Assembly (NCBI GenBank): GCA_012729555.1
Contig: JAAYCX010000010.1
Span: 124,001-188,000, forward strand
Length of the DNA stretch: 64,000 nucleotides
Direction of reading: 5' to 3'
Source: Acidobacteriota bacterium
GTDB taxonomy: Bacteria > Acidobacteriota > UBA6911
Position numbers and translations under genes: made by a program. The notes under the pieces were generated by a model. That model saw only the letters and a list, made by a program, of their open reading frames with translations. It was not told the origin of the DNA and ran no database searches. Numbering within the stretch: the first letter of the stretch is position 1; every line of letters begins with the position of its first letter. Below, in pieces: positions 1 to 64,000 of the stretch.

Positions 1-1205
1 CTTGTTTCCTCGGGCAGGGGCCACCGTTTGGCCGAACGCCACTCGGTGCCGGCCGGAGCGTTGTAGGTGTAATAATAGACGGGATCTTCATCCATGATGC
101 CGTTGTCGATCCCCTTGAGCCAATAGTCGAAGAAACGGCGCTCCTCGACGGTGATGTCGAATCCGGTCTGGCTCTGGACCGCTAGCCAGCCACAGTGGCC
201 CGCGGGTCCCACGATCAGTTTCGCCGGGTTGGTCACGTTGTTGAAAGTAAAGAAAGCGCCGTGCTTGGTGGGCCCTTCGTCCCAGTTCGCGGCCAGATAC
301 ATGGCGATTCCGGAAGAGCGGATCTCCTCCAGGTAGGTGTGGGGGCTGCTCCGGACCCACCACTGCCGGGATGCGGGGTCCGTGATGGCGCCGGCGATGC
401 TGTCCCGGTAGGGCGCATAGCCGGGATCTTCAACCGTGCCGGCGTGCCCGGCAATGGCTGCACGCAACTGCGACCCGTCCGTATCGCCGTCCACCGGCGC
501 CGCCGCCGCATCGCGGGCCTGTTGCGTGGACAGGAGCCTCGCGGGAGCGCCCTGGGCACTCGCCATGCCTCCGGGCACGCGAAAGGGATAGACATCGAAT
601 TCGCAACTCATCGGGAATACGGCCTTCAAATGGGGAGGCGCCGTCGTCACGGCCTGCATCTGGCTGCCGCCGGTGGCCGAACACCCCCACATTCCGATCT
701 TGCCGTTGCTCCACGGCTGCTGCGCCAGCCATTCCGTGATGTCGTACGCATCGCGGCGCGCCGCAGTCACCCATTCGCCGCGGTTGAACGCCTCGTTATG
801 CCCGAAGGACGCATAGAGGCCGCGGAAGTCCACGGTGGCGACCACGTAGCCGTATTTCACCAGCCTTCCCGCCGTTCCGGGGTAACTGTCCACCGTCAGG
901 GCCCCGTCGTTGTTGGAATACCTGCGATTATAGGGCGTATGCATCCACAGGACCGGAAGCGGGGTTTCGACGACATCGCCGGTTGCTGCATCCTTCGGGC
1001 GATACAGGTCCATCGCGAGCCTGGTGCCGTCGCTCACCGGGACATACCGGGATGTCCTCTGGTAATCCTCGCCGTACATGGCGTCGCTGAAGCCGGAATA
1101 TTCGCCCGGCCTGGAGATGCGATGGTCCGTGGATGCGCCCTCGTCACGGCAAGCGAGCGTAAAGGCACAGAAAACCAGGATTGTCAGCAAGGGGTATCGT
1201 TTCAT
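1..1205 (-). CDS. CocE/NonD-family serine hydrolase, lipoprotein (3' end outside window)
   Basis: Predicted exported hydrolase of the X-Pro dipeptidyl-peptidase/CocE superfamily, which cleaves esters or peptides with a Ser-Asp-His triad. The first ~18 residues form a lipoprotein signal ending in LTLAC, so the mature protein is probably membrane-anchored. Around residue 165 lies GMWGCSATGG, which fits the GxSxxG nucleophile elbow; NWDEGPT is the usual Asp region and GPAGHCGW the usual His region. About 401 codons are visible and the frame runs off the left edge, so the C-terminal jelly-roll domain expected in CocE proteins is not seen. The ATG at 1205 is preceded by a purine-rich site (gaaaggaaac). 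It is not obviously in an operon. The substrate cannot be named. The superfamily is fairly secure, the activity is not. Confidence 0.85.
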   Translation of the reverse strand, partial: MKRYPLLTILVFCAFTLACRDEGASTDHRISRPGEYSGFSDAMYGEDYQRTSRYVPVSDGTRLAMDLYRPKDAATGDVVETPLPVLWMHTPYNRRYSNNDGALTVDSYPGTAGRLVKYGYVVATVDFRGLYASFGHNEAFNRGEWVTAARRDAYDITEWLAQQPWSNGKIGMWGCSATGGSQMQAVTTAPPHLKAVFPMSCEFDVYPFRVPGGMASAQGAPARLLSTQQARDAAAAPVDGDTDGSQLRAAIAGHAGTVEDPGYAPYRDSIAGAITDPASRQWWVRSSPHTYLEEIRSSGIAMYLAANWDEGPTKHGAFFTFNNVTNPAKLIVGPAGHCGWLAVQSQTGFDITVEERRFFDYWLKGIDNGIMDEDPVYYYTYNAPAGTEWRSAKRWPLPEET

Positions 1206-1517
1206 GGTGCGGTTTCCTTTCATTCTTCATGTCTCCGATGATGCGTCAGGTCAACGGGACTTGCGGGGTCCATAGTGCGGGATGGCTTCGCCGTGCTCGC
1301 AGGCCCCTAGGCCGGCTGTCGGGCTCCGTGCCCGCGGCAAGGTCCATGCCCGCGTAATCGAGCGGGTCCGATTCGGTGATCACCACGTTGAGCCCGCTCG
1401 ACCTCTTCCATCTTCACCAGGGCGGAAAGGGAGGAAAAGCGCGGCGCCCGGAAAACCGGCCGGGAGACAGGGAAATCCCCGTTGTGGCATGCCCCCCCTC
1501 ATAGAAGCAAAAACCCA
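1206..1517. other. Intergenic region, possible decayed coding fragment
   Basis: No intact gene is visible. On the minus strand, 1455 to about 1300 reads as ALVKMEEVERA and then, after a one-base frame change, as GLNVVITESDPLDYAGMDLA. This looks protein-like but is too short to assign and may be chance. There is no clear hairpin terminator. Confidence 0.3.
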
Positions 1518-2078
1518 TCATATCCCGGAACCGGGCAGGTTCCGCCCGAAACCGGGTGGTGCCGGCCGCGCACGTCCCACGCCCATGACGGCAAGGTCCC
1601 AGACGCATCCGCCGGCGCAGTTCCACCCCGCGTACCACAGGTAGGTCGCGCTTCTTTCGGGGATATAGGGATGGATGACGATGCCGGCGTGACGTTTGGC
1701 GACTTCGCCCCACAGGATATAGCTGGAAAAATGTCTCCGGATATCGCCGAAAAGATCGCACCCGTACCGGTCCGCGAACTCACGCCTGGCTTCGGGCCCC
1801 TGCAGCGGTTCGATATGGGTGGAAAGGTCATGCCCGTATTCCCGGGTGAAGCGGTCGATATCCTCCGCCGTTTTCAGGAAGAGTACCCGGGAAAGGTCGA
1901 GAAGGGTGACCTCGTGGAAGAAGCGGAGCCTTTCCGGGCGGAAGCGCGCGGCCTCGCACCACTCCTTCCAGCTGTCGTCCACGTCAAACCAGAAGCCGTT
2001 CGGCTTGGGATGCCCGCTCTGCGGGTAGGTCCGCCCGGTCAGTCGTACCGGCCGGGAGGACCAGTGACGGTAGACCAT
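1518..2078 (-). CDS. Conserved hypothetical protein with W-Y-x-G-W-N-C-A-x-G-C-x-W motif
   Basis: A 186-residue soluble protein with no signal peptide or membrane segment. Near the C terminus it has WYAGWNCAGGCVWD. From memory, similar Trp/Cys-rich endings occur in a family of uncharacterised bacterial and phage proteins that also contain a GFWFDVDDSWKEWC-like segment, which is present here near residue 30. The frame stays open upstream to 2462, but that extension overlaps the cupin gene antisense-free in another frame and lacks protein character, so the ATG at 2078 is preferred. It lies 83 bases downstream of the cupin gene on the same strand and may be co-transcribed. Function unknown. The real/not-real call rests on amino-acid composition and the remembered motif. 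Confidence 0.6.
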   Translation of the reverse strand: MVYRHWSSRPVRLTGRTYPQSGHPKPNGFWFDVDDSWKEWCEAARFRPERLRFFHEVTLLDLSRVLFLKTAEDIDRFTREYGHDLSTHIEPLQGPEARREFADRYGCDLFGDIRRHFSSYILWGEVAKRHAGIVIHPYIPERSATYLWYAGWNCAGGCVWDLAVMGVGRARPAPPGFGRNLPGSGI

Positions 2079-2161
2079 GGCGTCCTGCACCCCGTCAGGT
2101 TCATGCCCTCTCGATGCCCCCCTTGGGGGGCGTCCGGACGGAGCCGGGATGAGGGCCCCCG

Positions 2162-2704
2162 TCAGCCCATCCTCGCATCGATGAAGACAATCGGTTTTCC
2201 GACCCGTTTGATGACCAGCGGACAGTGGGGCGTGTTGGCCGGAATGAAGAAATAGCAGGAATAGTCGACCTTCCGGACCCTGTCGCCCAGCAGCATTTCG
2301 GCATCGGCGTCGAATTCGAGAAAATTTCTCCCGTCCCCCCCGATCAGGAATATCCACTGATCGTGGGCGTGGGAATGGGTGGCGCCGCCCAGGGTATCGG
2401 GCTTGGTGATATAGGCAAATCCTATCGCCAGTTTCGACTCGGGAATGTCCCCGGAACCCCATGCCGTGATCATGGGAGACGTGATCGTCGAGTGGATCGA
2501 TTTCCAGGGCTTGAATTCGACCACATTCGGTTCCCTGACGACATTCCCCAGCTTGCTCATGTCCATTTTGCCGTAATAGTCCGGCTGCTGCGCCGCCGCG
2601 GCCGCATTCAGCGTGGACAGTACGCTGGCAAAGGCCATCCCGGCGGCTCCGGCGGATACGCTCTGAAAAAAATCCCTCCGGTTCGTTTCCCTTTTCCCCG
2701 TCAT
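2162..2704 (-). CDS. Tat-exported cupin-domain protein
   Basis: A 180-residue protein starting at the ATG at 2704. The N terminus contains TNRRDFFQS, a twin-arginine signal followed by an Ala-rich hydrophobic stretch, so folded export (probably with a bound metal) is likely. The C-terminal half has cupin features: a GGATHSHAHDQWIF segment that supplies the His cluster of cupin motif 1, and FIPANTPHCPL as motif 2. Members of this group are small beta-barrel metalloproteins with varied or unknown activity. An alternative upstream start would add residues ahead of the Tat motif and is unlikely. The upstream sequence ggagggagac gives a good ribosome site. Enzymatic role unknown. Confidence 0.8.
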   Translation of the reverse strand: MTGKRETNRRDFFQSVSAGAAGMAFASVLSTLNAAAAAQQPDYYGKMDMSKLGNVVREPNVVEFKPWKSIHSTITSPMITAWGSGDIPESKLAIGFAYITKPDTLGGATHSHAHDQWIFLIGGDGRNFLEFDADAEMLLGDRVRKVDYSCYFFIPANTPHCPLVIKRVGKPIVFIDARMG

Positions 2705-2912
2705 GTCTCCCTCCTGTTTAAGCATCCGTATTGGAACCAAAGCGCTGCCGCGAAAGGGCCGCGGGCGCTGCCCGGAAAATCCTTCCTCTGTAACGCCTTG
2801 AGAAATTGGAGGAAACCTGGGACCCATTATATGCGGATCCAGGAGGATGAGAAAGCGGAAATGATGCTCGAATGGCGCGGGGACAACAGGCCGGAATGAC
2901 GCTATCGGGCGG

Positions 2913-4748
2913 TCATTCGGCCTTGAGCTCGTATCTGAAATTGCGCGTGACGGTCCCGGCGGCGTCCAGGTAGACGATCAGGAAATGCCGGTGAAGATCT
3001 CCAAGGTCCTGGAGGATCCACTGCTTCTCGTCGGCGCGCTCTTCGGGCGTCTCGTTGACGGTCAGGGTATGCAGTTTCTCGTAATGGTTGCCGAGCGAGA
3101 CCCTGCACACGCGAGCCGTCACCCGCGCCTTCCCTTCAAGCTCCCGCAGGTTCAGAAAGACCCGACTGCGGCTCATGGCCGGGGAGGTGGAGATGAATTT
3201 CCGGTCCCCCGGTGCTATCAGGTTGCCCGATTGAACCCTTCCGAACTCCAGTTTTCTCGGTCCGATGGTGGCCCAGGTGTCGCTCCCGGTGATGGAATTC
3301 CAGAAGGCCACCATTTTGTCGGGCAATCGGGCGACGGCCGAAGTCGAGGCAACGCAGCTCCGGTAGGCTTCCTCCAGAATGGCCTCGCGGAACGCCATCG
3401 TCTCGTATCCCGAGGCGTCCGGGACATCCGCGGCCGCCCGGGTCAGGTGCACGGGGGTGGTGAGAAATCCGCAGGCGCTCTCAACGGACAATTCCAGGAC
3501 CGCGTCGCGGAACCCGGTGGCAAGGTCGCCGATGACCTCCGAAAACGCCGTGCAGTCCCTGACATTTCCCGTGGCCTCTTTCCGGTAGCTGCTTTGCCGC
3601 AGAAATTGCCCGGCGGTCATCGATCCTTTGCCCCCGACAGGACCGGAGGCCTCCTGGACGGCACCGGTTTCCGTCGCGCCCGGGCTCGAATCGGCGCTGT
3701 CGAGGGAGGGAGGGGTGGTGGCCCGGAAATCGCCGCCGATGTCACCGGTTCGCCCTGCACTCTGGCGGGCGAGCCGCTCCTGAAGTCCGTCGAGGGTCCC
3801 TTCTCCCGAACTTGCGCCGTCGAGCATTCCCGTCGGTGAATCGTAATCGAAATCGAGATCTCCGGCGCCCTCCGCGTTCCGTGCGGCGAGCCGTTCCTGG
3901 AGGCCCGCTACGCCCGGTCCAGTCCCGGTGCCCGGCATCGGCCGGTGGCTCTCCGGGTGGCAGGTGCCGTCGATGGCACAATAGGATCCCGCCGGGCACG
4001 CGGCGCCGGCCGAACAGCTGCCGCCCGCGGCTCCTTTGGAGGAGGCGACCGCGCCGTCCGATCCGGCGGGGGCGGTGCGCAGCGCGGCAATTTCCCGGGC
4101 ATCGAGGGCCCGGCCGAAGATGCGGAGATCGTCGATCAGGATGTCGCGGGCCGTATCCGATATCCTGTCGTTGAAGGCTCCGATCCAGACCGCCTCCCCC
4201 GGCGTGACCGGGCCGCCCCCCAGGGGCTTCACCTCCTCCCGGGCGCGCCAGTACAATCGGTACTCCGCGTTGGTATAATCATAGACCATGCTCACGAACG
4301 TCCAGCCGGCGCCCGCCAGGTTGACGTCACGGGCGTAAATCCCGTTGGCCCTCCCGGCCATCACCAGATGGTTGCCGGAGAGGCGCAGGCCGGGACTGAT
4401 TCCATTGCCGGTCGAAATCACGTTCTGGATCCGTTTCGAGGCTACCGATTCAACGTTGATCCAGGCGCTGAAGGTCACCTGGGGGCAGGTGTCCGGATGA
4501 AGGTCGATGAATGCGCGCATGGCCGACTCGCCGTCCAGGCGCAGCGCCTGTCCCGACCGTCCCGGGACGAATTGAGGAGTCGCCTCCATGCCTTCGGGCG
4601 CCAGCATCCGGCCGTCGTGGCCGTTGCCGCTCGAATCGGAGAGATCCCCGTCGAAGTGGAATAGGGCCTCGCAGGGGGCCGCAAGTGCGATCGCCGATGC
4701 CGGGCAGGACAGCGCGGCGGCGAGGATGAGGAGCAGCTTCCCGATCAC
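2913..4748 (-). CDS. Secreted LamG/concanavalin-like lectin-domain protein
   Basis: A 611-residue exported protein beginning with a GTG at 4748 behind an aggaggg ribosome site. Residues 1-23 are a signal peptide (ends ALAAP). Residues ~27-215 look like a LamG/laminin-G-type jelly roll: FHFDGDLSDSSGNGHDG, an FSAWINVES strand and LIDDLRIFGRAL are typical. A short Cys-rich piece follows (GGSCSAGAACPAGSYC). The middle is low-complexity with two copies of GLQERLAxxxA separated by an acidic Gly-rich linker. The last ~230 residues form a domain I do not recognise. It sits 28 bases downstream of the gene ending at 4777, so the two are probably one operon. A role at the cell surface, perhaps binding polymers, is inference. 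Confidence 0.75.
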   Translation of the reverse strand: MIGKLLLILAAALSCPASAIALAAPCEALFHFDGDLSDSSGNGHDGRMLAPEGMEATPQFVPGRSGQALRLDGESAMRAFIDLHPDTCPQVTFSAWINVESVASKRIQNVISTGNGISPGLRLSGNHLVMAGRANGIYARDVNLAGAGWTFVSMVYDYTNAEYRLYWRAREEVKPLGGGPVTPGEAVWIGAFNDRISDTARDILIDDLRIFGRALDAREIAALRTAPAGSDGAVASSKGAAGGSCSAGAACPAGSYCAIDGTCHPESHRPMPGTGTGPGVAGLQERLAARNAEGAGDLDFDYDSPTGMLDGASSGEGTLDGLQERLARQSAGRTGDIGGDFRATTPPSLDSADSSPGATETGAVQEASGPVGGKGSMTAGQFLRQSSYRKEATGNVRDCTAFSEVIGDLATGFRDAVLELSVESACGFLTTPVHLTRAAADVPDASGYETMAFREAILEEAYRSCVASTSAVARLPDKMVAFWNSITGSDTWATIGPRKLEFGRVQSGNLIAPGDRKFISTSPAMSRSRVFLNLRELEGKARVTARVCRVSLGNHYEKLHTLTVNETPEERADEKQWILQDLGDLHRHFLIVYLDAAGTVTRNFRYELKAE

Positions 4749-4776
4749 TTTTCCCTCCTTTCCGTCTGCCCGGATT

Positions 4777-5859
4777 CTAGTCCGCGGCGGGCAGGCGGGT
4801 GTCGACGTGTATGGCGTTCACCTCGGTCACGACTTCCATGCCGCCGTCCGCCGCCAGTTTTCGGACGGTGTCGAGCTGCGATCCCATCATTTTTTTCATC
4901 ATTGCCCGCTGTGATGGAGGCATCGCGGAGATCTGTTTCTCGAGCCTGGCGAGCTCCCCCTGGGCTTTCTGCATTTCCTTCCGGTCCTTTTCGGCCATGA
5001 CGCCTCCCATGCGCACCACCTGGCGATAGGACTCGTACATCGGGGACCCCGCGACCGCGCGATAATCGGAATGAATCTTCTCGATCTCGATCCTGCGTGT
5101 CTGCCCCTGGGCCGACAGCGTCCCCTGCATGGTCAGTTTGAGCGGCACGTACATCTTCTTGTCAATCCACAGGCTCACGGTGTCGATCGTCAGCTCGCCG
5201 CCGTCCTCGAGAGGTTGCCGCCGGTCGAGGTTGTCGGCTGCGAGATGGAAGGCCGCGATGCCGTCGATCTTTTCGGTGCCGACGAGCCTGGCCCGCTGCG
5301 CGAACGCGGCAAGCCCCGTGTCGGTTTCAGGTGAGGCGGCTTCCGCGGCATTCGCACGGCCGGCGTCGGCGGCCGCCCGCAGGAAGCCGGCGTTGCCCCC
5401 CATGAGGACCCGCGGATCGGCCGAAGCCCACGGCCGATCGGCCGACCCGGCGCCCAAAGCCCCCAGCAGGCCCCTGGGCAGGCCCGCCTGCTGCATGCCG
5501 CGGTCCATTTCTTCACTCAGCGCGTCCCCCGTCATCGCCTGGGCGCCGGCAAAGGCCTCCAGTTGATCGGGCGTCATCGCCTGGCCCGGACCGCCGGCGG
5601 CCTGTCCGTCCCTGCCCGGGGAGACCGGGCGAAACACTTCGACCGTCCCGCCGTCGACCGTGAGCGACGCGCGCTCGTAGGTGGTGACCTGGCGCTGACC
5701 CATGATGGTCGCATCGACGGTATAACGGGTTATTCCGGCGAGGCGCTGGCGTTGAAGTTCCTCCACTTTCTGCAGAATGGCCTGCGCGTCTTCGGCCAGG
5801 GCAGGGCCAGGCAGGGTGGAAAACATAAACAGTGACGCGACGATGAGAAATCTCGGCAT
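4777..5859 (-). CDS. Exported hypothetical protein, LolA/outer-membrane-lipoprotein-sorting-like
   Basis: A 360-residue protein with a classical signal peptide (cleavage after ALA near residue 22). After it comes AILQKVEELQRQRLAGITRYTV followed by alternating strands (DATIMGQRQVTTYERASL), the pattern seen in LolA/LolB-like folds that handle lipids or lipoproteins. The middle is a Gly/Ala/Met-rich insertion, and residues ~285-345 are a Met/Lys-rich amphipathic helix (AEKDRKEMQKAQGELARLEK). The final EVNAIHVDTRLP is strand-like. It is the first gene of a two-gene operon with the LamG protein, so the pair may work together at the envelope. Homology is distant and the function is unproven. Confidence 0.7.
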   Translation of the reverse strand: MPRFLIVASLFMFSTLPGPALAEDAQAILQKVEELQRQRLAGITRYTVDATIMGQRQVTTYERASLTVDGGTVEVFRPVSPGRDGQAAGGPGQAMTPDQLEAFAGAQAMTGDALSEEMDRGMQQAGLPRGLLGALGAGSADRPWASADPRVLMGGNAGFLRAAADAGRANAAEAASPETDTGLAAFAQRARLVGTEKIDGIAAFHLAADNLDRRQPLEDGGELTIDTVSLWIDKKMYVPLKLTMQGTLSAQGQTRRIEIEKIHSDYRAVAGSPMYESYRQVVRMGGVMAEKDRKEMQKAQGELARLEKQISAMPPSQRAMMKKMMGSQLDTVRKLAADGGMEVVTEVNAIHVDTRLPAAD

Positions 5860-6214
5860 GACGGCAACCCCCCAAAGGTATTGAATCCAGGTACCCCTGG
5901 ATTCAGATGCAAACGGTCGAGTGTCCAGGTCTTCTTTACTCGTTCGGGGGGGGATGACAGCCTGGGGACGAATCCCCGTACTTATTTACATATGGCGTCT
6001 ATGAAGGCGAATGTCAAAGTCAAAAAGAAGAATCCGCTCTTCCCGAAACCATGGCACCTGGTTCGAGGAGCACAATCCAGCGTGCCATGGCGGGATTTCG
6101 CTTGAAGACCGGGGCCCTGATGATGGAAGGTGGAGTACGGCCGGCTGGTCGGTGCCGCCGGGGGCGCGGCTCCCCGACGCCGGCAGCGGGGGAGTGAACC
6201 TGGAGCCACGCGCC

Positions 6215-7990
6215 ATGACCCTTTCGATCCTGTCGCTGTTGATCATCCTCGCCGTAGCGCTCGTCCTCTTCTGGTTCGAGTGGGTGCCTCCGGACGTGAC
6301 CGCGCTGGGGGTGCTGCTCGCCCTGATCGTCCTGGATTTGATCCCCCTGGACCGGGCGTTCTCCGGTTTCGGGAGCGACACGGTCATGCTCCTCCTCGGC
6401 CTTTTGATCATGACCGCGGCCCTGATGCGCACGGGAGCGGTGGAGGTCGTGAGCCGCCGTTTACTGGAAATTACGGGCAAACATCCCGGAGCCCTGCTGC
6501 CCGCGACCATGCTGGCCGTGGCGTTGTTCAGTTCCTTCATCAACAACACGGCCGCCGCGGCGTTCTTCCTCCCGGTGATCCTGGGCATCAGCCAGAGAAC
6601 GGGGATGAGCGCCTCGCGTCTCCTGATGCCCATGGCTTTCGCGGCGATCCTGGCCAGTTCGGTGACCCTGGTGAGTACCTCGACCAACGTGGTGGTGAGC
6701 GGCCTGATGACCCAGTTCGGCATGCCGGCGATCGGCATGCTGGAGTTGACGCCGGTCGGGGTTTCCGTGCTGGCGGCCGGCCTGCTCTACATGGGGTTCT
6801 TCGGCAGGCGGCTGATCCCCGAGCGCCCGGCCGAGCCGACCCTGACCGACACCTTCGGCCTGCGCCCCTACCTGGCCGAGCTGCGCATCCTGGAGCGATC
6901 CTCCCTTGACGGCAACACGCTGGCGGACTCCGGCCTGGGGCGGAATTACGACCTGACGGTACTGGCCATCATCCGCGACGGGAAGCGCACGCTCGACCCG
7001 TCCGCCGACACCCTGTTGCGGACGGGAGACACCCTGCTGGTGGAGGGGTCCTCCGAGGCGATCCTGAAGGTCAAGGACGTCCCGGGCCTCGACGCGCAGG
7101 AGGATGCCACGGTCTCGGACGCGGACCTGGAGGCCGAGGGGCTGGGCCTGGCGGAGGTGGTGCTGCTGCCCGGCTCGCCCTTCCTCGGGCGCACGGCCAA
7201 GGGCCTGAAGATGCGGGAGCGCTACCGGATCCAGGTCCTGGCCATCAACCGCCGCACGGGGGTGATCCGGTCGAGGCTCGCCGACACCCGCCTGGGGCTG
7301 GGGGATGTGCTGCTCGTGCAGGGAAAGCACAACCAGATCGCGGCGCTCGAGGCGGAGAACGCTTTCGACGTACTGGGCATCATGGAGACCCGGCGGTTCC
7401 GTCCCAGGCAGGCGTTGCTGGTGACGGCGATCTTCATCGGCGCGTTCATCGCCGGCTCGATGAACCTCCTCCCCCTGCCGGCCGCCATGCTTTCCGGCGC
7501 CCTGCTGGTCTTCGTGACGCGCTGCATCTCACCCGAAGAGGCCTATCGCCAGGTGGATTGGAAGGTGCTGATCCTGATCGGCAGCATGCTGGGCCTGGGG
7601 GTGGCGATGCAGTCCACCGGCACGGCGGCGTTTCTGGCCGACCGGCTGACCGCGCTGGTGGGGGGGTGGAACCCGCTCTGGCTGCTGAGCGGGTTCTTCT
7701 TCCTCACGGTGGCCCTGACCCAGCCGATGTCCAACCAGGCGGCTGCGGCCGTCGTCGTCCCGGTCGCGGTGCAGACCGCCCTGCAGCTGGGCCTGAACCC
7801 GCGCACCTTCGCCATGATGATAACGATCGCGGCCAGCACCTCGTATTTGACCCCCCTGGAGCCCGCCTGCCTGATGGTCTACGGGCCGGGCCGCTACCGC
7901 TTCAGCGATTTTCTCAAGGTGGGCGGTCTTCTCACGGTGGTCGTCTATCTCGTGGCGATCTTTCTGGCCCCCCGGCTCTGGCCCCTGTGA
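6215..7990 (+). CDS. SLC13/DASS-family anion transporter with two TrkA-C domains
   Basis: A 591-residue inner-membrane protein. Hydrophobic helices 1-7 span residues ~1-195, then come two soluble RCK-C/TrkA-C domains (~200-285 and ~305-390; both show the xGDxLLVxG strand), then about six more helices to the C terminus. The repeated transport hairpins are visible as SSFINNTAAAAFF in the first half and QPMSNQAAAAVVV in the second, the Asn-rich sites that bind Na+ and substrate in this family. Known members carry di/tricarboxylates or sulfate and use TrkA-C as a regulatory domain; the substrate here is not predictable. The ATG at 6215 follows a GGAG site. The open frame extends upstream to 6011 but that part is not membrane-like. 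Confidence 0.9.
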   Translation: MTLSILSLLIILAVALVLFWFEWVPPDVTALGVLLALIVLDLIPLDRAFSGFGSDTVMLLLGLLIMTAALMRTGAVEVVSRRLLEITGKHPGALLPATMLAVALFSSFINNTAAAAFFLPVILGISQRTGMSASRLLMPMAFAAILASSVTLVSTSTNVVVSGLMTQFGMPAIGMLELTPVGVSVLAAGLLYMGFFGRRLIPERPAEPTLTDTFGLRPYLAELRILERSSLDGNTLADSGLGRNYDLTVLAIIRDGKRTLDPSADTLLRTGDTLLVEGSSEAILKVKDVPGLDAQEDATVSDADLEAEGLGLAEVVLLPGSPFLGRTAKGLKMRERYRIQVLAINRRTGVIRSRLADTRLGLGDVLLVQGKHNQIAALEAENAFDVLGIMETRRFRPRQALLVTAIFIGAFIAGSMNLLPLPAAMLSGALLVFVTRCISPEEAYRQVDWKVLILIGSMLGLGVAMQSTGTAAFLADRLTALVGGWNPLWLLSGFFFLTVALTQPMSNQAAAAVVVPVAVQTALQLGLNPRTFAMMITIAASTSYLTPLEPACLMVYGPGRYRFSDFLKVGGLLTVVVYLVAIFLAPRLWPL

Positions 7991-8021
7991 CCCCCGCCGG
8001 ATGCGCATGGCGGAGGCCCGG

Positions 8022-8561
8022 CTACAACACCCTGTAGAAATGGATGACCACGCTGTTCGCCCTGCGCATTCCCGTGGATATGATGACCGATTTGTTGAGC
8101 CAATCGTACTTGCTGCCGGCCTCGACCTCCATCCTGGCGCCGGTACGCATGTAGTACTCGGAAGGGGGCACCTCTTCACCCCTGGCGAGGCGGTCGAGAA
8201 CCGCCCTGGGTGCGGTCCGGATGCCCGTGTTTTCGACGAAGATGATCAGGCCGTCATCGGTCTTCAGGCTGTACCTGGCCACCAGGTCGGCGGTGCCGTC
8301 TTCGCGCACGGTCTGCCAGTCCGCGCCGCCGCGCAGCACGGTCCCCTTGATTTTGGGTCCCGAGAAGGTCCCGCCCGAGATATTGATGATGCGACGGGTG
8401 CCGTATTTGGTCTTGCCCAGTTCCTGCGGCGGCTCCAATGTGGCCGTCAGTTCGAACAGGAACTCCAGTTCCGGCCTGGGCAACAGATCGTCCGCGAGAG
8501 GGTTCCCTGCGGTCATGGCAAACAGCGACAGGGTGAAGAGTGTCAGGCAGATCTTTCTCAT
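8022..8561 (-). CDS. Exported DUF3237-domain protein
   Basis: A 179-residue protein. The ATG at 8561 sits eight bases after a gaaggag ribosome site and opens a signal peptide (MRKICLTLFTLSLFAMTA). An in-frame ATG at 8597 lacks a ribosome site. The rest is one DUF3237 beta-barrel: LEFLFELTATLEPPQELG, GGTFSGPKIKGTVLRGGADW and LVARYSLKTDDGLIIFVEN are the characteristic blocks. DUF3237 proteins are small lipocalin-like barrels of unknown function. It lies 48 bases downstream of the large esterase ending at 8610, so it is probably the second gene of that operon. Confidence 0.85.
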   Translation of the reverse strand: MRKICLTLFTLSLFAMTAGNPLADDLLPRPELEFLFELTATLEPPQELGKTKYGTRRIINISGGTFSGPKIKGTVLRGGADWQTVREDGTADLVARYSLKTDDGLIIFVENTGIRTAPRAVLDRLARGEEVPPSEYYMRTGARMEVEAGSKYDWLNKSVIISTGMRRANSVVIHFYRVL

Positions 8562-8609
8562 GGGATAGTCTCCTTCGATTGCGACGATGCGCTTCATGAA
8601 GATTCCGGG

Positions 8610-10502
8610 TCAAGGATGGTATTGGACGGCGCCCGTCTTCCGATTGCGCGAGAACCGGGCCAGGTAGTCCCACGCGATTCCGGCGTATTGCGGGTACAGA
8701 GCATGAACCAGGTCGGCCGTATAGCTGAGGGCCACCATGGGAACGCCCTGCCTGTCATTCAGATACCAGATGAAGTTCCTGTGTTCGCCGTTCAACACGG
8801 TTTCCGACCAGGCGTCGGCCTGAAACCCGCACTTCGGGTGGGCTTCGAAGTCATAGCGGACCCGGTCCATCCCGTTGAAAAGCAGGAATGCATTCAACAG
8901 CACCTGGGAATTGTCCGAAAGACTTCCGTCTTCGGGGTTTATATTGGGCGACAGGTCATAGGCGCTGGTCAGGTACATGAACGGCAGGTCCGTTTCCTCA
9001 AACCGCTCCTCCATGGCGTCCGTGAACGTGAACATCGCGCCGGCCATGTCGACAACGGCCGCCAGCATCCGCGGGTGGCTGGTCGCGATGGCGAGGGTGG
9101 CCCCTCCGCCCATCGAATAGCCGGACGCATAGACGCGTGAAGCATCGATCGCGGGATAGGTCTTCATCATGTAGGCGGCCAGCGCGGCCAGCGATTCCCC
9201 GAGAACCGGCTGATCGGAAGAGAGACCCTGGTGCTCCGGGGCCACCAGGATAAACCGCTCCTGACACACCATCTCCAGCCAGCCGACCTCCTCCACGAAG
9301 GCCTGCGGATCATCGCCGCCGCCATGGAGGGCGATGACGAGCGGAACGGTGCCAGCCGCGACCCCGTTTTGGAGAACCTCGCCGGGTACATACTCGTACC
9401 AGGTCTGCAGGTACTCGCCGGCCGGGGTTCGGATGCCCGAGAACCTGTCTTCCTGGTGCGGAAACACGGAAACGCCGTCGCGCGTCACGCCGTTGGTGAC
9501 GATGTTCCGCGCGGCCAGGGAATAGGGCGCCTGATCGAACGTATATCCCTGGAAGGGCGTGCCGGCGCTGTGCAATCCCTGTTTGACGACGGGGACGCGC
9601 ATCGTCCGGGAGAACATTTCGTCGTACACCCTCTTTATGATGGCGGCCGCGTCCGGCTTGGGTTCCCTGTGGACGGTCACCTGCTGAAGCGGCAGGGCCT
9701 GGTTGAAGCAGGTGGTGGTCCCGCCGTCCCCCCTTGCGGCGTCGGTTTCGTTCGCGGCCTTGTACCCGGCCGCGACGGCCTCGGTGGGGTTCACGAGATA
9801 GGCGGGCAGAACGGCGGCCACCTTGCGGACCTCCTCCATCCTGCCGTTGATCAGCAGGGCGCCGGCAATGCGGCTCGCGTAGTCGAAGGTGCTGGCGATG
9901 TAGTTGTTGAAGAAGGTCGCACCGCCGTCGATCCCGATGGCATAAAGGAAGCCGAAGCCGCCGAAGTAGGCGCCGTCGGACCAGGTCGTGACGATGTCGC
10001 CGGATCTTTCCGATCCGCCCAGTGACAGCATCGCCGTCTGGAGGGCGTAATAGTGCTTCTGGTCGGCGGCGGCGAAGCCGGCCTTGGGGTCGGACGGCGT
10101 GACGAGCACCACGCTCCCGATCGCCGCATCGATGATGTCGGTCATGCCGAGATTTTTCAGGTAGGTGAGCGCGGCATCCTTGTTCGGGAAGGACTTCTCG
10201 GCAAAGACCAGGATGTTGGTGTTGGAGCGGAGGGCGCGCCCGCCCCAGAGGTTCGCCGACCGGTATACGTACGTGGTTCCTTCAGGATAGCCGTCGAGCA
10301 CGGGGTGGGACTTGAAGGCCCCCTTGCCGGAGTCCTGCGAGGCGGCGGCAGCAGGGCTGCTCACGCGGGTTTCCTCCAGCGTCTCGAAAGTGGCCGGGTT
10401 CCCCTGTCGGTTGGAGTAGTCGAGAGCGAGGGCGCCGGAGGTGAAAGTCAGGCCCGCGGTGAGGGCGAGCGTAAGAAGCAAGGGCGGCAGGTTCTTCGGC
10501 AC
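8610..10502 (-). CDS. Large secreted esterase, PHB-depolymerase-like (paralogue 1)
   Basis: A 630-residue exported serine esterase with an alpha/beta-hydrolase C-terminal half. The GTG at 10502 follows an aaaggaggg ribosome site and begins a signal peptide ending GALALDYS. The oxyanion segment ALHGGGDDPQ and nucleophile elbow SGYSMGGGAT are typical of the LpqC/poly(3-hydroxybutyrate) depolymerase group; the C terminus (VHALYPQYAGIAWDYLARF) probably holds the catalytic His. The N-terminal ~330 residues form an extra domain I cannot name. A close paralogue with the same architecture lies at 18700-20724. The natural ester is unknown. The frame is open further upstream, but that stretch is not secretory. 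Confidence 0.8.
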   Translation of the reverse strand: MPKNLPPLLLTLALTAGLTFTSGALALDYSNRQGNPATFETLEETRVSSPAAAASQDSGKGAFKSHPVLDGYPEGTTYVYRSANLWGGRALRSNTNILVFAEKSFPNKDAALTYLKNLGMTDIIDAAIGSVVLVTPSDPKAGFAAADQKHYYALQTAMLSLGGSERSGDIVTTWSDGAYFGGFGFLYAIGIDGGATFFNNYIASTFDYASRIAGALLINGRMEEVRKVAAVLPAYLVNPTEAVAAGYKAANETDAARGDGGTTTCFNQALPLQQVTVHREPKPDAAAIIKRVYDEMFSRTMRVPVVKQGLHSAGTPFQGYTFDQAPYSLAARNIVTNGVTRDGVSVFPHQEDRFSGIRTPAGEYLQTWYEYVPGEVLQNGVAAGTVPLVIALHGGGDDPQAFVEEVGWLEMVCQERFILVAPEHQGLSSDQPVLGESLAALAAYMMKTYPAIDASRVYASGYSMGGGATLAIATSHPRMLAAVVDMAGAMFTFTDAMEERFEETDLPFMYLTSAYDLSPNINPEDGSLSDNSQVLLNAFLLFNGMDRVRYDFEAHPKCGFQADAWSETVLNGEHRNFIWYLNDRQGVPMVALSYTADLVHALYPQYAGIAWDYLARFSRNRKTGAVQYHP

Positions 10503-10699
10503 GGGTCCCTCCTTTTCTTTCCGACGTGATCGTCGGCCCCATTGTTCATGATGGAACACCTCCGATGATACAACAGGCGCGAGCGGGCGGGGAAAGGAAT
10601 CGGTAACATCGGCCCTGGTCCAGGCGTATGTATGACCATAGCTCTTTAGGAATAAAGGCCTGCGCGAATTTGCCAACTTTGCAGAGAGGTGAACATTCT

Positions 10700-11197
10700 A
10701 TGCGGATCAAAATCCTTGTTTTGACTGTCTTTGCCCTGAGCGTGATGCTTTCGTCGGCTTTGGGCGCGGATATTGCTGGAACGTGGAAAGGCACCAGGGA
10801 GATGATGGGCCAATCCATGGAGGTGAGCTTCACCTTCGTCCCCGATCAAGCCGATCCCACCAAATTCACCGGAACGAGTCCGGGCCGCCAGGGGGGCGAA
10901 AACAAGATCACCGAGGGGAAAATCGACGGCAATGACGTTTCCTTCACGGTCGTGATGGAAGGCGGCATGATGGCCGGACTGAAGATCAATTACAAGGGCG
11001 CCGTCGCTGGCGATGAGATGAAGCTGACGATGGAAATGGACATGAGCGGAGTCGATTTCAGCGCCATGGGCGGCGGTCCGGGCGGCGGTCCCGGCGGCGG
11101 TCCCGGCGGCGGGGGAATGGGGGGACCTCCTCCGGGCGGCGGCGGCCCCGGCGGCGGCATGCCTCCCATGGAACTGACCGTCAAGAAAGTCAAGTAG
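10700..11197 (+). CDS. Small exported protein with Gly/Pro-rich tail
   Basis: A 165-residue protein with a signal peptide (cleaved after ALG, ~residue 22). Residues ~24-120 form a compact strand-rich domain (DIAGTWKGTREMMGQSMEVSF ... KITEGKIDGNDVSFTV), the shape of small lipocalin-like or DUF-type binding barrels. Residues ~122-158 are GGGPGGGPGG repeats from a 12-bp tandem repeat, followed by a charged end. The ATG at 10700 is eight bases after gagaggtga. It is transcribed divergently from the esterase and is followed by a strong hairpin at 11233, so it appears monocistronic. Similar Gly-tailed proteins are common in Acidobacteriota (recalled, not checked). Function unknown. Confidence 0.7.
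   Translation: MRIKILVLTVFALSVMLSSALGADIAGTWKGTREMMGQSMEVSFTFVPDQADPTKFTGTSPGRQGGENKITEGKIDGNDVSFTVVMEGGMMAGLKINYKGAVAGDEMKLTMEMDMSGVDFSAMGGGPGGGPGGGPGGGGMGGPPPGGGGPGGGMPPMELTVKKVK
11070..11112. repeat. 12-bp tandem repeat coding for GGGP units
   Basis: About three and a half near-identical copies of ggcggtcccggc inside the coding region of the small exported protein. The unit length is a multiple of three, so copy-number change would only lengthen the Gly/Pro tail. Confidence 0.8.
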
Positions 11198-11232
11198 CCG
11201 GCTGCAATAACACCCGGTTGCCGATGTAACAG

Positions 11233-11285
11233 CGCCGCCGGCGGGGATGGGCAGAAAATCCCTTCTCCGCCGGCGGCGTTCTTTC
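11233..11285 (+). terminator. Intrinsic terminator of the Gly-rich protein gene
   Basis: A perfect 12-bp GC stem (11233-11244 pairs with 11267-11278; cgccgccggcgg and its complement) with a 22-base loop, followed by ttctttct. It lies 36 bases after the stop codon at 11197. Confidence 0.75.
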
Positions 11286-11836
11286 TCCCCTATCGAAATG
11301 GAAGCTCCCCCGACCGCCTGCCATAGTCCCGGACCCCGCTCTTGTCTGGCGGGGGCGGCGGTCGTTCCCGACGGCCGTTTCATAGTCTTGCTTGGTTTTT
11401 CCCTCGCGCGGCTATACAATGCCCGGTTCTGGAAAGGAGGAAGCCGTCGCCGAAACGCTGCATGCCTTGTTTGCTCGACCACATGATGGACAATCACCAG
11501 TGGTTGGCAACGTGCCTGGAAGCAGCGCCAATCGTCGAATGAAACCGGACTGCATGGAAATAGCATCGGCCGATTCTGGTGGAACGCGAGGATAAACGCC
11601 GGATCTGCCGCAAACACCGTATTCATCCGTAAACACTGCATAAGATACTCGAGAAGCACAGCCCGAGCCTCCCGGATACCGGCAGTTCAACCCCCGCGAA
11701 CGATACCCTTTCGGCCCTCAGGAGACCTTCATTGAGGCCTCGGGCCAAGGCCCGGAAATCTCCGACGGCGGAGGAACATCGCCGGGGGCGATGAATGCAG
11801 CATTATCGTAAGTGTCACCAATTAAAGAGGTTGACT
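11286..11836. other. Gene-poor stretch before the diaphorase module
   Basis: About 550 bases without a credible gene. Short open frames on both strands lack ribosome sites and protein-like composition. The upstream region of the next gene ends in attaaagaggttgac, which supplies its ribosome site. No clear sigma-54 or sigma-70 promoter could be picked out. Confidence 0.5.
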
Positions 11837-12913
11837 ATGGATACCCGCAAGATGACGACCATCGGCCCGGGGGCGTCGCCCCCGCTGGACGTGCTTATTA
11901 TGGATGACGACGCTGCATCGGCAGCGGCTTGTCGCCGGACCCTGGAAGAGGACGGGTATTGCGTCGCCGTTGCCGGCGACGGGCGGCAGGGTCTTCAGGC
12001 GGCGGAGTCGGACGGCCCGAGCGTCGTACTTCTGGATCTCGGGATTCCGGGTGTGACAGGATTCGAGGCGCTGGCCCGGCTGGCCGAGCCCGGATCCGCG
12101 ACGATACCGATTGTCATGACCGGAGACGGGACGGTGGACTGCGCGGTGGAATGCATGCGGCTGGGCGCCCACGATTTTCTGATGAAGCCCGTCGATCCCG
12201 AAAAGCTCCTGGATTCGGTGCGGCGCGGGGTGGATCTCAGCACGCTGCGCAGGCAGGCCGATGCGCCCAGGGCGAAACAGGATCTGTTGCTTCAGGGGCT
12301 TGATTTCCTTGGTGAAGCCTACTCCCTGGGCATGGAAAAGCGCCAGCTGCTCGACGAACTGGCCTCTCTCGAGAAAGAGGCGAAGCACCGCGCGGACGGC
12401 CTCGGCCGGACCGGGGGGAAGGAACGCGCTATCGCCGGCATCCGCGAGGATCTCCTCAAAGCCGACGCCATCATGCGCAAGTACGGCTTTCGGAAGGATG
12501 CGCTCATTCAGACGCTCCTGGACATCCAGGAGACGTTTCACTGGCTTCCACGCCATATCCTCGGCTGGGTATCCGGCAGACTCCACATCCCGCTCCGCGA
12601 GATCCACGGAATCGCCAACTTCTATGAAGCGTTCAGCCTGGAACCGCGGGGCCGGCATTCGTTCCAGGTCTGCACGGGGACGGCTTGCCACGTGCGGGGA
12701 GCCTCCGAACTGCTGACCCGGGTCTCCGCCGCGCTGGGCCTTCAACCGGGACAGACGGACAGCCGCCTCACCTACACGCTGGAGACCGTCCATTGCCTCG
12801 GATGCTGCGCCCTGGCGCCGGTGATCCAGGTCGACAGCGAGTATTATCGCGATCCTGACCGGAGCCGGCTCGACACAATCATTAAAACGATGCAGAAGGA
12901 GACGCAGGCATGA
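11837..12913 (+). CDS. Response-regulator receiver domain fused to NuoE-type [2Fe-2S] subunit
   Basis: A 358-residue fusion. Residues ~17-135 are a complete receiver domain: acidic pocket MDDD (23-25), phospho-acceptor Asp67 in VVLLDLGIPG, the VMTGDGT Thr and the LMKPV Lys. After a ~75-residue linker, residues ~210-355 are a NuoE/HoxE/HndA thioredoxin-like domain with the [2Fe-2S] ligands in VCTGTACH and HCLGCCALAP (CxxxxC and CxxxC). NuoE subunits pass electrons between NADH:flavin NuoF and the rest of a complex. The stop overlaps the NuoF start by four bases, so translation is coupled. A receiver covalently joined to a diaphorase subunit suggests phosphorylation-dependent control of electron transfer; that is inference. 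The ATG at 11837 follows an agagg site. Confidence 0.9.
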   Translation: MDTRKMTTIGPGASPPLDVLIMDDDAASAAACRRTLEEDGYCVAVAGDGRQGLQAAESDGPSVVLLDLGIPGVTGFEALARLAEPGSATIPIVMTGDGTVDCAVECMRLGAHDFLMKPVDPEKLLDSVRRGVDLSTLRRQADAPRAKQDLLLQGLDFLGEAYSLGMEKRQLLDELASLEKEAKHRADGLGRTGGKERAIAGIREDLLKADAIMRKYGFRKDALIQTLLDIQETFHWLPRHILGWVSGRLHIPLREIHGIANFYEAFSLEPRGRHSFQVCTGTACHVRGASELLTRVSAALGLQPGQTDSRLTYTLETVHCLGCCALAPVIQVDSEYYRDPDRSRLDTIIKTMQKETQA

Positions 12914-14829
12914 AACGCGTGAAAACCGTTGCGGATCTTGAGAACCTGAGAACACAGGCTGTTGCCGGGCGCGACGCCAGGGAGGCCTGGCTGGAGGTGT
13001 GTACGGGATCGGGCTGTCGTGCCTGCGGCGCCGAAGCGTTGGCGGACGCCCTGGATGGCGAGATCGAAAAGCGCCGACTTGGAGACACCATCGGAGTCCG
13101 CCGGACCGGGTGCCACGGCTTCTGCGAAGGCGCCCCGCTGGTGGTGATCCAGCCTTCGGATGCCTGCTGTCTCAAAGTGCAGCCGAAGGACGCGGCGGCC
13201 ATCATCGACAGGCTCGGCGCGGGGGAGGGGCCGGTCACCGACCTCCTGTATCTCGACGAAGAAACCGGCGGGCGCATCGCACGTCTGCAGGAGATACCTT
13301 TCTACAAGCACCAGGAACGCGTCCTCCTGGAAGACAACGTCCGGATCGATGCCACCAGCATCATGGACTACATCGCCATCGGCGGTTACGGCGCGCTGGC
13401 AAAGGCTCTTTCCGGGATGACGCCCGAATCCGTGCTCCAGGAAGTGAAAGCGGCCAAACTGCGCGGCCGGGGGGGCGGCGGCTTTCCGGCCGGCCGGAAA
13501 TGGGAAACCACGCGCAACGCCCCCGGCGAGCCGAAATACGTCATTGTCAACGCCGACGAAGGGGATCCGGGCGCCTTCATGGACGGCAGCCTGCTCCAGG
13601 GAAATCCGCACAGCGTCCTGGAGGGACTGATCCTGGGCGCCTATGCGATCGGAGCCGCGGAAGGGTTCCTGTACGTGCGCCAGGAATATCCGCTGGCGCT
13701 CAGGAGCGCCAGGATCGCCATCGAGCAGGCGCGCGAATACGGGCTGCTCGGCAGGAACATCCTCGGGTCCGGGTTCTCCTTCGACGTCACCATCCACCGC
13801 GGGGCCGGGGCCTTCGTCTCCGGGGAATCCAGCGCCCTGATGAGCGCCATCGAAGGGCACGTCGGCGAACCGCGACCCAAATACGTGCATACCTCCGAGA
13901 AGGGGGTCTGGGGCAAACCCTCCTGCCTGAACAACGTCGAAACCTGGGCCACCGTTCCCCGCATCATCCAAAAGGGCGCGGATTGGTTCCGCGGCCTGGG
14001 AACGGAGGGGAGCAAGGGCACCAAGATCTTCTCGCTGGTAGGCAAGGTCAAAAACACGGGACTGGTCGAAGTTCCGATGGGGACCCCGCTCCGCGACATC
14101 ATCTTTAAAATCGGCGGCGGGGTTCCCGACGGGAAATCCTTCAAGGCGGTGCAGACCGGCGGACCCTCCGGCGGGGTCATCCCGGAAACCCTGCTCGATC
14201 TCCCGGTGGATTTTGACGAGCTCACCAGGGCGGGTTCCATGATGGGTTCGGGCGGCATGATCGTCATGGACGAAAACACCTGCATGGTGGATACCGCGCG
14301 GTACTACACGAACTTCCTTGCGCACGAATCGTGCGGCAAGTGCGTTCCCTGCCGCGAAGGCACGCGCCAGATGCTCCGCATCCTCGACGACATCGCTTCG
14401 GGGAAAGGCCGGGAAGGCGATCTCGAAATACTGGAGGAACTGGCGGAATTCATGCAGGTCGCGTCCCTCTGCGCGCTGGGCCAATCGGCGCCCAACCCGG
14501 TCGTCAGCACCCTGAAGTATTTCCGCGGGGAATACGAAGAGCATATCCGGCAGGGGCGATGCCGCGCCGGCGTTTGCACGGCGCTGATCGCCTACGATAT
14601 CAGCCAGGAAAAATGCCGGTCCTGCGGCGCCTGCCAGCGCAGCTGCCCGGCTGGAGCCGTCCACAAATCGGAGACGGACGTTTTTACCATCGTCCAGGAG
14701 AAGTGCATCAAGTGCGGCGCCTGTTTCAGGGCATGCCCCGAGAAATTCGGCGCCGTCGTCAAGGTCCCGGCGGACGCGATCCGGCACGAAGCCGCCGAGG
14801 AGTTTGCTTTGGCCGGAACTAGAGAGTAG
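12910..14829 (+). CDS. NuoF/HndC-type NADH-binding diaphorase subunit
   Basis: A 639-residue FMN/iron-sulfur subunit. Residues ~28-110 are a thioredoxin-like [2Fe-2S] domain (VCTGSGCRACG and GCHGFCEGAP). Residues ~150-480 are the NuoF flavin/NAD domain: LRGRGGGGFPAGRKW is the NADH/FMN glycine loop and ESCGKCVPCREG the [4Fe-4S] site near residue 480. The C terminus adds a two-cluster ferredoxin (CRSCGACQRSC and CIKCGACFRAC). This N- and C-terminal extension is the arrangement of HndC/HydB in electron-bifurcating hydrogenases and of related formate dehydrogenases. It probably oxidises NADH (or reduces NAD+) and exchanges electrons with a ferredoxin-linked partner. It is flanked by NuoE and NuoG-N genes in one operon; no hydrogenase or dehydrogenase catalytic subunit is present in the window. 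Confidence 0.93.
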   Translation: MKRVKTVADLENLRTQAVAGRDAREAWLEVCTGSGCRACGAEALADALDGEIEKRRLGDTIGVRRTGCHGFCEGAPLVVIQPSDACCLKVQPKDAAAIIDRLGAGEGPVTDLLYLDEETGGRIARLQEIPFYKHQERVLLEDNVRIDATSIMDYIAIGGYGALAKALSGMTPESVLQEVKAAKLRGRGGGGFPAGRKWETTRNAPGEPKYVIVNADEGDPGAFMDGSLLQGNPHSVLEGLILGAYAIGAAEGFLYVRQEYPLALRSARIAIEQAREYGLLGRNILGSGFSFDVTIHRGAGAFVSGESSALMSAIEGHVGEPRPKYVHTSEKGVWGKPSCLNNVETWATVPRIIQKGADWFRGLGTEGSKGTKIFSLVGKVKNTGLVEVPMGTPLRDIIFKIGGGVPDGKSFKAVQTGGPSGGVIPETLLDLPVDFDELTRAGSMMGSGGMIVMDENTCMVDTARYYTNFLAHESCGKCVPCREGTRQMLRILDDIASGKGREGDLEILEELAEFMQVASLCALGQSAPNPVVSTLKYFRGEYEEHIRQGRCRAGVCTALIAYDISQEKCRSCGACQRSCPAGAVHKSETDVFTIVQEKCIKCGACFRACPEKFGAVVKVPADAIRHEAAEEFALAGTRE

Positions 14830-14840
14830 CGGGGAGCGCC

Positions 14841-15380
14841 ATGGATACTGTCCGATTGGAAATTGATGGTCGTGCCGTAGAGGGCGCGCCGGGAACCACC
14901 GTTCTGCAGGCCGCGAGGTCCGCCGGCATTGAAATACCCACCCTGTGTCATGACGACCGGCTGGAGTCCTTCGGCGCCTGCCGGATGTGCATGGTCGAGA
15001 TCGAAACCGGCGGGGGCCGCAAAAAACTGGTGGCGTCCTGCGTCTACCCCATAGAGGAAGGTCTCCGTGTGCGGACAAAGACGGAGATGGTGGTCAAGAT
15101 CCGCAAGATGATCATCGAACTCCTCTGGCCTTCCTGGCAGACGTACGCGGAGGAATACGGGGTCACCGCCTCGCGCTTCAGGACCGGCATGACGGACTGC
15201 AGCCTTTGCGGGCGCTGCCTCCGCTACTGCGCGGAGATCAAAAAGGAGAACAGGATCTACTTCAAGGGCCGCGGCATCGATCGCCGGCCGGCGCTGCTCG
15301 AAGGGGCGGAGCTTTCCTGCCGGTCGTGCGGCGAATGCTTCACCCTGTGCAACAGCGGCTGGATTGCCTCGCGCTGCTGA
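14841..15380 (+). CDS. NuoG N-terminal/HoxU-like iron-sulfur subunit
   Basis: A 179-residue electron-transfer protein. Residues ~1-75 are a plant-type [2Fe-2S] ferredoxin (TLCHDDRLESFGACRMC then a fourth Cys in VASCVYP). Residues ~115-175 hold two more cluster motifs, CSLCGRCLRYC and CRSCGECFTLC. This matches the N-terminal part of NuoG, HoxU and HndD. It ends before any hydrogenase H-cluster or molybdopterin domain, so it is either a stand-alone HoxU-like subunit or the remains of a longer one; the composition up to the stop gives no sign of decay. It starts 11 bases after the NuoF gene behind a ggggagc site and closes the operon. Confidence 0.9.
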   Translation: MDTVRLEIDGRAVEGAPGTTVLQAARSAGIEIPTLCHDDRLESFGACRMCMVEIETGGGRKKLVASCVYPIEEGLRVRTKTEMVVKIRKMIIELLWPSWQTYAEEYGVTASRFRTGMTDCSLCGRCLRYCAEIKKENRIYFKGRGIDRRPALLEGAELSCRSCGECFTLCNSGWIASRC

Positions 15381-15496
15381 CGCGCGCCGGATCGAAGGTG
15401 CAGAAAGAATGTCGACACCCGCGGGTTCTGCGGTAAGATCGGCCTGCCGCCCGTCGGGGCGGCTGCCGGGTCCGGAAACACCACGGGGTCAAGCCA

Positions 15497-16453
15497 ATGC
15501 TGGCGGTAACGGGAGCTACCGGGCAGGTCGGGCGCAGGGTTGCGGCGCGGATAGCCGCGCTCGGGTTGGCGCAGCGGCTCGTCGTGCGCGATCCTGCGCG
15601 GGCCCCGCTTCTGCCGGGCGCCGAAATTGCGGCGGCTTCCTCCTATGACGATGCGCCGGCGATGCGCCGGGCCCTGTACGGCGTCGACACCCTCTTCCTC
15701 GTTTCCGCCCGGGACCGGTTCGGGGTCGCGCACCAGAGCGCCAGAAACGGCGTGCCCGCGCCCCGCTACGACCGGCTCGAGCAGCAGCGGGCGGCCGTGG
15801 ATGCGGCCGGGGCCGCCGGCGTGCGGCGCATCGTCTACCTCTCCGTCGTTCGCGCAGCGCCGGACGCCGTTTTCATCCTCGCCCACGATCATTTTCACAC
15901 CGAGGAGCGGATACGCGCCTCCGGCATGGAATATACGTTCCTGAGGGCGAGCCTGTACACGGACAACGTGCCGCTGTGCGTCTCCGCGGACGACGTCGTG
16001 CGGGCGCCGGCGGGGGAAGGGCGCGCCGCCTGGGTGACGCGGGACGACATCGCGGCGGCCGCGGCGGCGGTGATGACTTCGCCCGGCCACGAGGGGCGGA
16101 GCTACGACCTGACGGGCCCGGAAGCCCTGACCCTCGGTGAGACCGCCCAGCGGCTTTCGGCCGCCGTCGGACGGGCGATCACCTACCAGGCGCAGACCCC
16201 CGAAGAGGCCAGGGCCACGCGCCGCACCAGCCGGTTGGAAGGCTTCGAGGCCGAACGCAGACGCCTGACCGGGCGCGGCCTGGACGCCTACGAGGTGGAG
16301 GTGTTCGTCACCCACTTTCTGCAGATCGCGGCGGGGGACCTGGCCCGCGTCAGCGACGCGGTGCGCAGGTTGACGGGCCGCCCGGCGGAATCGCTGGCGG
16401 AATACCTCCGGCGGTGCCCGGAAAGCTGCTCCCACCTCCTCCGGACCCCATGA
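15497..16453 (+). CDS. NmrA-like/atypical SDR NAD(P)-binding protein
   Basis: A 318-residue Rossmann-fold protein beginning MLAVTGATGQVGRRV, the GxxGxxG dinucleotide loop of NmrA/azoreductase-like atypical short-chain dehydrogenases. Later RIVYLSVVRA and a TFLRASLYTDN segment match the family core, and ALTLGETAQRLSAAVGR is the typical C-terminal helix region. No Tyr-x-x-x-Lys catalytic pair of classical SDRs is evident, as usual for NmrA-type sensors. An unusual ~15-residue insert after FLVSARDRFG is present. It lies 116 bases after the diaphorase operon with its own spacing, so co-regulation is uncertain. Substrate or ligand unknown. Confidence 0.85.
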   Translation: MLAVTGATGQVGRRVAARIAALGLAQRLVVRDPARAPLLPGAEIAAASSYDDAPAMRRALYGVDTLFLVSARDRFGVAHQSARNGVPAPRYDRLEQQRAAVDAAGAAGVRRIVYLSVVRAAPDAVFILAHDHFHTEERIRASGMEYTFLRASLYTDNVPLCVSADDVVRAPAGEGRAAWVTRDDIAAAAAAVMTSPGHEGRSYDLTGPEALTLGETAQRLSAAVGRAITYQAQTPEEARATRRTSRLEGFEAERRRLTGRGLDAYEVEVFVTHFLQIAAGDLARVSDAVRRLTGRPAESLAEYLRRCPESCSHLLRTP

Positions 16454-16564
16454 TCCGGGTTACCCCCTCGCCGAAGTGTCCGACTGCAATTTCCCACAAT
16501 TCCGGGCTTGCGGTATGATCATAATGCGGGTTAAGAGGTCGATCGGCGTGGCGGAGACATTGGA

Positions 16565-16792
16565 ATGAAACGAGCAGACATGAGGCCTATCAGGCAAATC
16601 GAAGCCGTCGACGATCTTGTCGCGGAGATTCTGAGAAAGAAGACCCCGGGCGAAAGGCTGCGCATTGGCTTTGAGATGTGGTTGTCGGCGCGACGGATGC
16701 TTTCCGCCCACATTCGTCATATTCACCCGGAATGGTCTCAGCGGCAAACCGAAATGGAAGTGTCCAGGAGATTTCTCCATGGGACCCTATGA
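16565..16792 (+). CDS. Small helical protein, possible antitoxin of a nucleotidyltransferase pair
   Basis: A 75-residue, Arg-rich, probably all-helical protein (EILRKKTPGERLRIGFEMW). It overlaps the following nucleotidyltransferase gene by 14 bases, so the two are translationally coupled. The PGERLRIGFEMWLSARRM pattern resembles, from memory, Rv0078B-type antitoxins that sit ahead of nucleotidyltransferase-like toxins; this needs a profile search. No DNA-binding motif is obvious. The ATG at 16565 follows a ggagacattgga stretch, a fair ribosome site. It is too short for firm homology. Confidence 0.6.
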   Translation: MKRADMRPIRQIEAVDDLVAEILRKKTPGERLRIGFEMWLSARRMLSAHIRHIHPEWSQRQTEMEVSRRFLHGTL

Positions 16793-17363
16793 ATTACTGG
16801 AAGTGATGGTGAGAATCTTCGAGAAGCTGCGGATCCCCTATTTTGTAACCGGGTCCGTCGCCGCGATGGCCTATGGCGAACCCCGGCTCACCAACGACAT
16901 CGATATCGTGACCGGAATGGAGGCTGCCCACATTTGTGGATTTCTGGCGGAACTTCCATGCGATCAGTTCTATGTCAGTGAGGACATGATTCGGGACGCG
17001 ATCCGGCGCCGGACGCAGTTTAACATCATCCACCCGGCGTCAGGGCTGAAGATGGACATCGTGATTCGGGATCAGTGTCCTTTTAATGAGAGCCGATTCC
17101 GTCGAATCCGCAGAATCAAACCCGGAGAAGGCTATGAGGCGAACTTCGCTTCTCCGGAAGATATCATCATCATGAAGATGCGTTACTACAAGGAGGGAGG
17201 ATCCGACAAGCACTTGCGGGATATCGCCGGCATATTGAAGATCAGCGGGGCCGAAATCGACAGGTCCTACATCCATGATTGGGCCATCCAACTGGGGGTT
17301 ATCGAAATCTGGGATCGTGTGATCCAGGCGCTTGACTCTCCGGACAACAGGCGGCCGCACTAG
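16779..17363 (+). CDS. DUF6036/MNT-like nucleotidyltransferase
   Basis: A 194-residue protein of the DNA polymerase-beta-like nucleotidyltransferase superfamily. YFVTGSVAAMAYGEPRLTNDIDIVT is the GS-x(n)-DxD signature (here DID) and KMDIVIRD supplies the third Asp. Relatives in MNT/HEPN and AbiE-like modules transfer nucleotides to proteins or tRNA. The ATG at 16779 lies eight bases after an aggag site that is inside the preceding gene. Together with the 75-residue partner it forms a probable toxin-antitoxin or regulatory pair. The target is unknown. A longer frame upstream exists but would overlap the partner completely. Confidence 0.8.
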   Translation: MGPYELLEVMVRIFEKLRIPYFVTGSVAAMAYGEPRLTNDIDIVTGMEAAHICGFLAELPCDQFYVSEDMIRDAIRRRTQFNIIHPASGLKMDIVIRDQCPFNESRFRRIRRIKPGEGYEANFASPEDIIIMKMRYYKEGGSDKHLRDIAGILKISGAEIDRSYIHDWAIQLGVIEIWDRVIQALDSPDNRRPH

Positions 17364-17417
17364 TCCCTGCGCCATGGCACGCGCTTGGCCCGAATCCCGG
17401 CGGTCTCCCGTCCGCCC

Positions 17418-18665
17418 CTACGGAACCTCGTCCAGCGCCTGGTGAAAGTCGTGCAGCAGGTCGCGCCAGTCTTCGATGCCGACGGAGATCCGGACCAGCG
17501 CATCGGTGATGCCGTAAGCCTGCCGGTCTTCGGGGCTCAGCTCCGAATGGGTCGTCGTGGCCGGATGGCAGACCAGCGTTTCCACCCCCCCGAGGCTCAC
17601 GGCGTTGCGCGCGATCCGGAGACGGCGCAGGAAATCGAAGGCCGCCCGCTTGCCCCCCTTCAGTTCGAAGGCGACCATGGCGCCCGGGAAACGGCACTGG
17701 GCGTCGCGGATGCGGACCTGGTCCGGGTCGCCGAACTGCGCGGGGTAGTGCACCGCGGCAATCTTGTCGTGCGCGGCCAGCGTTTCGGCGATCCTCTGCG
17801 CGCTCTTGCTCTGCTTGTTCATGCGCAGCGCCACGGTCGGCAGCCGGCCGTTGAGCATCCAGCATTCATCCGGCTGCAGGATATTGCCCAGGATGGCCCG
17901 GACACCGTGCAGGTGCGCGACGAGATAGGGTTCGCGCGCCAGCACCACGCCCCCGAGCAGATCGCTGAAACCCGACAGGTACTTGGTGGCAGAGTACACC
18001 ACCAGGTCGGCGCCGTGCAGGAGCGGATGCTGAAACGCCGGACCCAAAAAGGTGTTGTCGACCGCCACGAGGGGGGCGTCGGGATGCTGTTTCGCCTCCC
18101 CGGAGGCGGCCGCGATGTCGGTCATGGTCAGAACGGGATTGGCCGGGGTCTCGATGAAGATCAGCTTCAGCCCCGAGGCCCCGCGGATGGCCCGGCGCAT
18201 GCCGGCGGTGTCCCCGGCACGCACCGGGATGCCGCGAAAGCCCAGCGGCTGCAGGATGTGGTGGATCAGGTGGTACGTGCCGCCGTACAACGGCGTCGTA
18301 TAGAGGAAGCTGCTCCCCTGCGGACAGAAGGTGAAGAACAGGGTCGATATGGCCGCCATGCCGGAATTGAACACCGCCGCCGCCCCGGCCGAGGGTTCCA
18401 GCGGCACCACCTGGTCTTCCAGGATCTCGGCGTTGGGATGCGACAGGCGGGCGTAGATCAGGTCGATGTTCTCCCCCGCCTCCGGCTGCGCCTGGCCCAG
18501 GGCGACGGCAAACGCCCTTTCGGCCGATTCCGGGGAGGAGAACACATAGGTGGAGGAGCGGAACACCGCCGGGCGCGCCGATCCGACCGAAAGGGCCGGA
18601 TCGAATCCGCGCGTCAGCACTGCCGTGGGTGGACGGACTACATACGTCGGTTTCCTGGTTTTCAT
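17418..18665 (-). CDS. Cys/Met-metabolism PLP-dependent enzyme (cystathionine gamma-synthase/methionine gamma-lyase family)
   Basis: A 415-residue fold-type I PLP enzyme. The PLP lysine is in VVYSATKYLSGFSD, the phosphate-binding part in FNSGMAAIST, and the cofactor Asp in PLVAVDNTFLGP. FRSSTYVFSS near the start and SLGGVETLVCHPATTTH near the end are family signatures. Members catalyse cystathionine synthesis or cleavage, O-acetylhomoserine sulfhydrylation or methionine gamma-lysis, and cannot be told apart here. The ATG at 18665 opens MKTRKPTYVV; the frame continues upstream but overlaps the next gene. It lies 34 bases from the end of the large esterase on the same strand and may be transcribed with it. 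Confidence 0.88.
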   Translation of the reverse strand: MKTRKPTYVVRPPTAVLTRGFDPALSVGSARPAVFRSSTYVFSSPESAERAFAVALGQAQPEAGENIDLIYARLSHPNAEILEDQVVPLEPSAGAAAVFNSGMAAISTLFFTFCPQGSSFLYTTPLYGGTYHLIHHILQPLGFRGIPVRAGDTAGMRRAIRGASGLKLIFIETPANPVLTMTDIAAASGEAKQHPDAPLVAVDNTFLGPAFQHPLLHGADLVVYSATKYLSGFSDLLGGVVLAREPYLVAHLHGVRAILGNILQPDECWMLNGRLPTVALRMNKQSKSAQRIAETLAAHDKIAAVHYPAQFGDPDQVRIRDAQCRFPGAMVAFELKGGKRAAFDFLRRLRIARNAVSLGGVETLVCHPATTTHSELSPEDRQAYGITDALVRISVGIEDWRDLLHDFHQALDEVP

Positions 18666-18699
18666 GGCTGGGCTCCCTTCAGCCCGCACGGGCCTTCGC

Positions 18700-20724
18700 C
18701 TAAAATCCGCCGCCGTGCGGGTTGTAGCGGATTTTGCCGGTCTGCGGGTCGCGGGAGTAGCGCTTGAAGAACTCCCACGCGATCCTGCCGTATTCCGGGT
18801 AGAGCGCATGCTGGAGGTTCGTGGTATAGGAGAGCGCGACCATGGGGACGCCGGCGGCGTCGTTGAGATACCAGAGGCAGCTGTCGTATTCTCCGTTGAG
18901 CCGCACCCGCACCATCCGGTCGGCCTTGAACCCGTTCACCGGGTACGCCTCGAAATCGTACGCCGCTATCTTCTCCATCCCGTTGTAGCCGAGGAACAGG
19001 TTGAGTTGCGCCTGGTATCCGCCGGCGATGGTGCCCCGGGCCTGATCGAACGCGCCCCCCAGGTCGAAGGAGGAAGTGGTGAACAGGACCGGCAGGCGGG
19101 CCTTCTGGAACTGCGCCACCTCCTCCGGGGTCCCGGTGTACGGGGCCGCCGCCATCGGGACCGCCGCGGCGAACAGGGACGGTTTTCCGTTGACGGCCCT
19201 CAGAGTCGCGGCCCCGCCCATGGAGTAACCCGTGACGTACACGCGCGCCGGGTCGAGCGCGGGATAGGTGGCGAGCATGTACTCCACCAGCGCGGGGAGG
19301 GATTCCGAAAGGATCTGGCCGATGCTCTGGTGTTCCGGTGCGACCATGGCGAAGCGCTCGCTGCCGGCCAGCGGCAGCAGGCCGATTTCTTCGATGAACT
19401 GGCGGGGGTCGTCCCCGCCTCCGTGGTTGGCAAGGACCAGGGGCACCGTTCCGGGCGGGGCGGTGTTTCGGAGCACTTCTTCGGGCAGGTACTCGAACCA
19501 GGTCTGCAGGTATTCGCCGCTTGGGGTCTTGATGTGGCTGAACCTGTCCTGGCTGCGGCCGATGACGCGAATGCCGTCCCGGGTGGCGCCGTCGATGACG
19601 GCGTTGCGTTCGCAGAGGGATAACGGGGCCTGGTCCATGCTGTAACCCTGGTAAGGGGTGGACGCGCTGTGAAGACCCGGCCGGCCCACCGGCACGCGCA
19701 TCGCCTTGATGAACAGGTCATAGTAGGCGTTTCGGATATACCGGGCGAGGTCCGGATTCCGGTCCCGGGCCACAACCACCCTCTTCAGCGGGAGGGACTG
19801 GTCGAAGAACGCCTCCACATCCCCGTTTTTTTCATAGGCGTCCGTGTCGTTGGCCTTTTTATACGCTTCCACCACCCGGTCGGGCGCGTTCACCAGGTAT
19901 ACGGGGACGAGAGCGGCGACATCGCGACCGGTTTCCATGCTCCCGCCGATCAGCAGCATCCCGGCGATCCTGCTGACGTAGTCCAGCGTCCCCGCGACGT
20001 GATTGTTCAGGTAGGCGGCTCCGCCGTCGATCCCGATGACGTAGGTATAGCCGAAGCCGCCGAAATATTCGGCGTCGGAATACCTGGGTCCCCGCGCCCC
20101 GAACATCCCGGGCCCCGGGCCGGCCCCGGGGCCGGGCTTGCCTGCGGGCGCGGGGGGGGCGCCCAGGGCGGGTTTGGCTCCCGCTCCGGGAGCGCGGCCG
20201 AAGGGCGGCCCGGAGCTTTCCCCCGCCTTCTGGGCGAAGATGGCCGTCTGGAGGGCGTAGTAGTATTTCTGGTCGTTGGGGCCGAACTCTTTTCCGTCGG
20301 CCGGGGTGACCAGGATGACGCTGCCGATCGCCTCGTCGATGATGCGTATCAACCCGAGGTCTTCGAGGTACCGCCGGGCCGCGTCCTTGCCGGGAAAGGA
20401 TTTCTCCGCGAACACGAGGATGTCCGTGTTGAGCCGGGCCGCGGCGCGTCCACCGTACAGGTTCGGCGACCGGTAGATGTAGGTGGTGTCGGCCGGGTAA
20501 CCGTCAAGGACCGGGTGGGATTTGAAGGTCCCCCCGGCGTTCCCCTCGAGGGACGCGACGGCGACGGGACCGCTTACGCGTGCCTCCTCGAGGGTTTCGA
20601 AGGTCGCCGGGTTCTTTTGCCTGCCGGAGTAATCGAGCGCAAAGGCCGCGGCGGCCATGGTCATGGCTGCCATAGCCGTGGCTGCCAAGACCAACGGAAA
20701 CAGACGCGCATTCTTCATCAACAT
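18700..20724 (-). CDS. Large secreted esterase, PHB-depolymerase-like (paralogue 2)
   Basis: A 674-residue paralogue of the esterase at 8610-10502, with the same signal-peptide end (AFALDYSGRQKNPATFETLEEARV matched to ALDYSNRQGNPATFETLEETRV in the first). It shows LANHGGGDDPRQF as oxyanion loop, TGYSMGGAATL as nucleophile elbow and a C-terminal QHALYPEYGRIAWEFFKRYS. Compared with paralogue 1 it has a ~45-residue Pro/Gly/Ala-rich insertion near residue 180 (APGAGAKPALGAPPAPAG). It is exported, and the Ala-rich signal begins at the ATG at 20724 behind a gaggag site. The substrate is unknown. A tandem of two such enzymes within 10 kb suggests gene duplication. Confidence 0.8.
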   Translation of the reverse strand: MLMKNARLFPLVLAATAMAAMTMAAAAFALDYSGRQKNPATFETLEEARVSGPVAVASLEGNAGGTFKSHPVLDGYPADTTYIYRSPNLYGGRAAARLNTDILVFAEKSFPGKDAARRYLEDLGLIRIIDEAIGSVILVTPADGKEFGPNDQKYYYALQTAIFAQKAGESSGPPFGRAPGAGAKPALGAPPAPAGKPGPGAGPGPGMFGARGPRYSDAEYFGGFGYTYVIGIDGGAAYLNNHVAGTLDYVSRIAGMLLIGGSMETGRDVAALVPVYLVNAPDRVVEAYKKANDTDAYEKNGDVEAFFDQSLPLKRVVVARDRNPDLARYIRNAYYDLFIKAMRVPVGRPGLHSASTPYQGYSMDQAPLSLCERNAVIDGATRDGIRVIGRSQDRFSHIKTPSGEYLQTWFEYLPEEVLRNTAPPGTVPLVLANHGGGDDPRQFIEEIGLLPLAGSERFAMVAPEHQSIGQILSESLPALVEYMLATYPALDPARVYVTGYSMGGAATLRAVNGKPSLFAAAVPMAAAPYTGTPEEVAQFQKARLPVLFTTSSFDLGGAFDQARGTIAGGYQAQLNLFLGYNGMEKIAAYDFEAYPVNGFKADRMVRVRLNGEYDSCLWYLNDAAGVPMVALSYTTNLQHALYPEYGRIAWEFFKRYSRDPQTGKIRYNPHGGGF

Positions 20725-20882
20725 GCCGGGGATCTCCTCATATTCAAGTTCATGTTTTTTGCATCATCCCTCTCCGGGCCGAAGCAAACCCGGGAACACT
20801 CCGCCGACTTCCGCGGTATGCCGGTCGGTGCCGCCCCCCGATGCAAGGGTCCGGGAAACCCTGGCTCTCGCGTTGATAGGGC

Positions 20883-20990
20883 TCAGACCCCGCGCTGCTG
20901 AAGCGCCGATACCTGTGCCAATTGAGCGTAGTCGCGGGCGCGGAAGGCCTCAATCCAGACAGAGGTGTCCACCAGGATCAACGCGCTCAC
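20883..20990 (-). pseudogene. VapC/PIN-domain toxin with internal deletion
   Basis: The frame starts at a GTG at 20990 that overlaps the antitoxin stop, the usual VapBC arrangement, and reads SALILVDTSVWIEAF, the first strand and catalytic Asp of a PIN domain. It then jumps to DYAQLAQVSALQQRGV and stops after 35 residues. The second piece looks like the late-domain helix that normally precedes the VRKTID region of VapC, so roughly 70 residues seem to have been lost from the middle, and the end is missing as well. The protein cannot be an active ribonuclease. Confidence 0.65.
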
Positions 20991-21211
20991 CGGTCGCTCC
21001 CGCGACGGGGCTGATCCTTCCGCATGGCGGCGAGATCCCCTTCCCAGAGGCCCGAACCGGCAAGTTCGAGGATGCGCCGGGCCCTGGCGCGGCGGACAAA
21101 ATCCCGGAGCGCCCTGTCGACGGCCTTGGAATAGGTTTTCGAGCCGGACACCCGGACGGCTTCTTCCAGCAGATCTTCATCCAGCACAGGATGCCTACGT
21201 TTCATTTCCAT
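20987..21211 (-). CDS. vapB: VapB-type antitoxin
   Basis: A 74-residue antitoxin of the VapB/DUF2191 type. The N terminus (MKRRHPVLDEDLLEEAVRVSG) is a ribbon-helix-helix DNA-binding strand and helix, followed by SKTYSKAVDRALRDFVRRARARR, which matches the KTxxEAVxxALxExVRRxR pattern of the family. The C-terminal LAGSGLWEGDLAAMRKD is the toxin-binding tail. Two in-frame ATGs lie at 21211 and 21205. Its cognate toxin just downstream is degraded, so this antitoxin is free of its partner and may only repress its own promoter or counter a related toxin. Confidence 0.8.
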   Translation of the reverse strand: MEMKRRHPVLDEDLLEEAVRVSGSKTYSKAVDRALRDFVRRARARRILELAGSGLWEGDLAAMRKDQPRRGSDR

Positions 21212-21347
21212 AGTATGCAACTCATCAACAGGGAACGCTACTGTCAAGCGGGGACCGGGGGACCGGAAGACGCCTCTCTAGGGACCCGGGGAGCGACGCG
21301 CCGGCCGATTCCGCGCAGCCCCGTCACCTTTTCCCCCCTCCCGCTGC

Positions 21348-21353
21348 TATAAT
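21348..21353 (+). promoter_or_regulatory. Candidate -10 box of the glycyl radical enzyme gene
   Basis: An exact TATAAT 27 bases before the ATG at 21380. No good -35 match is present 16-18 bases upstream (the region is C-rich), so the promoter is tentative. Confidence 0.4.
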
Positions 21354-21379
21354 GGACGGGGAAACAAGGGGAGGCCGAC

Positions 21380-23827
21380 ATGTACGCATTCAAGCCCGTG
21401 AGCGGGCGCATGCAGCTCATGCATCAGTTGATCCGGGATCGTGTCATCCAGAGCGACTCGGAAAGCGCCGTGATCACGACGCGTTGCTTCCAGGAGAACG
21501 AGAATCTCATCCCCTGCCTGCGCCGGCCCACGGTGCTGAAGGCGATCTGCGAGCAGATGACGGTACGCGTCGAGGACTTCGAAATGATCGTCGGCAACAG
21601 CGGCCGGAATTTCTGCGGCACCGGGTACGCGCCCGACTGGGGCAACAGCGGCTGGATTCCGGCCATGATCGAAAACGGGGTCTGGACCCTCAGGGAGGAC
21701 GGCCTCTATCACAACCCCGACGGGGAGGAACTGCGCATGTCGATCGCTCCCGGGGATTACCGGGACCTGGCGTCGATCCGCGACTACTGGAAGGGGCGTA
21801 CCTACAACGATATCGCGGCCGCCTGGCAGCCGAAGGGGTACGAGGAGCTTTGCCGCCTGGAGGTCTCCGCCACGGTCAGGGGCGCGCCCCTGCTGATGAT
21901 GCCCTCCGGCCACCTGACCCCGGGCTTCCGGAAGATCATCGACACGGGTTACGGCGCCATCCGCCGGCAGGCCCAGGACTGGCTGGACGCCCACGTCAAC
22001 GACCTCATGGGCGAGGATGTCCAGCGCAGCCTGTTCTACACCGGCGTCGTCATCTCCTGCGACGCCGCGTCGATTCTCCTGAGGCGCTACGCGGAGAAGT
22101 GCCTGGAAAAGGCCGCTTCCTGCACCGACCCGAAGCGGAAGGCCGAACTGGAGTCGATGGCGGACAGCCTGGAGTGGATCTCGGAAAACCCCTGCCGCAC
22201 CTTCCGAGAGGCGTGCCAGGCGGCGATCACCTACCAGTACATCCTGCGCCTGAGCTTCATCGGCGATGTCGGCTCCTTCGGTCGCTTCGACCAGTACACC
22301 TGGCCGTACCTGAAAAAAGACCTGGAAGAGGGCCGGCTCGGTTTTGAAGAGGCGCAGGAGATCGTCGACTGCTTCTTCATGAAGATCAACTCCATGTACG
22401 GCGGGGGCACCGGCGAACTGGTCAAGATCATCGGCATCGGCAACACCTATCTCCACACCACCATCGGCGGGGTGGATCCCGCGACCGGCGGGGACGCCAG
22501 CAACCCCGTCACCTCCATGGTGCTGGAGAGCCTGGCCCGGTTGAGCCTCCACGACCCCACGATCTCCTTGCGGGTCCACAAGGGCACCCCGGACGCGCTG
22601 TGGGCCCTGGCCCTGGAGACCTCGACCAAGGTGGGCGGGCTGCCGCTGTTCCAGAACGACGACATCATCATCCCCGGCATCGTCAAGGAACTCGGCTTTA
22701 CCCTCGAGGACGCCCGGGACTACGCCATCATCGGCTGCCAGGAGATCACCGGCTCGGGGAACGATTACGCCGCGGCCAACGGCGTGGCCCCCCCGCACGC
22801 TTCCATCCACTACAGCAAGTTGATGGCCATGGCGATCAACGACGGCCGGAATCCCCGAAACGGCGAGCAGTGCTCGATCCATACCGGCTACCTGTACGAC
22901 ATGAAGTCGTTCGAGGAGGTCCGGGAAGCCTGGCGCACCCTGGCCCGCTACTTCCTCAAGGCCCAGGTGAGCCTCAACAATTACCTCGAGTACCTGGTCC
23001 AGTACCACACGCCGCACCCGATGCTGTCCCTGTCGCTCGACGGCTGCATGGAGTCGGGCAAGGACTGCACCTGGGGCGGGGCCAAGTACAACTCCTACGG
23101 CGGGACCGCGACCGGACTGGCCACGGTGGCGGACTCCCTGACCGCCATCAGGTACATGGTGTTCGACCGGAAGCTCTGCACGGCCCGGGAGCTGTACGAC
23201 GCGGTGATGGCCGACTGGGAGGGGTACGAGGGCCTGAGGCAGCGGATCATCAACGAGGCGCCCCATTTCGGGAATGCCGACCCCTATGCCGACGAGCAGA
23301 TGGCCTGGGTGGTCGACACCTATTACGACACCTGCAAGGAGTGCTACAGCACCCGCACCGGGACCTTCAAGGCCGGGCTGTACGGGGCGGCGGACCACGT
23401 GGGGCAGGGGTACACCACCTGGGCGACGCCCGACGGCCGGAAAGCGGGGACCCCGATCGCCGACGCCGCTTCCCCGGTCCAGGGGCGCGACGCCAACGGC
23501 CCCACCGCCGTGTTTCTCTCCTCCCTCTGCTACGACCACGGCAAATTCATGGACGGCGTCTGCCTGAACATCCGGCTGCACCCCACCGCGCTCGGCCGCG
23601 ACGACGGGATCGCCAAGCTGCGCGACATGGTCAGGGCGTACATGCACAGCGGCGGCGCGGAGGCCCAGTTCAACGTGGTGTCGACCGAGACGCTGCACAA
23701 GGCGCAGGAGACGCCCGACGAGTACCGCAACCTGGTGGTGCGCATCGCCGGGTACTCCGCCTATTTCGTGGAGCTGACGCGCGACTGCCAGAACGACCTC
23801 ATCTCCCGGCACGAGAACCGGATCTGA
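21380..23827 (+). CDS. Glycyl radical enzyme, pyruvate formate-lyase-like
   Basis: An 815-residue oxygen-sensitive radical enzyme of the PFL/glycerol dehydratase/choline lyase superfamily, with PFL and Gly-radical domains over its full length. Cys453 in IIGCQEITG is the thiyl-radical Cys with the Glu two residues later used by C-O and C-N lyases; most relatives have GCVE, so the Gln is unusual. Gly791 in VRIAGYSAYFVEL is the glycyl radical. The gap between the two and the overall length are normal. The substrate cannot be deduced. An activating radical SAM enzyme is required, but none adjoins it and the radical SAM gene at 32183 is of another type. The ATG follows a ggggagg site and a TATAAT box. 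Confidence 0.9.
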   Translation: MYAFKPVSGRMQLMHQLIRDRVIQSDSESAVITTRCFQENENLIPCLRRPTVLKAICEQMTVRVEDFEMIVGNSGRNFCGTGYAPDWGNSGWIPAMIENGVWTLREDGLYHNPDGEELRMSIAPGDYRDLASIRDYWKGRTYNDIAAAWQPKGYEELCRLEVSATVRGAPLLMMPSGHLTPGFRKIIDTGYGAIRRQAQDWLDAHVNDLMGEDVQRSLFYTGVVISCDAASILLRRYAEKCLEKAASCTDPKRKAELESMADSLEWISENPCRTFREACQAAITYQYILRLSFIGDVGSFGRFDQYTWPYLKKDLEEGRLGFEEAQEIVDCFFMKINSMYGGGTGELVKIIGIGNTYLHTTIGGVDPATGGDASNPVTSMVLESLARLSLHDPTISLRVHKGTPDALWALALETSTKVGGLPLFQNDDIIIPGIVKELGFTLEDARDYAIIGCQEITGSGNDYAAANGVAPPHASIHYSKLMAMAINDGRNPRNGEQCSIHTGYLYDMKSFEEVREAWRTLARYFLKAQVSLNNYLEYLVQYHTPHPMLSLSLDGCMESGKDCTWGGAKYNSYGGTATGLATVADSLTAIRYMVFDRKLCTARELYDAVMADWEGYEGLRQRIINEAPHFGNADPYADEQMAWVVDTYYDTCKECYSTRTGTFKAGLYGAADHVGQGYTTWATPDGRKAGTPIADAASPVQGRDANGPTAVFLSSLCYDHGKFMDGVCLNIRLHPTALGRDDGIAKLRDMVRAYMHSGGAEAQFNVVSTETLHKAQETPDEYRNLVVRIAGYSAYFVELTRDCQNDLISRHENRI

Positions 23828-23986
23828 GGCGGCGCCGGATGGCTCCGTGTTGCGGGAAGTGTCGGTTCAGTCAATCCTGGCGGGGGGGTGAGCCCGAATT
23901 TCTCGGTCCTCCGGGTGCCCTGCCGGTTGCGACGAAATGGTGCGATTCCGATATTTAAGACAAAAGCACATTTTGGGAGACCATCC

Positions 23987-25237
23987 ATGAAGCGTCTGGC
24001 TGTTCTTATTTTCTTTTTGGCGGGCACTTCCGTTTACGATTATGCGAATTCGCTGCGTCCGGCAAAACTCGACGATCTGTTCAAAGAGGCAGACCTTGTC
24101 GGGATGGTGAAGGTGGTTGCAGGCGAGTCGCAGAATCACAGCTCCACGATATATAAAGCTGAAATGCTGCAGGTCTTTAAAGGCATGGTTGAATCGCGTT
24201 TCATATATTTTGGTCCCTACCAGGGGAGCGAGATAGGGGGGGAATATCTTGTTTTCATGAAACGGACAGGAGAAAAGCTTCAATCTCTCCGGAACGAGGG
24301 TGTTCCCGCTGACAGCCCCGTTTTCAATCCGGAAGCTCCATATTATCTAGTGATGTATGAAGGCTACGGCAAGATGGAATCGGGCTATGAATGCATCTTT
24401 GAAGACAATAAGGGAACTCCTTGCGATGACGCCATCAGGCTGTATCCCGAACAGATACTTCTCCCGAAAAAGCTAAAAACTTACCCCGGTGACGATGTGG
24501 ATACCCTGCATCCGATGAATCCGCGCTGGGTTCACAGGTCGCATATGACGGATTACCTTTCCGACCTGTGCCGCAAAGCAAATCCCGATCAATGCAGATT
24601 GAAGCGTCCAGTGAAGGACCGCACTATTCCGGTGAATACAACCATACGAGGATTGGTGACCTATCCCGATGGGGCTCCTGCGGAAGCCGCCGATGTTACC
24701 GCTACATTACAATGCGAATTCTATGGAATGTCCTATCGATCAAAGACAGACGCGGACGGCAGGTTCCAGATAAGGATGAGAGAAACCCGGCCGGGTTGTG
24801 ACTCCTTTGAGTTCGCAGCTGAAAAGCGCGATACGTTCTGGTTGAAAACCAGCGACCATCTTTTTGTGCCTGTAGACGAAACAGTGAATACCACGGTGAA
24901 ATATGATCCGCCGAACGACCCGGAGCCCGTGGCCATTCAATTACGGAGGCAAGGCGCAAAATTGGAGGTTCAAGTAAGAGATGGTGTTACGGGCAAATTC
25001 ATTGAATCTCATGTGGACATACGGCGCATTGATTTGCCGGGGAGTTCGGCTTCGATACATTCGCGTACGGAGCTCGATGGAGCCGGAGTCTTGTTTTTTG
25101 TTCCCGAAGGTACATATGAAGTTCATGCGAGCGGGAGCATATCCTACTCTGCTTCCTGGACCGGTGTAAGGAGGAAGGTTAGCCTCAAGGCTGGCGAAAT
25201 ATCGCATTTGGTATTGGAGCTGACCCCTCGCCCATAA
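23987..25237 (+). CDS. Exported protein with carboxypeptidase-regulatory-like domain
   Basis: A 416-residue secreted protein. The ATG at 23987 begins a signal peptide (MKRLAVLIFFLAGTSVYDYA). Residues ~25-150 look like a small strand-rich domain (ADLVGMVKVVAGE ... GGEYLVFMKR). Residues ~220-310 resemble a CarboxypepD_reg/transthyretin-like repeat (TIRGLVTYPDGAPAEAADVTA ... TDADGRFQIRM), and the C terminus repeats similar strands (VPEGTYEVHASG). These domains are usually structural. The gene is visibly richer in A/T than its neighbours on both sides, which suggests a separate origin. Function unknown. It is not in an obvious operon. Confidence 0.7.
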   Translation: MKRLAVLIFFLAGTSVYDYANSLRPAKLDDLFKEADLVGMVKVVAGESQNHSSTIYKAEMLQVFKGMVESRFIYFGPYQGSEIGGEYLVFMKRTGEKLQSLRNEGVPADSPVFNPEAPYYLVMYEGYGKMESGYECIFEDNKGTPCDDAIRLYPEQILLPKKLKTYPGDDVDTLHPMNPRWVHRSHMTDYLSDLCRKANPDQCRLKRPVKDRTIPVNTTIRGLVTYPDGAPAEAADVTATLQCEFYGMSYRSKTDADGRFQIRMRETRPGCDSFEFAAEKRDTFWLKTSDHLFVPVDETVNTTVKYDPPNDPEPVAIQLRRQGAKLEVQVRDGVTGKFIESHVDIRRIDLPGSSASIHSRTELDGAGVLFFVPEGTYEVHASGSISYSASWTGVRRKVSLKAGEISHLVLELTPRP

Positions 25238-25339
25238 ATGATTTCGAGCTCCTGCATGTTGAGGTAGACACGATGAGAGGGAGATGGCGGGGGGGATCGT
25301 GAGGTTTGGATCAGGGGGAAGAGGCGTCAAGGCGGCAGG

Positions 25340-25367
25340 AAGCGGCCGGGCGGGAGCCCGGCCGCTT
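25340..25367. terminator. Hairpin between convergent genes
   Basis: A perfect 11-bp stem (25340-25350 with 25357-25367, aagcggccggg and its complement) with a six-base loop. It lies between the 3' ends of the exported protein and of the sulfatase and could end both transcripts. The trailing T-run is short. Confidence 0.55.
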
Positions 25368-25381
25368 CGGCCGTCGGAAGG

Positions 25382-27100
25382 TTACTGGGCCTGGGCCGGC
25401 CGCTTGGGGAAGGGCTTCTTGGCCATCGGCTGCTGGGGTACCGTCTGCTTCTCGTAGTCGGGCTGCCCCAGGAACGATTCGGTGGCGATGACGTCCTGCA
25501 GGCGGCAGAAGTGCCACGACGCGTCGGCCGTCGTCCATTTCCCGTTCGCGTAATCGGCGCAGCTCTGCGGCTTCTCGAGGGGATATTCCTCGAGCGGGTC
25601 GTCCGCCAGGTTGTAGAAGGTGCAGCTGGCGGTCTCCGGGTTCTCGTCGCAGATGACCTTGTAGGTCTTGTTCCGGGCGGCCGCCTGCTTGAGGTTCGGC
25701 TTCACGGTGCTCACGGGGTTCACGGTTTCCGCGAGCATGTAGCCGCGATTGGGATCGCGCAGGTCTTTGGCCCCCTTGAACAGGACCGGGGTGAGCGAGA
25801 CCGAGTCGAGCGGCACCGTTCCCCTGCCCGTCCGGTCGGGGACCGCCTTGGGCACCTCGAGGCCGCCCAGTTCCAGGATGGTGGAGAACAGGTCCACCCC
25901 GTTGACCCATTCGTCGCTCCGGGAGCCGGCCTTGATGCCGGGTCCCCTCACGGCCATCGAAACGCGGACGCCGCTCTCGTACGCCGTCCCCTTGCTGCGC
26001 CCGCGCCGGGTGATGTACATGTTGTCGATGAACTCCCGCTTTTCGCCGAACATCCAGGTGCCGTTGTCGCCGATGTAGATGACGTAGGTGTTCTTGTCCA
26101 CCCGGTCCACGGTGTCGAGCAGGATGCGGACCATGGAGTCCATCGAGTTGGTCATCGCCCGCATGAGGGCTTCCGAGGAGCAGGACCCGACCTGGGCCGT
26201 GCCGAACTTCCCGTCGGGGCCCATGCATCCCTCCATCTCCTTGCGCGAAATTTCATCCATGGTGTCGGCGTTGGGGATGACCATCGGATTGGGCATCTGC
26301 TGGCCCGTGATATGCGACAGGTTGAACGCGAACCAGACGAACCACGGCTTGTCGGGATCCGTTTTTTCCTGGCGCGTGATCCAGTCGACGGCGTCGGCCG
26401 TCTTCACGACCGGGGCGAAGGTGGTCGGCGCGATCCCGGGCAGGGACCGGACCGGCGCCTTTTCCGTCCGGTACTGGTCGGGAGCGTCGGTGCCGTCCTG
26501 GATGTGGTAGTCCCATTCATGATAGGTCTGGACGCCGCCATGGAGGTTGCCGCGGTAGAGGTCGAAACCCGCTTCCTTCGGTTTCATGCCGGGGTATTGC
26601 CCCAGGCCGGCGATGTGCCACTTGCCGAACGCGGCCGTGGCGTAGCCCCCCTTTTCCTTCAGGTCCCGGACGAAGGAGTGATGGGTCTTGGACAGGTAGC
26701 CCATGTAATCCAGCACGCCGGTCTTGACGGAATAGAGCCCGGTGATCATCGACGTGCGCGTGGGGGAGCAGAAGGTGTTCACCCATGCCTGGGAGAACCG
26801 CATGCCCGACTGCGCCAGGGAGTTGAGGGCCGGGGTGGACGCGGGGCGCCCCTGGATCATCTTGTAGTCGGCGTGATTGTGTCCCGAGGGCCCGTACTGC
26901 CTGACCAGGCCGTCGATCAACCCGGGATACATGTCGCTGCTCGCGTCCACGCCGATGTCGTCGCTGATGATGAGCAGGATGTTGGGGCGCGGACGCGCTC
27001 CGTCCCGGTTCTGCGCCGCGCCCGGGGGCGCGGAAGCCATCGTCAGCGCCGCCAGCAGGGCCAGACCGCGCAGGGTCGTACTGAAGGTTTGAAGTGTCAC
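25382..27100 (-). CDS. Exported arylsulfatase-type sulfatase
   Basis: A 572-residue sulfatase of the alkaline-phosphatase superfamily. The GTG at 27100 follows a ggagggaagg site and begins a signal peptide; an upstream extension of the frame has no secretory character. PNILLIISDDIG holds the first metal Asp pair, CSPTRTSMITG is the Cys-type CxPxR site converted to formylglycine, and IYIGDNGTWMFGEKREF is the second metal/active-site segment (D-N, K). It probably hydrolyses an organic sulfate ester outside the cytoplasm. A maturase (FGE or anSME) is needed and is not in this window. Monocistronic, convergent with the exported protein before it. Confidence 0.9.
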   Translation of the reverse strand: MTLQTFSTTLRGLALLAALTMASAPPGAAQNRDGARPRPNILLIISDDIGVDASSDMYPGLIDGLVRQYGPSGHNHADYKMIQGRPASTPALNSLAQSGMRFSQAWVNTFCSPTRTSMITGLYSVKTGVLDYMGYLSKTHHSFVRDLKEKGGYATAAFGKWHIAGLGQYPGMKPKEAGFDLYRGNLHGGVQTYHEWDYHIQDGTDAPDQYRTEKAPVRSLPGIAPTTFAPVVKTADAVDWITRQEKTDPDKPWFVWFAFNLSHITGQQMPNPMVIPNADTMDEISRKEMEGCMGPDGKFGTAQVGSCSSEALMRAMTNSMDSMVRILLDTVDRVDKNTYVIYIGDNGTWMFGEKREFIDNMYITRRGRSKGTAYESGVRVSMAVRGPGIKAGSRSDEWVNGVDLFSTILELGGLEVPKAVPDRTGRGTVPLDSVSLTPVLFKGAKDLRDPNRGYMLAETVNPVSTVKPNLKQAAARNKTYKVICDENPETASCTFYNLADDPLEEYPLEKPQSCADYANGKWTTADASWHFCRLQDVIATESFLGQPDYEKQTVPQQPMAKKPFPKRPAQAQ

Positions 27101-27305
27101 CGTGTCCTTCCCTCCGTATGGTGGTGAGCCTATGGGTATTGGGATACTGTGGCATCCTACCCGTTTTGTTGTCAATCCCCGATTGGCCATCCTCCGGGGC
27201 GGAGCGAAAACCGGTACGGATCCCCAAGGCCTTCGGCTACAATGGCGCCGTGGCCGTGAGGGGACGGTCCCTGGCGCCACGGCTGGTCGGAGGGGGTGAG
27301 ATTTC

Positions 27306-27944
27306 ATGGCGGATTACGAGGCGCTGCAGGCGAAACTGAGGGAGCTGGCCGGGCGGGAATGGGACATGACCGCGATCGAGGCCCGGTGCCGGGAGGCCGT
27401 CGCGGCGGGATTCCGCCGGAGGCTCCCCCGCCCGGATGAGGCCGTGCGCGAGCGGGAGCGGATCCTAGCCCGGGTCGAGCTGCGGGCCGAGGAGTACAAC
27501 TGCTTCGCAAGGAACTGCGCGCGCAGCACGGCGCTGGCCGTGATGGAGGAATTCGGACTGGGGAGCGTCGAGGTCCTGCGCGCCCTCTCCCCGTTCCCCG
27601 GCTTCGGAAGCACCGGCTGGATGTGCGGGGGGGTCACGGGGGGCCTCGTCGCCATCGGGCTCTACCGGGGGAGCGACGACCTGGGGGACCGGGAGGCCGT
27701 GGGGGCTACCATGAGGCTGGCGAAGCGGTTCATGGAGCGGTTCGGGGAGACGGTGGGCGCCTACACCTGCCCCAAGATCCAGGAGGACGTCGTCTTCGGC
27801 CGGTACATGGACCCGGGCGCCAGCCCGGAAAACATGGCGAGGTTCGAGCGGGAGAAGGGGTTTGAAAAGTGCGGCCTGCTCCCGGGGATCGGGGCGAGGA
27901 TCGCGACGGAGATCATTCTCGAGGACGTCGTCGAAAACGGCTGA
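27306..27944 (+). CDS. C_GCAxxG_C_C-family redox/metal protein
   Basis: A 212-residue soluble protein of the family named after its Cys pattern. YNCFARNCARSTALAV is the first Cys block (N-C-A-x-x), MCGGVTGGLVAIGLY the CGGxTGG block with its Gly-rich turn, and CPKIQEDVVFG and KCGLLPG carry the later Cys residues. Members are widespread in anaerobes, often with no known activity, and are thought to bind metal or an Fe-S cluster. It ends 19 bases from the sigma-54 activator gene, which runs the other way. The ATG at 27306 follows gggggtgag. Role unknown. Confidence 0.82.
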   Translation: MADYEALQAKLRELAGREWDMTAIEARCREAVAAGFRRRLPRPDEAVRERERILARVELRAEEYNCFARNCARSTALAVMEEFGLGSVEVLRALSPFPGFGSTGWMCGGVTGGLVAIGLYRGSDDLGDREAVGATMRLAKRFMERFGETVGAYTCPKIQEDVVFGRYMDPGASPENMARFEREKGFEKCGLLPGIGARIATEIILEDVVENG

Positions 27945-27963
27945 CGGCCCGGACCGCCCTGGG

Positions 27964-29346
<1,383 letters not shown>

Positions 29347-29352
29347 GGCTTG

Positions 29353-30264
29353 TCAGACTTCCATGATTGCGGGGGCCGCACGGCTGTCCTGCACTTCGGC
29401 CAGGGTGCTCCAGACGGCACGGATGTCCTCGGCCGCCCCCCCCCCGTACTCCACGACCGTAATCCCCCGGACCTGGGCGTCGGTGACGGCCCGGTCGTAG
29501 CGGATCCTGCCTGCCAGCGAGACGCCGGACGCTTGCGCGGCGGCCTCGATCTGTTCGGTCATCTGCGGGTTGAGCTCCCATTTATTGACGCAGACGAAGG
29601 CCGGGACGGCGAAGTGCCGGGTCAGGTCGAGCACCCTTTGCATGTCGTGGATGCCCGAAAGGGTGGGCTCCACCGCGATGAGGGCGAGCGAACTGCCGGT
29701 GATGGAGGCGATGACGGGACAGGCGATCCCGGGCGGCCCGTCCACCAGGATCCATCGCGCCCCGCGGGCCTCGGCGATCCTGCGGGCCTCCTTGCGGACG
29801 GTCGACACCAGCTTCCCGGAATTTTCCGCCCCGATCCCCAGCTGCGCGTAGATCATCGGGCCGAAGCGGGTTTCGCCCGTGCGGTATTCCCCGCACACCC
29901 GCTGCGGGAAATCGATGGCCTGCTCGGGGCAGAACCGGACGCAGACGCCGCACCCCTCGCAGGCGACGGCGTCCACGGCATAGTGGGCCTTGCGCCCGTT
30001 TTTGAAGACCGGGCGGACGGCGTCGTAGCGGCACACGTCGCGGCAGATGCCGCAGGCGATGCAATCGCCGGACCGGATGGAGGCTTCGTGGCCGCTCCGG
30101 AACTCCCGGGTGTCGAGGACTTTGGGCGACAACACCAGGTGGAGGTCCGAGGCGTCGACATCGCAGTCGGCGATCACGGCGTCCCCGGCCAGGGCGGCGA
30201 AGGAGGCGGTCAGGCTGGTCTTGCCGGTCCCCCCCTTGCCGCTGATCACGACCAGTTCTTTCAT
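29353..30264 (-). CDS. MinD/Mrp-type ATPase with inserted ferredoxin domain (second copy)
   Basis: A 303-residue P-loop ATPase. The deviant Walker A KGGTGKT opens the protein, ADCDVDASDLH is switch I and VDGPPGIACPV is switch II. Residues ~65-110 carry two [4Fe-4S] motifs, CIACGICRDVC and CEGCGVCVRFC. Proteins of this make-up occur as pairs in the orange protein operons of Desulfovibrio and next to nitrogenase-cofactor-like genes, where they may insert clusters or position a complex. The start overlaps the stop of the first MinD gene (ATGA), so the two are coupled. NifH-like redox chemistry is possible but unproven. Confidence 0.9.
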   Translation of the reverse strand: MKELVVISGKGGTGKTSLTASFAALAGDAVIADCDVDASDLHLVLSPKVLDTREFRSGHEASIRSGDCIACGICRDVCRYDAVRPVFKNGRKAHYAVDAVACEGCGVCVRFCPEQAIDFPQRVCGEYRTGETRFGPMIYAQLGIGAENSGKLVSTVRKEARRIAEARGARWILVDGPPGIACPVIASITGSSLALIAVEPTLSGIHDMQRVLDLTRHFAVPAFVCVNKWELNPQMTEQIEAAAQASGVSLAGRIRYDRAVTDAQVRGITVVEYGGGAAEDIRAVWSTLAEVQDSRAAPAIMEV

Positions 30265-31148
30265 GACACCCCCGGGGCGGACCCGCCGCAGGGGGGCGGA
30301 GCCGCAGCGCGGTTCTGGATCCTGGAGATGACCGAGGAACAGAGCCGCTCGAAGGATTCCCTGAGTTCGGGCACCGCCTCGACGATCAGCCTGCCGCGGG
30401 AGTAGGCCTCGGCCACCCTGCGATCGTCGGGGATTTCGAGCAGGACCGGGATGTGCTCCTTCCTGCAGAACTCCCGGACCATGGCGTCGCGCGAGGTCGT
30501 CCGGTTGATCACGACCCCGAAATCGAGGTGGAGCAGGCGCATGGTGGCCACGGCCAGCTTCAGGTCGTGCAGCCCGAAAGGGGTCGATTCGGTGACGAGG
30601 ACGGCGTAATCGCACCCCTTCACCGCGGCGATCACCGGGCAGGAGGTCCCCGGGGGACAGTCGATGATGGTCACCCCTTCCTCCGCGATGTGCTGTTTGA
30701 CGGCCCGGATCAGGGGAGGACTCTGCGCCTCCCCCACGTCGAGACGGCCCTGGACGAACTGCACGTGGCCGCTCGTCCCCGTTTCGACGGTGCCGATCTC
30801 GCGCTCGGCCTCGGTGATGGCCCCGGTGGGGCAGACCCTGAGGCACCCGCCGCACCCATGGCAGAGGGAGGGGAACACCAGGGGTTTCGTCTTCAGCGAA
30901 ACGATGGCGTTGAACTGGCAGATGCGGCCGCATTCGCCGCAGTTGTTGCACAGTTCTTCGTTGATGACGGGCACCGGAAGCGTGGCCCGTTCGCCGCCGT
31001 CAGCATCGGGTTTCAGGAAGATGTGGCAGTTGGGTTCCTCGACATCGCAATCCAGCAGCCGCACGGGCTTCTGCAGGCACATGGCAAGATTGGCCGCAAT
31101 GGTCGTTTTCCCGGTCCCCCCTTTCCCGGAAGCGATGGCGATGATCAT
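30261..31148 (-). CDS. MinD/Mrp-type ATPase with inserted ferredoxin domain (first copy)
   Basis: A 295-residue paralogue of the next gene. Walker A is KGGTGKT, switch I LLDCDVEEPNCH and switch II IIDCPPGTSCPV; two [4Fe-4S] motifs lie at ~65-115 (CNNCGECGRIC and CHGCGGCLRVC). FGLHDLKLAVATMRLL is the usual MinD helix. Its start overlaps the NifX-like gene stop by four bases and its stop overlaps the next MinD start by four bases, so the three genes are tightly coupled. In Desulfovibrio vulgaris two such ATPases, with a NifX-like orange protein, form the ORP complex. Binding of its partners is inference. Confidence 0.9.
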   Translation of the reverse strand: MIIAIASGKGGTGKTTIAANLAMCLQKPVRLLDCDVEEPNCHIFLKPDADGGERATLPVPVINEELCNNCGECGRICQFNAIVSLKTKPLVFPSLCHGCGGCLRVCPTGAITEAEREIGTVETGTSGHVQFVQGRLDVGEAQSPPLIRAVKQHIAEEGVTIIDCPPGTSCPVIAAVKGCDYAVLVTESTPFGLHDLKLAVATMRLLHLDFGVVINRTTSRDAMVREFCRKEHIPVLLEIPDDRRVAEAYSRGRLIVEAVPELRESFERLCSSVISRIQNRAAAPPPCGGSAPGVS

Positions 31149-31510
31149 TTCCAGTGGCCCCTGACGTCGGAGGCGGCGGCCGTCCGGAGCTGGCCGGCCT
31201 GGAACTTTTCGATGGCCTGACCTACCGTGAGCCCGTCGGCGCCGGTGTAGATCGCGATCCCGGCGGCGGAGAGGGTCTGGAAGGCGTTGGGGCCGCAGTG
31301 GCCCGTGATCAATGCCCCGGACCCCAGGCTCGAGAGGGTCTCGGCGGCCTTGATGCCCGCGCCCTGCGCCGCGTTGAGGCTCTGCTCGTTGGAGACCACC
31401 TCGAACTTTTTCGTTTCCGTATCATAGAGAATGAACTGCGCCGCCCGTCCGAAGCGGGGGTCCACCATGGAATCGAGGGTGTTCCCCTGGGAGCTGATGG
31501 TGATTTTCAT
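31145..31510 (-). CDS. NifX/NifB-C-terminal-like (dinitrogenase cofactor-type) protein, first gene of the minus operon
   Basis: A 121-residue protein of the Fe-Mo-Co biosynthesis NifX/NafY fold. KITISSQGNTLDSMVDPRFGRA is the N-terminal family block, LITGHCGPNAFQTLSAAGIAIY the core with a conserved Cys-containing loop. In ORP systems a protein of this fold binds a Mo-Cu-S cluster; in nitrogen fixers it carries cofactor precursors. There is no nifHDK here, so a nitrogenase link is unlikely. The ATG at 31510 follows an aaggagg site. Upstream at 31579-31594 is a near-perfect sigma-54 promoter giving a ~58-base leader. It is the head of a four-gene operon with two ATPases and the activator. Confidence 0.88.
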   Translation of the reverse strand: MKITISSQGNTLDSMVDPRFGRAAQFILYDTETKKFEVVSNEQSLNAAQGAGIKAAETLSSLGSGALITGHCGPNAFQTLSAAGIAIYTGADGLTVGQAIEKFQAGQLRTAAASDVRGHWK

Positions 31511-31578
31511 TCGGTTAAGACCTCCTTGGATAAAGACCGTTGCGCGGCGCCGTACCCCGGCGCCACCCCGAATGTCAA

Positions 31579-31594
31579 TGCAGGAGTCGTGCCA
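31579..31594 (-). promoter_or_regulatory. Sigma-54 promoter of the NifX-MinD-MinD-activator operon
   Basis: Minus-strand TGGCACGACTCCTGCA matches the TGGCACG-N4-TTGC(A/T) consensus at every position but one. The -24 GG and -12 GC are correctly spaced. The start site would be near 31568, 57 bases before the ATG at 31510. Confidence 0.85.
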
Positions 31595-31667
31595 GAAGCC
31601 CGAGACCCCCGCCGGGGCCAAAAACGGGGGATTTCGACCCGCCGGATGCCGGAGGGGGGGGCGGCCA

Positions 31668-31680
31668 TTGCAAAATGCCC
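31668..31680. promoter_or_regulatory. TGCA-WWW-TGCA operator-like site between divergent sigma-54 promoters
   Basis: The sequence TTGCAAAATGCCC contains TGCA-AAA-TGC(c). It lies ~106 bases upstream of the predicted minus start site and ~116 upstream of the plus start site, the usual position of a shared enhancer for a sigma-54 activator. The same motif recurs at 40001, 41862 and 41894. Confidence 0.6.
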
Positions 31681-31763
31681 GCAGTGGCGCGGTTGGATTC
31701 GGTTATATTGCATGGGTATCGGGCCCCCATGGGGAAAAAGGCCGCAAAGACGGCTGGAGGGTC

Positions 31764-31779
31764 TGGCACGCCATTTGCA
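31764..31779 (+). promoter_or_regulatory. Sigma-54 promoter of the NifX-radical SAM operon
   Basis: TGGCACGCCATTTGCA is an exact match to the -24/-12 consensus TGGCACG-N4-TTGCA. Counting from the -12 C at 31778 the start site falls near 31790, one base before the ATG at 31791, so the transcript would be leaderless or nearly so. Confidence 0.88.
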
Positions 31780-31790
31780 ACGCCGAAGGC

Positions 31791-32186
31791 ATGAGAGTCG
31801 CAATCCCCCTGTGGGAAGGACGGGTTTCCCCGGTTTTCGACGAGGCCAGCAGGATCCTGCTCGTGGATGTCGAGCAGGGGCGGGAGCGGCATCGGCGGGA
31901 AGAGGCGCTCGTGGCGCACAACCCGTTCGAGCGGGCCGAGTTGTTCCCCCGGTTGGGGGTGGAGGTCCTGGTCTGCGGCATGATATCCCAGACCCAGCGG
32001 GCGGCCCTCTCCTCCGCCGGCATCCGGATCATTCCCCACATCTGCGGTTCGATGGACGAGGTGATCGGCGCGGTCCTCGACGGGAGAATCGAAAGCGGCG
32101 CCCTGCTGATGCCCGGGTGCGGCGGTGATCGCGTCCGGCGCCGGCGCTGCCGTTCGGCGCGGGAAAAGACGCGCGGAGTCGAATGA
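31791..32186 (+). CDS. NifX-like protein, first gene of the plus operon
   Basis: A 131-residue protein of the dinitrogenase-cofactor (NifX/NafY) family. RVAIPLWEGRVSPVFDEASRIL is the typical start, LGVEVLVCGMISQTQRAALSSAGI the core with its Cys, and the C terminus is basic (RVRRRRCRSAREK), unlike the other two NifX-like proteins of the cluster. It is preceded directly by a perfect sigma-54 promoter at 31764-31779. Its stop overlaps the radical SAM start by four bases. It faces the NifX-MinD operon across a 280-base spacer. A role in binding or delivering a metal-sulfur cluster is inferred from family and context. Confidence 0.85.
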   Translation: MRVAIPLWEGRVSPVFDEASRILLVDVEQGRERHRREEALVAHNPFERAELFPRLGVEVLVCGMISQTQRAALSSAGIRIIPHICGSMDEVIGAVLDGRIESGALLMPGCGGDRVRRRRCRSAREKTRGVE

Positions 32187-33151
32187 TGGAGCGTTGCCGT
32201 TACATCTACGGGCCTGTCCCGTCGCGCCGCCTGGGGCGGTCCCTGGGCCTCGACCTCGTGCCCTACAAGACCTGCAGCTACGACTGTGTCTACTGCCACC
32301 TGGGCAGGACCACCGACAAGACCGTCGAGCGGAGGGAGTATGTCCCCGTCGCCGATCTTCTCGAGGAGTTGAGGCGAAAGCTGGCCGAGGGGAAGGAGGC
32401 CGATTACGTCAGTCTTGCGGGGTCGGGGGAGCCGACGCTCCACAGCGGAATGGGGGAGTTGATCCGCAGGATCAAGGAAATGTCCGATATCCCGCTGGCC
32501 GTGTTCACCAATGGTTCCCTTTTGTGGAAGCCGGAAGTCCGGGAGGCGCTCGCGGGGGCCGATCTCGTGCTCCCGTCGCTGGACGCCGGGGACGGGGACC
32601 TCTTCCATTACGTGAACCGCCCGCACGAGGAGGTCACCTTCGAGCGGATGGTCGAAGGGCTCGAGGCGTTCACCCGGGGATTCCGCGGTCGGGTATGGAT
32701 GGAAGTCCTGCTTCTCGGAGGTGTTACCGGGATCCGGGGCGAGGTCGAAAAGATCGCGCGCCATCTCTCTCGCTGCCGCGTCGACCGGATTCAGCTGAGC
32801 ACGGTGGCGCGCCCTCCCGCCGAAGGGTTCGCCCGGCCGGTAACCCGGGAGCAGTTGAGCCGCCTGCAGGAAATCTTTGCGGGCAGGTCCGAGATCATCG
32901 CCCCCCCCGCAGCGGATGAGGACGGGCCTCCCGGCCCGGGGGCCCCGTACGGCTCCGTCCCCTCCGGGGATGCGGTAATGGCGCTGCTCGAGCGGCGCCC
33001 CGCGACACCCGGGGACATCGCCCGCGGCCTCGGCATGCATCCGATGGAGGCGCTGAAGCTGCTCGAGGCCCTGAAGGCGGCCGGCAGGGTCGAAACCGTT
33101 TCGACCGGGGGACGGACTTTCTACGCCGTCCCGGGGCATAAGCGATTATAA
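32183..33151 (+). CDS. Radical SAM protein with C-terminal winged-helix-like domain
   Basis: A 322-residue radical SAM enzyme. CSYDCVYC at ~31-38 is the CxxxCxxC site of the [4Fe-4S]-SAM cluster, LAGSGEPTLHS the GGE-like SAM-binding motif and FTNGSLL a typical core strand. The last ~70 residues (GDAVMALLERRPATPGDIARGLG) look like a helix-turn-helix extension, as seen in the DUF of radical SAM proteins near metal-cluster genes. It is coupled to the NifX-like gene by an ATGA overlap. Substrate unknown; it probably modifies a protein or builds part of a cofactor. It is not a pyruvate formate-lyase activase type by sequence context. Confidence 0.9.
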   Translation: MMERCRYIYGPVPSRRLGRSLGLDLVPYKTCSYDCVYCHLGRTTDKTVERREYVPVADLLEELRRKLAEGKEADYVSLAGSGEPTLHSGMGELIRRIKEMSDIPLAVFTNGSLLWKPEVREALAGADLVLPSLDAGDGDLFHYVNRPHEEVTFERMVEGLEAFTRGFRGRVWMEVLLLGGVTGIRGEVEKIARHLSRCRVDRIQLSTVARPPAEGFARPVTREQLSRLQEIFAGRSEIIAPPAADEDGPPGPGAPYGSVPSGDAVMALLERRPATPGDIARGLGMHPMEALKLLEALKAAGRVETVSTGGRTFYAVPGHKRL

Positions 33152-33152
33152 T
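33147..33152 (+). promoter_or_regulatory. Possible internal -10 box before the CoA-disulfide reductase gene
   Basis: TATAAT at the end of the radical SAM gene, 49 bases before the ATG at 33201. No convincing -35 element is visible. Confidence 0.3.
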
Positions 33153-33200
33153 CATGGCCGGTTTCGGTCGATCCGGCGCGCCGCCGGGAAAGGAGAGAGC

Positions 33201-34889
33201 GTGAAAGTCGTCATCATCGGGGGGGTGGCCGCGGGCCCCAAAGCCGCGTCGAAGATCATCCGCATGGTGCCGGACGCCCATGTCACCATCATCGAAAAGG
33301 GGTCGTTCCTCTCCTACGCGGGATGCGGCCTCCCCTATTACGTGTCGGGCGAGATCAAGGAACAGCGGGAACTGATGGAGACCTCGGCCGGCGTGATCCG
33401 GGACACCGCGTTCTTCCGGAACGTGAAAAACCTCGAGGTCCGGAGCGGCACCGAGGCGCTCGAGATCGACCGCGCCGCCCGGCGCGTCCGCATCAAGGAC
33501 CTGGCCACGCGGCAGGAGTCGACGCTCGAATACGACAAGCTGGTGCTGGCCACCGGGGCGACCCCCGTGATCCCCCCGATCCCCGGGGTGGACAAGGGGA
33601 ACGTCTTCACGCTTCACGGCGTCCACGACGCCGAGGGGATCAAGAGCGTGCTCGCCGAGCGCACGGCCAAGGACGTGGTCGTCGTCGGCGGCGGCCTGAT
33701 CGGGGTGGAGGCCACCGAAGCCCTGGTGACGCACGGCTGCCGGGTCACCATCGTGGAGATGATGCCGCAGATCCTCGGCATGCTCGACTGGGAGATGGCG
33801 CGCCTGGTCGAAAACTACATGGAATCGAAGGGGGTACGCGTCCTGACCGACACCCGGGCGATGGCGCTCGAGGACCGTGGCGGCGGGGGGAATGTCACCC
33901 ACGTGAAGACGGACAAGGGGGAGATACCCGCCGACATGGTCATCCTCGCCATCGGGGTGCGGCCCAACGTGGCGCTCGCCCGGCAGGCGGGGCTCGAGAT
34001 CGGGGACAAGACCCGCGCCATCCGCGTCAACGACCACCTCCAGACCTCGGACCCCGACATCTACGCCGCGGGGGATTGCGTCGAGTGCGTCGACCGGATC
34101 ACGGGGGAGGCGTGCTTCGTGCCGCTCGGTTCCACGGCCAACAAGCAGGGGCGCGTGGTCGCCGTCAACATCTGCGGCGGCGACGAGGCCTTTCCGGGCA
34201 TCGTCGGGAGCTCGATCTGCAAGGTCTTCGATTATTGCGCCGGGCGGACCGGGTTGACGGAACGGGCGGCTGCAAGCGCGGGGTACGAGGTGATCAGCGC
34301 GATGGTCCCGGGTTCAGACAGGGCCCATTACATGTCCGAGTCCAAACCGCTCCTGGTGAAGATGGTGGCCGACCGGAAGACCGGGAGGCTGCTGGGGGTG
34401 CAGATCACGGGGCCCGGGGAAGGGGCCAAGCGGATCGACGTGGCGGCCACCGCGGTCACGGCGGGGATGACGATCGACGACGTCGCCGGGCTGGATCTCA
34501 GCTACGCCCCCCCCTACGCCTCCGCGATGGACAACCTCATCACGGCGGCCAACGTCGTGCGCAACAAGCGCGACGGTTTCATGGTCGGGATCACGGCCGA
34601 GGAACTCCAGCGCAAACTCCAGGCAAGCGAGGACTTCTTCCTGCTCGATGCCCGCTCCCCGGAGGAGTACGCGGAGGTGCGGCTCCCTAAATCCACCCTG
34701 GTCCCGCTCGGCGCCCTGCGCCGGAGGCTGGCGGAGATCCCGCGCGACAAGGAGGTCGTCTGCTATTGCGCCATTTCGCTCCGGGGATACGAAGCGTCGC
34801 GCGTCCTGGCCGGGGCGGGATTCGGCAACGTGAAGGTTCTCGACGGCGGGCTGGCCATGTGGCCGTTTGAGAAGGAAATGGGCTCCTGA
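33201..34889 (+). CDS. CoA-disulfide reductase/NADH oxidase-like flavoprotein fused to rhodanese
   Basis: A 562-residue fusion. Residues ~1-450 are a pyridine nucleotide-disulfide reductase of the CoADR/Npsr group: FAD loop IIGGVAAGPKAASK, the redox Cys in SYAGCGLPYYVSG, the NAD(P)H loop VVVVGGGLIGVEATE and the FAD loop DIYAAGDCVEC. Residues ~460-560 are a rhodanese with an active-site Cys in CYCAISLRGYEAS. Family members reduce CoA persulfides, polysulfide or NADH-linked disulfides and often carry sulfane sulfur. In this operon it could supply or handle sulfur for metal-sulfur cluster assembly; that is inference. It starts 50 bases after the radical SAM gene behind aaggagagag and is followed by a strong hairpin. 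Confidence 0.92.
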   Translation: MKVVIIGGVAAGPKAASKIIRMVPDAHVTIIEKGSFLSYAGCGLPYYVSGEIKEQRELMETSAGVIRDTAFFRNVKNLEVRSGTEALEIDRAARRVRIKDLATRQESTLEYDKLVLATGATPVIPPIPGVDKGNVFTLHGVHDAEGIKSVLAERTAKDVVVVGGGLIGVEATEALVTHGCRVTIVEMMPQILGMLDWEMARLVENYMESKGVRVLTDTRAMALEDRGGGGNVTHVKTDKGEIPADMVILAIGVRPNVALARQAGLEIGDKTRAIRVNDHLQTSDPDIYAAGDCVECVDRITGEACFVPLGSTANKQGRVVAVNICGGDEAFPGIVGSSICKVFDYCAGRTGLTERAAASAGYEVISAMVPGSDRAHYMSESKPLLVKMVADRKTGRLLGVQITGPGEGAKRIDVAATAVTAGMTIDDVAGLDLSYAPPYASAMDNLITAANVVRNKRDGFMVGITAEELQRKLQASEDFFLLDARSPEEYAEVRLPKSTLVPLGALRRRLAEIPRDKEVVCYCAISLRGYEASRVLAGAGFGNVKVLDGGLAMWPFEKEMGS

Positions 34890-34890
34890 G

Positions 34891-34930
34891 CCGGCGGGGG
34901 GGTGCGGAGTGTCCCGCTCCCCCCCGCCGG
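34891..34930. terminator. Bidirectional hairpin terminator between convergent genes
   Basis: A perfect 12-bp stem (34891-34902 with 34919-34930, ccggcggggggg and its complement) between the rhodanese-fusion stop at 34889 and the phosphatase stop at 34940. There is no long T-run on either side. Confidence 0.6.
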
Positions 34931-34939
34931 TCGGCCGGG

Positions 34940-36307
34940 CTAGGCCGCCTTCTTTTCCTGCAGCTGCTCTTTCTGTTTGAAGTTTCCCTTCCGGTCGATC
35001 TCGAAGGAGTCGATGGTCGTCCCGTCCAGTTTCAGCACCCTCACCGCGAGCTTCTTTTTCGAGACCTCCAGCACCCAGTAGTTGGGCTGGTCGAGGGGGT
35101 TGTAGAAGAAGCCGTGGAACTCCTTCTTCACGTTGTCCTTGTAGGTCTTGCCCCCGCTCTGCCCCACGACGAGGTAGATCGTCCCCTCCGAGGCCTTTTT
35201 CATCGCGACGCCCCCCTTCATGGGGGGGGTGCGGGCGATCCCGTGGTCGTGGGCGCTGAAAACCAGGTCGACGCCGTGACGCTCCAGGATGGGGCAGAAG
35301 GCGTCCCGGATTTCGGCCTCGTCCCGGTTCATCTTGGTTCCGTAGGGGGGGCGGTGGAAGAAGGCGATCTTCCAGGGGGCCGCACTCGCCGCCAGGTCCC
35401 GCTCGAGCCACGCCTTCTGGGCCGTGAGGATGTCCCCCTGCTGGCGCTGCTCCACCTGCTGGCTGTCGAGCACCACGAAATGCACCGGGCCGTAATCGTA
35501 GGAATAGGCCTGGCCCCGGAGTCCCTCGGGCCCGTTCCCGGGCAGGGTGAACTGCGCGAGGTAGTAATCCTGCCTCGAGACCTTCCTGGACCCGTAATGC
35601 TCGTGGTTCCCCGATACCGGCATGAGGGGGAGCCGGTCGATGATGCCCCGGGAGGCGGCAAACCAGGCGTTCCAGTGGGCCTGCATCAGCCCCCAGTCGG
35701 TCAGGTCGCCGTTGATGACCATGAAGCGGGCGTCCGGGTTCTCGCCGATCGCCCGGAGCGCCGTGCGGCGCCAGAGGCCGAAGGGGGCGTCCCCGGTGAT
35801 CGGGGCCTGGCTGTCGCCGAAAAGGAGGAATTTGAACCGGTCGACCTTCTTCCGGGCGGTCTCGAAACTCGAGGTATCGCTCCACCGTTCGCCGCCGCCG
35901 ACCCGGTAGGCGTAGCGCTTGCCCGGGGTGAGCCCCGTCAGGGTGGCGGAAAAGACGCGGGCCGTTCCCAGGTCGGAGGTGAAGTCATGCGCCGTCCCCG
36001 GCGCCCGGAGCGCTTTGCCCGTGAGGGTGGGCCCCTGCCCGTACTCGACGAAGCTCTCCCCGACCGTGCCGTCCGTTCTCCAGGTGACCGTCATCGTCGT
36101 GGCCGGGTCTCCCGTCCAGGTGAGGGTGACATGATCGGGCGTCGCCGAGGCCCCTGTAGTCGGGGCCTCGGCCGTCGCCGTGGCCCCCGTCGTTGGGGCC
36201 TCGGGCGTCGCCGTGGCCCCCGTCCCCGGGGTCTGGGCCGTCACCGCCAGGGATAGGCCGACCGCCAGGGCCGCCGCCGCCAGGATCCTGATGCCGGAAA
36301 TCTTCAT
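34940..36307 (-). CDS. Exported purple-acid-phosphatase-like metallophosphoesterase
   Basis: A 455-residue enzyme. The ATG at 36307 begins a signal peptide (MKISGIRILAAAALAVGLSL). Residues ~25-60 are a low-complexity repeat, ~60-155 a Fn3-like domain (TMTVTWRTDGTVGESFVEYG ... LTPGKRYAYRV), and ~165-420 a calcineurin-like phosphatase: LLFGDSQ, INGDLTDWG, VSGNHEHYG, FFHRPPYG and FSAHDHG are the metal sites in order. Members hydrolyse phosphate monoesters at a dinuclear metal centre. It is exported, single-gene and convergent with the rhodanese-fusion gene. Substrate unknown. Confidence 0.9.
   Translation of the reverse strand: MKISGIRILAAAALAVGLSLAVTAQTPGTGATATPEAPTTGATATAEAPTTGASATPDHVTLTWTGDPATTMTVTWRTDGTVGESFVEYGQGPTLTGKALRAPGTAHDFTSDLGTARVFSATLTGLTPGKRYAYRVGGGERWSDTSSFETARKKVDRFKFLLFGDSQAPITGDAPFGLWRRTALRAIGENPDARFMVINGDLTDWGLMQAHWNAWFAASRGIIDRLPLMPVSGNHEHYGSRKVSRQDYYLAQFTLPGNGPEGLRGQAYSYDYGPVHFVVLDSQQVEQRQQGDILTAQKAWLERDLAASAAPWKIAFFHRPPYGTKMNRDEAEIRDAFCPILERHGVDLVFSAHDHGIARTPPMKGGVAMKKASEGTIYLVVGQSGGKTYKDNVKKEFHGFFYNPLDQPNYWVLEVSKKKLAVRVLKLDGTTIDSFEIDRKGNFKQKEQLQEKKAA
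36135..36235. repeat. 33-bp tandem repeat coding for an ATxEAPTTGAT linker
   Basis: About three imperfect copies of a 33-bp unit (gcctcgggcgtcgccgtggc core) inside the phosphatase gene. They encode an 11-residue Thr/Ala/Pro repeat after the signal peptide. The reading frame is kept, so copy number can vary freely. Confidence 0.75.
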
Positions 36308-36484
36308 CGCACAACCTCTTCGTTCAGGGTGGAACATGGACATCCTCCGCCGCAGGCGTCCTTTCGGGCCGCCGCGTTACGAGATTGGAGCCCACCGGGG
36401 AGCCGCTGTCAACGATAAAGAGCGCGGTCGGGCGTCTGGCCGGATTCTTGCTTGGATTCCTTTGTTTCACAACCAGGGGGAATT

Positions 36485-37435
36485 ATGGTGCAATCTGACC
36501 GGATGGTGGAAGCGGACGAGGTCCGCGTCTGGGTTCTCACGGACAACTACTACGACTCGCTGAGGCCCGATTCGGAGGTGTCGACCCACTACCGCGTGGG
36601 CGCGGGCGAATGTGTCCACGCCGAGCATGGGCTTTCCTACTACATCGAGGTGGCCACGGGCGCGGGGACGAGCCGCTGCATGTTCGATTTCGGCCTCGAC
36701 GGGGAAAGGATCCTGGACAACGCGCGGCTCCTGGGCCTGGACCTCGGGAAGAGCGAGGCTTTTGTCCTGAGCCACGGGCATTTCGACCACTGGTCGGGGG
36801 CGGAGGAGATCCTCCGGCGGATCGGGAGCCCCGGGAGCCTCCCCTTTTATGTCGGGGAGGAGGCGTTTCTCCGCCGGGGGTCGTTGCGCCCCGGCACCAC
36901 GGAGGTGCAGGATATCGGCAAGCTGGAAAGAGGCGGGATCGAGGCCCTGGGGGTGCGCCTGGTCGAGGTCCGGGAGCCGGCCTGGATCCTCCCCGGAATC
37001 GGGGTGACGGGAAAGATCGGGCGGGAGACCGATTACGAAACTCCGAATCCCGCCCTGCTGGTGCGGCGGGGGGGGCGGATGGAGCCGGACGATTTCCGGG
37101 GGGAGCTGGCCCTCTTCTTCGTGTTGAAGGGGAAGGGGCTGGTGGTGGTTTCCGGCTGCGCCCATGCGGGAATCGTCAACACCGTCCGGCACGCGCAGAA
37201 GGTTTCGGGCGTCCGGGAGGTCCATGCCGTCATCGGCGGTTTCCACCTGATCAACGCCCCCTCCGACAGGATCCGGAGGACGCTCGAGGCGATCCGGGAA
37301 CTGGAGCCCCGGCACCTGGTCCCGGCCCACTGCACCGGCTTCGAGGCTCTCGCCGCCTTCAGCCGGGAGATGCCCGTAGTTTTCGAACTCAATACGGCGG
37401 CGACCCGGTACCGGTTTTCCGCCTTGACCCGCTAG
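36485..37435 (+). CDS. MBL-fold metallohydrolase
   Basis: A 316-residue metallo-beta-lactamase-fold protein. VLSHGHFDHWSG is the HxHxDH zinc motif, SGCAHAGIVNTVRHA and GGFHLINA later metal/loop blocks, and VPAHCTG the final His region. This set is typical of the group annotated as 7,8-dihydropterin-6-yl-methyl-benzene phosphate synthase, found in many anaerobes and often near metal-cofactor genes. Actual reaction unknown. The ATG at 36485 is right after agggggaatt; a longer frame upstream lacks a ribosome site. It is upstream of the DUF169 gene on the same strand (70-base gap). Confidence 0.85.
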   Translation: MVQSDRMVEADEVRVWVLTDNYYDSLRPDSEVSTHYRVGAGECVHAEHGLSYYIEVATGAGTSRCMFDFGLDGERILDNARLLGLDLGKSEAFVLSHGHFDHWSGAEEILRRIGSPGSLPFYVGEEAFLRRGSLRPGTTEVQDIGKLERGGIEALGVRLVEVREPAWILPGIGVTGKIGRETDYETPNPALLVRRGGRMEPDDFRGELALFFVLKGKGLVVVSGCAHAGIVNTVRHAQKVSGVREVHAVIGGFHLINAPSDRIRRTLEAIRELEPRHLVPAHCTGFEALAAFSREMPVVFELNTAATRYRFSALTR

Positions 37436-37505
37436 ATGGAGAGGCCTATAAGGGGACATCCACGGAAATCCCCGGCTCGCGCATCGGATCATCGGAGGAG
37501 ACCGC

Positions 37506-38354
37506 ATGAAAAACAGATACACTCGACGTGAGGCGCTGGAACTGGGGTTGGGCGCCGTCGCGCTGGGAGCTTCCGCGACTTTGACTTCCGCGGCCCAAAC
37601 CCCGAAAACCGTTACCAAGGAGGAGCGCATGCCCGCAGTGAAGGACTTCAATACGTACGGGGAAAAACTGGAACACACCCTGATCCTGAGGACATCCCCC
37701 ATTGCCCTGAAAATGCTGGAGACCGAATCGGAGATTCCGCCCGGCGCCTTCCGCCCCTCCAGGGACGGCAAGTGCCACATCGCCCAGTGCCAGGCTTTCG
37801 CCCTGTCGCGGCGTGAAGGGAAGACCGTGGCGATGCTCAAGGAGGACCACTGGTGCCCGACCGCGCTGATGGCTTACGGGATGGTGGAGAAACCCGATTC
37901 GATCTCTGCCTGGACCCACCCCTACGACTCCTTCGAGCGGGGGAAGTATATCGGGGTCCTCTCCGCCCCGCTCAAGAGCGCCTCCTTCGTGCCCGACCTG
38001 GTCGTCGCCTACATGAACAACGCCCAGCTCCGGGCGCTGCTCCTGTCGATGAAGGTCGAGGAGGTGCCCGAGGTCCGGGGCCACTTCTTCCCCCCCTCCT
38101 GCGGCTACTCGGTCGTGGACCCGATCAAGACCGGGAAATCGTGGGTGGTGCTCCCCGACCCGGGGGAGTACCAGCGGGCGCTGACGGCCGAGGACGAGAT
38201 CATCTTCTCCGTCCCCCGGGACCGGATGCCGGGCCTCGTCGCGGGGCTCGAAGCGGGGGGGATGTTCTCCTACAAGGGGCACAACATGGTCATGCTCCCC
38301 GATTTCGAACAGCCGCAGTTTTACAAGGACCTGTTCAAGAGCTGGGGGCTGTAG
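37506..38354 (+). CDS. DUF169-domain protein with Tat-like signal
   Basis: A 282-residue protein. The N terminus TRREALELGLGAVALGASA has twin arginines and a hydrophobic stretch, so Tat export is possible. Residues ~50-275 are a DUF169 domain (LEHTLILRTSPIALKMLE, CHIAQCQAFALSRREGKT, HWCPTALMAYG, SCGYSVVDPIKTG), which holds several conserved Cys residues. DUF169 proteins are common in sulfate reducers and methanogens and have no proven role. The 3' end overlaps the NifS gene end by 20 bases on the other strand. Transcribed after the MBL gene. Confidence 0.85.
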   Translation: MKNRYTRREALELGLGAVALGASATLTSAAQTPKTVTKEERMPAVKDFNTYGEKLEHTLILRTSPIALKMLETESEIPPGAFRPSRDGKCHIAQCQAFALSRREGKTVAMLKEDHWCPTALMAYGMVEKPDSISAWTHPYDSFERGKYIGVLSAPLKSASFVPDLVVAYMNNAQLRALLLSMKVEEVPEVRGHFFPPSCGYSVVDPIKTGKSWVVLPDPGEYQRALTAEDEIIFSVPRDRMPGLVAGLEAGGMFSYKGHNMVMLPDFEQPQFYKDLFKSWGL

Positions 38355-39504
38355 GCCGCTGGATCGACGAGATGGCGCGCAGGCGGGCGACCGTCCTGCC
38401 CAGGGCGTCCACGGCGGCTTCGAGCTCCTTCTCCTCCGTATGCCGGCCGAGCGAAACCCGGACGGAGCCCTGCGCCTCCTTCGGGGAAAGCCCCATGGCC
38501 AGAAGGACGTGGGAGGGCTCCGGGTCCCCGGTGGAGCAGGCCGAGCCGGTCGAGATGCAGATCCCGCCCAGGTCGAGTCCCAGCACGATCGACTCCCCGT
38601 CGACGGCGTCGAAGCTCAGGTTCGAAGTGTTGGGCACGCGCGGCGCCCCGCGCCCGTTGACGCGCGAGCCCGGAATGGTCTCGAGGACCCGGATCTCGAA
38701 CCGGTCCCTCATGCCGGCCAGCCTTTCGGTTTCCGCCGCGGCCGATTCCACGGCCAGGGAAAGGGCCGTGGCCAGGCCGACGATGCCGGGCACGTTTTCC
38801 GTCCCGGCGCGCAGGCCGTGTTCATGGGGGCCGCCGGTGATCCGGGGAGAGATCGGGGTCCCCTTGCGGACGTAGAGCGCGCCGACCCCCTTGGGGCCGT
38901 AGAACTTGTGCGCCGAAAAGGAGAGGAGGTCGGCGCCGGTTCCGCACAATTTTTCCGGCAGTTTCCCCGCCGTCTGGACCGCGTCGGAATGGAACACGAT
39001 TCCCCGCTCCCGGGCGATCCGGGCGATCTCCCCGACCGGCTGGAGCACGCCCGTTTCGTTGTTGGCGTGCATGACGGTGACGAGGATGGTTTCCTCCGTG
39101 AGGCTCTTCTCCAGTTCCTCCAGCCGGACCAGGCCGTCGCCGTCGACCGGGAGATAGGTGACGCGATACCCTTCGGCCTCGAGCGCGCGGCAGGTGTAGA
39201 GCACGGCATGGTGCTCCACGGAGGTGGTGACGATGTGGTTGCCGCGGGCGCGGAGCGCGGCCGCGGCCCCGCGGACGGCGAGGTTGTCCGCTTCCGTCCC
39301 GCTCGCGCAGAAGACGATCTCGCCGGTTTCGGCGCCGATGCACTCTGCGACCCGCGCCCGCCCCTTTTCCATGGCGATCCGCGCCTGGTTGCCGAAGCGG
39401 TAGGGGCTCGAGCTGTTGCCCCACCGTTCGGTCATGTAGGGGGTCATGATCTCGAACACCCGGCGGTCGAGCGGGGTGGTGGCGTTGTGATCGAGGTAAA
39501 TCAC
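38335..39504 (-). CDS. nifS: Cysteine desulfurase
   Basis: A 389-residue PLP enzyme of the NifS/IscS type that releases sulfur from cysteine onto an active-site Cys. YLDHNATTPL opens the protein, HEHGLRAGTENV and SFSAHKFYGPKG (PLP Lys) are family blocks, and the persulfide Cys lies in STGSACSTGDPEPSH, a short loop of the NifS group I. The start overlaps the NifU-like gene stop by four bases. Together they make sulfide and scaffold for Fe-S or mixed-metal clusters. Nitrogenase genes are absent, so nifS here means the family only. Confidence 0.92.
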   Translation of the reverse strand: MIYLDHNATTPLDRRVFEIMTPYMTERWGNSSSPYRFGNQARIAMEKGRARVAECIGAETGEIVFCASGTEADNLAVRGAAAALRARGNHIVTTSVEHHAVLYTCRALEAEGYRVTYLPVDGDGLVRLEELEKSLTEETILVTVMHANNETGVLQPVGEIARIARERGIVFHSDAVQTAGKLPEKLCGTGADLLSFSAHKFYGPKGVGALYVRKGTPISPRITGGPHEHGLRAGTENVPGIVGLATALSLAVESAAAETERLAGMRDRFEIRVLETIPGSRVNGRGAPRVPNTSNLSFDAVDGESIVLGLDLGGICISTGSACSTGDPEPSHVLLAMGLSPKEAQGSVRVSLGRHTEEKELEAAVDALGRTVARLRAISSIQRPTAPSS

Positions 39505-39950
39505 GGCCGCGCCCCCCCGTTCTCCGGTGTCCGGCTTTCCCAGTCCTGGATCGCCGCCTGCAGCGCCATCACTCCCAGCAGGGAGCAGTGCTTCTTCCTT
39601 TCGGGGATGCCGCCGAGGGCTTCCACCACGTCGTCGTCGGTGATCCGGCGCGCCTCCTCGATCGATTTTCCCCGGGCCAGTTCGGTCAGCATGCTGCTGG
39701 TGGCGATGGCGCCGGGGCAGCCGAAGGACTTGAAGGCGATCTTCTCGATCCGGCCCTCCCGGACCTGGATCCAGAGCTTCATCTGGTCCCCGCAGGAAGG
39801 GTCTCCGACCAGGCCGTAGCCGTCCGTCTCCGCCTCGGGGAGTTCCCCCACGTTGCGCGGGTTGGTGAAATGCTCGATCACCTCTTCGTTGTAAAAAAGG
39901 ATGGGTCCCGCGAAATCGGGCTGTTCCATCCCTTCGTCAGGGTTGTCCAT
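39501..39950 (-). CDS. nifU: NifU/IscU-type Fe-S scaffold
   Basis: A 149-residue scaffold. The three conserved ligands are all there: DPSCGDQMKL, FGCPGAIATSSML and KHCSLLGVMA. It is IscU-length with no C-terminal NfuA domain. The ATG at 39950 follows an agggag site; a longer frame to 40028 has no such site. It precedes NifS with a four-base overlap, so scaffold and sulfur donor are made together. A TGCA-AAA-TGCA motif lies 51-63 bases upstream of the start (40001-40013), the same motif as at the sigma-54 promoters, which suggests common control, though no sigma-54 promoter is visible here. Confidence 0.9.
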   Translation of the reverse strand: MDNPDEGMEQPDFAGPILFYNEEVIEHFTNPRNVGELPEAETDGYGLVGDPSCGDQMKLWIQVREGRIEKIAFKSFGCPGAIATSSMLTELARGKSIEEARRITDDDVVEALGGIPERKKHCSLLGVMALQAAIQDWESRTPENGGARP

Positions 39951-40000
39951 GAAATCGTCTCCCTTGATCGCCTGTGAACTCGGAATTCTGGCGGGAATCC

Positions 40001-40013
40001 GTGCAAAATGCAA
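40001..40013. promoter_or_regulatory. TGCA-WWW-TGCA site upstream of nifU
   Basis: GTGCAAAATGCAA (contains TGCA-AAA-TGCA) lies 51-63 bases ahead of the nifU start. It differs by one base from the complement of the site at 41894. No correctly spaced -24/-12 element accompanies it. Confidence 0.5.
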
Positions 40014-40034
40014 CCGCGATCGGGGCAAAAACCG

Positions 40035-40463
40035 CTATTGCTCCCGGTCGATGAACTTCCCGGAGGCCCGTACCAGCACCCGGCCGTTCTGCTCGAGTTC
40101 CGCCTCGAGAACATAGAGGGGGGGTTCGTATTCGCGCAGCCACGCCCTGACCGTCGCCGCCTGATCGATTTCGACCGGGAGCTGGTAGCGGAGGATCATC
40201 CGGGCCGTCAGGGCGCTGATATCGTGGGCGAAAAGGCAGTTGGCCATCGCCGCGTCCAGGAGCATGGAGCTGACGCCGCCGTGGAGCAGGCCGGGATAGC
40301 CCTGGTAGATGCGGGCGCACTGAAACGCCGCCTGTACCCCGCCGTCGTCGCAGACGGCGAACTCCAGCCCGAGGCCGGGGATTTTACCCGGGCTGCAGGC
40401 GACGCAGCCCGGGTGCTCCCGTTCCCTGCACTTTTCGAGATGCTGTTGCGTGGGGGTAGGCAT
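40035..40463 (-). CDS. PaaI-type hotdog thioesterase
   Basis: A 142-residue acyl-CoA thioesterase-like protein. YPGLLHGGVSSMLLDAAMANCLF is the hotdog helix with the family HGG motif and acidic catalytic residue, and LRYQLPVEIDQAATVRAWL is a core strand. The N terminus carries two CxxC-like Cys pairs (CREREHPGCVAC), unusual for a short PaaI protein and possibly metal-binding. It lies between nifU and the third NifX-like gene on the same strand (33-base gap to the latter), so it may share the sigma-54 promoter at 40959. Substrate unknown. Confidence 0.82.
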   Translation of the reverse strand: MPTPTQQHLEKCREREHPGCVACSPGKIPGLGLEFAVCDDGGVQAAFQCARIYQGYPGLLHGGVSSMLLDAAMANCLFAHDISALTARMILRYQLPVEIDQAATVRAWLREYEPPLYVLEAELEQNGRVLVRASGKFIDREQ

Positions 40464-40496
40464 ATAACGTTTTCCGGATCGGGCGGGGAGCCCGGG

Positions 40497-40871
40497 CTAA
40501 TGGGCGCAGCCCCCTCCGTGTCCCTGGCAGGTGTCGTCGGAGGAGAATTCCCGCAGCCCGTTTTCCCGGAGCAGGGCCAGGTTTTCGCCCACGGTGGGCG
40601 CGGCCGCCCGGTAGATCTTCACGCCCATCTCGCCCAGGCGCATGATGGCCCCCATCCCGATCCCGCCGACCACCAGGGCGTCGGGGAGGTTGCCGCCGAG
40701 CGTCCGGACCGGGTTACAGGCGCCATGTTCCTTGTGTTCGCCGGAGCCGCTGATGGCATCGACCTGGTCGAGCTCCGTGTCGACGATGAGAAATGCCGGG
40801 GCGGAGCCGAAATGTCCGCATACCTGGCTGTCCAGCCCGTTGTCTGCCTCTATGGGGAAACCTACCTTCAT
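40497..40871 (-). CDS. NifX-like protein with Cys/His-rich tail
   Basis: A 124-residue member of the dinitrogenase-cofactor (NifX/NafY) family, third of the cluster. MKVGFPIEADNGLDSQVCGHFGSAPAF is like the archetypal start, and VVGGIGMGAIMRLGEMGVKIY the core. The tail CQGHGGGCAH adds two Cys and two His, a likely metal site. It is the first gene of a minus-strand set (thioesterase, nifU and nifS follow). A sigma-54 promoter is predicted at 40959-40974 (start near 40948, 77-base leader). Role in metal-sulfur cluster binding or delivery is inferred. Confidence 0.85.
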   Translation of the reverse strand: MKVGFPIEADNGLDSQVCGHFGSAPAFLIVDTELDQVDAISGSGEHKEHGACNPVRTLGGNLPDALVVGGIGMGAIMRLGEMGVKIYRAAAPTVGENLALLRENGLREFSSDDTCQGHGGGCAH

Positions 40872-40958
40872 CTGTTCTCTCCTTGTCTGTTACCGGGTTT
40901 TCATCAACCGGCACGAAAGTATAGGCCCATCCGTGATACTTTCATACCCCGGGACCGA

Positions 40959-40974
40959 TGCAATTTGGGGGCCG
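40959..40974 (-). promoter_or_regulatory. Candidate sigma-54 promoter of the NifX-tail gene
   Basis: Minus-strand CGGCCCCCAAATTGCA keeps the -24 GGC, the -12 TTGCA and exact spacing. The -24 box departs from consensus at three positions. Predicted start near 40948. Confidence 0.6.
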
Positions 40975-40993
40975 CAAGCGACGGCGCCGCGGC

Positions 40994-41009
40994 GGGAATG
41001 CCGATTGCA
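40994..41009 (+). promoter_or_regulatory. Candidate sigma-54 promoter of the DUF364 gene
   Basis: GGGAATGCCGATTGCA keeps the -24 GG, the -12 TTGCA and exact spacing, with three mismatches in the -24 box. Predicted start near 41020, about 50 bases before the coding start. Confidence 0.5.
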
Positions 41010-41070
41010 TGCTCCGGAAAGGGGCGGCGCCCCGGACGGGCGAACGCGACAGAGGAAAGGGAGGATGCGG

Positions 41071-41817
41071 ATGCTGGCGAACCAACTGGTGGATTACGTG
41101 AAAGAACGGGGCGCGGGCCGGAAGGCGGCCGATGTCAGGATCGGGCTGGGCTATACGGCCGTCCGGGTCGAGGACGCGGGCTGCGGCCTCGCCTACACCC
41201 TTCACGAGGGGGAGTACGAGTCGTGCTGCGTGGTGGCCGAGGCCGGCCGGGTGGCCGGGCGCTCGGCTTCGGAACTGGTCGGGTGGCTGCAGAACCCGGA
41301 CGTGACGGCGGCGGCCGTGGGCCTGGCGGCGCTCAACGCCCTCGTTCCCGCTCCTCCGGAGGCGGTGGACGCGGATATCGCCGACGTCCTCCCGGTCCGG
41401 GCGGGGGACGCGGTCGGCATGGTGGGGTATTTCGGGCCCCTGGTCGGCCCCATGAGGGAACGCGCCGGTTCGCTCCGTATCTTCGAGCGGAAAACGAACC
41501 CCGCGCTCGACATCCTGCCCGATACGGAGGCGGGCGCCTATCTCCCGGACTGCGACGTGGTCATCCTCACGGCTTCCGCGCTCCTGAATCGGACGATGGA
41601 CCGGCTCCTGGAACTGTGCGGGAACGCGCGCGAAATCGCGGTGCTCGGACCTTCCACCCCCCTCGTCCCCGAGGTCTTCCGCCCGCGCGGGGTCACGCTC
41701 CTGTCGGGTCTCGAGGTCGTGGACCCCGCCCGGATCCTCCAGATCGTGAGCGAGGGGGGCGGGACACGCCAGTTCGGCCGCGCGGTCCGCAAACTGTCGC
41801 TGCGGTTGCGGGAGTAG
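41071..41817 (+). CDS. DUF4213/DUF364 putative heavy-metal-chelation protein
   Basis: A 248-residue soluble protein. The N-terminal ~75 residues look like DUF4213 (IGLGYTAVRVEDAGCGLAYTL) and the rest like DUF364, both described in Pfam as putative heavy-metal chelation domains: VGMVGYFGPLVGPM, LRIFERKTNP, DVVILTASALLNRTMDRLLELC and VAVLGPSTPL-like blocks are recognisable. It stands between the divergent sigma-54 promoters and the second activator gene. The ATG at 41071 follows agggagg with six-base spacing; an in-frame ATG at 41065 is the alternative. A metal-sensing or metal-storage role fits the neighbours but is unproven. Confidence 0.82.
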   Translation: MLANQLVDYVKERGAGRKAADVRIGLGYTAVRVEDAGCGLAYTLHEGEYESCCVVAEAGRVAGRSASELVGWLQNPDVTAAAVGLAALNALVPAPPEAVDADIADVLPVRAGDAVGMVGYFGPLVGPMRERAGSLRIFERKTNPALDILPDTEAGAYLPDCDVVILTASALLNRTMDRLLELCGNAREIAVLGPSTPLVPEVFRPRGVTLLSGLEVVDPARILQIVSEGGGTRQFGRAVRKLSLRLRE

Positions 41818-41861
41818 CCCCCCGTCGCTCCGCCGCCTGCCTCTTTTTCCCACTTCGGGAG

Positions 41862-41874
41862 TTGCATAATGCAA
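41862..41874. promoter_or_regulatory. TGCA-WWW-TGCA palindrome upstream of the second activator gene
   Basis: TTGCATAATGCAA is a perfect inverted repeat around the central A. It lies 48-60 bases before the GTG at 41922. Confidence 0.6.
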
Positions 41875-41893
41875 ACAACATGGTATGTTTATC

Positions 41894-41906
41894 TTGCATT
41901 TTGCAT
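41894..41906. promoter_or_regulatory. TGCA-WWW-TGCA site close to the start of the second activator gene
   Basis: TTGCATTTTGCAT (TGCA-TTT-TGCA) ends 15 bases before the GTG start at 41922. Protein bound here would block the ribosome site or promoter, so autorepression is plausible. Confidence 0.55.
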
Positions 41907-41921
41907 TGTTTTGGGGGAATT

Positions 41922-43241
41922 GTGAGCCGGCAGCAGGACGAAAGGGAACAGACCATCCTGGATTCCATCAACGAGGGGGTCTTCACCGTTGATCTGCAGT
42001 GGCGCATCACGGCCTTCAACCGGGCGGCGGAGGAGATCACGAAGGTTCCCCGGGCCGAAGCTTTGGGGCGGCGCTGCTCGGACGTCTTCCGCGCCAGCAT
42101 CTGCGAGAACGCCTGCGCCCTCCGCAGGACGATGTCGAGCCGCAAGCCGGTCCTGAACGCCACCGCCCACATCATCAGCCGCAGCGGGGAGCGCATTCCC
42201 ATCCGCATTTCCACGGCCCTGCTCAGGGACAACGACGGGGAGGTGATCGGGGGGGTGGAGACCTTCCAGGACCTCAGTCCCATCGAGCAGCTCCAGAAGG
42301 AGCTCAAGGCGCGCTACACCTTCGAGGACATCGTCGGGCACAGCGCGCCGATGCTGAAGCTTTTCGAAATCATGCCGCAGATCGCGGCGAGCTCCAGCAC
42401 CGTGCTGATCGAGGGCCCCAGCGGGACGGGGAAGGAGCTGTTCGCCCGCGCGATTCACGGCCTGTCGCCGCGCAGGAACCGGCCCTTTGTCGCCGTCAAT
42501 TGCGGCGCGCTCCCCGACACGCTCCTCGAAAGCGAGCTGTTCGGCCACAAGGCGGGGGCCTTTACCGACGCCCGGCGCGACAAGCCGGGACGCTTCGCCC
42601 TGGCGAGCGGCGGCACCCTCTTCCTGGACGAGATCGGCGACGTTTCCCCGGCGATGCAGGTGCGGCTGCTGCGCGTGCTGCAGGAGCGCATGATCGAGCC
42701 CCTGGGCTCCGTGGAACCGGTAAAGGTCGACGTGCGCGTGGTGGCCGCCACCAACCGGGACCTCGGCCGGCTGGTCCGGGAGGGGGCCTTCCGCGAGGAC
42801 CTCTATTACCGGGTGCGCGTGGTCAGCCTGCGTCTCCCCGGCCTCAGCCAGCGGCGCGAGGATATCCCCCTGCTCGTGGATCACCTGCTGGGGAAGTTCA
42901 ACCGGCTCCAGGGGAGGGAGATCGAGGGGGTGTCCGAAGAGGTCATGGCCCGGCTGATGGAGTACGAATACCCGGGGAACGTGCGGGAGCTGGAGAACAT
43001 CCTCGAGCAGGCGTTCGTCCTCTGCCGCGGCCGCATGATCGAGCTGCACCACCTGCCGGCCGAACTCCGGCCCGCGGCCCCGGCCGGCGGCAATCCCATG
43101 TCGCTCGAGGCGATGGAGAAGCTGCTGATCGGCGAGGCGCTGCGGCGCCACCGCGGGAACCGGCGCCGGGCGGCGGCGCAGCTGGGGATCGACCCCAGCA
43201 CCCTGTACCGGAAGCTGAAAAGCCTGAAAATCGAATTCTGA
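41922..43241 (+). CDS. Second sigma-54 activator, PAS-AAA+-Fis
   Basis: A 439-residue enhancer-binding protein, paralogue of the one at 27964. PAS at ~10-115 with the same Cys cluster (CSDVFRASICENACAL), AAA+ at ~125-360 (Walker A GPSGTGKE, Walker B LFLDEIGD), and a C-terminal Fis helix-turn-helix (RRRAAAQLGIDPSTLYRKL). The sigma-54 loop reads GAFTDA instead of GAFTGA; variants like this exist in natural activators but can alter sigma-54 contact. The GTG at 41922 follows a tgggggaatt site. Two TGCA-WWW-TGCA sites stand directly upstream, suggesting autoregulation. It probably controls the DUF364/NifX-tail pair or the ORP-like promoters. Confidence 0.92.
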   Translation: MSRQQDEREQTILDSINEGVFTVDLQWRITAFNRAAEEITKVPRAEALGRRCSDVFRASICENACALRRTMSSRKPVLNATAHIISRSGERIPIRISTALLRDNDGEVIGGVETFQDLSPIEQLQKELKARYTFEDIVGHSAPMLKLFEIMPQIAASSSTVLIEGPSGTGKELFARAIHGLSPRRNRPFVAVNCGALPDTLLESELFGHKAGAFTDARRDKPGRFALASGGTLFLDEIGDVSPAMQVRLLRVLQERMIEPLGSVEPVKVDVRVVAATNRDLGRLVREGAFREDLYYRVRVVSLRLPGLSQRREDIPLLVDHLLGKFNRLQGREIEGVSEEVMARLMEYEYPGNVRELENILEQAFVLCRGRMIELHHLPAELRPAAPAGGNPMSLEAMEKLLIGEALRRHRGNRRRAAAQLGIDPSTLYRKLKSLKIEF

Positions 43242-43276
43242 AAGCCCCTGGAACGGGGCGGAAGCGGAGAGGAAGG

Positions 43277-43771
43277 ATGCATTTGCTGCAGGACATCAAG
43301 GCGATCGGGACCCTCTATTCCCCATACGAAACGGCTGCGGGAACCCCCATTCAGAGCGCCTATGCCGGGGGGGCCGAGGGGCGGGTGGTCCTGGAGCCTG
43401 CCTACGAGCGGGCCCTGGACGATATCGAGGAGTTCGAGCGCCTCTGGCTCCTCTACTGGATGGACCGGGTCGGGCCGTTTCGGCCGAAGGTGACGCCCTA
43501 CCGGGACAACCGGGAGCACGGGCTGTTCGCCACGCGCTCCCCCACGCGTCCGAACCCGATCGGGATGAGCCTGGTGCGGCTTCTGGCCAGGGAGGGGTGC
43601 ACCCTTTACGTGGCCGATATCGACGTGCTCGACCGCACGCCCCTGCTCGACCTCAAGCCCTATGTCCCCGAATTCGACGCCCGCCCGGTTTCCCGGGCGG
43701 GCTGGTTTGATTCGGCCGCCGTGGACCGGCGCCAGGCCGACGGCCGGTTCCACGGCGGCCGGAAGGAATGA
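43277..43771 (+). CDS. tsaA: TrmO/TsaA tRNA (N6-threonylcarbamoyladenosine37-N6)-methyltransferase family
   Basis: A 164-residue UPF0066 protein. ATRSPTRPNPIGMSLVRL is the diagnostic block; IEEFERLWLLYWMDRVG and DIDVLDRTPLLDLKPYVPEFD are further family segments. Characterised E. coli TrmO uses SAM to methylate t6A at position 37 of a tRNA. In metal-cofactor operons of anaerobes relatives of this family are also common, so a different substrate is possible. The ATG at 43277 follows gaggaagg, 35 bases after the activator gene. Its 3' end is 3 bases from the gene on the opposite strand. Confidence 0.9.
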   Translation: MHLLQDIKAIGTLYSPYETAAGTPIQSAYAGGAEGRVVLEPAYERALDDIEEFERLWLLYWMDRVGPFRPKVTPYRDNREHGLFATRSPTRPNPIGMSLVRLLAREGCTLYVADIDVLDRTPLLDLKPYVPEFDARPVSRAGWFDSAAVDRRQADGRFHGGRKE

Positions 43772-43774
43772 CGC

Positions 43775-44446
43775 CTACTCCTCCGCCTCGGCCGCGAGCG
43801 TCCCGTAATCGGTCCTCCAGCGGTTCATGATCTGCTCGATCTCACGCGCGCGCTCGGCGTTCCGGGCCCCGTCGGGATCGGCCCGCTGCTCCGCCTGCAT
43901 CTCGGCGATATGGGTGCGCAGCTGCTGCCGCGTCTCCTCCATATTGCGGATCTGGTTTCTCCAGGCTTCCTTCTGGGCGTCGTCGAGCCCCGTCATCAGG
44001 CGCTCGTGCTGCTGATCCATCTTCCGGACCTGTTCCCCCAGCGCCTTGCGCTGTTTGGCCGCTTCCCGGGCGTCGTACTTGTCGCCGCTGTTCTGGGCCA
44101 TCTTGCGCGCCTGCTTCCCCACATTTTCGGCCGCCTGGTCGCAGTCGCGGATCTGCTTGCGCTGCCGGCTGGTCGTTTTCACCCGCTTGTGTTCGGCCTG
44201 GGCCTGGTCGGCCCGGGGGCTGCGCTGCATCTGCCCCTGGCCCCGGTTCTCGTCACGGCCCACTCCGCGGTTCTGTCCCTGGGGCTGGCCCTGTCCGCGG
44301 GCGGCGCCGAAACCCCCCTGGCCGGATCCCTGGCTCATTCCGCCGCCCCCTCCCCGCTGACCGCCGCCTCCGCCCCGCCCCTGGGCATAGCCGGTTGCGA
44401 GCGCGAGCGTCAGGATGGAACCCATGATCAAAGTTTTCTTCAACAT
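43775..44446 (-). CDS. Exported Gln/Arg-rich coiled-coil protein
   Basis: A 223-residue secreted protein. The ATG at 44446 lies eight bases after aaggag and opens a signal peptide (MLKKTLIMGSILTLALATGYA). Residues ~22-85 are Gly/Gln/Arg-rich low complexity (GGGGGQRGGGGG). Residues ~90-220 are predicted long helices with charged heptads (REAAKQRKALGEQVRKMDQQHERLM), probably a coiled coil. No catalytic motif is visible. It resembles the extracytoplasmic Spy/CpxP-like or Acidobacteriota helical proteins only in general shape. Unassigned. Confidence 0.7.
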   Translation of the reverse strand: MLKKTLIMGSILTLALATGYAQGRGGGGGQRGGGGGMSQGSGQGGFGAARGQGQPQGQNRGVGRDENRGQGQMQRSPRADQAQAEHKRVKTTSRQRKQIRDCDQAAENVGKQARKMAQNSGDKYDAREAAKQRKALGEQVRKMDQQHERLMTGLDDAQKEAWRNQIRNMEETRQQLRTHIAEMQAEQRADPDGARNAERAREIEQIMNRWRTDYGTLAAEAEE

Positions 44447-44647
44447 AACCGTTTCTCCTTTTTCCTGGCAAAGCCGATGCCGCTCCGTTTGCGTCCCCGT
44501 CGCGCCGTCGGTCGATCGGCGATTCTGATGGCTACACCCCTTATAAACAACCGGGCGCGTGAAAAGTTCCGCCGGGCGGACCCCCGCTCCTTTCCGGTAT
44601 CGCTCCCGCCCGCGATTTGTGCATAATAGGCGCCAAAGGGGCTCCCG

Positions 44648-45907
44648 ATGAAAGACACCACCCGAACGCGCGCAAAAGCCACCTTCCCCCGGCGCTGGGT
44701 CCTGGCCGTCGCCATGCTGGTCAGTTTCGGGCTCCTGGCCAACGCCGTCTACACCTGCCTCACGCTTACGCGCCTGCGCTCGCAGTATCTCGACAACCGC
44801 GGGTACGAAATCGCCGCGGCCCTCGACACCCAGGCGCGGGGGGCCGGCAGGCGGAACAACCCCGAGTACTGGCAATCGCTGCTCGACACGCACTACGAGG
44901 TCTACTCGGGCAGCGCCGCCTTCCTCGCCGTCGTCGGTCCGGAAGGCCGCATCCTCGCTTCGGCCGGGGACGCCGGCGCCCTAGCCGATCCCGGGCCCGA
45001 CCTCTTCCTCTTCGAGGACGCGCTCGGGCATCCCCGCCGGGGGCGCCGGGAGGCGTCCCCCGGGATGAACGACTGGAAGATGCGGATCGGGCTCTACACC
45101 TCCTCCGCCGACTTCATCCGGCGCCTGGCCCTGTTTCAGCTGGCAATCTCCGCGATGGCGGTCCTCATCATCCTCGGGCTCACCTTCTTCCTCCTGCGCA
45201 CCCTCGACCGCTTCCTGAAACTGAAGGCGCGGGAGGGGGAGGAGGCGCAGCTGCGGGCTCTCGGGGTCATGTCCGCCTCCCTGGCCCACGAGATCCGCAA
45301 CCCGCTGGGGGCGATGAAGGGGCTGACGCAGCTGGCCCAGGAGGATCTCGCTCCGGGGCACCCGGCCCAGGAGCGGCTCCGGACGGTGGTGGGGGAGGCG
45401 GAGCGGCTGGAGCGGCTGGTCAGCGACCTGCTCGACTTCGCCCGCCCCCGCGAGCCCGAGATCCGCGAGTTCGACCTGGTCCCGCTGCTGGGCGACCTCC
45501 GGTCGATGCTCCAGCCGAAGCTCGCCGCCGCGGGCATCACCCTCGATCTCCCCGACGGCCCCGTCACCCTCCGTTCCGACCCGGCCGGGATGCGCCAGGT
45601 GCTCCTGAACGTCCTCCTGAACGCCCTGGAGGCCTCTCCCCCCGGGGGCGCGATCGGGGTGACCCTCGCCCGGGAGGGGGGATTGCTCGAAATCGGGGTC
45701 GACGACGCGGGCCCCGGTTTCGGCGGCCGCGACCCCGAGGAGCTCGTGCGCCCCTTCGTCACCGGGAAAACCCGCGGGACGGGACTCGGCCTGGCCGTAT
45801 CGAGCCAGATCATGGAGCGCCTCGGCGGCTCCCTCACCCTGGGCCCGAACCCCGGCGGCGGCGCCCGCTGCACCCTGCGCCTCCCCGACCCCGGCCCGCG
45901 CCCATGA
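44648..45907 (+). CDS. Sensor histidine kinase
   Basis: A 419-residue membrane kinase. Helix 1 spans ~17-40 and helix 2 ~158-183, with a ~115-residue periplasmic sensing domain between (VVGPEGRILASAGDAG is PAS/Cache-like). The phospho-acceptor His is in LAHEIRNPLGAMKG (H-box), then VLLNVLLNALEA (N-box), DDAGPGFGG (G1) and GTGLGLAVSSQIMERLGG (G2). No receiver domain or response-regulator gene adjoins it. The next two genes are a barnase-like lipoprotein and barstar; the second starts 20 bases after its stop, so all three may be one operon. The input signal is unknown. Confidence 0.92.
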   Translation: MKDTTRTRAKATFPRRWVLAVAMLVSFGLLANAVYTCLTLTRLRSQYLDNRGYEIAAALDTQARGAGRRNNPEYWQSLLDTHYEVYSGSAAFLAVVGPEGRILASAGDAGALADPGPDLFLFEDALGHPRRGRREASPGMNDWKMRIGLYTSSADFIRRLALFQLAISAMAVLIILGLTFFLLRTLDRFLKLKAREGEEAQLRALGVMSASLAHEIRNPLGAMKGLTQLAQEDLAPGHPAQERLRTVVGEAERLERLVSDLLDFARPREPEIREFDLVPLLGDLRSMLQPKLAAAGITLDLPDGPVTLRSDPAGMRQVLLNVLLNALEASPPGGAIGVTLAREGGLLEIGVDDAGPGFGGRDPEELVRPFVTGKTRGTGLGLAVSSQIMERLGGSLTLGPNPGGGARCTLRLPDPGPRP

Positions 45908-45927
45908 ACCAGGAACCAGGGGACAGG

Positions 45928-46368
45928 ATGAATAACAAGAAGAGAAACCTTCGAGCCTTCGCCCCGCCGCTCCTGATGGCCGTAATCCTGCTCGCGCTCG
46001 CTCTCCTGGGGCTTTCGGCCTGCGGGCAGACCACCGCACCCGAAGCCGCCCGGCTCGAAATCGCCCCCCCGGTCCAAACGGCGGAGGAGGGCCTCCCCGA
46101 AATCGCTCTCGGGGATCTCCCGCGCGAGGCGCGCCGCACCCTGGACCTGATCCGCACGGGCGGCCCCTTCCCCTACGGCAGGGACGGGACCGTTTTCGGC
46201 AACCGGGAGCGGCTGCTCCCGACAAAAGCGCGCGGCTACTACCGCGAATACACCGTCGTCACCCCGGGGTCGCGCGACCGGGGCGCGCGCCGCATCGTCG
46301 CCGGCGCCGGCGGCGAGTACTATTACACCGACGACCATTACGACAGCTTCAGGCGTATCCGGGAGTGA
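45928..46368 (+). CDS. Barnase-like guanyl-specific ribonuclease, predicted lipoprotein
   Basis: A 146-residue protein. Residues ~1-32 are a lipoprotein signal (LLALALLGLSAC, lipobox LSAC), so the mature enzyme would be fixed to the membrane outside the cytoplasm. The rest looks like a barnase/RNase Sa fold: FPYGRDGTVFGNRERLLP, then YYREYTVVTPG (catalytic Glu), ARRIVAGAGGEYYYTDDHYDSFRRI (Arg and His). Barnase-type enzymes are toxic guanyl-specific RNases. The preferred ATG is 45928, behind ccaggggacagg; an ATG at 45904 overlaps the kinase stop. A barstar gene follows five bases later, as expected for a toxin. Confidence 0.85.
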   Translation: MNNKKRNLRAFAPPLLMAVILLALALLGLSACGQTTAPEAARLEIAPPVQTAEEGLPEIALGDLPREARRTLDLIRTGGPFPYGRDGTVFGNRERLLPTKARGYYREYTVVTPGSRDRGARRIVAGAGGEYYYTDDHYDSFRRIRE

Positions 46369-46372
46369 ACCG

Positions 46373-46831
46373 ATGACACAGTGGGACCACCTATTCGCCG
46401 ACCCCCGCCGTTCGGGCGTCTACGACCTCCTGCCTGCGGCCGTGCCCGAATTCCGCCGCGCCGCCGCCCGCTCCGGCCTCGAGCTCTTTCACCTCGACCT
46501 CGCCGGCATCGACGACAAGACCGCCTTTCTTTGCGCCGCCGCCGATCTGCTCCGCTTCCCCCCCTACTTCGGCTCCAACTGGGACGCCTTCGAGGAGTGC
46601 CTCACCGACCTTTCCTGGCTCGAAACGGAAGGCTACGTCCTGCTCGTCGAAAACCCCGACTCCTTCCGGGAAAACGCCCCGGAGGAGTTGGCGACCGCGC
46701 GCGACATCCTCGATGCCGCCGCCGCATTCTGGAATGAGCAGGGGGTCCGCTTCTTCGTGGGCATAGTTTCGGCACCCCGGGACAAAAAGGATTGCGAGGA
46801 CAAGGAAAGCCAGGAGGAGGATGATGAATAG
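46373..46831 (+). CDS. Barstar-family ribonuclease inhibitor
   Basis: A 152-residue intracellular inhibitor. LLRFPPYFGSNWDAFEECLTDLSWL is the barstar helix-loop signature whose acidic Asp/Glu plug the barnase active site, and LDLAGIDDKTAFLCAAADLL precedes it. The C-terminal tail is very acidic (DKKDCEDKESQEEDDE). It starts five bases after the ribonuclease gene, so the pair is co-expressed and gives immunity while the lipoprotein is still in the cytoplasm. It is longer than Bacillus barstar (~90 residues) because of both ends. Confidence 0.9.
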   Translation: MTQWDHLFADPRRSGVYDLLPAAVPEFRRAAARSGLELFHLDLAGIDDKTAFLCAAADLLRFPPYFGSNWDAFEECLTDLSWLETEGYVLLVENPDSFRENAPEELATARDILDAAAAFWNEQGVRFFVGIVSAPRDKKDCEDKESQEEDDE

Positions 46832-46888
46832 CGTGGTCATTTTGTGCTGCCCCAGTGACGGAGACAATATGGTTACGATTGGCAGCCT

Positions 46889-47758
46889 ATGGTTATGACG
46901 CACTCCGGTTTTTGCACAACAGCGCAGCGTCCGGCTTTCGTGCCCCGGTTCACCGGCAAAGAACGGGATGCGGAGACGGGACTGGATTACTTTGGGGCAA
47001 GGTACCTATCAGCAGCTCAGGGGCGATTCACCAGCGTCGATCCGATATGGATTACAAAAGAACGGCTCGCTGACCCGCAGCGACTTAATCTCTATGCATA
47101 TGGTCGAAACAATCCTCTAAAGTACATAGATCCAGATGGAATGGATATTGTCATGGGCCAATGCGGGATTGGATCAATTCAGGACTGCTTCAATGAAATG
47201 CTCACAGGGCTCAATAAGGAAGATAGATCGCATGTACGCCTGATCAAAGGTGACGGCAAGAATGGTTTTGCAAAAGGTGAATATGGAGTTGAAGTTGATA
47301 CCGATTATTCGAGCGAATCGGGCAACATGCAAACGCTACAGAAGTTGGCAGGCGATCATTCGGCAACTGCAAAGATTGATGTATTAAATCCTGACGATCA
47401 ATTTAGCGTGTTGAGTGCTACTCATTGGGATGCGAGGACGGGCAATACAGATCTTGCTCCTACAACCATGACCCCCGGAAATCCTAACGACTCAAACAGC
47501 AACAGTTTCCTGGGGTACACGTTTTTCCCATATGGAAAGGGTGTTCCGGGGCCTTGGTCAACGGGCAATTTTACCAACGTTGTAGTAAACTCTATGTCCC
47601 TGGATGGCATTTCCGTCACGATACATCACGAACTTCGGCATGTGCTACTTGGCGATTTTGGGCGTATTGCTCCGCATGGCAGACATGGGACTGGGATTGT
47701 TGACCAACAAACGGAAGAGGCGGAAAAGGAAGCCATAAAAAATCAGAGGGTGAAATGA
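46889..47758 (+). CDS. Displaced Rhs C-terminal tip with predicted metallopeptidase toxin domain
   Basis: A 289-residue fragment of an Rhs/YD-repeat protein. RFTGKERDAETGLDYFGARY through RFTSVDP and LNLYAYGRNNPLKYIDPDG is the conserved C-terminal core boundary, after which Rhs proteins change to a variable toxin. The rest (DIVMGQCGIGS...) ends in IHHELRHVLLGDFGR, an HExxH zincin site. There is no signal and no earlier YD repeat, so it is an orphan tip whose donor lies elsewhere or was lost. It is coupled to the next gene by overlapping stop and start. The gene is A/T-richer than its surroundings. The true start is uncertain. Confidence 0.7.
   Translation: MVMTHSGFCTTAQRPAFVPRFTGKERDAETGLDYFGARYLSAAQGRFTSVDPIWITKERLADPQRLNLYAYGRNNPLKYIDPDGMDIVMGQCGIGSIQDCFNEMLTGLNKEDRSHVRLIKGDGKNGFAKGEYGVEVDTDYSSESGNMQTLQKLAGDHSATAKIDVLNPDDQFSVLSATHWDARTGNTDLAPTTMTPGNPNDSNSNSFLGYTFFPYGKGVPGPWSTGNFTNVVVNSMSLDGISVTIHHELRHVLLGDFGRIAPHGRHGTGIVDQQTEEAEKEAIKNQRVK
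46949..47003 (+). repeat. Rhs core direct repeat, copy 1
   Basis: A ~55-bp stretch coding for FTGKERDAETGLDYFGAR. It recurs at 48199-48253 with the first 23 bases (ttcaccggcaaagaacggga and following) identical and a few changes later. Repeated Rhs core ends mark the recombination points of toxin-tip cassettes. Confidence 0.75.
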
Positions 47759-48168
47759 TGGGCGCTTTGTTGTTTCTTCTCTTGCCGTTCCTTTTCATGC
47801 AGCCTAACGGAGGCTCCTGCTGTGAATATCAGCGGAACCTTGAGAAAACCTCTGCGATGATTTTTTTTAGTGCCGAAGATATGCGCACTCATGTGGAATA
47901 TTTTGAGCCACTCTATCCACCGGGCTTGGATAGAAAATTAAACATCTCGGGGGTAATTGAAATGGAGGTGCGGTATGATCCCCAAGGTAAGGCCGAGTGT
48001 ATTCGGATATTATCGGGAAATCCTATTGGCGTTTCAGCGATGATGGAATCTATTGATAGGTGGCGGTTCAAACCGGCTAAGATTAACGGGATCCCAACAT
48101 GGTGTTGCGGGCGTATTGTAGTTGAGTATCGTTTCCATAAGGGAAGTGCTGCTAGTAGGCTTAAATAG
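47755..48168 (+). CDS. Small exported protein with TonB-C-terminal-like domain, possible immunity partner
   Basis: A 137-residue protein starting in an ATGATG that overlaps the Rhs-tip stop, so translation is coupled. It has a hydrophobic N terminus (LLFLLLPFLFMQ) acting as signal or anchor. Residues ~65-130 resemble the TonB C-terminal/energy-transducer fold: GVIEMEVRYDPQGKAECIRI, then SIDRWRFKPAKINGIP and VVEYRF. In Rhs modules the gene after the toxin is usually its immunity factor; the export signal would place it where an incoming metallopeptidase acts. That role is inference from position. The TonB-like domain may instead be a remnant of an unrelated gene. Confidence 0.6.
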   Translation: MMGALLFLLLPFLFMQPNGGSCCEYQRNLEKTSAMIFFSAEDMRTHVEYFEPLYPPGLDRKLNISGVIEMEVRYDPQGKAECIRILSGNPIGVSAMMESIDRWRFKPAKINGIPTWCCGRIVVEYRFHKGSAASRLK

Positions 48169-48191
48169 TACATCTAGGCTTATGACGTTGC

Positions 48192-48290
48192 CAAAATATT
48201 CACCGGCAAAGAACGGGATGCCGAAACGGGGTTGGATTACTTCGGGGCGAGGTTCTTTCCCGAATCATCCCGCGAGTATGAGCCGGTTGG
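48192..48290 (+). pseudogene. Rhs core remnant
   Basis: The frame encodes FTGKERDAETGLDYFGARFFPESSREYE and then loses family likeness, ending in a hairpin-free spacer. It carries the second copy of the 55-bp repeat (48199-48253). It is a broken Rhs end left downstream of the displaced toxin cassette. Confidence 0.65.
48199..48253 (+). repeat. Rhs core direct repeat, copy 2
   Basis: Second copy of the ~55-bp Rhs-core segment at 46949-47003. The interval between copies (~1.2 kb) contains the toxin domain and its coupled partner, as in cassette insertion by homologous recombination. Confidence 0.75.
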
Positions 48291-48350
48291 TTTTCACGGG
48301 CTGCATGTTCAAATTTGTCTCTTGCATCGATTCGACCGCTCTTATATTCC

Positions 48351-48380
48351 TTGACGAAGTGTGTACAAGGTGTGTATTAT
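48351..48380 (+). promoter_or_regulatory. Sigma-70-type promoter of hicAB
   Basis: TTGACG at 48351-48356 and TATTAT at 48375-48380 with an 18-base spacer. The start site would be near 48387, 15 bases before the hicA ATG. Confidence 0.6.
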
Positions 48381-48401
48381 GTGCATGCTAAGCGGGGGGC
48401 T

Positions 48402-48611
48402 ATGGATAGTCGGGAGGTAATCAGGCTGCTCAAAAAGGGTGGATGGTACGAGGTCAATCAGGTCGGCAGCCATAAGCAGCTTAAGCATCCGGAGAGAAAA
48501 GGGCGCGTTACGATCCCGCATCCTAAAAGAGATATCCCGGGGGGGACGCTGAAGAGTATTGAAAAACAAGCCGGAATCAAGCTTGAAAAACATCTGCACA
48601 GCCGCGATTGA
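48402..48611 (+). CDS. hicA: HicA toxin (mRNA interferase)
   Basis: A 69-residue toxin with the dsRBD-like HicA fold. REVIRLLKKGGWYEVNQVGSHKQLKHP contains the G-S-H catalytic His, and VTIPHPKRDIPGGTLKSIEKQAGI is the family end. HicA cleaves mRNA. The ATG at 48402 follows agcgggggg. A longer frame upstream is not conserved. A promoter with good -35 and -10 boxes lies just before it and hicB follows 37 bases later, giving the standard toxin-first order. Confidence 0.92.
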   Translation: MDSREVIRLLKKGGWYEVNQVGSHKQLKHPERKGRVTIPHPKRDIPGGTLKSIEKQAGIKLEKHLHSRD

Positions 48612-48648
48612 TAAAGGGCGGCTCCATGGAAACGAAGGATGTATATAA

Positions 48649-49035
48649 ATGCAATACATCGCCTATCTGCACAAAGAGAAAAAATCAGATTACGGGGTGA
48701 GTTTCCCGGATTTTCCCGGATGCATAACTGCCGGTAAAACTCTCGAGGAAGCGCGCAGAAACGCAGTCGAGGCTTTGACCCTGCATATGGAAGGAATGCT
48801 GGAGGATGGGGATGAGATCCCGGAAGCTTCCAATCTTGACAATCTAACCCGCGATAAGGCGTTGAAAGACGCTATAGCTTTTTTGGTGGATGTAACTATC
48901 TCGGACAAGGTCGGACGATTCAATATCACGGCTCGAAAAAGCCAGATGGAGGAAATCGATCGACTGGCAAAACAGCACGGGATGTCGCGATCGGCCTATA
49001 TTGTTTCTTCCGCCCTTAACAGAAAGGCGTCATAA
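48649..49035 (+). CDS. hicB: HicB antitoxin
   Basis: A 128-residue antitoxin. The N-terminal part (IAYLHKEKKSDYGVSFPDFPGCITAG) is the partial RNase H-like HicB domain that blocks HicA, and the C-terminal ITARKSQMEEIDRLAKQHGMSRSAYIVSSAL is a ribbon-helix-helix domain that represses the operon. The order and length match known hicAB systems. It ends 53 bases before the MazF gene, which runs the other way. Confidence 0.92.
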   Translation: MQYIAYLHKEKKSDYGVSFPDFPGCITAGKTLEEARRNAVEALTLHMEGMLEDGDEIPEASNLDNLTRDKALKDAIAFLVDVTISDKVGRFNITARKSQMEEIDRLAKQHGMSRSAYIVSSALNRKAS

Positions 49036-49087
49036 ACCCGCGAAGGGGCACTGTCCATCTCTTGCTGCGGTCTTGAGGAGATTGGCT

Positions 49088-49435
49088 CTACAGATCGAGA
49101 AAGTCCCTGAGCGCAGCCTTTGTGTTTTCGATGAGGGCTTCGGGCAAAACTCCGAGTTCTCTGCGGAATAGCGAATTGTCCCAGGCCAGGACCTGGTCCA
49201 CGAGGACGTCGCGGTCGGACTCCAGCCCGCACGTCCCCAACGGAATGCGCACGCGCAGGGGGAAGGCATCACCGTCAGTCAGTCTCGTAGTCAGGGGCAG
49301 AACGACTGTGCTGCCAAGCCCCGCCTCGGCGAATTCCAACGGCTGGATGGCGAGGCAGGGACGCTGCTTGCCGGGTTTTGTCCCGACACGTGGCTCAAGA
49401 TCTACGACATATAGATGCCATTGACGGGGGTTCAC
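49088..49435 (-). CDS. MazF/PemK-type endoribonuclease toxin
   Basis: A 115-residue CcdB/PemK-like barrel. WHLYVVDLEPRVGTKPGKQRPCLAIQP is the family start with the GxKRPxL active-site Arg region, STVVLPLTTRL the Thr/catalytic strand, and LVDQVLAWDNSLF the family C-terminal part. It would cut mRNA at short sites. It starts 2 bases after the preceding antitoxin gene, so both are one unit. It may also be called ChpK-like. Confidence is good for family, unknown for specificity. Confidence 0.88.
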   Translation of the reverse strand: MNPRQWHLYVVDLEPRVGTKPGKQRPCLAIQPLEFAEAGLGSTVVLPLTTRLTDGDAFPLRVRIPLGTCGLESDRDVLVDQVLAWDNSLFRRELGVLPEALIENTKAALRDFLDL

Positions 49436-49437
49436 CG

Positions 49438-49674
49438 TCAGCTCCTTTTCAGCCTGGAGTATGGCTGGAAGTCGGCATTCACCTCCCGGCTGGTGGCGGC
49501 GGCCATCGCGGCGGCCCGTTTCCAGCGCAGGATTCGGTCCCGGCGATCCGCTTCCTTCTCGAGCAGCTCGAGCCCGGCCCTGACGATGTCCACCTTGCGG
49601 GCGATCTTCAGTCGGCGCTTGAGGACATCGATGCGGCGATCATCCTCTTCCTGGATCATCAGCGGTTTGCCCAT
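49438..49674 (-). CDS. Antitoxin partner of the MazF-type toxin
   Basis: A 78-residue, highly charged protein (RRIDVLKRRLKIARKVDIVRAGLELLEKEADRR), with a probable ribbon-helix-helix N terminus and a helical tail. It is just upstream of the toxin in a toxin-last pair. The ATG at 49674 follows ggag with good spacing. Directly upstream is a pair of 9-bp direct repeats (caagtatat, 49684-49692 and 49696-49704), likely its own operator. Family name uncertain. Confidence 0.7.
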   Translation of the reverse strand: MGKPLMIQEEDDRRIDVLKRRLKIARKVDIVRAGLELLEKEADRRDRILRWKRAAAMAAATSREVNADFQPYSRLKRS

Positions 49675-50020
49675 ATATATCTCCAAGTATATTATCAAGT
49701 ATATCGAGAAAAGCGGAAATGAAAAGGTGTTTTTGCCCGAAACAAACAGACATAAGGGCTGGATTTGCTGGTTCGCAACCCAAGGAGGCCGAAGGTCAAT
49801 AGGCGGGTATTGGGCTGGTCGCGAGGGCATCTGCTCTTTGTGGTCCTCGTCCCGTGCTTTCGGGAATCATGATGCCCGTGAGAAGGGCGACCGGAGTCCT
49901 TCAATCGCCCTTTATCGAGAGACGGATCCTTCGATGTCGGTGACAGTTCGATGCTATAGAATGGTCATGAAACCGGTGCTATCAAAAGACTTGGTAAACG
50001 GTCCAGCCGAGGGTACGGTC
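49675..50020. other. Divergent spacer between two toxin-antitoxin pairs
   Basis: About 350 bases. Near the left end are two caagtatat direct repeats spaced by 12 bases. The right end (49961-50020) encodes MKPVLSKDLVNG in frame with the next antitoxin, a probable duplicated start. No gene was found in the middle; ORFs there lack protein character. Confidence 0.55.
49684..49704 (-). promoter_or_regulatory. Paired direct repeats, probable antitoxin operator
   Basis: Two caagtatat copies, 12 bases start to start, ten bases before the antitoxin ATG at 49674. AT-rich and close to the promoter, as for autoregulated antitoxin genes. Confidence 0.45.
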
Positions 50021-50290
50021 ATGAATAAAAAGTTTTCCAAGGATTTGGTCACTGTCGGTGACTTTGAAATCAACCCCGGCTGTGTGTTGAAGCAGGTCGC
50101 GGCCACTCGCCGCGCGGTCCTGCTGACCATCCAAGGGCGAGGGGTTGCCGTCGTCCAGTCCGTCGCCGAATACGAAAAGTCTGAAGAAGAGCGGGCTTTC
50201 ATGCGCGCCGTCGTCGAGGGACTGGCGGACCTGGAGGTAAAGCGCGAAATCGGTATCCGGGAAGCCAAAGCGCGCCTGGGTCTGGAGTAA
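50021..50290 (+). CDS. Phd/YefM-type antitoxin
   Basis: An 89-residue antitoxin. KFSKDLVTVGDFEINPGCVLKQVAATRRAVLLTIQGRG is the Phd-fold DNA-binding part, then VAVVQSVAEYEKSEEERAFMRAVVEGLAD the toxin-binding helix. The ATG at 50021 follows a gagggt site. An in-frame ATG pair at 49961/49967 gives MKPVLSKDLVNGP, a near copy of the real start (MNKKFSKDLV), suggesting a local duplication. The RelE/ParE-type toxin follows four bases later. Confidence 0.85.
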   Translation: MNKKFSKDLVTVGDFEINPGCVLKQVAATRRAVLLTIQGRGVAVVQSVAEYEKSEEERAFMRAVVEGLADLEVKREIGIREAKARLGLE

Positions 50291-50294
50291 TCCC

Positions 50295-50627
50295 GTGCCT
50301 CGAAGCATCCCCGTCGGATTTGCCGAATCCGCCGTGCGGGATCTGGAGGAATTGCAGGCGTGGTACATCGAGCAGGGTGCGCCGGAAGTCAGCCAGCCGC
50401 TCGCGGCGGGGATATTCCATCGCATTGAAGGACTCCCCGATCATCCGGATATGGGCCGCACGGTTCCGGAATTCAAGCATCCGTTTTTGCGGGAGCTGAT
50501 TCATCCTCCTTCCCGCATGGATTATCGGCGAGATGCCCTGCGCAACAGAATCGTGCGCGTGTGGCGGAACGAGCGACTGCTCAAGCTGCCCCGGGAGGCC
50601 TTTGGGCCGAAAGCGTTTGGAGCATGA
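50295..50627 (+). CDS. RelE/ParE-type toxin
   Basis: A 110-residue toxin with GTG start. FAESAVRDLEELQAWYIEQGAP, IFHRIEGLPDHPDMGRTVPEF, and RNRIVRVWRNERLLKLP are the family helix, loop and final strand. ParE/RelE proteins poison gyrase or cut mRNA at the ribosome. It starts four bases after the antitoxin. The family ends here with an extension of about 15 residues (PREAFGPKAFGA). Confidence 0.88.
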   Translation: MPRSIPVGFAESAVRDLEELQAWYIEQGAPEVSQPLAAGIFHRIEGLPDHPDMGRTVPEFKHPFLRELIHPPSRMDYRRDALRNRIVRVWRNERLLKLPREAFGPKAFGA

Positions 50628-50745
50628 ACGGGTCGCTGAAAGTTTGACAAAAGCGGCATTTTATTTGAATATTGCGATACCATCTTGGTTATCTGTGCAG
50701 CGCGGGTCCATATTTCGGCAGACTTTTGCAACCGGAGTGAAGAGA

Positions 50746-53229
50746 GTGAAACGAATGAGCCTGTTCCTGTCGTCCATCCTGGGTTTCGCGCTTTTGGCCG
50801 CTGGCGCTGATCTGTCCGAGGCTCCGGCCGAAGAACTGATGGCGGTTTATAACGAGCTGCGCGCCATCCATGCCGGCACCGAAGTAGCCGAAACGGAAAA
50901 TGTCGTCTTCCAACGCGATTCGGCCACCTTCACCTTTCTCAGCGGCCGGATCACTTTTGCCGCGCCCGTTGGCGGGCATATTCTCGCCGCCCATTTCCGG
51001 GGCGAAGGCACCTTCGAGTTGCAGCCACCCTCGGATATCGACCGGAGACAGATGGCGCGATACACCGGTAGCCCTTATCTGAAGGACACCTTTCAGGAAG
51101 CCGTCTTCTTCTTTACCGACGACAGCATGGAGGAGCTCGACAGGCTCGTTACCCGGCGGCCGGTGCAGGCGGCGGGGGATCCCCTGATTGAGGCCTCCCG
51201 GAAGCGGTACGGAGAACAATTCAACGACTGGGTGGACAACCGGCGCCGGGGAAACCCCGTCATGCGCAACCTCGCGGCGCGGATGCTCTCCGACCTCACC
51301 GACAGCGGCAGCAGGGGGTTTTTCCTCGCCGATTTCAAGGCGAAGGATCAAGGCGATCTGCTCTATCACATCAGCTGGAACCGCGATTCGCTGCTGCTTC
51401 CCGCCGCCGGCCGTGGCGAGGAGGTCACCCTGCTCCACGTGAATCCGGGAAACTATTACGAGTGGGTGGCGGGATTCCATCTCGCGTCCGAGTATTCCGG
51501 AGGGACGGTCGCAGACCATCACACTCTCCTCGCGGACTGCGAGTCGATGGAGATTGAACTGGATCTCACCCGGGACAATCGCGTCTCGGCCGCCGTGAAG
51601 ATGGAATTTGCCGTCGCAGCCCCCGTCCGGGTCGTTCCCTTTCATCTCAACGGCGTCCTGCGCATCGGCTCCATCGAAGACGGCAGCGGGGCCAGGCTCG
51701 CCTTCATCCAGGAGGCGCGTGATCTCGACAGTGACCCCTGGCTCATTCTTCCGAAGCCTGCCGGGCCGGGAGAGAAGTACACGATCACGATGGCCTACCT
51801 GGAAGACTCGACCGGGGACAGCCAGATCGTGCATCGCGAGGGAAGGGGACTGTATTATGTCACGTCCCGTGAATCGTGGATCCCCGGGTTCGGAGCGTTC
51901 AACGACAGGACCCATTTCAGGCTGCGTGCTCGTTCTCCCAAAAAGTTCCAATTCGTCGCCAGTGGCGCACGGATCTCGTCCGAGACCGTCAAGGACGAAC
52001 GGATCACCGTCTGGCAGTCCGAGATCCCTTTCTGTGTTTTTGGGTTCAACTATGGGGAATTCGTGGATTCGTCGCAGAAAGTGGCCAATCTTGAGGTCAC
52101 CGCCTATGCCGGCAAGGAGGTGCCGGATGAGCTCAAGGGAGTTCAGGCCGGGCTGTCGCTGATCGAACTGGCGGACCAGCGGCGTCGTCTGAGCGAATCG
52201 TCGGAGCCGCTCGTTCATGGAATCATGACGGGGGGGTTCAGTACGGCGGCGAACGTCAAACACGCCGCGAGCGTCAGCATGCAGGCTTTCCGGCTTTGCG
52301 AGATCCTCTACGGCCCGCTTCCCTTCAAGGCGGTATCGATCACCGAACAGCCCGTGCGCGGCTTCGGCCAGAGCTGGCCGAACCTGGTTTTCCTGCCCTA
52401 CGACGCTTTCCTGGACGCCACGACGCGCCACAACCTGCAGCTTGCGGTAAGTCCCGAGGATCGCGAATTCTACAACCTGATCGCGGTTCACGAGATGGCG
52501 CACCAGTGGTGGGGGCACCTGGTCGGATGGAAGACCTATCATGACCAGTGGCTTTCCGAAGGATTCGCCGAACACGCGGCGGCCCTTTACCTGCGCCAGC
52601 TCGATCCGAAGCAATGGAGTTCCTACTGGGATCTGCGCCGGAACTGGCTGCTCTCCAAGAACAATTCGGGTTACCGGCCGGTCGATGCCGGACCCATCTG
52701 GTTGAATCATCAGCTCGACGAATATGATCAGCCCGGAAACTCGCGCCTCATCTATTACAAGGGCGCCTATGTCCTCGAAATGCTGCGCGCGCTCATGTTC
52801 ACCAACAAGGAGAAGGACGACCGCTTCATCGCCATGATGCGCGATTTTGCCAGGAGTCATGCGGAACAGAATGCTTCCACGAAGGACTTCCAGCGGATCG
52901 TCGAAAAGCACATGGAGGAGCCCATGGACTGGTTTTTCAACCAGTGGGTCTACGGCTCCGAAATCCCGCGCTACACCTTCAGCTACAAGCTCTCCGATGC
53001 GGGCGCCGGGCAGACCGAACTGGCGATGACGCTCGTGCAGTCGGACGTCTCCAGCGATTTCCGGATGCGGCTGCCGCTGTTTGCCCTCGTCGATGGCACC
53101 CAGCGCTATCTCGGTAACATCCAGATCAACGGCACCGAGCCGTACAACGCGGTCGTCAAGCTGCCCATGAAGCCGGAAAAGGTACTGCTGGACCCCGACC
53201 ACAGCATCCTGGCCGAGATCCGGCAATAG
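50746..53229 (+). CDS. Exported M1-family aminopeptidase
   Basis: An 827-residue zinc aminopeptidase. The GTG at 50746 follows a ggagtgaag site and begins a signal peptide (VKRMSLFLSSILGFALLAAGA). The N-terminal ~480 residues are strand-rich and less conserved. Catalytic residues are complete: His582-Glu583-x-x-His586, Glu605 18 residues later (HEMAHQWWGH ... SEGFAEHA), and a Tyr-rich YYKGAYVLEMLR loop. No GAMEN-type exopeptidase motif is evident; the corresponding part is VRGFGQSWPNL, so substrate range may differ. It lies inside the toxin-antitoxin island. Confidence 0.9.
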   Translation: MKRMSLFLSSILGFALLAAGADLSEAPAEELMAVYNELRAIHAGTEVAETENVVFQRDSATFTFLSGRITFAAPVGGHILAAHFRGEGTFELQPPSDIDRRQMARYTGSPYLKDTFQEAVFFFTDDSMEELDRLVTRRPVQAAGDPLIEASRKRYGEQFNDWVDNRRRGNPVMRNLAARMLSDLTDSGSRGFFLADFKAKDQGDLLYHISWNRDSLLLPAAGRGEEVTLLHVNPGNYYEWVAGFHLASEYSGGTVADHHTLLADCESMEIELDLTRDNRVSAAVKMEFAVAAPVRVVPFHLNGVLRIGSIEDGSGARLAFIQEARDLDSDPWLILPKPAGPGEKYTITMAYLEDSTGDSQIVHREGRGLYYVTSRESWIPGFGAFNDRTHFRLRARSPKKFQFVASGARISSETVKDERITVWQSEIPFCVFGFNYGEFVDSSQKVANLEVTAYAGKEVPDELKGVQAGLSLIELADQRRRLSESSEPLVHGIMTGGFSTAANVKHAASVSMQAFRLCEILYGPLPFKAVSITEQPVRGFGQSWPNLVFLPYDAFLDATTRHNLQLAVSPEDREFYNLIAVHEMAHQWWGHLVGWKTYHDQWLSEGFAEHAAALYLRQLDPKQWSSYWDLRRNWLLSKNNSGYRPVDAGPIWLNHQLDEYDQPGNSRLIYYKGAYVLEMLRALMFTNKEKDDRFIAMMRDFARSHAEQNASTKDFQRIVEKHMEEPMDWFFNQWVYGSEIPRYTFSYKLSDAGAGQTELAMTLVQSDVSSDFRMRLPLFALVDGTQRYLGNIQINGTEPYNAVVKLPMKPEKVLLDPDHSILAEIRQ

Positions 53230-53280
53230 CCGGAGCAGGCGGCATACGCGGGATCGGCGACGGGTGAAGCGACAAAAGCA

Positions 53281-54087
53281 TCATTTGCGGGCTGAAAGCA
53301 ATCCGGACAGGTTCTCCCTGGTCAGGAGGGAAGCGTCCTGAGGGTGTTCCAGGAAGGGCTGGACGTCGCCGGCGATGTCCTTGATGTCGATGGACGCCAG
53401 GCGCCGGATCACCAGGCTCTGCCACTCGCGGGCATCGTATTTGGCCGGACGATGAGTCTGGTCCAGGGCGTTCTGAAGCAAGGGGAGGTTCGGTTCAACC
53501 GGCGGGCGTTGCGACAGATACCACAGCAGGTCGTACCAGTCGCGGCCCTTGACGTATTTGCGCGTGATGGCCGCATGAAGCTTGCCCGCCATCATGGACG
53601 GCAGATCGTAGTGCTGGACGAGAAAAGTCACCGTGCGCGTGATGATGGTTTTTTCACACCGGGCGCCTCCGGGCGGTCGGGTGTCGATTTCCAGCTTGAT
53701 GGCCAGTTTCTGCCCCGGCGCTCCGGAAATGCCGGTGTCATAAAGAATCCCTGCCAGCCTGACCCATCCGGTATGAATGGTCGTGCTGTCGTTCCAGGTG
53801 ACGTGGGGATCGAAGCCCGCCAGGGAGAGATCGCGTTTGATCTTGGCCATCCACTCCATGCCCGCATAGCCGTTTTCAGACTCCAGCGAGAAATCGAGAT
53901 CTTCCGAATAGCGCGGCAGGTTATGGAGAAAGCGCAGCGCGGTGCCGCCGACGAATGCCAGGTTGCGGAAAGCCTCGCACTCATGCAGAGAGCGCAGGAT
54001 GAGCGTCTGCAGGTATTCGCGCAGCAGGTTGAGTCCCTGCCCCGGGTCTTTCGTTCCACGTACGAGCGACAGCGCCTGCTCCTTCAT
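53281..54087 (-). CDS. AbiEii-type nucleotidyltransferase toxin
   Basis: A 268-residue protein of the type IV toxin AbiEii/DUF1814 family. LAFVGGTALRFLHNLPRYSEDLDFSLES is the GG(T/S)-x(n)-DxD nucleotidyltransferase site (here EDLDF) and KLEIDTRPPG supplies the third acidic residue; KLHAAITRKYVKGRDWYDLLW is the conserved KxxA-RxxxRDxxDL block. Such toxins modify tRNA or use GTP and stop growth. It overlaps the antitoxin-like gene by four bases, as usual. Confidence 0.92.
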   Translation of the reverse strand: MKEQALSLVRGTKDPGQGLNLLREYLQTLILRSLHECEAFRNLAFVGGTALRFLHNLPRYSEDLDFSLESENGYAGMEWMAKIKRDLSLAGFDPHVTWNDSTTIHTGWVRLAGILYDTGISGAPGQKLAIKLEIDTRPPGGARCEKTIITRTVTFLVQHYDLPSMMAGKLHAAITRKYVKGRDWYDLLWYLSQRPPVEPNLPLLQNALDQTHRPAKYDAREWQSLVIRRLASIDIKDIAGDVQPFLEHPQDASLLTRENLSGLLSARK

Positions 54088-54731
54088 AGGGTCACCGTCC
54101 CTTTCTCTTCCGCGGCCGTCACGGCTAGCCAGCGTTCAAGGGCCCGATGCAGACGCGGACTCCGGAACCGATCGGCATAGGCCTGAAGCTTGTCCCTGTC
54201 TGCCTGCTGGCAGTGCTGGTAGCGCGTTTCCTCCAGGCGCGCGCGCGTCCACTCGCCGGGGGTGAGATGCCAGTGGTCCAGCAGCGCCTTTTCGGGTTCG
54301 GCGATCCACAGGGAGCGGTCGCCGTAGGGGACCGCGGCATATCCAAAAAACGCCTCCTGTTTGATATGGCGATATTCGAAAACGCCGAACGCGTTGTCGA
54401 AACGGCGGGGAACCCGGGAGGTCGCGCTGGTCAGCCATACGACTCTCTCGGGGATCATGTCGTAGAAGCCCAGGGCCCACACGCCGCTCAGATAGGAGGG
54501 CCGGTAGAGCTGATTGGCCAGGCTTGCCGGCAGCACGGTTGCGCCGCGGTAGGCGTCGGGGAGCGTGTAGATACCGCGACGCAGGCCCATGATCCTGCCG
54601 TCACTCATCCACCGGGATAACTGGACCCGGATGGCTTCGCGCGGTTCGTCGAAGGCCTGGACAAGCAAAGGCAGATCAAAGCATTCCATGGAGCCGACTA
54701 ACTCGACCAGCGACCCATACTTCATATACAA
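54084..54731 (-). CDS. AbiEi-type antitoxin/transcriptional repressor
   Basis: A 215-residue protein of the AbiEi type. The N-terminal part (PLLVQAFDEPREAIRVQLSRWMSDGRI) is a winged helix that binds DNA, and the rest (PDAYRGATVLPASLANQLYRPSYLS) is the antitoxin domain seen in abiE loci. Two in-frame ATGs are possible, 54731 and 54725; the second is clear of the operator. An 11-bp perfect inverted repeat spans 54727-54758, so the repressor would cover its own start. AbiEi proteins are known to autoregulate through inverted repeats. Confidence 0.85.
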   Translation of the reverse strand: MYMKYGSLVELVGSMECFDLPLLVQAFDEPREAIRVQLSRWMSDGRIMGLRRGIYTLPDAYRGATVLPASLANQLYRPSYLSGVWALGFYDMIPERVVWLTSATSRVPRRFDNAFGVFEYRHIKQEAFFGYAAVPYGDRSLWIAEPEKALLDHWHLTPGEWTRARLEETRYQHCQQADRDKLQAYADRFRSPRLHRALERWLAVTAAEEKGTVTL

Positions 54732-54758
54732 TAATTAACATAAATGATAATTATTGTA
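54727..54758 (-). promoter_or_regulatory. Inverted-repeat operator of the AbiE pair
   Basis: TACAATAATTA at 54727-54737 and its exact complement TAATTATTGTA at 54748-54758, ten bases apart, on the start of the AbiEi-type gene. AT-rich in a GC-rich genome. Confidence 0.65.
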
Positions 54759-54827
54759 AACAAAAACGGTGTTTTGGGGAGCGTGACACCTTGAATACTT
54801 CCCGGGAAGCCGGGCTTCGCCGGATGT

Positions 54828-55034
54828 TTGCTGGCGAAGATTTTGCAGGCGGTGGCCATTGACGAGGAGACGCTCGAGGCCGGGTGCGAATATGCACGGC
54901 GGCACCGGACGACGCTCAGTGCGCTGGTGCGCGAGCTGCTGAGAATAACTGTTCTTACCGATCGAAGGGCCGCGGTAACGGAGATGTTCCGGTTGATGGA
55001 TGAGCACCCGGGCAATCTTGTGCATAAGCCTTGA
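54828..55034 (+). CDS. Orphan ribbon-helix-helix protein
   Basis: A 68-residue frame with TTG start. AVAIDEETLEAGCEYARRHRTTLSALVRELLRI is the strand and two helices of a ribbon-helix-helix antitoxin (DUF6364-like). The N-terminal end looks trimmed compared with the family (which begins near the strand), and no partner toxin follows. It may be a decayed antitoxin. The start has no good ribosome site. Confidence 0.5.
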   Translation: MLAKILQAVAIDEETLEAGCEYARRHRTTLSALVRELLRITVLTDRRAAVTEMFRLMDEHPGNLVHKP

Positions 55035-55105
55035 GGGGGGGCGCCGGCACCAGCGCCGGCGCCGCCCCCCACGCCCAGGATCCCGAGGGTTCGGGGAAAG
55101 CGGGG

Positions 55106-56092
55106 CTATTTGAAGTAGAGTTTGTTCTGGTTCCGGATCTCGTCCATGATGCAGTCGTTGACGCCGGGAAAGATGCTGCCTTCCCCCCCGTAGGTCAGGC
55201 AGGGGATGAACATTCCGCCTTCATGATATTCCTTGCACGCGCGGGCGACCTCGGCGCGCACGGTCTCCTCGGTCCAGTCCTCGCGGTCGACGATGGAGGC
55301 GTCGATCCCCCCCATGAGCGTGAGCTTGTAATCGGTGTCCTTCTTGACCTGCTGGATGTCGTTGGAAGGCAGGATCCCCTCCCAGATGTCGATGCCGACG
55401 TCCACCATGTCCCTGGCGATCGGCTGGCAGAAGGAGTCGGCGTGGTGCATCGTGATGACGCCGTGCTTTTTCATCAGGCCGTAGATCTCCTTGTAGGGTT
55501 CCTTGAAGAACTCGCGCCAGACGTCGGGGTGCATGAACAGGGCGTGCTTGGCCCCCCAGTCGTCGTGGAAATTCATGACGTCGGGGTGCAGGTTGTCGAC
55601 GAGGATCTGGATCTGCTGCAGCTTCCAGTCCTTGATGTAGGCGGTCAGCTCGTGCATCGCCTCCGGCTCCTCCAGGAGATTCATGAGCGTGTCCTCGAAC
55701 CCCATAAGGAAGTGGAGCTGTTCGAAGACCCCCGTCGGGAGCCAGACATGGACGAACTTGCCTTCCGCCCGGATCTTCTCGGCGTCGGCCTTGGCCTGGG
55801 TCCAGTCCAGCTCGAGCGCGTAGAGGTCGGGGGCCTTGACGTATTCGCGCCACCGGGTCACGTCGGGGCAGACCTTGGTCTCGGCGTTGACGATGGGCAT
55901 GATCCCGGGCTCGTTCTTCCCCCAGTAGATCTTCACGCCCCAGGGATTGATGGCCTCCCCCCCGGGAGCCACGTTGAACAGGTGGTAGAAGACCGGGTCC
56001 CATACCTGCGGGAAGGGTTCCCACTCGTTGACGAAGGCGTCGGGCTTGCCGTTTTTCATGGTTTCCAGGACATTCTGTTTCAAAGACAGCAT
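55106..56092 (-). CDS. Uroporphyrinogen decarboxylase-family (MtaA/corrinoid methyltransferase-like) protein
   Basis: A 328-residue TIM-barrel protein of the URO-D superfamily, the branch used by cobalamin- or coenzyme M-linked methyltransferases. The N-terminal block is ERPDA-like (LETMKNGKPDAFVNEWEP), then NFHDDWGAKHALFMHPDVW, VITMHHADSFCQPIARDMVDVGIDIWEGI (HHxDSFC for Zn) and LMGGIDASIVDR. Members in anaerobes demethylate O- or N-methyl compounds with a corrinoid partner; none is encoded nearby. The ATG at 56092 follows aaggag with seven-base spacing. It is downstream of the small Cys-rich protein on the same strand. Confidence 0.85.
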   Translation of the reverse strand: MLSLKQNVLETMKNGKPDAFVNEWEPFPQVWDPVFYHLFNVAPGGEAINPWGVKIYWGKNEPGIMPIVNAETKVCPDVTRWREYVKAPDLYALELDWTQAKADAEKIRAEGKFVHVWLPTGVFEQLHFLMGFEDTLMNLLEEPEAMHELTAYIKDWKLQQIQILVDNLHPDVMNFHDDWGAKHALFMHPDVWREFFKEPYKEIYGLMKKHGVITMHHADSFCQPIARDMVDVGIDIWEGILPSNDIQQVKKDTDYKLTLMGGIDASIVDREDWTEETVRAEVARACKEYHEGGMFIPCLTYGGEGSIFPGVNDCIMDEIRNQNKLYFK

Positions 56093-56127
56093 TCGGATTC
56101 TCCTTGTTCCGTTAAAAGGGCGTTCAC

Positions 56128-56151
56128 GTGCCGGCCGCTGCGGGCCGGCAC
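56128..56151 (-). terminator. Hairpin in the spacer of the minus-strand gene group
   Basis: A perfect 9-bp stem (56128-56136 with 56143-56151, gtgccggcc and complement) with a six-base loop. On the minus strand the T-run (ctttta) comes ~11 bases later, so it is a weak terminator or attenuator. Confidence 0.4.
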
Positions 56152-56223
56152 GGGCGATCTTATTACGATCGGGCGGGGATTTCACGCACTATCCCGCGGT
56201 CGTGTGCGGCCGGCGGAGCGGGG

Positions 56224-56418
56224 TCAGTCGAACTTCCCGGCCGGGAAACGGTAGGCCTCGACCAGCGCCTTCTTCTCCTCCGGGGGGAGCGACTTCATGT
56301 AGGCCTTCCACCCGGGGCAGAAATTGGCGTGCCAGCGCCATAAACGGCCCAGGAGGGATTTTGGCTTCGCGTCGTAGCGGGCGCGAAAGCTGCAGGTGGA
56401 ACATCCCGGCTCACTCAT
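56224..56418 (-). CDS. Small Cys-rich conserved protein
   Basis: A 64-residue protein, MSEPGCSTCSFRARYDAKPK then LLGRLWRWHANFCPGWKAYM. It has CxxC and a third Cys and a WRWH segment. From memory near-identical small proteins occur in many anaerobes (Desulfobacterota, Clostridia). It overlaps the hydrolase stop by eight bases, so it is coupled to it. No known function; metal or Fe-S binding possible. Confidence 0.7.
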   Translation of the reverse strand: MSEPGCSTCSFRARYDAKPKSLLGRLWRWHANFCPGWKAYMKSLPPEEKKALVEAYRFPAGKFD

Positions 56419-57370
56419 GACCCTTTTCCTCCTTTTGTGCCTGCGTACCAGGGGCCCGATGTTCGGCGACCAGCCCCCGATCGGCGAGCCAGGCGGCCAG
56501 GGCCGACGGCCAGGCGGAAGCCAGGCCGAAGCCGGGGCGCATCCCGATCCCGTGCGGGGCGGAGGGGACGACATGGAGGGCGAAGGGGCGGTCGTGGCGC
56601 GCCATCGCCAGGGCGAAATGAAGGCTGTTCTCCACCGGGACGGCCTCGTCATCGGCGGAGTGGAAGAGGAACACCGGCGGCGTGTCCGCGGTTACCTGGC
56701 GCTCGAGCGACAGCTTCGCGATCGTCTCCGGCGCCGGGGAGTCCCCCAGAAGGTTGGCGCGCGATCCGTTGTGGGTAAGGGGATCGGACATGGTGACGAC
56801 GGGGTAGGCGAGAACCGAAAAGTCGGGCCGGGCCGAAACCTTGTCGAGCGCCCCCCCGGTGAGCGCGTCGGGGGAGGCGTAGAGCGTCGTCGCCATCGCG
56901 GCCGTGTGTCCGCCGGCGGAAAAGCCCAGGATCCCGATTTTTGCGGGGTCGATCCCGCGCTCTGCGGCGCTCGCGCGCAGGAAGCGGATCGCCAGGGCCG
57001 CGTCCTGCAGCGGCGCGGGATACCCGAATTCCCGGAGGCGGTACTTGAGGACGTAGGCGTCGATCCCGAGGGCGTTGAACCAGCGCGCGACCTCGTACCC
57101 TTCCTTCACGATCGCCAGGATGGAGTAGCCGCCGCCGGGGCAGAGGACCACGGCCGGCCGCGGCGCGTTCCCGAGGGTGGACCGGAAGACACCCAGGCTC
57201 GGATGACGCACGTTCGACACGCGCTCGTTTTCGAACCGCTCCGTTTCGGTGTCCCCGGGCGCCGGGGGCGCGAGCTGGATCCATTCTGCGGGCCGCTCCG
57301 CCCCGCGGCCGGAAGGGACCGCGAGGGCCCCGAACGCCAGCAGGACGACGGCTGGAAATTTCATCTTCAT
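56411..57370 (-). CDS. Exported alpha/beta hydrolase (esterase/dienelactone-type)
   Basis: A 319-residue hydrolase. Signal peptide at ~1-22 (MKMKFPAVVLLAFGALAVPSG). AVVLCPGGGYSILAIVKEG is the oxyanion segment (HGGG-like replaced by PGGGY), ILGFSAGGHTAAMA the nucleophile elbow, and VFLFHSADDEAVPVENS the Asp strand; the His is near DRPFALHVVPSAPHGIG. This matches the BD-FAE/acetylxylan-esterase-like group. The ATG at 57370 follows ggagg. Substrate unknown. Confidence 0.88.
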   Translation of the reverse strand: MKMKFPAVVLLAFGALAVPSGRGAERPAEWIQLAPPAPGDTETERFENERVSNVRHPSLGVFRSTLGNAPRPAVVLCPGGGYSILAIVKEGYEVARWFNALGIDAYVLKYRLREFGYPAPLQDAALAIRFLRASAAERGIDPAKIGILGFSAGGHTAAMATTLYASPDALTGGALDKVSARPDFSVLAYPVVTMSDPLTHNGSRANLLGDSPAPETIAKLSLERQVTADTPPVFLFHSADDEAVPVENSLHFALAMARHDRPFALHVVPSAPHGIGMRPGFGLASAWPSALAAWLADRGLVAEHRAPGTQAQKEEKGHE

Positions 57371-57471
57371 GTCAGGGCCTCCATGCGACTGCGCCGTCCG
57401 ATTGCGCCGATCGGTCGGTTTCCCGGGACATCGGTATTGTCACGAAAGAGGAGGGAAATTGCAATACGATG

Positions 57472-57477
57472 TATACT
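57472..57477 (+). promoter_or_regulatory. Possible -10 box of the NCS2 permease gene
   Basis: TATACT 26 bases before the ATG at 57503. There is no good -35 at standard spacing, so it is only a candidate. Confidence 0.3.
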
Positions 57478-57502
57478 GTCGGGTTCAGCGTGAGGGGGCG
57501 CG

Positions 57503-58855
57503 ATGCTCGAAAGACTGTTCAAGCTCAGGGAACACCACACGACCGCGCGCACGGAGATCGTGGCGGGGCTGGTCACCTTCCTGACCATGGCCTACGTGAT
57601 CTTCGTCAACCCGGCGGTGCTCTCGACCGATTTCGCCGGGCAGCCGACTGGGTTGAGTTTCGACGCGGCGATGCTGGCCACCTGCCTGGCCGCCTTCGTC
57701 GCGTCGGTGCTGATGGGCCTATGCGCCAACCTGCCGATCGCGCAGGCGCCGGGGATGGGGGAGAACTTCTTTTTCGTCACCGTGGTGATGGGGGTGACGG
57801 CGGCGGGGGTGGCCGACGGCTGGAAGACGGCGCTCTCCATCGTCTTCATCTCCGGGGTGCTGTTTCTCCTCCTGTCGCTGCTGCGCTTCCGCAAGGCCGT
57901 CATGGACGCCGTCAGCCCCAGCCTCAAGAACGGCATCGCCTTGGGGATCGGCCTCTTCATCGCCTTCATCGGGCTCAGGAACGCGGGCGTCATCCTCGAT
58001 GCCCCGCCCGGCTCCCTGGTGATGCTCAACAAGTCGTTCGCCCAGCCCCACGTGGCCGTCTTCTTCGGCGGGCTGCTGGTGACGGCCGTCCTGCAGGCGC
58101 GCCGGGTCAGGGGCGCGATCCTCTGGGGCATCCTCTTCTCGGCCGCCCTGGGGGTCCTGTGGGGCAAGATCCGGTTCGCCGGCGTGTTCGGGCTCCCCTC
58201 GGACCACGCCTTCTTCCAGTTCGACTTCCGCCACGTCCTGCGCCCCGATTTCATCGCCTTCATCGTCGTGTTTCTTTTCATGGACCTGTTCGACACCGTG
58301 GGCACCCTGATCGGGGTGGGGGAGCAGGCGGGCATCATGCGGGACAACCGGCTCCCCAACGCCAACCGCGCCCTGGTCTCCGACGCCGTCGGCACCGTCG
58401 TGGGGGCCGCGAGCGGCACCAGCACCGTGACCTCCTACATCGAGAGCTGCGTGGGGGTGGAAGCGGGGGGGAGGACGGGGCTGATGGCGGTATCGGCCGG
58501 CTGTTTTTTCCTCGCGGCCCTTTTTTTCACCCCGCTGGTGGGGATGATCGGCGGCGGCTGGATGACGGAGGGGGGATCGGTGAACCCGGTCACCGCCCCG
58601 GCCCTAGTCATCGTCGGGGCGATGATGGTGCGCAACGTCGTCAAGATCGACTGGCAGGACGCGACCGAGGGGATCCCCGCCTTCCTAGTCCTGATCGGCA
58701 TCCCCCTCAGCTACAGCATCGCCGACGGACTGGCCCTCGGCTGTATCGCCTACCCGGTCCTCAAGCTGGCTGCGGGGAGGGGCAGGGAGGCGAACGGGCT
58801 GATCTGGGTGGTGGCGGTTCACTTCGTTCTGCGGTACCTTTTCATTCATGTATAG
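57503..58855 (+). CDS. NCS2/AzgA-family purine permease
   Basis: A 450-residue membrane protein with about 12-14 helices. EIVAGLVTFLTMAYVIFVNPAVLS is the classical N-terminal helix of the AzgA-type guanine/hypoxanthine/adenine permeases, AQAPGMGENFFFVTVVMGVT corresponds to the NxFF-like helix 3 region, and VFLFMDLFDTVGTLIGVGE and SGTSTVTSYIESCVGVEAGGRTG are the substrate-site helices 8 and 10. Likely a nucleobase:H+ symporter. A purine riboswitch was searched for upstream by eye and not seen. It is followed 47 bases later by the aminotransferase. Confidence 0.92.
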   Translation: MLERLFKLREHHTTARTEIVAGLVTFLTMAYVIFVNPAVLSTDFAGQPTGLSFDAAMLATCLAAFVASVLMGLCANLPIAQAPGMGENFFFVTVVMGVTAAGVADGWKTALSIVFISGVLFLLLSLLRFRKAVMDAVSPSLKNGIALGIGLFIAFIGLRNAGVILDAPPGSLVMLNKSFAQPHVAVFFGGLLVTAVLQARRVRGAILWGILFSAALGVLWGKIRFAGVFGLPSDHAFFQFDFRHVLRPDFIAFIVVFLFMDLFDTVGTLIGVGEQAGIMRDNRLPNANRALVSDAVGTVVGAASGTSTVTSYIESCVGVEAGGRTGLMAVSAGCFFLAALFFTPLVGMIGGGWMTEGGSVNPVTAPALVIVGAMMVRNVVKIDWQDATEGIPAFLVLIGIPLSYSIADGLALGCIAYPVLKLAAGRGREANGLIWVVAVHFVLRYLFIHV

Positions 58856-58902
58856 TTTGCCGGGACAACTCTGGAATCATCATCGTCTGAAGGGGAATCA
58901 TC

Positions 58903-60102
58903 ATGTCCAGTCAGAACACGTTTGAAACCGAAGATCGATACATGGCCCCGTTTTTCGTCAAGCAGAGGATTGCCATCGACCGGGGGGAGGGGGTATACGT
59001 CTGGGACGAGGACGGGACCCGCTACCTGGACTTCACCGCCGGCTGGGGCGTGACCTGCATCGGCCACGCCCACCCGGTGATCGCGGAGGCGCTCGAGCGC
59101 CAGAGCCGCAAGATCCTCCAGGGACCCAATTCCGGGCTCACCTATTCCCCGGCCCGGGCCGGACTCCTGTCGGAACTGATGAAGGTGCTGCCGCCGAACC
59201 TCTGCCGGGTGTTTTTCTCCAATTCCGGGGCGGAGGCCAACGACGCGGCCATCAAGCTGGCCCGGAAGGTGACGGGCCGGCTGGACGTGATCTCCACCCA
59301 CCAGAGCTTTCACGGCCGCACCATCAGCACCGCCTCGGCCACCGGGCAGGCGAGCCACCGGGAGAAATTCAATCCCCTGATGCCCAACTACCGCTTCGTC
59401 GCCTACGGGGACCTGGCCGAGCTGGAGCAGGCGCTGGATGGCAACGTGGCCGCTTTCATCATCGAGCCGGTCCAGGGAGAGGGCGGGGTCCATATCCCCT
59501 CCCGCGAATACCTCCGCTCCGCCTCCCGCCTCTGCCGGCAAAACGGCACCCTCATGATCGCCGACGAGGTCCAGACCGGGTTCTGCCGCACCGGCCCGAT
59601 GTTCGTCACCGGCGAGATGGGGGTGGAGGTGGACTTTCTCACCATGGCCAAGGGGATCGCCGGCGGCTTCCCCTTCGGCGGGTTCGCCATGACCGACGCG
59701 GTGGCCCGGAAGCTCGAGATCGGGGACCACGGCGGCACCTACTGCGGGAACCCCCTGGGCTGCGCCGTCTCGGCCGCCGTCATCCGCTACCTCCGGGAAA
59801 ACAACGTCTCCGCCCACGTGGAAGAGATGGGCCGGATCTGCCTCGACGTCATGGCGGGGTGGAAACGCGACCACCCAGCCGCCATCCGCGAAATCCGGGG
59901 GAAGGGGCTGCTGATCCTGGTCGAGTTCGCGGACGCCGACACGGCGAAGAAGGTGAGCGACGAATGCCTCGCCCGCGGGCTCTTCGTGCGCCAGACCCAG
60001 GGGGTCGGCATCCGGGTATTCCCGGCGCTGACCATCACCGCGGCGGAACTGCGCGAGGGGCTCGGCATCATGGCGGAAGCCGTCCGGGCGGTGGCGGGCT
60101 GA
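58903..60102 (+). CDS. Class III PLP aminotransferase (acetylornithine/4-aminobutyrate type)
   Basis: A 399-residue enzyme. FFSNSGAEANDAAIKLARK is the PLP-phosphate site, ESTHQSFHGRT-like HQSFHGRTISTASATG follows, LMIADEVQTGFCRTG holds the cofactor Asp, and FLTMAKGIAGGFPFGG the PLP Lys. Family members transfer the distal amino group of ornithine, GABA, beta-alanine or similar. The length and all key residues are normal. Gene lies directly after the purine permease with short spacing and may be co-transcribed. Exact substrate cannot be given. Confidence 0.9.
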   Translation: MSSQNTFETEDRYMAPFFVKQRIAIDRGEGVYVWDEDGTRYLDFTAGWGVTCIGHAHPVIAEALERQSRKILQGPNSGLTYSPARAGLLSELMKVLPPNLCRVFFSNSGAEANDAAIKLARKVTGRLDVISTHQSFHGRTISTASATGQASHREKFNPLMPNYRFVAYGDLAELEQALDGNVAAFIIEPVQGEGGVHIPSREYLRSASRLCRQNGTLMIADEVQTGFCRTGPMFVTGEMGVEVDFLTMAKGIAGGFPFGGFAMTDAVARKLEIGDHGGTYCGNPLGCAVSAAVIRYLRENNVSAHVEEMGRICLDVMAGWKRDHPAAIREIRGKGLLILVEFADADTAKKVSDECLARGLFVRQTQGVGIRVFPALTITAAELREGLGIMAEAVRAVAG

Positions 60103-60119
60103 TCTGAAAAGGCACGGGC

Positions 60120-60698
60120 CTATTCCGATTCCACCGTCAGGTTGTTGGTGACGCTGAAGACTCCGGGGACCCCCCGCGCGGCGATCCCCGCGAGGTCCTT
60201 GTCCATCCGGTTTGCCGTCACCCCTTCCAGGGTGATATGACCGTTCTTGACGATGATGTGGATCGACTGGACCGCCCGCACGGCATAGCGATCGAGCCCC
60301 TCCTGGGAATAGATGGCCCGGAAGGCGGCGCGCCGGATGGCGTCGTCGCTGGGCGACAGGGGCAAGACTTCGATCTTGTTTTCGACCCTGCCGACCGCTT
60401 CGATCGAGCGCACGGCGTTTTCCGCGTCCTGCTTGAGGTTGGGCCTCACCACCTGCCCCGTCAGGACCACCCCGTCGATCCCATCGATCCGGAACGCGAG
60501 GTTGTCGAAGACCGAATGATCCGCGAGCATGGCCAGCTCGTACCGGACCTGCCGGGCGAGCCGGTCACGCATGGCCCCGGGATCCCGTTTCCCCAGGTCA
60601 ACCTGGGCCGGGGCCGCCGCCGCGAAAAAGACCGCCAGCAGGACCAGGCCTGCGCCCCGGGCGACGCCGTTTCTTGTCTGGGTGTTCCGTATGCTCAT
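60120..60698 (-). CDS. Exported protein with two BON domains
   Basis: A 192-residue protein. The ATG at 60698 follows ggagg and starts a signal peptide (GAGLVLLAVFFAAAAPAQ). Two BON (OsmY-like) domains follow: VRYELAMLADHSVFDNLAFRIDGIDGVVLTGQV and RAVQSIHIIVKNGHITLEGVT, each ending in the GxVxN turn (EAVGRVENKIEV, GVPGVFSVTNNL). BON domains bind phospholipid and support the envelope under stress. Convergent with the aminotransferase (17-base gap). Confidence 0.88.
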   Translation of the reverse strand: MSIRNTQTRNGVARGAGLVLLAVFFAAAAPAQVDLGKRDPGAMRDRLARQVRYELAMLADHSVFDNLAFRIDGIDGVVLTGQVVRPNLKQDAENAVRSIEAVGRVENKIEVLPLSPSDDAIRRAAFRAIYSQEGLDRYAVRAVQSIHIIVKNGHITLEGVTANRMDKDLAGIAARGVPGVFSVTNNLTVESE

Positions 60699-60955
60699 GG
60701 TTGTCCTCCATCCGTTGTGTCCTGTGTCGGTGCCCGGGAGGCGATGGCGGCTCTTTGCATCAACCCGGGATTCCATACAATCATTATACTCCCGGAGGAA
60801 GCGCGTTCTCCGGCCGGGGGGCGGCGGTGGAGGTCAGGGCCGCGCTGACTTCGCCTACAGCATCAAGAGGAGGGAGTCCGCAGGCAGAGGGTGCGATCGG
60901 GATAATTGACGATGGTATCGTTGATTGTCCGGTCAAACGGCGGTAGAGTGGTTTC

Positions 60956-62107
60956 ATGGCTGTCGATCGAACTCTCAAACTGACTGAATTGCTGGACAGA
61001 AAATCCTTCTTTCTGTTCGGCCCCCGGGCGATCGGGAAATCCACGCTGGTCAGGCAACAGCTTTCGGGCTCGGCCACCATTATCGACCTCCTGGATTCGC
61101 GGATTTTCCTGAGGTTGTCCTCCGCACCCTATGACCTGGAATCCCTTATCGATGCCGGCGATCACGCGCTGGTTGTCATCGATGAAATTCAGCGCATCCC
61201 TGAATTGCTCAATGAGGTCCACCGGCTGATTGAAGGCCGCGAAATCCGGTTTCTTCTGACCGGCAGCAGCGCCAGGAAGTTGAGGAGGGGGCAGGCCAAT
61301 CTGCTGGCCGGCCGTGTCTGGGAAGCCGGATTATTCCCCCTGACCTGGAAGGAAGCCCCGGATTTCAATCTGCAGCGATACCTTCGTTATGGTGGGCTGC
61401 CGACGGTCTATCTCAGTCCATTACCGGAAGAGGAACTCGACGCATACGTCAATACGTATCTGAAGGAGGAAATTATGGCTGAAGGGCTGATACGGAACCT
61501 GCCGCCCTTTACCCGTTTCCTTCGGTCCATCGCCCTTGCAAACGGTGAAGTGATCAATTTCACCAAACTGGCGAATGATTGCCAGGTGGCCGCGACTACG
61601 GTGAGGGAATATGTGAGCCTCCTGGACGATACCTTGGTTGGATTTTTCCTGCCTGCATGGAGCGAATCCAGGAAGAGAAAGGCAATCAAATCGGGAAAAT
61701 TTTATTTCTTCGACCCGGGAGTCACCCACACCCTTACCGGAACCCGGACCATCGACCGCAATTCCGATTTGTTCGGAAGGAGTTTCGAACAGTTCATCGG
61801 GATGGAGATTCGAGCGTACCTGAGTTACCGCAGGAACAAGCTCCCGCTGACCTACTGGCGATCCACGCATGGCCACGAAGTGGATTTCTTGATCGGGGAA
61901 AAGACCGCGGTGGAGGTCAAGGCTGCCGCACATTTGACGCCTGGGGATTTTAAAGGGCTCAAGGCGCTTGCCGAGGAACGGGTTTTTACTGATTATTTCC
62001 TGGTAAGTCAGGACCCCGTTGCCTCGCGGCAGGCGGACATCCGGGCAATACACTGGGAGGATTTCCTGAATCGACTGTGGCGGGATGAGATCATGGCCGC
62101 CGGCTGA
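60956..62107 (+). CDS. AAA_14/DUF4143 ATPase
   Basis: A 383-residue protein. N-terminal AAA_14 P-loop: FFLFGPRAIGKSTLVRQ (Walker A), ALVVIDEIQRIPELLNEVH (Walker B), RFLLTGSSARKLRR (sensor). The C-terminal DUF4143 resembles a restriction-endonuclease-like fold: TYWRSTHGHEVDFLIGEKTAVEVKA is the E-x-DFL-x-E-x-K motif. Such proteins are widespread; some associate with transposition-like or conflict genes and their role is unsettled. Stand-alone here, with no partner gene. Confidence 0.92.
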   Translation: MAVDRTLKLTELLDRKSFFLFGPRAIGKSTLVRQQLSGSATIIDLLDSRIFLRLSSAPYDLESLIDAGDHALVVIDEIQRIPELLNEVHRLIEGREIRFLLTGSSARKLRRGQANLLAGRVWEAGLFPLTWKEAPDFNLQRYLRYGGLPTVYLSPLPEEELDAYVNTYLKEEIMAEGLIRNLPPFTRFLRSIALANGEVINFTKLANDCQVAATTVREYVSLLDDTLVGFFLPAWSESRKRKAIKSGKFYFFDPGVTHTLTGTRTIDRNSDLFGRSFEQFIGMEIRAYLSYRRNKLPLTYWRSTHGHEVDFLIGEKTAVEVKAAAHLTPGDFKGLKALAEERVFTDYFLVSQDPVASRQADIRAIHWEDFLNRLWRDEIMAAG

Positions 62108-62168
62108 GGTCGGGCAGACCGGGTGCGACGCATGGACGGATTCCGTGCCGCCCCGGCGTCCCGTTTTT

Positions 62169-62174
62169 TATAAT
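62169..62174 (+). promoter_or_regulatory. Candidate -10 box of the YhbY gene
   Basis: TATAAT after a T-run, 40 bases before the ATG at 62215. No clear -35 box. Confidence 0.35.
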
Positions 62175-62214
62175 GACACCTTTTCCCGACCGGGAAAACC
62201 AGCGGAAGGACACC

Positions 62215-62526
62215 ATGCCGGAATTGAAGGGATTTCAGAAGACGTACCTCAGGGGGCTGGCGCACGAGCGCAAGCCCATCGTCATGATCGGGAAGGAAGG
62301 GCTCGTGCCGGGGGTCGTCGAATCGGTGAAGGACGGCCTCGCGCGCCACGAACTCGTCAAGGTCCGGTTCGTCAGCTTCAAGGAGAAGGAGCAGAAGGAG
62401 GCGCTGGCCGCCCGGCTCCTGGAGGAGACGGGGGCGGAGCGGGTCGGGATGGTGGGGCATACGCTCCTCCTCTACCGGCGCCAGGACGACGCGCGCAAAC
62501 GCCGGATCGAGCTGCCGGCCCGGTAG
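62215..62526 (+). CDS. yhbY: YhbY/CRM-domain ribosome-assembly RNA-binding protein
   Basis: A 103-residue CRM protein. LRGLAHERKPIVMIGKEGLVPGVVESV has the GxxG RNA-binding loop and LKVRFVSFKEKEQKEALAARLLEETGAERVGMVGHTLLLYR the rest of the fold. YhbY binds pre-50S particles and helps ribosome assembly. The ATG at 62215 follows ggaagga. Family is secure. Confidence 0.93.
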   Translation: MPELKGFQKTYLRGLAHERKPIVMIGKEGLVPGVVESVKDGLARHELVKVRFVSFKEKEQKEALAARLLEETGAERVGMVGHTLLLYRRQDDARKRRIELPAR

Positions 62527-62627
62527 CGGCCGGCGGGGCGCCCCCCCTTTGACAAAGGGCCGGGTCTGACTTATACATGGAGAAAAGCCGGATTCCGGAC
62601 CGAAACTTCAACCGGGAGCTGATCGCC

Positions 62628-64000
62628 ATGACCCGCATCGTTTCGATTCTGTTCTGGATAGGTCTCGTCGCCACCGCCGCCCAGGCGCAGTATTTCGGGC
62701 AGAACCGGGTCCGGTACCGGAGCCCCGATTTCAAGGTCCTCAAGACCGATCACTTCGACATCCACTACTACGACGACCACGAGGCGGCCGCCGTCGATTT
62801 CGGCCGGATGGCCGAGCGCTGGTACGCGCGCCTGGGCGCCGTCCTGAACCACGAGCTCTCCTCGCGGCAGCCCATCATCCTCTACGCCAGCCACACCGAT
62901 TTCCGGGGGACCACCGTGATCGGCAACGAGATCGGGGAGACGACGGGGGGCGTGACGGAAGGGCTGCGGCGCCGGATCGTGATGCCGCTCGCGGGCCCGC
63001 TCGGGGACACCGACCACGTGCTCGGCCACGAGCTGGTGCACGCCTTCCAGTTCGACATCTCCTCGCGCACGAGCACCCTCGGCGGCAGCGGCGTCCCCAC
63101 CGCGCTGATGCTCCCCCTCTGGTTCGTGGAAGGGATGGCCGAATACCTGACGATCGGGGCGGCCGACCCCCACACCGCCATGTGGATGAGGGACGCGGTC
63201 CTGCGGGGGCAGCTCCCCGCCGTCTCCGAACTGGACGATCCCGAATACTTCCCCTACCGCTGGGGGCAGGCCTTCTGGAGCTACGTGGCGGGCCGGTACG
63301 GCGACCAGGTGATCGGGGAGGTCCTGAAGGCGGCCGCGAGCGACGGGAACGCCGAAGGGGCCATCGCCGCGGTGCTCGGGATCGGCCTCGACGAACTCGG
63401 CCGGGACTGGCACGCCGCGATGGAATCCATCTATCGCCCCGTGCTCCAGGCGACGGTCCCGCTCGACCCGGCGCGCGAACTGATCGGAAAAGAGCGGGGG
63501 GGCGCGATCAACGTGAGCCCCTCCCTGAGCCCCGACGGCGCCTGGGTGGCCTTCTTCTCCGAGAAAAACCTGTTCTCGATCGACCTCTTTCTGGCCGACG
63601 CCCGGACGGGCCGGGTCCGGCGCACCCTGACCCGCACGGTCCTCGACCCTCACTTCGACAGCCTGCAGTTCGTCAACGCGGCCGGCGCCTGGAGCCCCGA
63701 CGGGCGGGAGTTCGCCTTCGGGAGCGTGCGCTCCGGCCGGCCGGAGGTCTCGATCTACAACCTGGCCTCGGACAAGGTCACCCGCCGGCACCGGCTCGGC
63801 GACCTCTCCGACCTTTTCAGCCTCTCCTGGTCGCCCGACGGGGGCTCCATCGTATTTTCGGGCATGGCGGGCGGGTACACCGATCTTTTCATCCTGGACC
63901 TGGGGCGGGGGACCACCCGGCGGCTGACGGACGACGCGTACTCGGCGCTCCACCCGGCCTGGTCGCCCGACGGCCGCTCCATCGTGTTCTCGACCGACCG
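62628..64000 (+). CDS. Exported metallopeptidase-like protein with TolB-type beta-propeller (3' end outside window)
   Basis: At least 457 residues, open to the right edge. Signal peptide at ~1-21 (MTRIVSILFWIGLVATAAQA). Residues ~60-260 are a peptidase MA-like domain: VLGHELVHAFQFD supplies HExxH and LWFVEGMAEYLT the later Glu. From ~300 repeated blades follow: LSPDGAWVAFFSEK, AWSPDGREFAFGS, SWSPDGGSIVFSG and AWSPDGRSIVFST are TolB/WD40-like PD40 repeats. The ATG at 62628 follows a gggag site. It probably acts in the periplasm or outside; substrate unknown. Confidence 0.88.
   Translation, partial: MTRIVSILFWIGLVATAAQAQYFGQNRVRYRSPDFKVLKTDHFDIHYYDDHEAAAVDFGRMAERWYARLGAVLNHELSSRQPIILYASHTDFRGTTVIGNEIGETTGGVTEGLRRRIVMPLAGPLGDTDHVLGHELVHAFQFDISSRTSTLGGSGVPTALMLPLWFVEGMAEYLTIGAADPHTAMWMRDAVLRGQLPAVSELDDPEYFPYRWGQAFWSYVAGRYGDQVIGEVLKAAASDGNAEGAIAAVLGIGLDELGRDWHAAMESIYRPVLQATVPLDPARELIGKERGGAINVSPSLSPDGAWVAFFSEKNLFSIDLFLADARTGRVRRTLTRTVLDPHFDSLQFVNAAGAWSPDGREFAFGSVRSGRPEVSIYNLASDKVTRRHRLGDLSDLFSLSWSPDGGSIVFSGMAGGYTDLFILDLGRGTTRRLTDDAYSALHPAWSPDGRSIVFSTD

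Follow-up and report, generated by a model that had tools for sequence, protein, structure and literature searches.

A displaced Rhs tip of Acidobacteriota joins a predicted HExxH peptidase domain to an overlapping gene for an exported TonB_C protein, its likely antidote

It is documented that orphan rhs-CT pairs, devoid of translation and export signals, can become active again by recombining with a main gene (PMC3967940). In the orphan rhs-CT/rhsI pairs of Enterobacteriaceae (Koskiniemi et al., 2014, PMC3967940) a displaced tip with a partial core is followed directly by its immunity gene, translation start and delivery parts are missing, and the core provides homology for recombination. Small HExxH domains at the ends of Rhs proteins have been classified as Tox-MPTase1-5 and Tox-HopH1/M91 (Zhang et al., 2012, PMC3482391); the survey tables of that work give five Rhs-type metallopeptidase families and Tox-HopH1 without an immunity partner, and TonB is not mentioned in the text searched. 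A gluzincin that acts in the periplasm is known from the VgrG2b–PA0261 pair, in which an exported, disulfide-dependent immunity protein binds the toxin (Wood et al., 2019, PMC6899460).

Here we describe an Rhs tip in a window of 64,000 nucleotides (C10:124001-188000) from a 3.83-Mb, 98-contig MAG of the Acidobacteriota (Table 1). Zincins are a frequent kind of Rhs toxin in surveys, and in Rhs systems the gene directly 3′ of the tip is the immunity gene. The ORF encodes, in protein order, FTGKERDAETGLDYFGARY...YIDPDG and then a domain bearing HELRH. The match to TIGR03696 covers residues 18–85 (67.2 bits, cut-off 32.5), and the core ends in a DPxG-type junction (YIDPDG) right before the variable domain, the hallmark of an Rhs-CT. 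The first 15 profile positions are missing and ∼ 65 aa of core remain. No Shine–Dalgarno sequence is seen upstream of the ATG of the ORF, and a full Rhs shell with a delivery module is absent upstream of the tip, where a barstar gene lies instead. Judged by its sequence, the tip fits the orphan Rhs-CT subclass only. It differs from the enterobacterial orphans in its phylum, in the short core, in having no adjoining main rhs gene and in the families of toxin and partner. Without the Rhs shell and the start signals, which the window lacks, the toxin probably stays silent until it is recombined. The partner ATG lies inside the toxin stop region (ATGA overlap, 47755-47758) and is preceded by a ribosome-binding site, GAGGG, at 47746-47750 within the toxin gene; having kept its own ribosome-binding site, the partner may still be protective. 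GC content drops from ∼ 70% in the flanks to 43–50% across the cassette. The first-pass annotation of this DNA had proposed both the fusion of an Rhs core end to a HELRH domain and the overlap of the next start codon with its stop, and both are confirmed.

Table 1. Features of the Rhs cassette, in positions of the window.
Feature	Position	Strand	Basis or remark
Orphan Rhs-CT ORF (truncated core end and toxin domain), 289 aa	46889..47758	+	
Rhs-associated core end	46940..47143	+	TIGR03696, E=1.4e-18, covering 16-76 of the 76 profile positions
Upstream copy of the Rhs core repeat, cassette start	46949..47003	+	
Toxin domain (205 aa), a predicted gluzincin-like peptidase, unclassified	47141..47755	+	homologues and AlphaFold2 model
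HELRH, predicted Zn-binding/catalytic motif, domain helix 154-170	47627..47641	+	motif, alignment, model
Glu197, invariant, candidate third zinc ligand, C-terminal helix (EAxxN)	47729..47731	+	inferred from alignment and model
Partner ORF, 137 aa	47755..48168	+	export signal and TonB_C domain
Downstream copy of the Rhs core repeat, a truncated stump	48199..48253	+	89% over 55 bp

Gluzincins carry the HExxH motif followed by a glutamate in the next helix. The AlphaFold2 model of the toxin domain (pLDDT 82.8, pTM 0.84) has the same order, with HELRH in one helix and Glu197 in helix 185–202, the two helices being consecutive. H163, E164, H167, E197 and N201 are invariant across the four toxin homologues (see below), two of which, L030 and L031, have one extra residue in the motif and read HExxxH (HELSAH and HELRAH) in place of HExxH. 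On its own the toxin domain gave no match in Pfam, NCBIfam, PHROGs or PDB sequence searches. A fold search of the model against the PDB gave nothing significant, the best hit being a weak similarity to ADAM zincins (E=0.18, prob 0.09). Because the fold search is not significant, we infer the zincin (gluzincin-like) assignment from the motif, the helix order of the predicted fold and the conservation. The earlier prediction of a zincin is thus upheld as far as a conserved HExxH within a predicted helix is concerned, but no known zincin family or structure is matched significantly. On this basis the domain would be a zinc peptidase of the gluzincin type.

The domain resembles Tox-MPTase1-5 and Tox-HopH1/M91 in its small size, its helix order and its position at an Rhs end. 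Membership of M91/Tox-HopH1 is nevertheless not supported: PF14891 does not match, and comparison of the family profile with M91-type loci by hhalign is weak (probability 33%, with similarity confined to the HExxH region). In a leave-one-out test the toxin profile scored members of the family at 151–226 bits versus < 2 bits for M91-type tips. The four toxin domains are clearly one family by their sequences, and we propose that it is a new one with a fixed partner. Each of the four toxins has exactly two cysteines. In the toxin gene, changes are far fewer at codon positions 1 and 2 than at position 3; synonymous sites are saturated, so dN/dS is not usable and only these codon-position counts are. 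Carriage of the family by phages or plasmids was dropped as an idea, since searches of viral contigs, phages and plasmids gave no matches. A further candidate homologue (L039 in G093, E=5e-4) was set aside because its ORF encodes a lengthy secreted protein that has a HEL.H region of its own and does not sit on an Rhs core.

Homologues of the toxin domain with 35–45% identity are found in three other Acidobacteriota MAGs, one of the Bryobacteraceae (L032), one of the Pyrinomonadaceae (L030, the same as L034) and one Acidobacteria MAG without family assignment (L031, the same as L033); within our sample of the phylum the domain occurs in 3 of 396 genomes, that of the window counted. In all four genomes an Rhs core precedes the domain, and the gene for an exported TonB_C protein begins before the toxin gene has ended. 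These are four examples only, all of them from MAGs, and two seem to share a sampling project (isolates TGS_ACI2 and TGS_ACI4). L032 has the same ATGA overlap as the window, the overlaps in L030 and L031 are ∼ 20 bases long, and every partner start has a purine-rich ribosome-binding site within the toxin gene. The L031 partner matches TonB_C below the cut-off (17.8 bits) but is clearly homologous to its counterpart in L030. The arrangement is more than chance, because the same two-gene layout recurs in three other Acidobacteriota genomes, and this recurrence makes the partner the likely antidote (immunity protein) of the predicted toxin.

Control Rhs loci were drawn from a survey of 119 genomes of the phylum, 72 of which have Rhs cores. 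Thirty loci were examined and 28 were evaluable, in that the tip was closed and no fewer than 900 bases followed it. The TonB_C model found no TonB_C ORF in the flanks of these 28 tips (0/28), nor did it find one near 18 M91-type loci. The first-pass annotation had named an unrelated tonB relic as the alternative for the second gene; such a relic, placed there by chance, is ruled out by the pairing in 4/4 against 0/28. By a crude hydropathy score, ∼ 19 of the 28 control tips are followed by a protein with a strongly hydrophobic N-terminus. Exported partners thus appear to be the rule in the phylum, whereas TonB_C is specific to tips of the window type.

The partner matches TonB_C (PF03544) with 28.5 bits (cut-off 24.6, E=2e-6) and its N-terminus is predicted to be a hydrophobic export signal. 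The best PDB match of its AlphaFold model (pLDDT 81.3) is the C-terminal domain (CTD) of E. coli TonB (1xx3, E=5e-4). It was therefore correct to call this gene product a small exported TonB-C-like protein. The partner shares fold and sequence family with the TonB CTD (PF03544; PDB 1xx3, 6i97), but it lacks the build of a TonB energy transducer: at 137 aa and 6.6% Pro it has no long proline-rich spacer, and the TonB_C domain, which begins ∼ 30 aa past the hydrophobic segment, is the sole domain found. Its gene also differs from TonB genes in overlapping a toxin gene rather than keeping company with exbBD or receptor genes. A pair of cysteines sets the partners further apart, the two columns being present in 4/4 partners and in none of 15 domains from 14 other TonB-type proteins.

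The partners form a loose family. Between the window and L032 the partners are 25% identical and the toxins 45%, and when the window partner is left out of its profile it reaches 36 bits, and ordinary TonB_C domains do at least as well. A tree of the partners neither supports nor rejects a single partner clade (p-AU 0.23). The cysteine pair speaks for a common origin of the partners. The looseness of the family may reflect rapid divergence, as of immunity genes, or recruitment on more than one occasion.

The 55-bp repeat that had been noted on either side of the pair is indeed present; no other part of an Rhs core is as well conserved (FTGKERDAETGLDYFGAR), and we therefore read it as homology and not as a special signal. 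As the downstream core copy ends after 55 bp, it is taken to be the stump of another, lost tip. In the congener G085, core copies 93–95% identical to the 55-bp core of the window are spaced by ∼ 1.2–2 kb. The intervals hold different tips with overlapping exported partners, and short stumps of core resembling the one at 48199 recur. L030 likewise has a 300-bp core repeat (84%) between two successive tips. These arrays support the view of the locus as a recombining cassette, and by analogy the G085 arrays, together with the missing core and start signals of the window, match the orphan rhs-CT of PMC3967940. The upstream flank is collinear with that of the sister species G172 (93%) up to window position 46992, inside the repeat; collinearity into the repeat implies that the insertion predates the split between the two. 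The G172 contig ends at that point, so an empty site cannot be seen there. A search of the genome for the donor Rhs gene, as the first-pass annotation had advised, found none for the window tip, and neither a delivery system nor a functional donor for this tip was located. The only other Rhs, on C8, has a different tip and was rejected as donor. This gene (L007:2423-5074, G000:C8; 883 aa) is the only longer Rhs ORF of the genome and adjoins a gene that, named by eye, encodes an IS-type transposase.

We consider it probable that the locus is a displaced Rhs cassette whose toxin would be an envelope-acting gluzincin-like peptidase, neutralized by a periplasmic protein of TonB-CTD fold. Recombination in the core would place the probably silent tip on a main rhs gene, and a full-length Rhs carrier would deliver the toxin into a competitor, where it would act in the cell envelope. 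The partner, exported and presumably stabilized in the periplasm by its conserved disulfide, would bind the toxin and thereby neutralize it. The paired cysteines of the partners and the two cysteines of each toxin fit an oxidizing compartment. By analogy, VgrG2b–PA0261 appears to be the closest functional parallel: the VgrG2b C-terminal domain is likewise an HExxH toxin with an exported periplasmic immunity partner. It differs in its carrier, a T6SS VgrG and not an Rhs protein, and the toxin model presented here has no significant structural match in the PDB. For this comparison we assume that PA0261 is not of the TonB_C fold. Within the open-access papers to which our search was limited, no TonB_C immunity protein is reported, and in that literature the fold is new in this role. 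The finding provides a conserved, testable partner for one family of Rhs zincins.

The TonB_C fold of the partner also invites a reading by target mimicry, in which TonB, or the TonB-binding box of outer-membrane receptors, would be the substrate of the peptidase; the partner would be a decoy with a TonB CTD, derived from the tonB of a host, that ties up the toxin. The partner is exported to the compartment in which TonB works, has TonB_C as its only domain with no proline-rich spacer, and resembles ordinary TonB_C domains as much as it does the other partners, as descent from TonB or repeated recruitment would give. If true, this would make TonB a target of interbacterial toxins. However, the cysteine pair, which the four partners have in common and ordinary TonBs lack, points to a single descent and not to repeated recruitment, TonB_C folds are widespread among unrelated exported proteins, and the substrate side of the proposal is purely conjectural. 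We regard target mimicry as improbable, and that the toxin attacks the TonB energy-transduction system, its immunity gene having evolved from the toxin's own target, seems to us equally improbable.

Gene order and tight coupling would suit an accessory gene equally well, and every partner is exported, so the protein might be a chaperone or an export or uptake factor with a TonB-like fold and no antidote at all. Such a helper is unlikely in view of the established role of the gene right after an Rhs tip, and other zincin tips have different exported partners at the same place, as tip-specific immunity predicts. Nor do we give much credence to a decayed relic, a dead Rhs fragment that no longer functions and has a drifting partner. 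The loss of core and start signals and the 55-bp stump downstream are what decay would leave, and a search of G172, which has the upstream junction, showed no copy of the window tip. Against this, both reading frames are intact, the toxin retains all invariant residues and its codon-position pattern shows past constraint; the tip of G172 may simply be unassembled, given that its contig stops inside the repeat. An antidote that neutralizes the predicted peptidase in the periplasm is the reading we prefer to all of these.

The cassette lies between other toxin genes. Upstream, at window positions 45943-46831, are an exported barnase-like ribonuclease (PF00545, E=2e-24) and a barstar (PF01337, E=4e-28); the barstar is 93% identical in G172 and has the same junction to the Rhs core. 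Downstream, at 48402-50630, follows a toxin–antitoxin cluster with HicA, HicB, a minus-strand gene of MazF type and one that looks like RelE/ParE by eye only. Promoter, terminator and Rfam scans gave nothing above chance. L031 contains a second, unrelated HExxH Rhs tip (L031:88-1858, AHEIGHHW), which is followed by an exported YCF48/BNR-repeat protein with a weak match to Tli3 immunity. Two orphan tips from the genus of the window, with other HExxH-like motifs (L116:1266-2349, AHEIYGH; L117:3-1359, HEATH), have overlapping exported partners of no known family. Most control tips (∼ 19/28, L058-L087) precede proteins with a hydrophobic N-terminus; this suggests that toxins acting in the periplasm or at the membrane dominate among the Rhs systems of the phylum, and that its Rhs weapons often work beyond the cytoplasm.
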